Source: an uncultured delta proteobacterium (GTDB taxonomy: Bacteria; Myxococcota_A; Polyangia; Haliangiales; Haliangiaceae). From it: a stretch of DNA of 32,819 nt. Below are positions 1 to 32,819 of this stretch, in pieces (position 1 is the first letter of the stretch; each line of letters opens with the position of its first letter). Made by a program: the position numbers and the translations under genes. The stretch spans positions 1-32,819 of the forward strand of contig CAADGB010000182.1 of NCBI GenBank assembly GCA_900696455.1, written 5' to 3'. Under the pieces are notes generated by a model that was given only the letters and a program-made list of their open reading frames with translations, was not told the DNA's origin and searched no databases.

Positions 1-126
1 CCAACCCGGCGTACGCTGGCCAAGGAGGCCGAGGAGGAGAAGCCGCCCGTGGCACCAACCCGGCGTACGCTGGCCAAGGAGCCCGAGGAGGAGAAGCCGC
101 CCGTGGCACCAACCCGCCGGCGCACG
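1..126 (+). repeat. 54-bp in-frame tandem repeat
   Basis: Bases 1-54 and 55-108 are near-identical copies that encode PTRRTLAKE(A/P)EEEKPPVA. A third degenerate copy starts at 109. The array continues out of the window on the left, so the true copy number is unknown. The period is a multiple of three, so gain or loss of units keeps the frame. Confidence 0.95.
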
Positions 127-1479
127 CCAACCGAGGACACCGCGAAGAAGAGCCCACCTGCACCTGTTCGACGTAAGTACGGGGGGCGCTTCGAGGCATC
201 ATGCGATGACGCTCCCAAGATCGAGCCGGGGGGCGCAGCGACGAAGGTGGTTCTGACGAGCACCAACGAAGTACGTTTCGCGTTCGATTTCGACAAGCCG
301 CCCGATCACGAGCAGATCACCTGCAACAGCAAGGAGGAGGGGCTGAGCGGCTCGGAGGCATCATGCAAGCTGTCCACCGGCGCCTGGAGTGGAGATCAGG
401 TTGTCTGGACAGCAGAGTTCAAGAGGCCGGTCAAGACTCGCCTGTCCTTCAGGGTGCTCGACCATGGCCGGATGGTGAACAAGGCCTCCTACGACCTGGA
501 CGTCGGGATGGATAGGACGAGGCTCGCATCCGGCGCCGAGGGCCACATGGAAACGAGGAAGAACGACAAGATGAGGGTCATCGAGTCGGAGCTGGCCGCC
601 TGGCGCAACGAAACCTCACTGGCCTTCATCAACGCCAAGACGCGGGTCAACGAGATCATCGAGAAGGACACGAAGAAGGGACAGGCGATCGACTCCGCGG
701 CGCTGTCGATCCTCTCGACGGTGCTTGGTGGGGCTATCGGCGCGGTTGCCGGACCGGCGGTCAAGGGCCTCCTCATCAAGGACGCGGCTTCGTCGTCTGG
801 AATCAAGGACGCGGCTTCGTCTGGACTCGGGGCGAAGGTCCTGGAAGAGCTCGCCTCGGACATCCCCAAGGCCTTGGTTGGAGGGAGCGTGTCGGCTGGC
901 TTCAGCTTCGCAGCCCCCGAGCAGGCTGCTGGCCTAAGCAAGAACGAGCTCGCCGAGTTCCTGAAGTACGACAACGAGATCTTGGCCCTCAAGCGAGCGC
1001 TCATCATGCGTCTCCAGAGCGGCAACGTGGTGACCAACGAAGCGCGATACCTGCTGCTGGAGGATCCGATCGGGGTTCTGAACGAATATGTGGCAGCGGC
1101 CAAGATCCCGCTCGCGCGTCGGTCAGAGGAGTCGATCGAGCGCGAGCTGTGGACGGAGTGGCTGCAGTCGATCGGGGCGCACGCGACGACCAATGGCTTG
1201 TACAGCCAGGCGCTGGAGAGTCCCATTCTCGGCGTGAACTACGAGAGGATCATGGCGCGCCTGGATGAGCTCAACGTCGCGTATGCCCACCCCGACTCGA
1301 AGGAGATCAAGTGTTTTCAGGAGGTATGTTATGCCTCTGACGACGTTGAGCGCGACAGAGCCGCGGCGAGTATCGAAGAGGAGTCGATGAGGAACAAGAA
1401 CTTGGCGGCGCAGGAGGCCAAGGACCACAAGCAGCGGACGAAGGACTTCTCCAGAGAGTTCATCCAGCCGAACGAGTAG
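1..1479 (+). CDS. Hypothetical protein, 5'-truncated, with N-terminal repeats and a glycine-rich hydrophobic segment
   Basis: The frame is open from base 1, so the start lies outside the window. A GTG at 49 is part of a repeat unit and is probably not the start. The visible 492 residues begin with a Lys/Glu/Pro/Arg-rich low-complexity region, followed by a region with scattered cysteines that looks beta-rich (about residues 60-170, inference). Next come charged helical segments around a glycine-rich hydrophobic stretch near residue 235-260 (LGGAIGAVAGPAVKGLL). Two short copies of IKDAAS follow it. The C-terminus is strongly charged. GC is visibly lower than in neighbouring genes, and codons ending in A or T are commoner, which suggests acquired or fast-evolving DNA. 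I do not recognise the family. A membrane-inserting effector is one possibility, from the glycine-zipper-like stretch only. Confidence 0.8.
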   Translation, partial: PTRRTLAKEAEEEKPPVAPTRRTLAKEPEEEKPPVAPTRRRTPTEDTAKKSPPAPVRRKYGGRFEASCDDAPKIEPGGAATKVVLTSTNEVRFAFDFDKPPDHEQITCNSKEEGLSGSEASCKLSTGAWSGDQVVWTAEFKRPVKTRLSFRVLDHGRMVNKASYDLDVGMDRTRLASGAEGHMETRKNDKMRVIESELAAWRNETSLAFINAKTRVNEIIEKDTKKGQAIDSAALSILSTVLGGAIGAVAGPAVKGLLIKDAASSSGIKDAASSGLGAKVLEELASDIPKALVGGSVSAGFSFAAPEQAAGLSKNELAEFLKYDNEILALKRALIMRLQSGNVVTNEARYLLLEDPIGVLNEYVAAAKIPLARRSEESIERELWTEWLQSIGAHATTNGLYSQALESPILGVNYERIMARLDELNVAYAHPDSKEIKCFQEVCYASDDVERDRAAASIEEESMRNKNLAAQEAKDHKQRTKDFSREFIQPNE

Positions 1480-1542
1480 CGCGCGCGGCTCACGGGTCTG
1501 ATCGCGGCGCGATCGTTCACGCGGCTGCGGTAAGCTCCGGCC

Positions 1543-2631
1543 GTGAGCCCGGCGACCTTGCGGTGCACGGGGTGCGGCGCCGGCGTGCCGGTGCCGGCGG
1601 ACCCGACGGCGCTGGCGGCGAGGTGCCAGCACTGCGGGATGGAGCAGGTGCTGCCGGACCAGGCGGCGCGGCGGGCGGCGCGGCAGCGGCGGGACGAGGC
1701 CGAGGCGGCGCGGCGCGAGGAGGCGGCGGCGCGGGCCGAGCGCGAGACGACGCACCGGATGGCGCTGCGGTGGAAGATCGTGACCGGCGCGATCGTGACG
1801 GTGGTGCTGGCGGCGCCGGTCGTCTGGTACGTGGCGCGCGTGATCCGGCAGGCCGAGCGCGAGGTGGCGCAGGCGCGGGCGGACGAGGCGGCGCGGGTGG
1901 CGCGGCGGGCGCAGGCCGGCGAGGACGCGCTGGCGGCGCTGGTGGCCGCGGCCCAGGTCGGCCGCTGCGGGCGCGTGTTCATCGAGCCCGAGGTCGGCGA
2001 CGGCTCGATCGAGCTGCGCTTCACGCTGGGCACCCGGCGCTGCGCGCGCCTGCTCGCCACGACCGCGGTGCCCGACGCCGTCGTCACCCTGACCACGGTC
2101 GGCGGCGACGGCCAGCCCGGGCCGGCGGTGCCGCCGGCGCGCGCCCTCGACGTCGAGTACTGCCCGCGCGTCACCACCGGCACCCACCAGGCCAGCCTGC
2201 GCGCGCCCGGGCCGCTGTCGGCGGCGGCCATCGAGTGCGATCGCGAGCTGCCCACCGACCCCGTCGGCGTCGGCGCCACCCGCGTCGCCGAGCTGCTCGA
2301 GGCCCGCCAGGCCGCCGGCTGTCGTCGCCTGCTGGCGCCGGCCGCCACCCACGTCGGCGAGGCGACGCTCACCGCGACCCTCAACCGCGGCACCTGCGTC
2401 CAGCTCGTCGCCGCCACCGGCATGGCCGACAACGAGCTGACGGTGAGCCTGTCGACCCCGGTCGGGAGGCCGATCGCGGCCCCGGCCGGGCAGGAGGTGG
2501 TGCTGTCCTACTGCGTGGACACCGGCGGGCCCCACGCCGGACGCATCACGCCGGCCCTCGACGGGCCGTTCACCTCGGCCGCCGTGATCTGCCCGCGCGC
2601 CGCGATGCCGGCGGGGACGCCGGGGCGCTGA
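1543..2631 (+). CDS. Zinc-ribbon, single-pass membrane protein with duplicated Cys-containing ectodomain
   Basis: This 362-residue protein starts at GTG 1543, directly before the zinc ribbon (CTGC near residue 6 and CQHC near residue 28). An Ala/Arg/Glu-rich, probably coiled-coil segment follows, then one membrane helix at about residues 75-98 (IVTGAIVTVVLAAPVVW), then a second charged helix. The C-terminal part holds two diverged copies of a domain of about 105 residues (about 130-236 and 247-351). Each copy has a GC(R/G) start, a central Cys, a YC and an I(E/C)C-type end, so disulphides outside the membrane are plausible. The gene stands alone, with 79 bases before the next start. Function is unknown. 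Zinc-ribbon plus membrane helix architectures are common in large-genome bacteria. Confidence 0.85.
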   Translation: MSPATLRCTGCGAGVPVPADPTALAARCQHCGMEQVLPDQAARRAARQRRDEAEAARREEAAARAERETTHRMALRWKIVTGAIVTVVLAAPVVWYVARVIRQAEREVAQARADEAARVARRAQAGEDALAALVAAAQVGRCGRVFIEPEVGDGSIELRFTLGTRRCARLLATTAVPDAVVTLTTVGGDGQPGPAVPPARALDVEYCPRVTTGTHQASLRAPGPLSAAAIECDRELPTDPVGVGATRVAELLEARQAAGCRRLLAPAATHVGEATLTATLNRGTCVQLVAATGMADNELTVSLSTPVGRPIAAPAGQEVVLSYCVDTGGPHAGRITPALDGPFTSAAVICPRAAMPAGTPGR

Positions 2632-2674
2632 CGCGGGCCTCGCCCTGCGGGCGGCACGAGCCCGTCGCTCGCGC

Positions 2675-2703
2675 TTGACATCGTGTCTATGGGACACTAA
2701 GGT
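2675..2703 (+). promoter_or_regulatory. Promoter with palindromic operator candidate, possibly leaderless transcript
   Basis: A consensus -35 TTGACA lies at 2675-2680. A 17-bp spacer leads to a weak -10 TAAGGT at 2698-2703. The spacer contains a perfect inverted repeat, GTGTC (2683-2687) and GACAC (2693-2697), separated by 5 bases. This is the position where a repressor or a spacer-distorting activator would act. The expected transcript start is within a base or two of the ATG at 2711, so the mRNA may be leaderless; no Shine-Dalgarno sequence precedes that ATG. The same TTGACA/17-bp geometry occurs before the tRNA unit in this window, which supports the call. Confidence 0.65.
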
Positions 2704-2710
2704 CTCCGGC

Positions 2711-4153
2711 ATGTCCTCCCCTCGCCACCGCTCGCGCCTCCTCTCGCTGGTGCTCCGCCACCAGCCGGAGCGGGCGGGCCTCACCCTCGACGCCGAGGGC
2801 TGGGTGGCGGTCGACGACCTCCTCGCCGGCCTGGCCTCGATCGGCGTGGCCGTGAGCCGGGCCGAGCTCGACGAGCTGGTCGCCACCAGCGACAAGCAGC
2901 GGTTCGCGCTGTCGCCCGACGGCGCGCGCGTCCGCGCCGCCCAGGGCCACTCGGTGCCGGTCGACCTCGGCTACGCGCCGGCGGTCCCGCCCGAGGTCCT
3001 GTTCCACGGCACGGTGGCCGCGGCGCTGCCGTCGATCCAGGCCAGCGGCCTCGAGCGGCGCGCCCGCCACGCCGTCCACCTCTCCGCCGACGAGACGACC
3101 GCGACCCGCGTCGGCGGCCGCCGCGGCAAGCCGGTCGTGCTGCGCGTCCGCGCCGGCGACCTCCACCGCGCCGGCCACGTCCTGCGCGTGTCGAGCAACG
3201 GCGTGTGGCTCACCGACCACGTGCCGCCGGCGTTCATCGACCTGCCGTCTCCGTCTCCGTCTCCGTCTCCGTCTCCGTCTCCGTCTCCGTCTCCGTCTCC
3301 GTCTCCGTCTCCGTCTCCGTCTCCGTCCCGGCGCGGCCCCGGCGCCGGCCGCGCCGCGATCGCCGCCGACACCATCGCCGCCTGCGCCCGCGGCGGTTAC
3401 GACGGGCCGGCCGGGCGGGTCGACCTGCGCGCCGCGATCGATCGCGCCGTCGCCGGCACCGCGCTGCACGACCCGGCCTCCGTGGCCGCGGTCGTCCCGG
3501 CCCGCGGCGCCCACGCCACCGCCCTCGACGTGACCGACGAGAGCACCGTGGCCGCGCTGCGCCGCCACGCCGGCGCCCCCGCCCTGGCCTGCCTCAACTT
3601 CGCGTCGGCGCGCAACCCCGGCGGCGGCTACCGGGGCGGCGCCCAGGCCCAGGAGGAGTCGCTGGCGCGGGCGTCGGCGCTGGTGCCCTGCCTCGAGACC
3701 CGCCTCGCCGATCACTACGCGCCCAACCGCGCGGCCCGCTCGCTCCTGTACCTCGACCTGGCGATCTGGAGCCCGGCGGTGCCGTTCTTCCGCGACGACG
3801 ACGGCGCCTGGCTGCCGGCGCCGATCCTGGCCTCGGTCATCACCTGCGCCGCGCCCAACGCCGGCGCCCTCGCCGATCGCGGCGATCCCGACCTGGCGCG
3901 CGTGCCGGAGGTGCTGGCCCGCCGCGCCGACCTCGTCCTGCGCGTCGCCGCCCACCACGGCGTCCAGACCCTGGTGCTGGGCGCGTGGGGTGCCGGCGTC
4001 TTCGGCAACGATCCGGCCACGGTCGCCGCCACGTTCGCCGGCCTGCTCGAGGGCCCGTTCCGCGGCGCCTTCGCCACCGTCACCTTCGCCGTCCTCGACC
4101 ACGAGCCCGGCGCCCCCACCCGCGCCGCCTTCGCCCGTCGCCTGGCTCGCTGA
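2711..4153 (+). CDS. KptA/Tpt1 RNA 2'-phosphotransferase fused to microbial-type PARG (TIGR02452 family)
   Basis: This 480-residue protein has two enzyme domains. Residues 1-178 are a complete KptA/Tpt1 domain with LRHQP (Arg16-His17), RAAQGHS (Arg75), LFHGT and GGRRGKP (Arg137). These match the Arg-His-Arg-Arg tetrad of the family, which uses NAD+ to remove an RNA 2'-phosphate. Residues 179-206 are a (Pro-Ser)14 linker. From about 215 to 480 lies a microbial poly(ADP-ribose) glycohydrolase-type domain with the signature PGGGYRGGAQAQEE (GGG 304-306, catalytic-type Glu315/Glu316). The ATG at 2711 was chosen because it begins the KptA domain and abuts the promoter. Known: Tpt1 releases ADP-ribose 1'',2''-cyclic phosphate, and some members ADP-ribosylate nucleic-acid ends. 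Inferred: the second domain processes the ADP-ribosyl product or reverses such a mark. Confidence 0.93.
   Translation: MSSPRHRSRLLSLVLRHQPERAGLTLDAEGWVAVDDLLAGLASIGVAVSRAELDELVATSDKQRFALSPDGARVRAAQGHSVPVDLGYAPAVPPEVLFHGTVAAALPSIQASGLERRARHAVHLSADETTATRVGGRRGKPVVLRVRAGDLHRAGHVLRVSSNGVWLTDHVPPAFIDLPSPSPSPSPSPSPSPSPSPSPSPSPSPSRRGPGAGRAAIAADTIAACARGGYDGPAGRVDLRAAIDRAVAGTALHDPASVAAVVPARGAHATALDVTDESTVAALRRHAGAPALACLNFASARNPGGGYRGGAQAQEESLARASALVPCLETRLADHYAPNRAARSLLYLDLAIWSPAVPFFRDDDGAWLPAPILASVITCAAPNAGALADRGDPDLARVPEVLARRADLVLRVAAHHGVQTLVLGAWGAGVFGNDPATVAATFAGLLEGPFRGAFATVTFAVLDHEPGAPTRAAFARRLAR
3245..3327 (+). repeat. CCGTCT hexanucleotide microsatellite encoding a Pro-Ser linker
   Basis: Thirteen perfect CCGTCT units (3245-3322) are followed by one imperfect CCGTC(C) unit. 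They encode (Pro-Ser)n exactly between the KptA and PARG domains. Slippage would lengthen or shorten the linker in two-residue steps without changing the frame. Confidence 0.97.
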
Positions 4154-4178
4154 CGTCGCCGTCCGCCGCGCGTCCGGA

Positions 4179-7100
4179 TCACGGACAGCGGGCGCCGGGC
4201 GTCGCCGGCAGCACCCCGCCGCCCGGCGACAGCGCGAAGCCGCTGCGACAGGCCAGGGCCTCGAGGGTGGACGGCGCGACCGGCGCGACCGGCGCCCGCC
4301 ACACCACCGCCGCGCCCAGGGTCGTGAGCGCGAGGCGGCGGCGGTCGGGGCTCCAGGCCACGGTGTAGACCTCGTCGGAGGCCTGGTAGCTCGCCACCTC
4401 GACGCCGGTGCTCAGGTCCCACAGCCGCACCACGTGATCGACGCCGCCGGTCACCAGCAGCCGGCCGTCGGGGCGGAAGGCCACCGCCGGCGTGATGGTC
4501 GCGGTGCTGACGCGGAGCCGGGCCTGCCCCGTCGCCGTCGACCACACCGTGACGTCGCCGTCGTCCTCGGTCGTCACGACCCAGGCGCTGTCGGCGGAGA
4601 ACGCCAGGGCCCACGACATGTCGTGGGCCGCGCCCGCGAGGGCGACCTCGCCGCCGCCCTCGAGATCGAGCAGCGCGGGCTCGCCGAGCCGGCCCATGGC
4701 CAGCCAGCGGCTGTCGGGAGAGAACACCAGATCGATGCCGCCGGGGCGGGGCGCGGGCAGGCCGGGCTTGCGCCGCACCTCGACGCCGTCGGCGGCGCGC
4801 CACACCACGACCGTGCCGCCCTGATCGATCGCGGCCAACCAGCGGCCGTCGCGAGACCAGCGCACCGCCTGGATCGGCCGGGGCAGGCGGGCGAGGTCGC
4901 GGGCGGTGGCGCCCGCGGCCAGCGGCTGGATCCGGACCCGCCCGTCGAGCTCGCCGGTGAGGGCGGCCGTGCCGTCGGGGCTGGCGGCGGCGCGCGGGCC
5001 GAGGCCCTCGAAGCGCAGGAGCGGGCGCGCGGTGGCGAGGTCCCACACCATCACCGCGTCGTCCCGCCCCGCGCTGAGCAGGCGGTCGCCGGGCAGGGGC
5101 TCGAGCTCGACGACCCGGTCGCGGTGACCGCGGAGCTCGAGGCGGCGCTCGCCGCTGGCGGCGTCGTGGATCGTGATCGCGCCATCGGCCGAGCCCGCGA
5201 CCAGCCGGTCGTCGTCGAGCCAGCGCGCGCGCCACACCCGCCCCGGCGTCGGCGCGATCGCGCGCGCCGCGATCGTGCCCGGCGACCAGCGCCAGGCGGT
5301 GAGGTCGGGCCCGAGCGCGATCACGTCGGCGGCGCCGGGCGCGACGGCGAGGCCGATCGGCGTCCCCGGGATCCACCACGACCCGAGCTGGACGCCGGTC
5401 GCGAGATCGAGCGCGGCCACGCCGCCGTCGCGGCCGTAGGCCCACAGCCGGCTCGCCCCGCGCTCGACCTCGAGCCCGTAGCCGCCGGCCAGCGCGCCCG
5501 ACGACCAGCGGCGCGCGCCGGTGGCCAGGTCGCGGGCCAGCACGCGGCCGTCGTGGCCGAGCGCGACCACCAGGCCGAGCTCGTCGACGATCCTCACGTC
5601 GAGGAACGGGCTCTCGTGCTCGACGCGCTGCCGGAGCCGCCCGTTCCAGTCGAAGATCGTCACGCCCCCGCCCGCCACGGTCATCTCCCGCGCGAGGGCG
5701 AGGCGGTCGCGGCCGGCCGCGGGGGGAACACGGCCGCACGGCGCGGTCACCGGGCAGAGCTCGGCCAGGCGGCGCCCCGTGGCCAGGTCGTAGAGGAACG
5801 CGGGCTGCGGTCCGTCGCCGCTCCCGGTCACCGCCGCCCGGGTCCCGTCCGGCGAGGCGATCGCGTAGCCGTCGGGGAGCGGCGTGGTCACGCGCCCGGC
5901 CAGGCGGCGGGTCGTCACGTCCCAGACCTCGACGATCCCGGTCGGGCCCTTGAAGGCCAGCCATCGTCCCGCCGTGAGCCGGGCGCTGTTCACCCAGCTC
6001 CCCGTCACCGGGGGCAGCGTGCCCAGGCGGGCGAGCTCGCGGCCATCGGCGGTGGCGACCAGGGCGGCGCCGGTCGGCGTCACCGCGATCACGGTCTCGT
6101 CGTCGAGCTCGAGCAGGTCCGAGACGGCGCCGGTGGCGGCGCGCCAGCGCACGACGTCGGCGGCGGGCGACCAGCGTCGCAGCTCGCCGTCGGTCGCGAG
6201 GATGGCGTCGCCGCCCGCGAGGTATCGCACCGCGGTCACGCGCGTCGACCCGACCGCGCGGACCTCGGGCATCGCCGCGGTGACGGTCGCGCCCAGGACG
6301 CCGAGGTCGGCGCGGTCCGGCGCGAGCCGCGCCGCCGCCGCGAGCAGCGGGACGGCGTGGGCCGGCCGCCGGCGGGCGAGCTCGCCGCGGGCGCGCTCGA
6401 GGTAGCTCCCGGCGAGCAGCTCCTGGGTGGCGGCCCGCTCCCGCTCGGCCTCGGCGCGAGCGCCGCGCTCGCCGCGCTCGGCGGCGCGGGCGGCCTCGCG
6501 CTCGTGCACGACCCGCCGCACGCTGATCGCGCCGGTGGCGGTCAGCGCGGTGGCCGCGACCGCGGCGATCACGAGCGGGACGCGGTGGCGGCGGACGAAC
6601 CGGCGGAGGCGCTCGCCCCGTCCGTAGTGGTGGGCCGAGACCAGCTGCCCGGTCGCGAAGCGGCGCAGGTCGTCGGCGAGGGCGACCGCGGTGGGGTAGC
6701 GCGTGGCGACGTCGGCGGCCATGGCGCGCTCGACGATCGCGATCAGATCGCGCGGGGTCCCCGGGGCGAGCCGGGTCAGCGAGGTCGGCGCGCGGGTCCG
6801 CACCGCCTCGAGCACCTCGCCGACGGTGGTCAGCCCGTCGAACGGCGGCTTGCCGGAGAGGGGGTGGTAGAGGATGGCGCCGATGGCGTAGACGTCGGCG
6901 CGGGCGTCGACCAGCTCGCCGCGGGCCTGCTCCGGCGCCATGTACTGCGGCGTCCCCAGCACCGAGCCGAGCGCGGTCTGGCCGGCGTCGTCGGCCGTCC
7001 CCGGCGTCCCCGGCGCCTCCGGCGTCCGCGGCGCAAGCGGGGGCAGCGAGTCCTCCTCGCGATCGAGCCGACGCGCCAGCCCCCAGTCGATGACCACGGT

Positions 7101-7733
7101 CTCGCCGTGCGCGCCGACCATGGCGTTGCCGGGCTTGAGGTCGCGGTGGATCACCCCCTCGCCGTGGGCGTAGGCCAGCGCGTCGGCGATCGCGATCACG
7201 TGCGGCAGGAGCGCCAGGCGCTCGTCGAGCGACGGCGCGTCGGCGATCACGCGCGACAGCGGGCGGCCGGTGACCAGCTTCATCGCGTAGAACGGCTGTC
7301 CGGACGGCCAGCGGCCGACCTCGTAGACCGGCACGATCGCCGGGTGCTGGAGGTGTGCGGTGACCAGGGCCTCGCGGACGAAGCGGATCGCGGCGTCGTG
7401 CGAGTCGGTCCGCATCTCCTTGATCGCCACCAGCCGGCCGGTGCGGGTGTCGCGCGCGCGGACGATCCGACCCAGGCCGCCGCGACCGACCTCGTCGAGG
7501 TGCTGGTAGGTCGTGGCGGCGACCAGCGGCAGGTGCGCGGGGTCGCTCGGCAACGCGGCGGTCGGGCTCGGCCGCGCCGGACCGTCCGACGGCGGCCGGG
7601 TGACGTCGGCGGCGGCGACCGTGTCCTCGATCCCCGAGCTCGGCGTCGCCCGGGCCTCGCCGGCGGCGCCGGAGGCGAGGGTGTCGCTCGCCGCGAGCGT
7701 GGAGGTGCCGGGTGGCGGGGGCCGCCGGGTCAT
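4179..7733 (-). CDS. Membrane Ser/Thr protein kinase with C-terminal WD40-type beta-propellers
   Basis: This 1184-residue Hanks-type kinase has a Pro/Ala-rich N-terminal tail, then a kinase domain at about residues 76-360. It has a glycine loop GRGGLG (83-88), catalytic Lys105 (VAIKEM), HRDLKPGN (196-203), a DFG-equivalent DWG (216-218) and an APE motif (266-268), so it should be active. A basic stretch precedes one membrane helix (about 385-405). An Arg/Glu-rich helical segment follows, then about 700 residues of WD40/PQQ-like repeats with recurring VWDL-, VWRA- and RLWDLS-type strands. ATG 7733 was preferred over a GTG 36 bases upstream because the upstream extension has no features. Known: such proteins phosphorylate partners docked by the propeller. 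No partner is evident here; both flanking genes point away from or into it. Confidence 0.95.
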   Translation of the reverse strand: MTRRPPPPGTSTLAASDTLASGAAGEARATPSSGIEDTVAAADVTRPPSDGPARPSPTAALPSDPAHLPLVAATTYQHLDEVGRGGLGRIVRARDTRTGRLVAIKEMRTDSHDAAIRFVREALVTAHLQHPAIVPVYEVGRWPSGQPFYAMKLVTGRPLSRVIADAPSLDERLALLPHVIAIADALAYAHGEGVIHRDLKPGNAMVGAHGETVVIDWGLARRLDREEDSLPPLAPRTPEAPGTPGTADDAGQTALGSVLGTPQYMAPEQARGELVDARADVYAIGAILYHPLSGKPPFDGLTTVGEVLEAVRTRAPTSLTRLAPGTPRDLIAIVERAMAADVATRYPTAVALADDLRRFATGQLVSAHHYGRGERLRRFVRRHRVPLVIAAVAATALTATGAISVRRVVHEREAARAAERGERGARAEAERERAATQELLAGSYLERARGELARRRPAHAVPLLAAAARLAPDRADLGVLGATVTAAMPEVRAVGSTRVTAVRYLAGGDAILATDGELRRWSPAADVVRWRAATGAVSDLLELDDETVIAVTPTGAALVATADGRELARLGTLPPVTGSWVNSARLTAGRWLAFKGPTGIVEVWDVTTRRLAGRVTTPLPDGYAIASPDGTRAAVTGSGDGPQPAFLYDLATGRRLAELCPVTAPCGRVPPAAGRDRLALAREMTVAGGGVTIFDWNGRLRQRVEHESPFLDVRIVDELGLVVALGHDGRVLARDLATGARRWSSGALAGGYGLEVERGASRLWAYGRDGGVAALDLATGVQLGSWWIPGTPIGLAVAPGAADVIALGPDLTAWRWSPGTIAARAIAPTPGRVWRARWLDDDRLVAGSADGAITIHDAASGERRLELRGHRDRVVELEPLPGDRLLSAGRDDAVMVWDLATARPLLRFEGLGPRAAASPDGTAALTGELDGRVRIQPLAAGATARDLARLPRPIQAVRWSRDGRWLAAIDQGGTVVVWRAADGVEVRRKPGLPAPRPGGIDLVFSPDSRWLAMGRLGEPALLDLEGGGEVALAGAAHDMSWALAFSADSAWVVTTEDDGDVTVWSTATGQARLRVSTATITPAVAFRPDGRLLVTGGVDHVVRLWDLSTGVEVASYQASDEVYTVAWSPDRRRLALTTLGAAVVWRAPVAPVAPSTLEALACRSGFALSPGGGVLPATPGARCP

Positions 7734-8014
7734 GGCGCGACCTTCACGCAAGGCGCGTGCCCGGTCCACCCCTCATCGCGCGCGGTGAGGGCCGCCCCGG
7801 CGTGGCGGTCGGGTGGCGCCGTCCCATGGGACCTGCCGGTGGCGCGCCCCGCCCGCGACCCCTGGGCGTCCGGCCCGCTCGTCTCCCGGACGGCCGCGTG
7901 CGCCCAGCAGATCCCAAGAGTTGCGCCGGGCTGGAGCGGATTGGTTCATGATCGTACGATCGCCGTGATCGATCGGGCCCCCTGCTCGCTCTTCACGGTG
8001 GAGGAGGTCACTCG
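7734..8014. other. Divergent intergenic region with palindromes
   Basis: These 281 bases separate the kinase from a divergently transcribed lipoprotein gene, so both promoters should lie here. I see an inverted repeat CCCTCA/TGAGGG (7770-7775 and 7786-7791) near the kinase start and a perfect 12-bp palindrome GATCGTACGATC (7950-7961) before the lipoprotein gene. GATCG-rich words are common in this genome, so the palindrome may be chance. A Shine-Dalgarno sequence GGAGGAGGT (8000-8008) serves the plus-strand gene. No clear -35/-10 pair was found. Confidence 0.35.
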
Positions 8015-9064
8015 ATGAAGCTCGGTAGCTCGCTTCTCTTCACCGTCGCCACCATCACCGCGATCGCGTGCGGCCAGCCCCGCGGGTCTGGCGGCCTGGG
8101 CCAGGTGGACATCGACGTCACGGTCGTGGGCCCTGGGGTCGTCGAACATGGCCCCAGGACCTGCCCCAGCGACTGCCAGTCGAGCATCACGCTGCTCTTC
8201 TGGCCCACGACGGTCTCGCTGCTGGCGGTGCCTGCGCAGGACGCCGTGTTCGTGGGGTGGAGCGGAGATTGCTCCGGGACCGAGCTCGAGGCCGTGGTCC
8301 AGGTGTCCGAGCCCAGCGACGGGAGCGGAGTCGCGGCCGTGGCCTGTACGGCGACCTTCCGCGCCGGGACCGCGACGCCCGCGCCGCGCACCGAGGTCCT
8401 GATCTCGCAGGTGCGGTACTGCGAGGACACCCCGGGCGGGGTGGACTGCACGCAGTTGCCGCCGCGCGGCCTGTACGACGTCCGCTTCCCGCCGGAGGCC
8501 GCGACCGAGGTCGAGCTCAACGAGCACTGCTACGCGACGTTCGACGAGGAGCTCTCGAGCCTCGATCGCGGCCCGCTCGACCTGGTGACCGCGCGCATGC
8601 CGAGCGGGCGCGCCACCCACGACGGCACGGGCTACCGGGTCACCGGTCAGCCTGGCGACGACAACCCGTTCGGCGCGGTGGACTCGCTGGCGGTGACGAC
8701 GACCGCGGGCACGGCGACCGTGCCCGCGCCGAGCGCCAACCTGGTGGTGTTCCAGACCGCCGACGGGCCCACGGTCGGGGCGGGCAGCGCGCCCGACGCC
8801 GTGCACTGGATGTCCTTCGGCGAGACCAGCGAGGGCGTCTACGGTGAGATCTACTGCCGCTTCCCGGGGGCGGCCGAGTTCCTGTTCTCGCCGCCGGCGG
8901 CGCGCGAGGCGCTCACCGCGTCGGGGATCGAGCCCCAGCTCGTCTTCACCGGCGCGCTCAACGTGCGCGACCTGACCGGGCTCGCCGGCGGCCCGCACCG
9001 CGCCGGCGCCGGTCGTCACCTCTACATGTCGGCGACGCAGGCGCGCGCGATCGGCGCGCTGTAG
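8015..9064 (+). CDS. Secreted lipoprotein with an InlB B-repeat-like segment
   Basis: This 349-residue protein starts at ATG 8015 behind a strong GGAGGAGGT. A signal peptide ends in a lipobox (AIAC, Cys19), so it should be anchored in an outer-envelope membrane. Residues about 35-100 carry the pattern of divergent InlB B-repeat-like domains: VTVVGPGVVEHG, a TCPSDC pair, then FVGWSGDCSG, with cysteines placed for disulphides. The remainder has further cysteines and no family I recognise. A hairpin lies 14 bases past the stop. It has no obvious operon partner. A surface or adhesive role would be a guess from the B-repeat-like fold. Confidence 0.85.
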   Translation: MKLGSSLLFTVATITAIACGQPRGSGGLGQVDIDVTVVGPGVVEHGPRTCPSDCQSSITLLFWPTTVSLLAVPAQDAVFVGWSGDCSGTELEAVVQVSEPSDGSGVAAVACTATFRAGTATPAPRTEVLISQVRYCEDTPGGVDCTQLPPRGLYDVRFPPEAATEVELNEHCYATFDEELSSLDRGPLDLVTARMPSGRATHDGTGYRVTGQPGDDNPFGAVDSLAVTTTAGTATVPAPSANLVVFQTADGPTVGAGSAPDAVHWMSFGETSEGVYGEIYCRFPGAAEFLFSPPAAREALTASGIEPQLVFTGALNVRDLTGLAGGPHRAGAGRHLYMSATQARAIGAL

Positions 9065-9078
9065 GGACGATGCGGGTC

Positions 9079-9110
9079 CCTGGACGCCGGGCGGGCGGCC
9101 GGCGTCCAGG
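9079..9110 (+). terminator. Terminator-like hairpin after the lipoprotein gene
   Basis: A perfect 12-bp stem (9079-9090 with 9099-9110, CCTGGACGCCGG paired with CCGGCGTCCAGG) encloses an 8-base loop and begins 14 bases past the stop. No strong U-run follows, so termination could be weak or assisted. Confidence 0.55.
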
Positions 9111-9215
9111 TGCTCCTGGCCCGTTCGCGGCTCCCGACTGCCCCCGCCGCACCCTGACCCGGCCCTGACACCGGCGTTAGATCGGCCCTTGGGCTGGTGC
9201 GTTGCTAGCCGGACC

Positions 9216-10547
9216 ATGCCCCCGACCCGCCTCGTGTCGCTCGGGTGCGCCGCCGTGTGCGCGCTCGCCACCACGGCCGCCGCCCAGGCGCCCAAGCCCT
9301 CGGACCTCGTCATCGACATCGACGTCGGCGAGCCGATCATGATCGCGGACCAGGACGGCCGCGCCTACATCGAGATCGCGATCACCGGCTTCGAGCCGAC
9401 GGGGACCCGGGCCCCGGTCAACCTCGGGCTGGTCATCGATCGCTCGAGCTCGATGCGCGGCGAGCGGCTGGAGCGGGCCAAGACCGCCGCGCTCATGGTG
9501 GTCGATCGCCTGGGGCCGGCGGACACCCTCAGCGTCGTCACCTTCGACTCGGTGGTCGAGACCCTGGTGCCGGCGACCAAGGTCACCGACCCCGCGGCCA
9601 TCCGCCGCCGCATCATGGCCATCAGCGACCGCGGCATGACCGCGCTCCACGCCGGTGTCAACACCGGTCTCGGCCAGGTCCGCGAGCACTTCGACCGGAC
9701 CAAGGTCAACCGCCTCATCCTGCTGTCCGACGGCCAGGCCAACGTCGGCCCCAGCTCGCCGGCGGAGCTGGCGGCGCTGGGCGTCGAGGCCGGCCGCCTC
9801 GGCATCCCGGTGACCACGATCGGCCTCGGCCTCGGCTACAACGAGGACCTCCTCACCCAGCTCGCGCTGGCAAGCGACGGCAACCACGGCTTCGCCGAGA
9901 CCCCCGACCACCTCGAGAGCCTGTTCGCCGCCGAGCTCGGCGACGTCATGTCGGTGGTGGCCAGCGACGTGGTGATCGAGATCGAGCTGGCGCCGGGCGT
10001 CAAGCCGCTGCGCGGCCTCAACCGCCCGGTCTCGATCAAGGGTCAGAAGGCCGAGCTCAAGCTCTCCCAGATCTACGGCAAGCAGCGCAAGAACGTGATC
10101 GTCGAGGTCGCGGTGCCGAAGGGCGGCGCCGGCAAGAGCAAGAAGCTGGCCGACGTCGCGGTCGCCTACCGCAACCTGGCGACGAAGAAGACCGGCAAGG
10201 TCGCGAGCGCGGTGGCGGTGTCGTTCGATCGCTCGGCGGCGGCGGTGGAGAAGGCGGCCAACCAGCGGGTCATGGTCGGCGTGGTCGAGGCGCTGGCGAA
10301 CGAGAAGCAGCGCGAGGCGATCGCGCTCCGCGATCAGGGCAAGGCCGCCGACGCCCGCCGGGTGCTGGAGCAGAACGCGGCCGAGCTGCGCCACGCCGGC
10401 AAGAAGTACCGGTCGGACAAGCTCGACGCCTTCGCCGAGGCGGCCGACGAGGACGCCGCGGAGGTCGAGCGCGACGGCGAGTGGACCAAGCGCCGCAAGG
10501 ACATGGCCAAGAAGGCCCACGGCCGCGCCGCGTCGCAGGCGTGGTGA
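9216..10547 (+). CDS. Secreted von Willebrand factor A domain protein
   Basis: This 443-residue protein has a Sec signal peptide of about 24 residues (ATTAAAQA cleavage region). Its VWA domain (about 66-240) has a complete metal-ion-dependent adhesion site: DRSSS (Asp75, Ser77, Ser79), a threonine in RGMTALHAG and an aspartate in LLSDGQANVG. The rest is a beta-rich segment and then a Lys/Glu/Arg-rich helical tail ending in repeated KK/RK motifs. Start ATG 9216 was chosen over an upstream GTG (9189) because the signal peptide begins there. Known: such proteins bind ligands through Mg2+ and often act with MoxR ATPases or TonB systems, but none is adjacent. It is convergent with the LysR gene, so it forms a single-gene unit. 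Confidence 0.92.
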   Translation: MPPTRLVSLGCAAVCALATTAAAQAPKPSDLVIDIDVGEPIMIADQDGRAYIEIAITGFEPTGTRAPVNLGLVIDRSSSMRGERLERAKTAALMVVDRLGPADTLSVVTFDSVVETLVPATKVTDPAAIRRRIMAISDRGMTALHAGVNTGLGQVREHFDRTKVNRLILLSDGQANVGPSSPAELAALGVEAGRLGIPVTTIGLGLGYNEDLLTQLALASDGNHGFAETPDHLESLFAAELGDVMSVVASDVVIEIELAPGVKPLRGLNRPVSIKGQKAELKLSQIYGKQRKNVIVEVAVPKGGAGKSKKLADVAVAYRNLATKKTGKVASAVAVSFDRSAAAVEKAANQRVMVGVVEALANEKQREAIALRDQGKAADARRVLEQNAAELRHAGKKYRSDKLDAFAEAADEDAAEVERDGEWTKRRKDMAKKAHGRAASQAW

Positions 10548-10620
10548 CGGGCGCGCGGCCGCGCCGGCTGCCGGCACCGCGTCGGCCGCGGCGGATCGTG
10601 ATCACCGCGCACCGTCGTGG

Positions 10621-11526
10621 TCAGGTGCTGGGCAACAGGCGGTCGTGGGCGGCCTGGCGGATCGCGAGCACCGCCGGGTGGACGAGACGCCGCTCGCCGG
10701 TGATGGCGAAGTAGCGCTCGCGGACGGCGTCGGTGGTGCCGGCCGGGACCAGGCCGTAGCGGCGCCCGATCACGCCGGCCACGGCCGCCGGCGCGAACAT
10801 GAGGCCCATGCCATCGGCGGCGAAGGCCTGGAGCAGGGCGGCGTCCTCGGCCTCGGCGATCACCTGCGGCCGGATCTCGAGGCTGGCGAACCAGGCGTCG
10901 AGGTTGCGGCGGAGCACGGTCGACGCCAGGGGGAGGAGCAGCGGCGCGCCGTCGAGGCTCCGCGGGAAGCCCCGGCGCCGCGCCGTGGCCAGGGGGCGCG
11001 TGCCGAGCACGGTGACGTTGCTCTGACCCAGCGCGTGGTCCCAGGCGCGGATGACGCCGCCCGGAGGCAGCGGCGCGTCGGAGATCACGACGTCGAGCTG
11101 GTGGCGGCCCAGCGCTTCGATCATGCGCTCCAGCGGGTCCTCGTGCAGGACGAGGTGGATCGGCTCGCCGAGGTGGAACACCGGCTCGATGAGCTCGCGC
11201 ACCAGCAGCTTGGGGACGGCGTCGACCAGGCCGACCACGAGGCGCGACGCGCGGCCGCGCGGGCGGCGGCGCACGGTGTCGAGTAGCTCGTTGCCGGCGG
11301 TGAAGATCTCGTCGGCGTAGCGATAGACGACCTGGCCGATCTCGGTGAGCACCAGGCCGCGGCCCTGGCGCTCGAACAGGCGCTCGCCCAGCGACTCCTC
11401 GAGCTTGCGGATCTGGCCGGACAAGGTCGGCTGTGACAGGCGGAGCCGCTTGCCGGCGGCGGCGAGGCTGCCCTCGCGCGCGACCATCCAGAAGTAGAGC
11501 AGGTGGTGGTAGTTCAACCACTCCAT
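10621..11526 (-). CDS. nhaR: LysR-family regulator of the NhaR type
   Basis: From ATG 11526 the protein is 301 residues, the usual NhaR length. It opens with MEWLNYHHLLYFWMVAREG, the hallmark NhaR N-terminus, followed by the LysR winged helix-turn-helix (AAAGKRLRLSQPTLSGQIRKLE) and the inducer-binding domain. NhaR proteins respond to Na+ in enterobacteria. The gene faces away from a cation-coupled dicarboxylate symporter across 12067-12192, so control of that transporter is a fair inference. No good Shine-Dalgarno sequence precedes 11526. The reading frame continues open for another 180 codons upstream, so translation may instead start at 12066 (see next entry). Confidence 0.93.
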   Translation of the reverse strand: MEWLNYHHLLYFWMVAREGSLAAAGKRLRLSQPTLSGQIRKLEESLGERLFERQGRGLVLTEIGQVVYRYADEIFTAGNELLDTVRRRPRGRASRLVVGLVDAVPKLLVRELIEPVFHLGEPIHLVLHEDPLERMIEALGRHQLDVVISDAPLPPGGVIRAWDHALGQSNVTVLGTRPLATARRRGFPRSLDGAPLLLPLASTVLRRNLDAWFASLEIRPQVIAEAEDAALLQAFAADGMGLMFAPAAVAGVIGRRYGLVPAGTTDAVRERYFAITGERRLVHPAVLAIRQAAHDRLLPST

Positions 11527-12066
11527 CGCCGGGACCGTAGCATCCCCCGAGCAGTCGAGGAGCTCGCCCGCTGCTCCGACCACGACGAACAGCGCCCCCA
11601 GGCCGAGCGCCACGTGCGCGACCCCGGGTAGCGCGGACCAGGCGTCGTGCCACGACGACGGGAGCACCGCGGCGCCGGCGGCGAAGTAGGCGTCGGCGAC
11701 GTACCCCCAGACCCCGAACGCCGAGGCGAGGGCGATGAGCGCGAGCGCGAGCAGCACGGCGCCGCCCGCGAGCAGGCCCCACGAGAACAGGTGGCGGTGG
11801 CTCCGCCGGTCCCACCACGGTCGCCGTTGGTCACGCCGGGGTCCGCGCTCGGACGCGCCCGGACGGCGACGCGCGCGGTCGCCGCGGTCGTCGCGGTCGT
11901 CGTGCTCGTCTCGCCGCCGGCGCGTGCGCGCGGCGGCGTGGTCGTCGCGGTCGCGGTGGTCGTCGCGGTCGCGGTGGTCGTCGCGGTCGCGGTGGTCGTC
12001 GCGCCGGCGGCGCGAGCGAGCGCGATCGTGGTCACGGCGGTCGAAGAGATCGAAGTCGAGGTCCAT
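11527..12066 (-). CDS. In-frame upstream extension of the NhaR gene: charged tail plus two membrane helices
   Basis: From ATG 12066, 180 codons run without a stop into the NhaR ATG. They have the genome's normal codon bias (GAC, CTC, CGC, GCG). The predicted segment starts MDLDFDLFDRRDHDRARSR, has an Asp/His/Arg-rich region with DDHRDR repeats (residues 23-43), then two hydrophobic helices (about 93-115 and 148-169). With both ends inside the cell, the LysR domain would sit in the cytoplasm, giving a 481-residue membrane-tethered regulator. Alternatives are a membrane-protein gene that lost its stop codon, or a non-coding open frame. I favour real coding sequence because of codon bias and clear hydrophobic periodicity, but I cannot show that the fusion is made. 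Confidence 0.5.
11938..12000 (-). repeat. 18-bp tandem repeat encoding DDHRDR
   Basis: Three and a half copies of an 18-bp unit (plus-strand phase GTGGTCGTCGCGGTCGCG) encode Asp-Asp-His-Arg-Asp-Arg on the minus strand. The unit is a multiple of three, so copy-number change keeps the frame. Confidence 0.9.
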
Positions 12067-12192
12067 GGACTTGCGTCTACGTCCTGGCGGCGCGGCCGAC
12101 GATGACGAAGTTCCGCAGCGACGGTTCGACGGTCCCGATGGATCTGTCGCCGCGGGCTCCCATCGCGCCGCCGGCCGCGGTATGCAGGGGCG

Positions 12193-13638
12193 ATGGAGGA
12201 CGCGACGCCCGGAGCGGCGGAGCCGGCGCCGGCCCGCTGGAGACCCTGGCGCTGGAAGCTGCACGCCCAGGTCTTCACCGGCCTGTTCGCGGGCGCGGTG
12301 GTCGGGCTCGTGCTCGGGATGTGGGCGGTCGGCCAGATCCCGGGCGAGGCCGCGCCCGCGGCGCGCGGCGTCGCCGGCGGCGCGCTGGTCCGCGATCACG
12401 CGCTGTTCGCCATCCTCGACCTGCTCGGCGACCTGTTCTTGAACGCGCTGTTCGCGATCACGATCCCGCTCATCACCACCAGCATCCTGCTGGCGGTCAC
12501 GCGCATCGGCGGCAACCGCGACTTCGGCCGCCTCGGCGGCAAGACCCTGGGCTACTACCTGGCCACCAGCGCGATCGCGATCGTCACCGGGCTGGTCCTG
12601 GTCAACCTCTTCACGCCGGGCCTGACCGAGAGCGGCGCCGGCATCCTCGAGGGCCAGGACCTGTCGGCGTTCCAGGGCGAGCAGGGCGAGGTCGCGAAGA
12701 AGGTCGCGGGCCGCGGCCTCGCCGACTTCCTCGACATCTTCCGCAGCATGGTGCCGTCCAACCTGGTCGCCGCCGCCAGCGCCGGCAACTTCATCGGCCT
12801 GATCGTGGCCTCGATCGTCGCCGGGTTCTTCCTCGGCCGCATCGCCCCCGAGCGGCGGGCGGCGCTCGAGAACGTGATCCAGGCGATCTACGACCTGACG
12901 ATCCTGGTCACCGACCTCGTCCTGCGCCTGGCCCCGATCGGCGTCCTGGCCCTCATCGCCTGCACCTTCGCCGAGCAGTACGCGACCCTGTGGCCCGACG
13001 CCCGCTTCGCCTCGTTCATCACCGGCATCGTCACCTTCGCCGCGGTCGCGCTGGCCGCCCTGCTCGTCCACTTCCTGGTGACCCTGCCGCTCATCCTCTA
13101 CCTCGTCGCCCGGGTGTCGCCGCTGGCCCACTACCGGGCCATGGCGCCGGCGCTGGTGACCGCGTTCAGCACCGCCAGCAGCTCGGCGACCCTGCCGGTG
13201 ACGATCGAGTGCGTCGAGAAGCGGGCCGGGGTGTCGCCGCGGATCGCCGGCTTCACCCTGCCCATCGGCGCCACCGTCAACATGGACGGCACCGCCCTCT
13301 ACGAGTGCGTGGCCGCGGTCTTCATCTGCCAGGCCTTCGGCGTCGAGCTGTCGCTCACCCAGCAGCTCCTGATCGTGGTGGTCGCGCTGCTCACCAGCGT
13401 CGGTGTGGCCGGCGTGCCGTCGGCCTCGCTGGTGGCGATCGCCGTCATCCTCCGCACGGTCCAGGGCCAGCTCCCCCCCGGCGCCGAGGTCGACCTCGTC
13501 CTCGGCATGGGCCTGCTCTTCGTCTTCGACCGCCCGCTCGACATGGCGCGGACCGCGGTCAACATGTTCAGCGACTCGGTGGGCGCGGTGACGATCGCCC
13601 GCTCCGAGCGCGAGCGCACGCTCATCGCGCGGGAATGA
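12193..13638 (+). CDS. Dicarboxylate/amino acid:cation symporter (DAACS/SLC1 family), acidic substrate type
   Basis: This 481-residue inner-membrane carrier covers the whole DAACS fold, with eight hydrophobic segments and two re-entrant hairpins. Visible signatures are SSSAT (329-333) in hairpin 1, NMDGT (363-367) in TM7 and DMARTAVNMFSD in TM8. By family knowledge, Asp450, Arg453, Asn457 and Asp461 correspond to GltPh residues that bind the substrate amino group, the side-chain carboxylate and Na+. The Arg marks aspartate/glutamate-type rather than neutral substrates. The stretch TLPVTIEC...GATVNMDGTALYE resembles animal EAATs more than E. coli GltP, an impression from memory. It is divergent from the NhaR-like regulator and ends convergent with the release-factor gene. 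Confidence 0.95.
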   Translation: MEDATPGAAEPAPARWRPWRWKLHAQVFTGLFAGAVVGLVLGMWAVGQIPGEAAPAARGVAGGALVRDHALFAILDLLGDLFLNALFAITIPLITTSILLAVTRIGGNRDFGRLGGKTLGYYLATSAIAIVTGLVLVNLFTPGLTESGAGILEGQDLSAFQGEQGEVAKKVAGRGLADFLDIFRSMVPSNLVAAASAGNFIGLIVASIVAGFFLGRIAPERRAALENVIQAIYDLTILVTDLVLRLAPIGVLALIACTFAEQYATLWPDARFASFITGIVTFAAVALAALLVHFLVTLPLILYLVARVSPLAHYRAMAPALVTAFSTASSSATLPVTIECVEKRAGVSPRIAGFTLPIGATVNMDGTALYECVAAVFICQAFGVELSLTQQLLIVVVALLTSVGVAGVPSASLVAIAVILRTVQGQLPPGAEVDLVLGMGLLFVFDRPLDMARTAVNMFSDSVGAVTIARSERERTLIARE

Positions 13639-13721
13639 CGCCGCCCGCCGATCTCGCGCCGCCGACCGCGACGGCGCGCTGGGCGGGCGCTGCGTCGTCG
13701 GCGCCTGATCCGAGGCCGGCG

Positions 13722-14397
13722 CTACCAGGTGCCGCGCCGGTAGTCGCGAAGGCGCCAGGTCCGGCCGTCGACGTGGTCGACGACCTGCCCGTCCTGCTCG
13801 CGGACCGTGCGCCGCTTGTCGCCGCGCATGCCGGTGCCGACCTGGGCGCGGCGGCTGGCTGCCCGGGCGGCGGCGGCCTCGTGGGCGGTGGCCGCGAGGA
13901 GGCGCGCGCGCAAGGTGGCGAGGGCGGCCAGGCGGTTCTGGTGCTGCGAACGCTCCGACTGGCAGCGGACGATCAGCCCGGTCGGCCGGTGGCGGACCTG
14001 GACCGCGCTGTCGGTCTTCTGCAGGTGCTGACCACCGCTGCCGCTGGCGCGGCAGGTCGACCACTCGAGGTCGGCCTCGGGGAGCTCGAGCGCGGTCGGG
14101 GCTGGCTCGGGCAGGACCGCGATGGTCACGGTGCTCGAGTGGACCCGGCCCCGCTTCTCGGTGGGAGGTACCCGCTGCCAGCGATGGCCGCCGGCCTCGG
14201 CCGCGAACAGCGCGGCGGCGCCGGCGCCGCGGGCCCGGAACACCACCAGCCCGACGCGCTGGTCGCAGATCTCGAGGTCAAAGCCCCCTCCGGGCCCCCA
14301 GCTTGACGTAGATGGCGAGCTGCTCCTCGACCAGGAGCTTGGCATCATCGCCGCCCTCGGCGGCGCGGATCTCGACGATCACGACGGACGTGTCCAT
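13722..14397 (-). CDS. Short class-I peptide chain release factor expressed by +1 programmed frameshift
   Basis: Two frames join to a 224-residue protein: 14397-14281 (39 codons), then 14279-13722, skipping T14280. ATG 14397 sits 5 bases after GGAGG. The first part (VIVEIRAAEGGDDAKLL) matches the start of the PCRF region of RF1/RF2. The second has HRWQRVPPTEKRGRVHSS, an RF1-type P-x-T anticodon-like motif at 77-79, the peptidyl-release motif SGSGGQ (GGQ 121-123), and SERSQHQNR. The C-terminus follows RF1 (GTGMRGDKRRTVR). The N-terminal helical domain 1 of standard RFs (about 350 residues) is absent. The zero frame ends at UGA within CTT-TGA-C, and the gene itself ends in TAG. It could be an accessory or rescue factor related to PrfH-type short RFs. 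It is not prfB, which has SPF. Confidence 0.9.
14277..14291 (-). promoter_or_regulatory. prfB-type +1 programmed ribosomal frameshift site
   Basis: On the minus strand, an internal Shine-Dalgarno-like GGAGGGGG (14291-14284) is followed directly by the slippery CTT (14283-14281), the in-frame stop TGA (14280-14278) and C (14277). This is the same CUU-UGA-C heptamer and upstream Shine-Dalgarno arrangement that regulates RF2 synthesis. The GGAGG core lies 3 bases before CTT, as in the E. coli site. A +1 slip places GAC next and restores the release-factor frame. Confidence 0.9.
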
Positions 14398-14798
14398 GGC
14401 TTCCTCCACGACGGCCCGGCTCCGGCCGGGCCACACGCGAGACAGACGACAGGTGAACGCGCGGTCAGCGACCGTCGTCAGGTCTTGCGCAGGGGCGAAG
14501 CGGCGATCCGCACGACGCTCCACCGATAGCATCGGCCACGGTCGCGTGCAAGCGAGGTGATCGTGGGGTCGCGGGCGTTGGCGCGTGAACGGGCCGGGCG
14601 GTAGCCGAGGACACGTCGGCGCGCGGCGCCGCGCCCGGTCCGACCGTCGCGGTGCCGTCGTCGACGACAGCGACCGGCCAGCGGGGTGGCCACCGGCGCC
14701 GATCGCGGCGACCGCCCGCCGCAACCCGCTGGAACTCCAGGCTCGTCCGTGACGGGACGGTCGCCGCGTGCGGCACGCATCTTGGAGGAGCCCGCGCC
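14398..14798. other. Divergent intergenic region with a 5'-leader hairpin
   Basis: These 401 bases lie between the minus-strand release-factor gene and the plus-strand lipoprotein gene. A perfect 8-bp stem with a TCCG loop (14413-14420 with 14425-14432, GGCCCGGC/GCCGGGCC) stands just before the release factor's GGAGG (14407-14403). If transcribed it would flank the ribosome-binding site. The lipoprotein's Shine-Dalgarno sequence is GGAGGAG (14784-14790). No convincing -35/-10 pair or small gene was seen in the rest. Confidence 0.4.
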
Positions 14799-16055
14799 AT
14801 GCGTCGTCCAGCCGGTGCTCTCGCGTCCGTCCTCGCCTCCGTCTTCGCCGCCGTCGCCGCCGTCGCCGCCGGAGGTGGGTGCCTGGTGGACGACAAGGGC
14901 GAGGAGGAGGAGGAGGCCCTGCTCGACGACGGCAAGGACGACTCCTTCCGCAACCCGACCTACCACGGCGGCCTCGCCTGGGACGAGGCCGCGATCGCCC
15001 TGCTCACCCTCACCGAGCGCCACCACGCCTGGACCTTCGAGCTGTCGGGCGACGCCCGGGTCGAGCTGACCACCGGCTACGCGGTGCGCGGTCAGCGCAA
15101 GGTCGACACCGTGCTCTACCTCTACCGCGAGGGCCCGACCGGCTGGGGGCCGTACCTCGCGCGCAACGACGACCACGGCGGGACGGTCTACTCGCGACTC
15201 GAGCGCTCGCTCGGCGCCGGCCGCTATCGCGCGCTGGTCAAGGGCTTCACCGCCACCACCGTCGGTCGCTTCCGGTTGACCGCGCGCTGCCAGGGCGCCG
15301 GGTGCGCGCCGGCGCCGTCGGCCTGCCTGTTCGGCGACACCTACGGCGACCTCGCCGGCAACCCGCTGCTCACCCCGATCAACCACAACTCGATCACGGC
15401 GGCGCGCCTCGACTGGCTCACCGCCGCCGACCAGGAGCGGCTGGTGGTCGCGGTCCAGCAGTCGGCGCACGACGACGTCCGGACCCCGGCCGAGGCGCTG
15501 GCGCGGGTCGACGGCGGCGTGGTCGAGGTGACCTGGCTGGCCGAGCCGGCCGCGCGCCGCCGCTTCATCGCCTTCGAGTACGGGGTCGGCGACAGCTCGT
15601 ACGGCGCCATCTTCGACCACGTGACCGGCGCGATCGCGGCGCGGATCCAGGACGGCGACCTCGCCGCCTGCACCGTCGAGCCCGAGACCTGCCTCCTGCC
15701 CGAGGACTACCTCCAGCTCCGCACCGACCCGGCGTTCGTGCTCCTCGCCGACACCCGTGTCACGACCGCCGCCGGGCTGCCGGCGATCGTCCACGATCAG
15801 CTCCTGGACGCGCTGCGCCGCGCCTACGGCGCCGACCTCGCCGGCGTCGCCGACGGTCTGGCTCTCGCCGACGACGGCACGATCGATCACCGCACGTATC
15901 GCTTCACCGGCGCCGGCGGCGGCGTCGAGCTCGACGTCGTCGAGTGGGGCGCCGGCGACACCTCGGTCGGCGCGATCTACCGGCGCGGCACCCTCGACCT
16001 CGCCGCCCGCATCTCCGATCTGTTCCTCGAGGGCTGCGCGTTGTTCGCGCCCTGA
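14799..16055 (+). CDS. Lipoprotein with pre-peptidase-like domain and a duplicated C-terminal module
   Basis: This 418-residue protein starts at ATG 14799 behind GGAGGAG. The signal peptide ends in AAGGGC (lipid-modified Cys28), then an acidic stretch follows (DDKGEEEEEALLDDGKDD). Residues about 55-160 resemble beta-sandwich domains found beside secreted peptidases (VDTVLYLYREG...YLARNDDHGG...YRALVKG). The C-terminal half has two copies of one module: FEYGVGDSSYGAIF...AARIQDGDLAAC and VEWGAGDTSVGAIY...AARISDLFLEGC. Each copy is preceded by a helical segment and ends in a cysteine. No catalytic motif was recognised. The role is unknown. The gene is alone, between the divergent release factor and a convergent P-loop gene. 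Confidence 0.88.
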   Translation: MRRPAGALASVLASVFAAVAAVAAGGGCLVDDKGEEEEEALLDDGKDDSFRNPTYHGGLAWDEAAIALLTLTERHHAWTFELSGDARVELTTGYAVRGQRKVDTVLYLYREGPTGWGPYLARNDDHGGTVYSRLERSLGAGRYRALVKGFTATTVGRFRLTARCQGAGCAPAPSACLFGDTYGDLAGNPLLTPINHNSITAARLDWLTAADQERLVVAVQQSAHDDVRTPAEALARVDGGVVEVTWLAEPAARRRFIAFEYGVGDSSYGAIFDHVTGAIAARIQDGDLAACTVEPETCLLPEDYLQLRTDPAFVLLADTRVTTAAGLPAIVHDQLLDALRRAYGADLAGVADGLALADDGTIDHRTYRFTGAGGGVELDVVEWGAGDTSVGAIYRRGTLDLAARISDLFLEGCALFAP

Positions 16056-16093
16056 AGAGGCGGGGGGGCGGGGCCGGGCGCCCGGGCGCCCGC

Positions 16094-16594
16094 TCAGGCG
16101 AACCGGATCGCGCGGGCGCGGACCTCGTCCTCGTCGGGCGGCTCCCACAGGTCGCTGGCCAGCTCGAAGATCTCGGGCGGGACGACCTGGGCGAAGGTCG
16201 GCCCGCGCTCGACGTTGCGGCGCAGGACCCGCTCGCGCCGGACCTCGCGCGGGGCGTCGAGGACGTGGACGAGCAGCGGGTAGCCGGCGTCGTCGACGCG
16301 GCGGTAGAACGCGTCGCGATCGCGGCGCTGGATGAGGCCGAGCTCGAGCACGACCGGCACGTCGACGTCGCAGGCGGCGGCCGCGACCTGCCAGAGCTGG
16401 TCGAGGCAGCGGTCGCGGCGCTCGAGGTACCAGCCGATCCGATCGGTCTCGGGCCGCGGGTCGGCGCCGTAGAGCCGCGCCATCCAGTCGTCGAGCACCA
16501 GCACGAGCGCGCGCTGGCGCAGGCCGAGCGCGGCGGCGAACGTGGACTTGCCGGCGCCGACCGGGCCGAGGACGAGATCGAGCTGCGCTGCCAT
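16094..16594 (-). CDS. Small P-loop kinase (AAA_33/zeta-toxin-like)
   Basis: This 166-residue protein has the start ATG 16594 immediately before the first strand. Walker A is GPVGAGKST (10-18). A DDW after the second strand (VLVLDDWMARLYG) is typical of AAA_33/zeta-toxin-like small-molecule or nucleic-acid kinases. An Arg-rich lid follows (APREVRRERVLRRN). The C-terminus ends with an acidic segment (PPDEDEVRARA). The substrate cannot be told from sequence. No antitoxin-like partner precedes it, so a toxin role is not supported. It is divergent from the HemF-like gene, with 42 bases between starts. Confidence 0.85.
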   Translation of the reverse strand: MAAQLDLVLGPVGAGKSTFAAALGLRQRALVLVLDDWMARLYGADPRPETDRIGWYLERRDRCLDQLWQVAAAACDVDVPVVLELGLIQRRDRDAFYRRVDDAGYPLLVHVLDAPREVRRERVLRRNVERGPTFAQVVPPEIFELASDLWEPPDEDEVRARAIRFA

Positions 16595-16636
16595 CGGTCG
16601 CGAGGATACGCGGGCGGGTGATGGTACGGTGATCGG

Positions 16637-17674
16637 GTGGAACCGATCCTCGCATCGTCGGCCGGCGCGGCGCGCGCCCTCGCCCTGGTCGAGGCGCTGC
16701 GGGCCGGGTTCGCGGCGGCGCTGGAGGAGGCGGCGGCCGTGGCCGGGGCGCCGGCGCGGTTCGAGGCGGTGACCTGGCTGCGCGACGGCGGGCGGCACGG
16801 CGGCGGCAGCCGGCTGGCCACCGGCGACGGCGCGGCCTTCGATCGGGCGTCGATCAACGTCTCGCAGGTCCACTACGACGACGAGCCGGCGCGGGCGCTG
16901 GGCTCGGCGACCGCGCTATCGACGATCATCCACCCCCGCCACCCGCGGGCGCCGTCGGTGCACGTCCACGTGAGCTGGACCGAGCTGCGCGGCGGCCGCG
17001 CCTACTGGCGCGTCATGGCCGACCTCAACCCGGCGATCCCCGATCCGGCGGTGACCGAGGCGTTCGCGGCCGGGCTGCGCGCCGCCGCCCCCGCCGCCTA
17101 CGAGCGGGCGCGGGCGCAGGGCGATCGCTACTTCTGGATCCCGGCGCTCGGGCGCCACCGCGGCGCCACCCACTTCTACCTCGAGGACCACGCGACCGAC
17201 GACGCCGAGGCCGACCTCGCCCTGGCCCGCGCCGTCGGCGAGGCCGCGACCCGGGGCTACGCTCGCCTCCTCGCCGGGCTCCTGCCGGGCCTGGGCCCGG
17301 CCACCGCCGACGAGCGCGCCCGCCAGCTCGCCTACCACACGCTCTACCTCTTCCAGGTGCTCACGCTCGATCGCGGCACCACCTCGGGCCTGCTCGTCCA
17401 CGATCAGAACGACGTCGGGATCCTGGGCTCGCTGCCGTCGCACGTCGATCGCGCGCTGCTGTCGTCGTGGCGCGAGCGCCTGCCGCCGCCCCAGGGCGAG
17501 CTCCTCGACGCCCTCGTCGCCGCGCTGCCCGCCGCCGCCCCGGCGCCGGTCGACGACGCCACCAAGGCCGCCCTCGCCGCCGCCGTCCGCGCCCACTATC
17601 GCGCCCACCCCGACGCCCTCGCCCTCCAGGCCTCCGGCGGCGTCGAGGTCCCGACCGTCGCCAACCACCGCTGA
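16637..17674 (+). CDS. Divergent HemF-like (aerobic coproporphyrinogen III oxidase family) protein
   Basis: This 345-residue protein starts at GTG 16637. Family features in order are ASINVSQVH, TIIHPRHPRAPSVHVHVSW, GDRYFWIPALGRHRGATHFYLEDH and a C-terminal LYLFQVLTLDRGTTSGLL...ILGSLPSHV. These parallel E. coli HemF (VHANVR, EYFYL...RG, DRGT, SMPP). HemF performs the O2-dependent oxidative decarboxylation of coproporphyrinogen III in haem synthesis. Several conserved positions differ: the HANVR motif reads HVHVS, losing the Asn and Arg, and RGIGG reads RGATH. No other haem gene is adjacent. It may therefore be a functional divergent enzyme or a paralogue with altered chemistry. Confidence 0.8.
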   Translation: MEPILASSAGAARALALVEALRAGFAAALEEAAAVAGAPARFEAVTWLRDGGRHGGGSRLATGDGAAFDRASINVSQVHYDDEPARALGSATALSTIIHPRHPRAPSVHVHVSWTELRGGRAYWRVMADLNPAIPDPAVTEAFAAGLRAAAPAAYERARAQGDRYFWIPALGRHRGATHFYLEDHATDDAEADLALARAVGEAATRGYARLLAGLLPGLGPATADERARQLAYHTLYLFQVLTLDRGTTSGLLVHDQNDVGILGSLPSHVDRALLSSWRERLPPPQGELLDALVAALPAAAPAPVDDATKAALAAAVRAHYRAHPDALALQASGGVEVPTVANHR

Positions 17675-17699
17675 GCCGCGCCGCGATTCGACGCGCTCG

Positions 17700-17984
17700 C
17701 GACGGCACGTTCTTCTTTGGACGGCCGTTCGCGGGGCCGGAGTCGCCGCTGCAGGCGGCGGAATCTATCTCGCGTTCGATGCCTACGACGATGATCGCGC
17801 ATTGGTTCCCGGAGTGCTTCTCGCGGCTGCGGGGACGGTGGCTTTCACGGTCGGTCTCTGGGACTTGGTGGATGCGCCCCGCGCAGCCCACAGAGCCAAT
17901 CGACGATCACGCGAGACCTCACCGTCGGTAACGGTGTCGCCTCTGCCAGGTGGTGCCGCGGTGACACTGTTCTCGACCTTCTGA
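17700..17984 (+). pseudogene. C-terminal remnant of a two-helix membrane protein
   Basis: The frame reads RHVLLWTAVRGAGVAAAGG, a second hydrophobic helix (LVPGVLLAAAGTVAFTVGLWDLV), then a basic stretch and the ending GGAAVTLFSTF. Such endings are typical of the C-termini of myxobacterial PEGA/TPR-type membrane proteins, as I recall them. No ATG or GTG precedes the first helix; only a TTG at 17802 is available, between the helices. The upstream open frame dissolves into the hemF-like gene's 3' end in another frame. The 5' part therefore seems lost. Base composition is less GC-rich than that of neighbours. Confidence 0.55.
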
Positions 17985-18332
17985 CCCGCGAAACTGGGAG
18001 AGCGAATGGCCAAGGTCTGTACCCAGATCACAGAGTGGATCGAGGAGAAGGTCTCGCGGCCTGTCACGGAATGGGTCGAAGAGCGCGAACGCAAGTGCAA
18101 GAAGCTCAAGTGGTACGACCCGCGGAGATGGCTGTGCTGGGTCGTGACCAACTTCGTCAAGGTAGTGCGCTGGATCGTCTCGTACCGCCATGATTCGTGG
18201 CAACGGTGTGGCAACGAATATCGGTTTCTGGGCGTCCCGCCGACGACAACCGGACCGGAGGCCGCGGGCGCAAGACCCGTCCGGACCCGAAATCGCCGAT
18301 CGTGGAGGATCGCCGACGCCGACAACGCGAAA

Positions 18333-18356
18333 CGCCCCCTTCTTGCGAAGGGGGCG
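18333..18356 (-). terminator. Terminator of the tRNA-Val/tRNA-Asp unit
   Basis: A perfect 10-bp stem CGCCCCCTTC/GAAGGGGGCG (18333-18342 with 18347-18356) has a 4-base loop. It lies one base past the CCA end of tRNA-Asp on the minus strand and is followed there by TTT. Confidence 0.8.
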
Positions 18357-18357
18357 C

Positions 18358-18434
<77 letters not shown>

Positions 18435-18449
18435 AGATTTTCAGGCTCG

Positions 18450-18521
18450 TAGGCGGAGCAGGGTTCGAACCTGCGACCACTGCCTTGTAAGGGCAATGCT
18501 CTTCCGCTGAGCTATCCGCCC
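18450..18521 (-). tRNA. tRNA-Val (TAC)
   Basis: This is a 72-nt cloverleaf on the minus strand. Acceptor GGGCGGA (18521-18515) pairs with TCCGCCT (first pair G-U), with discriminator A. The D-arm is GCTCAGCGGAAGAGC, the anticodon stem-loop TTGCC-CTTACAA-GGCAG gives anticodon TAC, and the T-arm is GCAGGTTCGAACCCTGC. The 3' CCA is not encoded here, unlike in the adjacent tRNA-Asp. Confidence 0.96.
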
Positions 18522-18546
18522 GCGTCCTCGAACGCGAGGTCCATGG

Positions 18547-18575
18547 TTTCTAGTCGAGTGGTTGTGCCGTGTCAA
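18547..18575 (-). promoter_or_regulatory. Housekeeping-type promoter of the tRNA unit
   Basis: On the minus strand, TTGACA (18575-18570) and TAGAAA (18552-18547) are separated by 17 bases. The -10 box ends 25 bases before the tRNA-Val 5' end. Together with the terminator, this defines a complete transcription unit. Confidence 0.8.
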
Positions 18576-18917
18576 TAGCTGGTGGCCGAGCCTGCGCGTC
18601 GTGCGGCCGGCGATCGGAGCTTCGCCGCGGTCGCGGTGCCACCCACCGCCACGCCCCGTCGCGGCAGCCAGATACGCAGGCGGTGCCACCCACCGGGATC
18701 CTCCCACCGGGATCCTGGCCCGCCGGGGTGCCACTCACCCGCGGCGACCGTGCCACCCATCCGTGCTGCTGGCGCGCTGGCGGGGCGACCCACCGTGCAA
18801 GCCCTTGAGATCAGACGCGGCGCGGGCGGTCCGGAGGAGCGGCCCTCTGCGAAGCCGGCCTAGCCCGAACGGGATGATGGCGATCGGCCGCCTGGATCCC
18901 GTACCATTCCAGGTGCC
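18576..18917. repeat. Intergenic region with four copies of a GGTGCCACCCACC motif
   Basis: This 342-base stretch lacks a credible gene. Copies of GGTGCCACCCACCG or close variants start at 18635, 18682, 18727 (GGTGCCACTCACCC) and 18749 (CGTGCCACCCATCC), all in the same orientation, at intervals of 47, 45 and 22 bases. Between the second and third lies a 14-bp-period duplication of CCACCGGGATCCT (18690-18702 and 18704-18716). Purpose unknown; it could be protein-binding sites or debris of a repeat family. Confidence 0.7.
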
Positions 18918-19289
18918 GTGGCCGACGACGACACCCGCTACAGCATCACGCGCAAGCCGCAGCCGCGGGTGACCCGCGCGCAGGTGGAGGCCGCGCGGGA
19001 GGCGGCGCTGGCGTCGCGGGCGGCGCAGGTCCGGCCGCTGCCGCTGCAGGCGCCGCCCGAGCCCGAGCCGCCGCCGCTGGAGCTGGCGCAGGGCAGCCAG
19101 GTCGCGCTGCGATCGCCGGAGGTCCCGGCCAGCCGCGGCGTGACGATGAAGGTGGAGTTCGGCCCGGTCGCGCTGACCGTCGAGCACCTGGGCGACGAGG
19201 TGTCGATCGTCATCCCGGGCGCGCTGCGCCTGACCGCGCCGCGGGCCCACGCGATGGCACTCATCGCCGCCCTGATGAAGCGACCGTAG
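18918..19289 (+). CDS. Small hypothetical protein
   Basis: These 123 residues start at GTG 18918 with a weak AGG upstream. The N-terminal half is charged and Pro/Glu-rich (probably disordered). The C-terminal half predicts alternating strands ending in a helix (VEFGPVALTVEHLGDEVSI, APRAHAMALIAALMKRP). Codon third positions are strongly G/C. No family recognised. It is flanked by repeat regions on both sides, with no operon partner. Confidence 0.65.
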   Translation: MADDDTRYSITRKPQPRVTRAQVEAAREAALASRAAQVRPLPLQAPPEPEPPPLELAQGSQVALRSPEVPASRGVTMKVEFGPVALTVEHLGDEVSIVIPGALRLTAPRAHAMALIAALMKRP

Positions 19290-19317
19290 CCGGCGACCCG
19301 CGCGCGCCCCGGGGGCC

Positions 19318-19490
19318 GCGCGTTCATGGCCGCACGCCGCGCCCGCGCCGCGGTCCACGCGCATCGCGGCCCGCGCGCCGCGGTTCACGGGCATCGCGCA
19401 TCGCGCCCCGCGCGCCGCGGTCCACGCGCATCGCGCCCCGCGCCCCGCGCCCCGCGCGCCGTGGCCGTCGCGCGCCGTGGCATGATCGCG
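19318..19490. repeat. GC-rich imperfect repeat tract
   Basis: Words such as CGCGCCGCGGTCCACGCGCA and ATCGCGCCCCGCG recur three times or more (around 19346, 19372 and 19411) with small changes. The tract fills the whole gap between the small hypothetical gene and the next ATG. It offers open frames on both strands, but these are only repeat translations. Confidence 0.8.
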
Positions 19491-19492
19491 CC

Positions 19493-20749
19493 ATGTGCTG
19501 CTTCTCGCGGACGGTGGCCGGGGTGAGCGGCACCCAGATCTTCGCTCGCCACGCCGGCGGCGGGCGTCAGGCGCTCGCCTACGCCATGAACGTCGAGCTC
19601 GACGAGGCCGTGGCGATGGTGCTGCCGCTGCCGGTGGCGCGCGGCGCCGGCGGCGCGGTCGCCGAGGACGCGGTCGCGTTCGTCGACCTGTCGCCGTACC
19701 CGCGGCTGTTCGCCGACCTGGCGCGCGCGTTCCCGGAGCCGCAGGCGTCGCGCGGGCCGATGCTCGCGGCCAGCCGCGGCGGCGGGCCGACGCTGGCGGT
19801 CCACCAGGTCGGCTCGTTCGAGGCGTCGTTCGTGCCGGCGCGGGCCGACCTCGCGCGCCTCGATCCGCGCTTCCGCGTGCCGCCGGTCCTGTTCGAGGCC
19901 CGGCCGGTGTACGACGACTGGAGCTTCGCGGTGTTCCAGCTCGCGCCCGGGCACCGGCGGCGCCGGCGCTGGTGGTGGCCGTGGTCGTCGGCGGCGTCGC
20001 GGGCCCAGGCCATCCACCCGATGGCGCTCACCTTCCCGTCGCGCGAGCCCGACGCGCTCTTCTTCCCGACGGTGCACGTCCACGACGGCACCGTCCCGGC
20101 CCGCGCCGGCTTCGATCACACGCTGTACGCGCAGGTCGACGGCGAGGGCTGCGCGCTCGGGCGCACGCTGGCCTGGGAGTCGAGCGGGCAGGCGGCGTCG
20201 CGGTGGGTCGACGCGGCGCGCGCCGCCGGCCTCGTCGACGGCGCGCAGCCGGTGCGGCGTCGCCGCTACAGCGGCGGGCTGCGCAACGTCGACCTGTGGC
20301 TGCGCCCGGTGCCGCACACCCGGCCGCTGGCGGCCGAGGGCGCGTGCTGGCGGTGGCAGCTCCAGGCGCCGAGCGCGCACGGCACCGAGCTGTACGACGA
20401 CGAGCCGCGGCGCGAGGTCGTCACGATGCGCGGCAAGGCCGACGCGCTCCACGACGCGATCGCCTGCGGCGTGCCGGCGCTGGTCGAGGCCCACGGCGGC
20501 GCCTGGGGGCTCGGCCCGCGGGCCGGCGCCGCCGTGTTCCACCGCCGCATCCTGGCGCCCGACGGGCTCGTCGATCAGCTCGGCGATCGCCCGGGCGCGC
20601 CGCGGCCGTGCCGGATCGCGGTCGAGGTCGAGGTCGACGGCGTCGACCGCCAGGAGGTGGAGCTCGGCTTCGTCGCGCCGCCGGCGCGCGCGACGATGAC
20701 GGCGATCGAGCGCGAGCTGCAGGCGCTGGTCCGCCGCGCGGTGGCCTGA
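19493..20749 (+). CDS. Conserved MCCFS-type hypothetical protein
   Basis: This 418-residue protein begins MCCFSRTVAGVSGTQIFAR. I recall similar proteins with the same MCCFSRP-like opening in other bacteria, without an assigned function. Other recognisable stretches are YAMNVELDEAVAMVLPLPV, FVDLSPYPRLFADL, GSFEASFVP, LDPRFR and LFFPTVHVHDGTVP. If the initiator Met is removed, Cys2 becomes N-terminal, which would allow an Ntn-type nucleophile; this is speculation. An Arg/Trp-rich insert (RRRRRWWWPW) lies near residue 163. No signal peptide. It ends 8 bases before the convergent SecD/SecY-like gene. Confidence 0.85.
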   Translation: MCCFSRTVAGVSGTQIFARHAGGGRQALAYAMNVELDEAVAMVLPLPVARGAGGAVAEDAVAFVDLSPYPRLFADLARAFPEPQASRGPMLAASRGGGPTLAVHQVGSFEASFVPARADLARLDPRFRVPPVLFEARPVYDDWSFAVFQLAPGHRRRRRWWWPWSSAASRAQAIHPMALTFPSREPDALFFPTVHVHDGTVPARAGFDHTLYAQVDGEGCALGRTLAWESSGQAASRWVDAARAAGLVDGAQPVRRRRYSGGLRNVDLWLRPVPHTRPLAAEGACWRWQLQAPSAHGTELYDDEPRREVVTMRGKADALHDAIACGVPALVEAHGGAWGLGPRAGAAVFHRRILAPDGLVDQLGDRPGAPRPCRIAVEVEVDGVDRQEVELGFVAPPARATMTAIERELQALVRRAVA

Positions 20750-20757
20750 TCGCGGCG

Positions 20758-23097
20758 TCAGCCCGCGTCGCCGCCGCCGCGCGCCAGCGCCGCGGCCGCC
20801 TCGGCGGCGCGATCCTCGGGCACGCGGATCGCGATGGGCGCGTAGGCGGCGAGGAGGCGGAGCGCGGCGCGGGCGCGGACGCCGAGCACGGCGTGCGGGA
20901 TGCCGGCGGCGGTCAGGCGCGCCGCGGCGAGGTCCGCGGGCTCGACGTCGTGGACGGTCATCACCGTCACCGGCGCGATCAGGCGGGCCCTGGCGGCGAG
21001 GCCGACCCACAGCTCGGCGCCGACCACGCCGAGCGTCACGCCGCCGAGCGCCGGCGTCGCGCTCCGCGTGGTCTCGTCGCCCCCGAGCGAGAGCAGCGCG
21101 AGCAGCGCGAGGAAGGCGAGCGTCGCCACCACGCCATGGCGCGACCACGCCCGCGGGTTCGCCCACAGGAGGAGGGCGGTGAGCGACACCAGCGCGCCCA
21201 GCTCGACGACGAGCAGCCACGATCGGGCCGCGACGAGCCAGCCCGCCAGCCACGGCCACCACAGCGCGGGCAGCGCGAGCAGCGCCCAGCCCTGCTGGAC
21301 GAAGGCGACCGGGATCACGCCGGTGTAGGGCAGGCGGGGCCCGCCGTCGACGGTGCGGAGGCGGGTGGCGACGACCGCGGCCAGGCCGCACGCGGCGAGG
21401 ACCGGGAGCAGCGTCCGCGCCTCGAGGGCGTCGCCGTCGAGCGCCGGGCCCACCAAGGGGACGAGCCAGGTCAACAGGCCGGCCGCGACCAGCACCAGGT
21501 AGCCATTGAGCAGGCCGCGGCGGGTGATCAGCTCGGCGGCGACGACGTGGACGATCACCCCGCCGACCAGGCTGAGCACCACCACCGCGTGCGCCCCCGG
21601 ACCGCCGTCGATCAGGCCGCTCGCACCCAGGAAGCTGGCGACGAGGTGGCCCTGGAGCGCGGCGAGCCCGGTGGCCAGCAGCCAGGCCGCGAGGTCGAGC
21701 CGGCGCCGCTCGGCCGGGGTGCCCAGGCGGCGCCCGCGACGCGACGGGACCAGCAGCTCGACGAGGAGCGCCGCGAGCTCGACGAGGAAGAACGCGGCGA
21801 CCACGGGCCCCAGGCCGATGGCGAGGACGCCGAACGGCGCGCGGGCGTCCCGGCCGCCGCCCGCGCCGAGGACCTCGCCGAGCGCCTCGCGGTCCAGGCC
21901 CGGGAGGAGCAGCTCGCCGCCGGCGTACCAGAGGAGCAGCGGCAGCCCGAGCGTGACGAGCACGGGGGCGACGACCGCGTCCCACCGCGCGGGGCCGGCG
22001 CTCACCGCCGGCGCCGGCTCGAACCAGCGCCGGCGCGCGGCCAGGGCGGCGACGAGCCAGGCCAGGATCCCGGCGACGGCGGCGAGGCCGCCGCGGAGCC
22101 CCCACACCAGCGTCGGCGCGGGCGCGTGTCGCTCGACGAGGCGGGCGACGAAGCCGCCCGGGAGCCAGCCGCCGCCGGTCAGCGCCGTGGCCAGGGCGTA
22201 GGCCTGCCGCTCCTGGTCGGCGGGATCCCCTCCGCCCATCGTGATGGTCACGCGGCCGCCGGTGATCGCTCCGGCGACGATCGGGGCCGACACGACCTCG
22301 CCCTCGATCACGATCGCGAGCTTGCGGCCGACCCCGGCCGCGGTCTGGTCGGCGAAGATCTCGCCGCCCCCGCGGGTGAGCTCGAGCAGGACCTCGGGCC
22401 GGCGGGTGTACTGATCGAGGGCGACCGAGGCGCCGCTGACCTGCGCCGAGGTGAGCACGGGGGCTCGATCGACCAGGTAGGTGCGGACGTGCGGCCGCGC
22501 GGCGCGGTCGCCGGCCACCGGCCAGACGCGCTCGAGGACGATCTCCTCGTCGACGTCGAGCGGGTGCGCCGCGGCGAGCGCCGTCACTGCCTGCGCCAGC
22601 GCCTCGACCGTGGGCGCCGCCAGGTACGAATCGAAGTGCTCGCGGCCCCGCTGGTCGATCCAGGCGTCGGGGTGGGCCTCGACCTCGGGCGGGACGCCGT
22701 CGACGCGCCGGTCCTTGACCGCCTGGTACCAGCCCGCCGTCACCGCCGCGCCGTCGCGGACCCACCGCAGCTCGAACCGCCCGCTGGCGACGAGGGCGGC
22801 GCGCACCTCCTCGACGTCGCGCTCGCCGCCGATCTCGACCCGGATGCCGACGGTGTCGCCGTGGCTCGCCGGCGCCGGCGCGGTGCGGACGGTGGCGCCG
22901 CGCAGCCGCCGCCGCCACACCTCGGCGATGGTCGCCGGGTCCAGCTCCTCGAGCGCGAGCTCCGGCACGTCGACGACGAAGACCAGCCCCGGCGCCGCGG
23001 CGTCGCCGGCCAGGCGCTCGGCGCGGAGCCCGATCGCGAGCGCGAGGGCCACCCCGGCGGTGGCCAGCGCCAGTCCTGCGCGCGCGTGATCCCGCAT
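20758..23097 (-). CDS. SecD-SecY-like chimeric membrane protein with DUF2007-like tail
   Basis: This 779-residue protein has three parts. Residues about 30-320 follow a membrane anchor and match the SecD periplasmic P1 region (VLTSAQVSGASVALDQ, EIFADQTAAGVGRKLAIVI, APIVAGAITGGRVTITMGG). Residues about 370-700 follow SecY in order: GGELLLPGLD (SecY IPIPGID), PFGVLAIGLGPVVAAFFLVE (FALGIMPYISASII), ERRRLDLAAWLLATGLAALQ, ELITRRGLLNGYLVLVAAG (QITERGIGNGISLLIFAG), LPYTGVIPVAF, WANPRAW. The IPGIRPG segment is not visible. Residues about 709-772 resemble the DUF2007 signal-transducer fold (AARLTAAGIPHAVL). ATG 23097 lies very close to an AGGAGG. It is probably an accessory paralogue rather than the core translocon. 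The domain assignments rest on motif order by eye. Confidence 0.8.
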   Translation of the reverse strand: MRDHARAGLALATAGVALALAIGLRAERLAGDAAAPGLVFVVDVPELALEELDPATIAEVWRRRLRGATVRTAPAPASHGDTVGIRVEIGGERDVEEVRAALVASGRFELRWVRDGAAVTAGWYQAVKDRRVDGVPPEVEAHPDAWIDQRGREHFDSYLAAPTVEALAQAVTALAAAHPLDVDEEIVLERVWPVAGDRAARPHVRTYLVDRAPVLTSAQVSGASVALDQYTRRPEVLLELTRGGGEIFADQTAAGVGRKLAIVIEGEVVSAPIVAGAITGGRVTITMGGGDPADQERQAYALATALTGGGWLPGGFVARLVERHAPAPTLVWGLRGGLAAVAGILAWLVAALAARRRWFEPAPAVSAGPARWDAVVAPVLVTLGLPLLLWYAGGELLLPGLDREALGEVLGAGGGRDARAPFGVLAIGLGPVVAAFFLVELAALLVELLVPSRRGRRLGTPAERRRLDLAAWLLATGLAALQGHLVASFLGASGLIDGGPGAHAVVVLSLVGGVIVHVVAAELITRRGLLNGYLVLVAAGLLTWLVPLVGPALDGDALEARTLLPVLAACGLAAVVATRLRTVDGGPRLPYTGVIPVAFVQQGWALLALPALWWPWLAGWLVAARSWLLVVELGALVSLTALLLWANPRAWSRHGVVATLAFLALLALLSLGGDETTRSATPALGGVTLGVVGAELWVGLAARARLIAPVTVMTVHDVEPADLAAARLTAAGIPHAVLGVRARAALRLLAAYAPIAIRVPEDRAAEAAAALARGGGDAG

Positions 23098-23155
23098 GCC
23101 TCCTGGTACCACGCGCCGGCGGCGGCGCGGCGGTCGGGTAGAATGATGCCGACCC

Positions 23156-23866
23156 ATGCCGGTCTTCCGGCTCGACAAGCGCCTGGTGTTCCCGTCGGTG
23201 GAGCTGGCCGAGGACGGCCTGCTCGCCGTCGGCGGTGACCTCACGCCCCAGCGCCTGCTCCTCGGCTACAGCCAGGGCATCTTCCCCTGGTACGGGCCCA
23301 AGCTGCCCATCCTGTGGCACTCGCCGGATCCGCGCATGGTCATGACCACGCGCGACCTGGTCATCAACCGCTCGCTGCGCAAGGCGATCCGCCGCCGGCC
23401 GTACCGGCTCACGATCGACACGGCGTTCACCGAGGTGCTGGCGGCGTGCGCCGAGACCCCGCGCCCGGGCCAGGACGGCACCTGGCTGGTGCCCGACATG
23501 CTGGCCGCGTACGGGCGCCTGCACGAGCTCGGCTTCGCTCACTCGTTCGAGGCCTGGCAGGGCGACCGGCTGGTCGGCGGCCTCTACGGCGTGTCGCTGG
23601 GCGCGTGCTTCTTCGGCGAGTCGATGTTCGCCCACGCCCCCGACGCCTCCAAGATCGCGTTCGCCGCCTCGGTGGCGCAGCTCGACGCCTGGGGCATCAC
23701 CCTCATCGACTGCCAGGTCCACACCGAGCACCTCGAGCGCCTGGGTGCCTACGAGATCCCGCGCCGCGAGTTCCTCGCGCGGCTCGCCCGCGCCCTCGAC
23801 GAGCCCACCCGCCGCGGTCGCTGGGCCTTCGATCTCGACCTCGAGGCCTGGGCGGCGGCGGTCTGA
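23156..23866 (+). CDS. aat: Leucyl/phenylalanyl-tRNA-protein transferase
   Basis: This 236-residue enzyme is close to the usual size. Signatures in order are FPSVELAEDGLLAVGGDL, YSQGIFPWY, LWHSPDPRMV, TWLVPDMLAAYGRLHELG, HSFEAWQGDRLVGGLYGV, GACFFGESMF and DCQVHTEHLERLGAYEIPRR. Aat transfers Leu or Phe from tRNA to proteins with N-terminal Arg or Lys, marking them for ClpS/ClpAP degradation in the cytoplasm. ATG 23156 gives the standard N-terminus. The gene diverges from the SecD/SecY-like gene, with 58 bases between starts. Confidence 0.98.
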   Translation: MPVFRLDKRLVFPSVELAEDGLLAVGGDLTPQRLLLGYSQGIFPWYGPKLPILWHSPDPRMVMTTRDLVINRSLRKAIRRRPYRLTIDTAFTEVLAACAETPRPGQDGTWLVPDMLAAYGRLHELGFAHSFEAWQGDRLVGGLYGVSLGACFFGESMFAHAPDASKIAFAASVAQLDAWGITLIDCQVHTEHLERLGAYEIPRREFLARLARALDEPTRRGRWAFDLDLEAWAAAV

Positions 23867-24029
23867 GCGGCGATCGCCTCTGCCCCGGCCGCGCTGACGC
23901 CGCCGAGCGTCCCGAACCCGGATCATCCGCGCGCTTGACCGCCCCGGCGGACGCCTGCCTGCGCCGAAACGTAGCACCGCACACCCTTGCGTGACGGACC
24001 GGCTGCGGGCATCGTCGGCCCCCAAAGCG

Positions 24030-25646
24030 ATGAAGTTAGGCATCGTCAAGGAGACCCGCCCCGACGAGCGCCGTGTCGCCGCGTCGCCGACCACCGTCGC
24101 CCGCTGGATCAAGGCCGGGTGGGAGGTGGTCGTCGAGCGCAGCGCCGGCGATGGCGCCAGCTACCCGGACCAGGCCTACGCCGACGCCGGCGCGAGCCTC
24201 GCCGCCACCGCGGCCGAGGTCTGGCGCGACGCCGACGTCCTGCTCAAGGTGCGGCCGCCGACCCTGGACGAGGCGGCGCTGGCCCGCGCCGGGCAGACCG
24301 TCGTCTCGTTCCTGTTCCCGGCGCAGCACCCGGAGCTGGTCGAGGCCCTGCGCGATCGCGGCGCCACGGTCCTGGCCATGGACTGCATCCCGCGCATCAG
24401 CCGGGCGCAGAAGGTCGACGCGCTGTCGTCGATGGCCAACATCTCCGGCTACCGCGCCGTCGTGGAGGCCGCCAACCGCTTCGGCAGCTTCTTCACCGGC
24501 CAGATGACCGCGGCCGGCAAGGTCGCGCCGGCCCGGGTCCTCATCATCGGCGCCGGCGTCGCCGGCCTCGCCGCGATCGGCGCCGCCAAGGGGCTGGGCG
24601 CCATCGTCCGCGCCTTCGACGTCCGGCCCTCGGTCGCCGACCAGATCCGCTCGCTGGGCGCCGAGTTCCTCACCGTCGAGATCGAGGAGTCGGGCGAGGG
24701 GCAGGGCGGCTACGCCAAGGAGATGAGCAAGGAGTTCATCGACGCCGAGATGGCGCTGTTCCGGGCCCAGGCCAAGGAGGTGAACATCGTCATCACCACC
24801 GCGCTCATCCCGGGCAAGCCGGCGCCCAAGCTGTGGCTGGCCGACATGGTCGCGGCCATGAAGCCGGGCTCGGTGGTGATCGACCTCGCCGCCGAGCAGG
24901 GCGGCAACTGCGAGCTGACCCAGCCCGGCCAGGAGATCGTGTCGCCGGGCGGGGTCACGGTCGTGGGCTACACCGACTTCCCCAGCCGCATGGCCAACGT
25001 GTCGAGCGAGCTGTACGGCACCAACCTGTGGCACCTGCTCGACGAGATGGGCGGCGCCGCCGGCTTCAAGGTCGACCAGGGCAACGACATCGTGCGCGGC
25101 GCCCTCGTCGCCCACGGCGGCGAGAAGACCTGGCCGCCGCCGCCGCCCAGGGTCGAGCCCAGGCCGGCCGCGCCCGCGCCGGCGCCGCGGGTCGAGCCCA
25201 AGCCGGCCCACGAGCCGGCGGTGGTCAAGGGCCGCGGCCACGGCCACGGCGCGCCACCGGCGCCGCCGTCGAAGACCGCGGCCATGGTCATGTCGCTCGT
25301 CGGCATCGTCGCCGCCCTGGCGTGGATGGGCCTGCGCTTCGGCCAGGCCGACGCCACGGTCGGCGCCGACACCGCCGCCCTGCTCCAGCACCTCACGGTG
25401 TTCGTGCTCGCGGTGTTCGTCGGCTGGCAGGTGGTGTGGAACGTCACCCCGGCCCTCCACACCCCGCTCATGAGCGTGACCAACGCCATCAGCGGCATCA
25501 TCGTCGTCGGCGGCATCCTGGGGGCGCGGCAGGCCGACCTCGACGCCTCGGTCGTGGTCGCGGTCGCCGCCACCCTGTTCGCCACGATCAACATCGCGGG
25601 CGGGTTCCTGGTGACCCGCCGCATGCTCGCGATGTTCAGGAAGTAG
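24030..25646 (+). CDS. pntA: NAD(P) transhydrogenase subunit alpha
   Basis: This 538-residue protein starts [20 protein letters not shown] at ATG 24030; a GTG at 23991 would add 13 unlike residues. The NAD(H)-binding domain I carries [52 protein letters not shown] and [12 protein letters not shown] long Pro/Arg/His-rich linker (about 366-412, with [13 protein letters not shown]) leads to four membrane helices of domain II. With PntB it forms the proton-translocating transhydrogenase that reduces NADP+ from NADH using the proton gradient. The linker is longer and more proline-rich than in the E. coli protein. pntB follows after 4 bases. Confidence 0.98.
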
Positions 25647-25650
25647 GCCG

Positions 25651-27066
25651 ATGTCGCTCGCAGACTCCCTCGCCGTCCTCGCCTACCTCGTCGCCGCGGT
25701 CCTGTTCATCCTGTCCCTGCGCGGGCTGTCCAGCCAGGAGACCGCGCGCCGCGGCAACGTCTACGGCATCATCGGCATGGCCATCGCCATCGTCGCCACG
25801 CTCAGCATCAAGGGCCCCGATCCGAGCGCCTGGCTGATCGCCTCGATCGGCATCGGCGCCGCCATCGGCGGCGTGATGGCGGCGCGGGTCGGCATGACCC
25901 AGATGCCGGAGCTGGTCGCGCTCCTGCACAGCTTCGTCGGCATGGCCGCGGTCCTGGTCGGCTACTCGATCCAGCTCGCCGCCGCCAAGCACGCCGGCCT
26001 GGCCGAGGCCGCCAGCGGCGCGAACCTGCCGCTCAAGATGCTGATCGAGGTCTACATCGACGTCGTCATCGGCGCGATCACGCTGACCGGCTCGGTGCTG
26101 GCCTTCCTCAAGCTGCGCGGCTCGGTGTCGGGGCGGCCCACGCTCCTGCCGGCGCGCCACTGGCTCAACCTCGGCATGCTGACGGCGATCATCGTCTTCG
26201 CCGTGCTCTACGCCCGCGGCGGCCAGACCTGGGCCCTGGCCGGCGGCACCGCGGTGGCGTGCGTGCTCGGCGTCCACCTGGTCGCGGCGATCGGCGGCGC
26301 CGACATGCCGGTCGTGGTCTCGATGCTCAACAGCTACTCGGGGTGGACCGCGTCGGCGGCCGGCTTCATGCTCGGCAACGACCTGCTCATCATCACCGGC
26401 GCGCTGGTCGGCAGCTCGGGCGCGATCCTCAGCTACATCATGTGCCGGGCGATGAACCGCTCGATCTGGAACGTCATCTTCGGCGGCTTCGGCGCCGAGG
26501 CGCCCAAGGGCGCGCCCGGGGCCCAGCCCGCGGGCGAGGTCGCCGACATCGACCACGCGACCCTGGCCGGCAAGCTGATCGAGGCCAAGCAGGTCGTGAT
26601 CGTCCCCGGCTACGGCATGGCGGTGGCGCGGGCCCAGCACGCGGTGCGCGAGCTGACCGAGCTCCTGCGCGCGCGCGGCGTCAACGTCCGCTTCGCGATC
26701 CACCCGGTGGCGGGGCGCCTGCCCGGGCACATGAACGTGCTCCTGGCCGAGGCCTCGGTGCCGTACGACATCGTGCTCGAGATGGACGAGATCAACGCCG
26801 ACCTGCCCGCCACCGACGCGGTGATCGTGATCGGCGCCAACGACATCGTCAACCCCGGCGCCGAGGACGATCCGGGCTCGCCGATCTACGGCATGCCGGT
26901 CCTGCAGGTCTGGAAGTCCAAGCTGGTGGTGGTCAACAAGCGCTCGCGCGCCGCTGGCTACGCCGGCGTCGACAACCCGCTGTTCTACAAGCCGGTGACG
27001 CGCATGCTGTTCGGCGACGCCAAGGACGCGGTCGAGAAGGTCGTCGCCGCGCTGCGTGCGGCGTGA
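25651..27066 (+). CDS. pntB: NAD(P) transhydrogenase subunit beta
   Basis: This 471-residue protein has about nine membrane helices (domain II) followed by the NADP(H)-binding domain III from about residue 300. It is recognised by [17 protein letters not shown], the [14 protein letters not shown] segment, [50 protein letters not shown] and the C-terminal VVVNKRS...[10 protein letters not shown]. It starts 4 bases after pntA stops, so the two are co-translated. Its stop overlaps the GTG start of the next gene. Confidence 0.98.
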
Positions 27067-27662
27067 GCGCGACGGTGGCGCGGCGGCGGGGTCCGGGCCT
27101 CGGCCTGGTCGCGGCGCTGGTCGCGGTCGCGGCCGCCGGTTGCCGCGAGCGCGCGGCGCCGGTGGCGCCGCCGGCGGGTGAGGACCTGGCGCGGGGGCGC
27201 GGCGTGGTCGCCGAGCTGAAGAAGCAGCTCGTCGGCCGCCTCACCGCCGAGCTGGCCAGCGGGATCCCGGGCGCGATCGCGGTCTGCAACACCGAGGCGC
27301 CGGCCATCGCCGCCGGCCTGTCGGTCGACGGCGTCGAGGTCGGGCGCGCCACCCGCAAGCCGCGCAACCCCGCCAACCGCGCCGCCGGCTGGACCGCCGA
27401 GGCCCTGACGCGGTTCGAGAAGATGGTCACCGACGGCCGTGACCTCGCCGGCGCCAGCTTCTCTCGCCGCCTGCCCGACGGCCGCACCGCCTACGCCGAG
27501 CCCCTGGTCGTCCAGCCCATGTGCCTGGCCTGCCACGGCGCCCAGCTCGCGCCCGACGTCACCGCCGCGCTCGCCGAGCGCTACCCCCAGGACGAGGCCA
27601 CCGGCTACCAGGCCGGCGACCTGCGCGGCCTGGTCTGGGTCGAGCTGCCGGCCGCGCCCTGA
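27063..27662 (+). CDS. DUF3365/Tll0287-like haem-binding lipoprotein
   Basis: These 199 residues start at GTG 27063, overlapping the pntB stop (GTGA), which implies translational coupling. The signal peptide ends in VAAAGC (Cys27), a lipobox. The rest fits the DUF3365 family: [26 protein letters not shown], a central helix and a c-type haem motif CLACH ([14 protein letters not shown]). The haem would be in the periplasm. Known relatives act as redox sensors or small cytochromes. Its operon position after pntAB suggests a redox link, but no partner is shown. A strong hairpin follows the stop. Confidence 0.92.
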
Positions 27663-27675
27663 GCCTGTCGCCTCA

Positions 27676-27704
27676 GAGCCTGTCATCGAATCGATGCCAG
27701 GCTC
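27676..27704 (+). terminator. Terminator-like hairpin after the pntAB unit
   Basis: GAGCCTG-t-CATCG pairs with CGATG-c-CAGGCTC (27676-27688 with 27692-27704) around AAT, with one mismatch. TCCTTC follows. It starts 14 bases past the haem lipoprotein stop and before the convergent TPM gene. Confidence 0.65.
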
Positions 27705-27792
27705 TCCTTCGATCGATCGACCTCGCCCGCAGACGGGCTCGTCCGATCTCATCCGGACCAGCCGCCTCGCTGCGCTCGGCTCAGCCCGTCGC

Positions 27793-28986
27793 TCACCAGC
27801 TCGAGCCGGCGCCGCCGCCGCTGGAGCTGCCGCCGCCCGACGAGGACGACGACGACGAGGACGACGACGAGCTCGACCACGACGAGCTCGACGAGTCGGA
27901 CTCCGAAGGGCGGGTGAGGGCCGAGGTCGTGCGCGTGTAGCGGTGGCGGCGAGGGCAATGGGCGCAGGTCTCGGTCACCTCGATCCGCCCGCCGTGATCG
28001 TAGGTGGCCTCGACCAGGGTCGTGCTCGACGTGGTCCGGGTCTTGTAGCGGCACTCCGGGCACCGGCTCTTGCCCGTGAACCAGCGGCCGTGGCGGAGGA
28101 CGCGCGTCGCCTGGCAGCCCGGGCACACCACCACCTCGTAGTCCACGCTGCCGATGCGCTCCTCGGTGCGCTGGCCGGGGGTCAGGTGGGCGTCGTCGGC
28201 GACCTCGTCGAGCGCGATCATCTGCCGCTGGCAGGCCACGCAGCGCCGCCGGTAGCGCTGGATCCGGCGCCGCGCCACCACGCCCCCGCCGCCGAGCAGG
28301 CCGAGCAGGCCGGCGCCGGCGGCGACCTCGAGCGCGCCGAGGCCGCCGTCCTCGTCGCCCCCCGGCGCACCGGCGCGGGGGCCGTCGGCAGGCGCCGGTG
28401 GCCGGTCGAGGTCGCCGGCGGCCGGGCGGGCGGTCGCGCCGGCCGGGCCCGGCGGGGTGACCACCTCGCCGTCGGAGCGGTACTCGCCGGCGACGGTGTC
28501 GCGCTCGCCCTCGCCGGGCAGCGCGCGCAGGCGCTCGTCGATGCCGGCGATGCCGGCGCCCAGCCCGCCGGCGAAGTCGCCGCGCTTGAAGGCCGGGACC
28601 ATGCGCTGGGCCTGGAGGTCGGCCAGCCACCACGCCGGCAGCGCGGCCTGCATCCCGTCGCCGGTCTCGATCTCGAGGCGGCGCTGGCCCATGACCATGA
28701 GGACGAGCACGCCGTCGTCGCGGGCGGCGTCGCCGAGCTGCCAGCGGTTGAAGAGGGCGGTGGCAAAGGCCTTGGGCGCGCCCACGACGTCGTCGAGGAC
28801 GACCAGCGCGACCTCGGCGCCGCGGTCGGCGCGCAGCGCGCGCAGCCGGGCGTCGAGCGCGGCCTCCGTCGCCGGGTCGAGCACGCCGGCCGGATCGACC
28901 ACCAGCCCGCCCGGCCGCGGATCGGGCACCGCGGCCGGCGTCCACGCCGCCACCAGCAGCCACGCGCACAGCACGATCGTCGACAT
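27793..28986 (-). CDS. TPM-domain (YgcG-type) membrane protein with zinc-ribbon cluster and poly-Ser tail
   Basis: This 397-residue protein starts at ATG 28986 with a signal peptide (IVLCAWLLVAAWTPAA). The TPM domain (about 28-155) shows VVDPAGVLDP, VALVVLDDVVG, NRWQLGDAARDDGVLVLM, RRLEIETGDGMQ and FAGGLGAGI. A Pro/Ala/Gly linker, one glycine-rich helix (ALEVAAGAGLLGLLGGGGVVA) and basic residues follow. A Cys-rich region with CVAC, CPGC, CPEC and CAHC pairs (two zinc ribbons) is next, and a final stretch of about 30 Ser/Gly residues ends GAGSSW. YgcG-type proteins often carry such Ser/Gly tails; the zinc ribbons after the membrane helix are less usual. TPM proteins assist membrane-protein assembly or repair. 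No LemA partner is adjacent. Confidence 0.92.
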   Translation of the reverse strand: MSTIVLCAWLLVAAWTPAAVPDPRPGGLVVDPAGVLDPATEAALDARLRALRADRGAEVALVVLDDVVGAPKAFATALFNRWQLGDAARDDGVLVLMVMGQRRLEIETGDGMQAALPAWWLADLQAQRMVPAFKRGDFAGGLGAGIAGIDERLRALPGEGERDTVAGEYRSDGEVVTPPGPAGATARPAAGDLDRPPAPADGPRAGAPGGDEDGGLGALEVAAGAGLLGLLGGGGVVARRRIQRYRRRCVACQRQMIALDEVADDAHLTPGQRTEERIGSVDYEVVVCPGCQATRVLRHGRWFTGKSRCPECRYKTRTTSSTTLVEATYDHGGRIEVTETCAHCPRRHRYTRTTSALTRPSESDSSSSSWSSSSSSSSSSSSSGGGSSSGGGAGSSW

Positions 28987-29038
28987 GGCCCGATCGTACG
29001 CCGGGTGGCGGCCGGCCGGGGCCGGCCGGGGCCGGAGG

Positions 29039-29500
29039 CTACGCCGTCGCCAGCGTCTTCACCATCTCGAGGGCCTCGCCGACGTGCTTGCGGGCCTGGA
29101 GCTGGGAGTCGAAGCGCATGCGGATGACGCCGGCCTTGTCGATCACGAACGTCGACCGGCCGGCGAAGAGGCCGAAGGTCTTCTTGACGCCGAACGCGGC
29201 CGCGGCGGCGCCGCCCGGATCGGTGAACAGGCGGAAGGGCAGGCGGTGGTGGCGCTCGAACTTCTCGTGGGACTCGGCCGAGTCGCGCGAGACGCCGACG
29301 ACGTCGGCGCCGGCGTCGAGGAAGTCCTGGTACTGGTCGCGGAAGGAGCAGGCCTCGGCGGTGCAGCCCGGGGTCTCGTCCTTGGGGTAGAAGTAGAAGA
29401 CGAGGGCGCGCTCGCCCACGAGGTCCTTGAGCTTCACCGGCCCGTCGGGGCCCAGGAGGGTGACGTCGGGGACGGGCGAGCCCGGCTGGAGGTCGGCCAT
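29039..29500 (-). CDS. bcp: Thioredoxin-dependent peroxiredoxin (Bcp/PrxQ)
   Basis: This 153-residue protein starts at ATG 29500. It has the Bcp active site FYPKDETPGCTAEACSFRD, with peroxidatic Cys46 and resolving Cys51 five residues later. GVSRDSAESHEKF, LFTDPGG, FGVKK and RSTFVIDKAGVI follow in the family order. It reduces hydrogen and organic peroxides in the cytoplasm using thioredoxin. The frame stays open upstream to 29713, but that part is the translated long palindrome and is not protein-like. This supports the 29500 start. The gene is separated from the TPM gene by 52 bases on the same strand. Confidence 0.97.
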   Translation of the reverse strand: MADLQPGSPVPDVTLLGPDGPVKLKDLVGERALVFYFYPKDETPGCTAEACSFRDQYQDFLDAGADVVGVSRDSAESHEKFERHHRLPFRLFTDPGGAAAAAFGVKKTFGLFAGRSTFVIDKAGVIRMRFDSQLQARKHVGEALEMVKTLATA

Positions 29501-29508
29501 GCCCGATC

Positions 29509-29691
29509 CTAGAACACCGAACGGGTCGAATGCTGTCGCGAGACGCGGACTTGTGAGGCAGATCCGGGCGCACGCCCGAAGCGCAGCGACGAGCGTAGTG
29601 TCCCTACGTGAGGAGCGAGCATCGGACGTACGCCTGGAGGTGCCCGCAAGGTCGCGTCGCGGCAGGCACGTCAACCCGTTCGGTGCTCTAG
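29509..29691. repeat. About 183-bp imperfect palindrome, MITE-like or structured-RNA element
   Basis: Base n pairs with base 200-n to 202-n (counted from 29500) almost throughout. Outer arms CTAGA-CACCGAACGGGT (29509-29526) match ACCCGTTCGGTG-TCTAG (29674-29691) with one mismatch. Middle arms include GACGCGG/TCGCGTC, CTTG/CAAG and GGCA/TGCC. Inner arms are TCCGGGCGCACGCCCGA (29563-29579) against TCGGACGTACGCCTGGA (29622-29638) with G-U and isolated mismatches. The tip CGTAG-TGTCC-CTACG is at 29594-29608. Both ends carry CTAG, which could be a 4-bp target duplication. No transposase frame is inside. It fills most of the bcp/OYE divergent gap. Confidence 0.85.
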
Positions 29692-29837
29692 CCCACGGCC
29701 GGCCGCGCCGCACCGCGATCGCCCACCTGCCGATCGACGGCGATCAGCGGCGATCAGCCGGGGGCGCGGGGACGCGCCCGCCGCGCCCGGCGCCGCGCGC
29801 ACCGATGAGCCGGCCTCGCCGTGGTATCAACCCGCCG

Positions 29838-31322
<1,485 letters not shown>

Positions 31323-31360
31323 GCCGCGCCCGGCCTGGCCCCGGGGGAGCGCGGTGATCG

Positions 31361-32260
31361 TCAGGCGCCGAGCTTGATCCGCTTGATGCCGCGCAGCTCG
31401 CCGCCGACCTCCCACACCTCGCCGGCCTTGCGGAAGACGCGGAAGCGGATGACGCCCGAGCGGTTGAGCTTGAGGTAGAGGAGCGCCTTCGCCGGGTCGA
31501 GGTCGGCGCCCTCGAGCTTGAGCGAGGCGTTCTCCTCGTCGGTCAGCGTCACCGAGGTCACGTCCGCGTGGCCGGCGGCGGCCAGCACGTCGATCAGGTT
31601 CCAGCCCGGGGTCTCGGTGTCGCCGGTGGGGGCCTTGATCTCGGGCAGGCCCACCATCTTGTCGCCGGTGAAGGTCGCGGTGCCGGCCGCGCTCTCGATC
31701 TCGATCGTCAGCGCGGCGGTGGGCGTGGCGCGCACGCCCTTGTCGGCGCTGTTGCCGCCGGTGCCGTGATCGCCGCCGCCGCTGGAGTCGCCGCCGCCGC
31801 CGTGGTCGCCGTGCCCGCCGTGGTCCATGCCGGTCACCGGCTTGCCGGCGTCGCTGCGGGTCTTGACCGTCAGGCGGGTCACTGCGGTCACCCGCTGCTC
31901 GAGCTTGCCGCCGCGCAGGAGGCCGAACACCGCGCCGTCCTGGTCGGCGCCCAGCGCCGGCACCGCGCCGGCGTGGTGCTGGGCCGGCGCCAGGATGGCG
32001 TGGACCTTGCCGCTGCGGTCGACGAGCTCGATCGCGATCCAGCCGGCGAGCGGCGGCAGGGTCACGAGCTGGGCGAGCGGCCGCGGCGCGCCCAGGGTCG
32101 GCTCCTCGGTCAGGACCTTGTCGTCGAGGGCCACGGTCACCTTGACCGGGCCCGCGGGCGCGGCGCCGGCGGCGCCCTCCTTCTTCTTGCAGGCGGCGGT
32201 GGCCAGGGCCACGGCGAGGACCAGCAGCAGCAGGGTGGGACGGCTCGGACGGACCAGCAT
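31361..32260 (-). CDS. Lipoprotein with His/Gly/Asp-rich linker
   Basis: This 299-residue protein has a signal peptide with lipobox ATAAC (Cys24) followed by KKKEG. An N-terminal beta-rich domain (about 38-135) is joined to a C-terminal beta-rich domain (about 185-299) by a linker rich in His, Gly, Asp and Ser (GMDHGGHGDHGGGG and onward), which could bind metal ions. The C-terminal part contains PGWNLIDVLAAAGHADVTSV, which hints at a molybdopterin-oxidoreductase-like or SLBB-like small beta domain, but I cannot name it. It starts 9 bases after the next upstream gene's stop, so the two minus-strand genes form an operon. Confidence 0.85.
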   Translation of the reverse strand: MLVRPSRPTLLLLVLAVALATAACKKKEGAAGAAPAGPVKVTVALDDKVLTEEPTLGAPRPLAQLVTLPPLAGWIAIELVDRSGKVHAILAPAQHHAGAVPALGADQDGAVFGLLRGGKLEQRVTAVTRLTVKTRSDAGKPVTGMDHGGHGDHGGGGDSSGGGDHGTGGNSADKGVRATPTAALTIEIESAAGTATFTGDKMVGLPEIKAPTGDTETPGWNLIDVLAAAGHADVTSVTLTDEENASLKLEGADLDPAKALLYLKLNRSGVIRFRVFRKAGEVWEVGGELRGIKRIKLGA

Positions 32261-32269
32261 CTGCCGATG

Positions 32270-32819
32270 CTACTCGATCCACCGCACCGGGGAGAGCCGC
32301 GACGCCTCCGCGATGGCCGCGCGGGGCACGCGCGCGCGCAGGGCGGCGCGGCCGCGCCACAGCACGCCGCCACCGCGGGCCTCGAGCCACGCCGCCACCG
32401 CCGCGACCTCGTCGGCGTGGGCGTCGGCGAACAGATCGACGCGGACCTCGGCGACCTCGGCGGCGCCCTCGACCAGGGGCGAGCGGCGATCGGCGGGCTG
32501 CAGGATCGCCACCTCGGCCACGCCGGCGCGCGCCGCCAGCGCGTCGCGGCCGGCGGCGTCGAGCCGGATCACGAAGCCGTCGACGCCCACGAGGTCGTCG
32601 CCGGCGCCCACCGCCGCGACCACGGCGTCGCGCTCCGGGCCGTCGGGCACGCGCACGACGTAGGCGCCGCGATCGTCGGGGGCGTAGCGCTCGATGGGCT
32701 CGGGGTAGAGGTAGAGCGGCCGCGGCGCGCCCGCGACCTCGACTACCTGCCACGGCGCGGGTGGCGCCGCCGGGGCGGGCGTCCGGCACGCCGCCGCGGC
32801 CAGCGCCGCCGCCAGCAGC
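32270..32819 (-). CDS. Lipoprotein, 5' end outside the window
   Basis: The frame is open to the window edge. It reads LLAAALAAAACRTPAPAAPP, a signal peptide and lipobox (AAAC) whose start lies beyond 32819. About 180 residues are visible. The mature part shows PRPLYLYPEPIERYAPDD, RGAYVVRVPDG, a repeated ferredoxin-like or alternating alpha/beta pattern and the ending RLSPVRWIE. No family recognised. The internal GTG at 32656 is not the start, because the signal sequence lies upstream in frame. It probably leads an operon with the His-rich lipoprotein downstream. Confidence 0.8.
   Translation of the reverse strand, partial: LLAAALAAAACRTPAPAAPPAPWQVVEVAGAPRPLYLYPEPIERYAPDDRGAYVVRVPDGPERDAVVAAVGAGDDLVGVDGFVIRLDAAGRDALAARAGVAEVAILQPADRRSPLVEGAAEVAEVRVDLFADAHADEVAAVAAWLEARGGGVLWRGRAALRARVPRAAIAEASRLSPVRWIE

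Follow-up and report, generated by a model that had tools for sequence, protein, structure and literature searches.

A palindrome with CTAG ends upstream of bcp

The intergenic region of bcp and an OYE-type gene, which are transcribed divergently, harbors a long palindrome, which raises the question of whether it is a signal of these two genes, a structured RNA or a mobile element. The window, i.e. the whole stretch of 32,819 nucleotides that was analysed, is contig C182 of a Kofleriaceae-type myxobacterial assembly of 8.0 Mb in 554 contigs (G000; genomes, contigs, loci and families are numbered with G, C, L and f). The element, delimited by its copies in the own genome and in relatives, occupies positions 29509 to 29691 of the plus strand. 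It comprises 183 bp, including a CTAG at either end (29509–29512 and 29688–29691) and 175 bp between them, and it contains no gene of its own; it is thus short and devoid of coding capacity, as is typical for a MITE. Its left end is located upstream of bcp, at a distance of 8 bp from the start codon (ATG on the minus strand, 29500–29498).

The existence of a palindrome with CTAG ends at this position is confirmed by its inverted-repeat arms and by its predicted fold. The inverted-repeat scan detected outer arms of 21 nt with 90% complementarity (29509–29529 and 29671–29691), which include the left terminal inverted repeat AACACCGAACGGGTCGA (29513–29529, plus strand) and its right equivalent (29671–29687, minus strand). 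The RNA fold of positions 29489–29711 has a free energy of -135.1 kcal/mol compared with -96.9 +/- 4.9 kcal/mol for 200 dinucleotide shuffles (z -7.9), none of which reached this stability, and the z-score for the reverse strand of the palindrome is -8.4. The rarity of its ends is equally evident, because only five CTAGs occur in the window, where 29 would be expected, and the palindrome accounts for two of these five with its ends. An alignment of the arms to each other provides about 87 opposed positions with about 67 Watson-Crick pairs, five G-U, five A-C (equivalent to G-U on the other strand) and ten other mismatches. The original prediction of mostly single mismatches holds for the outer 20 bp and for the core, but not for the stretch about 22–33 bp inward from each end, where the arms pair poorly.

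Elsewhere in the window, a 29-nt inverted repeat (18255–18283 and 18366–18394, 90%) was observed. Its right arm coincides with the 3' portion of a tRNA gene (18361–18434, minus strand). Next to a tRNA pair there is a partial copy of a tRNA in inverted orientation, which may be left over from an integration.

Copies in the genome and its relatives

A genome-wide search revealed that the own genome contains about nine copies that are full or nearly so, plus fragments. Those outside the window are located on C130, C411, C302, C110, C139, C499 and C486, and one is split between C273 and C400; their identity to the window copy ranges from 84 to 94%, with 96% for the C400 half. Shorter palindromes sharing the ends of the element are present on several contigs of the same genome. 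Matches to the element were found in 17 of the 56 genomes searched (own genome counted), and G006 alone contains more than 20 copies. The relatives with the core of the element are named as Kofleriaceae, Myxococcales or Deltaproteobacteria MAGs.

Some of the copies and related palindromes have a particular context or form. The split copy (end of C273, L012 1501–1556; start of C400, L008 127–261) is interrupted by an insertion with the ends GTAAGCGCTGTGTGAACCCCAC, flanked by an 8-bp duplication (GGCAGATC), which we take to resemble the IS66 type. Several copies of G006 (L098–L101) are part of a larger repeat with the flank ...gacgggggccggccgcccg and hence spread together with this repeat and not by separate insertion. 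Both full copies in G010 (L134, L135) adjoin the CTAG end of another palindrome (...TTCAGCAGCCTG followed by CTAG), which suggests that earlier CTAG-bounded elements served at their ends as targets for nested insertion. Palindromes of about 61–62 bp (L185 2907–2968, L184 1301–1361, L054 and L058) look like the element without its core, the latter lost between GTCGC direct repeats.

Empty sites and duplication of the target

The bcp/OYE junction lacks the element in three relatives of the same genus (G002, G004 and G005), each of which has a single 4-mer in its stead. With one CTAG kept, the window reads ATGCCCGATC-CTAG-CCCACG and G002 reads ATGCGGCACT-GTGG-CCCACG, both of equal length when aligned by eye; the duplication at the window site is deduced from this length, because the empty sites of the relatives read GTGG and not CTAG. 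Sites with better conservation identify the target. A copy on C21 of G003 is located between ...GACCCGCT-CTAG and CTAG-ATATCC, and the corresponding empty site of G006 (...GATCCGCT-CTAG-CGACAG) retains a single CTAG that is the stop codon of the gene; four other relatives have GTAG at this stop codon. The anticipated empty site with one CTAG is therefore present in G006. For the C486 copy of the own genome, the left repeat is CTAG and the right one CTAT; the empty site in G002 reads CTCTA-CTAT-GATG. Another copy, on C65 of G006, starts where an acyltransferase-like gene has its native stop codon; at this place the relatives show GTG-TAG, GTG-TAA or CTGA. The closely matched empty sites stem from other species of the genus with about 75–90% identity, not from strains.

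The presence of a single tetranucleotide at empty sites indicates that the terminal repeat is host sequence that was duplicated upon insertion, and the CTAGs at 29509–29512 and 29688–29691, which form a 4-base repeat at both ends, are accordingly regarded as left and right target-site duplications. Target-site duplications together with empty sites are documented for the G003 copy on C21, for the C486 copy and, by the match in length, for the window site. Multiple copies, terminal repeats, empty sites and the 4-bp duplication bear out the original proposal of a MITE. No earlier description of the element in myxobacteria was found in the open-access literature that was searched.

An IS1182-family partner

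The ends of the element are also found on insertion sequences of the IS1182 family (NF033551). At contig ends of G003, CTAGAACACCGATCGGTTTGAA precedes a transposase N-terminus (MSRERWRPRTEY) and CTAGAACACCGAACGGTTTGAA precedes a C-terminus (LRKNLFDVRRTAAVQNLET), so that these fragments are bounded by the element's own ends CTAGAACACCGAACGGTTTGAA. The same arrangement with slightly different ends occurs in G039, whose C-terminal fragment scores 24 bits to the IS1182-family profile, which is under the cut-off because the sequence is only a fragment. The left terminal repeat of the window copy has its counterparts in G003 and G039, the right one in G003. A class-wide protein search provided two full IS1182 elements, L217 in G245 (1728 bp; ends (C)TAGAACACCGATCACGTAA / TTATGTGTTCGGTGTTCTAG, of which the first C lies outside the stretch examined) and L203 (1743 bp), with the ends CTAGAACACCGATCACGTAA and CTAGAGCGCCGATCAGGTTG; closely similar CTAG ends are present on both. 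The L217 transposase belongs to the IS1182 family (NF033551; E 1e-83, 281.9 bits versus a cut-off of 270; PF13751, PF05598). Ends in common with an autonomous element are thus documented by the G003 and G039 fragments, and similar ones by L217 and L203; all of them match the ends of the MITE and begin with CTAG, but the insertion sequences encode a transposase and the MITE does not.

The element is very probably a palindromic MITE whose ends are recognised by a separately encoded IS1182-family transposase and which inserts into CTAG with duplication of these four bases. The transposase of a separate insertion sequence would recognise the matching terminal repeats of about 18 bp and would insert the element into CTAG, thereby duplicating the tetranucleotide. 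From the ends in common we infer that the IS1182 transposase would mobilise the element in trans, and we further infer that the element benefits from its hairpin as such. No intact IS1182 transposase was found in the own assembly of the window, but the assemblies, many of them MAGs, are fragmented, and repeats of this kind are places at which contigs break. A search based on L217 in 15 genomes (the own and 14 others, most of them element-bearing), which had no positive control, likewise retrieved no intact transposase, and the partner of the window copy may therefore be lost or unassembled.

A conserved core with differing ends

The core palindrome of 97 bp (29552–29648, plus strand; element positions 44–140) was defined by an alignment of 33 sequences, and its covariance model (R1) matches 21 of the 318 genomes of the class, often in many copies and distributed over the families f1, f2, f4, f14, f21 and f22. 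Core-bearing elements whose ends could be set have a total length of 178–185 bp, apart from one of 224 bp with an extra stretch, and their outermost bases are CTAG or near to it. The terminal 20 bp or so vary around the core and represent at least five types (AACACCGAACGG, AGCGCATCTCG, GAGGCTGTTGCG, CCCGCATTATTCACC and GGGCTGTCTTTAAA). The element of G004, which belongs to the same genus, shares 84% of the core and 39/28% of the ends; in G135 from another family, 78/72% of the ends and 66% of the core are shared. This comparison reveals that ends and core do not travel together. Conversely, the ends of the element enclose unrelated palindromes of 216–252 bp in G002.

These palindromes (L157, L166, L173 and others) contain CGTCCTGAGC...GTCGAAGGACGG and amount to about 20 copies, many of them at contig ends. 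In L067, L070 and L133 (G051, G055), the ends are the same and the core motifs are swapped, with GAGGAGCGAGCAGCGG first and GCGCAGCGACGAG second.

The covariance test on homologues uncovered abundant compensatory changes. Changes on both sides affect 16 of the 30 core pairs and add up to 78 double-change cells versus 20.7 +/- 5.0 in shuffled alignments, a value that none of 500 shuffles attained, and sliding the partner by one to three columns leaves only 9–19 such cells. This excess shows that the pairing of the arms is maintained. Several opposed positions (G.G, C.A and A.G) never pair in any of the 27 full copies; their fixation indicates that the sequence itself is constrained too and that they have persisted despite any repair templated by the opposite arm. 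Of the pair columns, 29 contain G-U and 16 contain A-C, a weak bias that is insufficient to pick an RNA strand. An Rfam search with the element gave no match up to E 1, that with the whole window detected two tRNAs only, and a pattern for a core motif had no match in the window.

The conserved interior allows for a different weighting, according to which selection maintains the core as a functional motif of structured RNA or single-stranded DNA, and its spread on transposon ends is secondary. Strong covariation, the occurrence of the core in several families while the ends change, the nearly constant length of the element and the positions fixed as non-pairs in 27 of 27 copies, such as C.A and G.G, are in agreement with such a motif. 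However, Rfam offers no match, the G-U and A-C columns (29 versus 16) are decisive for neither strand, the copies are dispersed over various genes in which no shared context was seen, and repair templated by the other arm can also keep palindromes matched. We regard this explanation as improbable, though well worth considering, and a structured RNA is not needed to explain the element. Somewhat related is the concept of a modular mobile palindrome, in which a conserved core of about 97 bp, a hairpin with fixed non-pairs in an element of nearly constant length, is under selection in place of the ends, perhaps as a structured RNA or DNA signal, and the ends are exchanged among several CTAG-targeting transposon types; we put it forward tentatively, with clearly less than even confidence.

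Comparison with known palindromic elements

Judged by description, MITEPye1 of Paracoccus yeei is the known element that comes closest. According to the available part of its description (PMC11578231), it is a non-coding element of 159 bp with 18-bp terminal repeats like the ends of the IS1182 family; it has 4-bp direct repeats, an intergenic location and a predicted long stem-loop, and it is present in one to three chromosomal copies in one species. The likeness thus extends to the lack of coding capacity, the IS1182-like ends, the 4-bp repeats, the intergenic position and the stem-loop (PMC11578231). The difference lies in the cross-family core, the swapping of ends and the covariation, which that part of the description does not report for MITEPye1 (PMC11578231).

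IS1272, the best-studied member of the IS1182 family, inserts in hairpin stems without target duplication (PMC4923244, PMC5678879). IS1272 and TnSha1 share the transposase family and the link to hairpin DNA with the element studied here (PMC4923244, PMC5678879), but they delete part of the hairpin stem and generate no duplication. Insertion into a hairpin stem in the manner of IS1272 was rejected for our element, because CTAG is duplicated and the flanks beyond it are, by inspection, not inverted repeats.

REP/BIME sequences with their RAYT enzymes are comparable as dispersed palindromes of prokaryotic genomes (PMC2817692, PMC3733652), and a REP/BIME-type palindrome that depends on a REP-associated tyrosine (Y1) transposase for its movement would likewise be palindromic, intergenic and multi-copy, with tetranucleotide ends. 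Yet REP/BIME are shorter (20–40 bp versus 183 bp), have other ends and depend on a different enzyme class with no target duplication expected (PMC2817692, PMC3733652), and the 4-bp duplication and the ends shared with a DDE-type IS1182 element make this origin very improbable. That selection has preserved an ordinary transcription terminator or attenuator for bcp/OYE here is hardly credible despite the very stable hairpin and its position between two genes, since the element is located upstream of both divergent genes, is missing from three relatives in which the two genes are likewise paired, and has copies at loci unrelated to this one, in line with the initial view that it is no ordinary terminator. 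Relatives without the element and copies elsewhere rule out any terminator or RNA specific to the bcp/OYE locus.

Insertion at stop codons and implications

Among the CTAGs that flank the element, 54 of 81 terminate an open frame with a length of 100 codons or more, compared with 127 of 409 other CTAGs. The other frames at element-flanking CTAGs are also often open in this GC-rich DNA (45 of 81 and 21 of 81), and sites that are related do not count as independent, so that the count supports a stop-codon preference of the insertions without establishing it. CTAG is rare in these genomes and would often be a terminal TAG codon preceded by C; since it is often the gene's own stop, many insertions would start exactly at this native codon without altering the protein.

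The usual definition of a MITE rests on its ends, and its interior is free to decay. In the element described here, it is the interior that shows conservation, with compensatory changes across several families, and the ends are replaced. Palindromes with strong covariation can accordingly be mobile DNA and not RNA genes. If confirmed, bacterial MITEs can switch their transposase partner while the core is kept, and CTAG targeting would be a way of landing on stop codons without damage to the protein.
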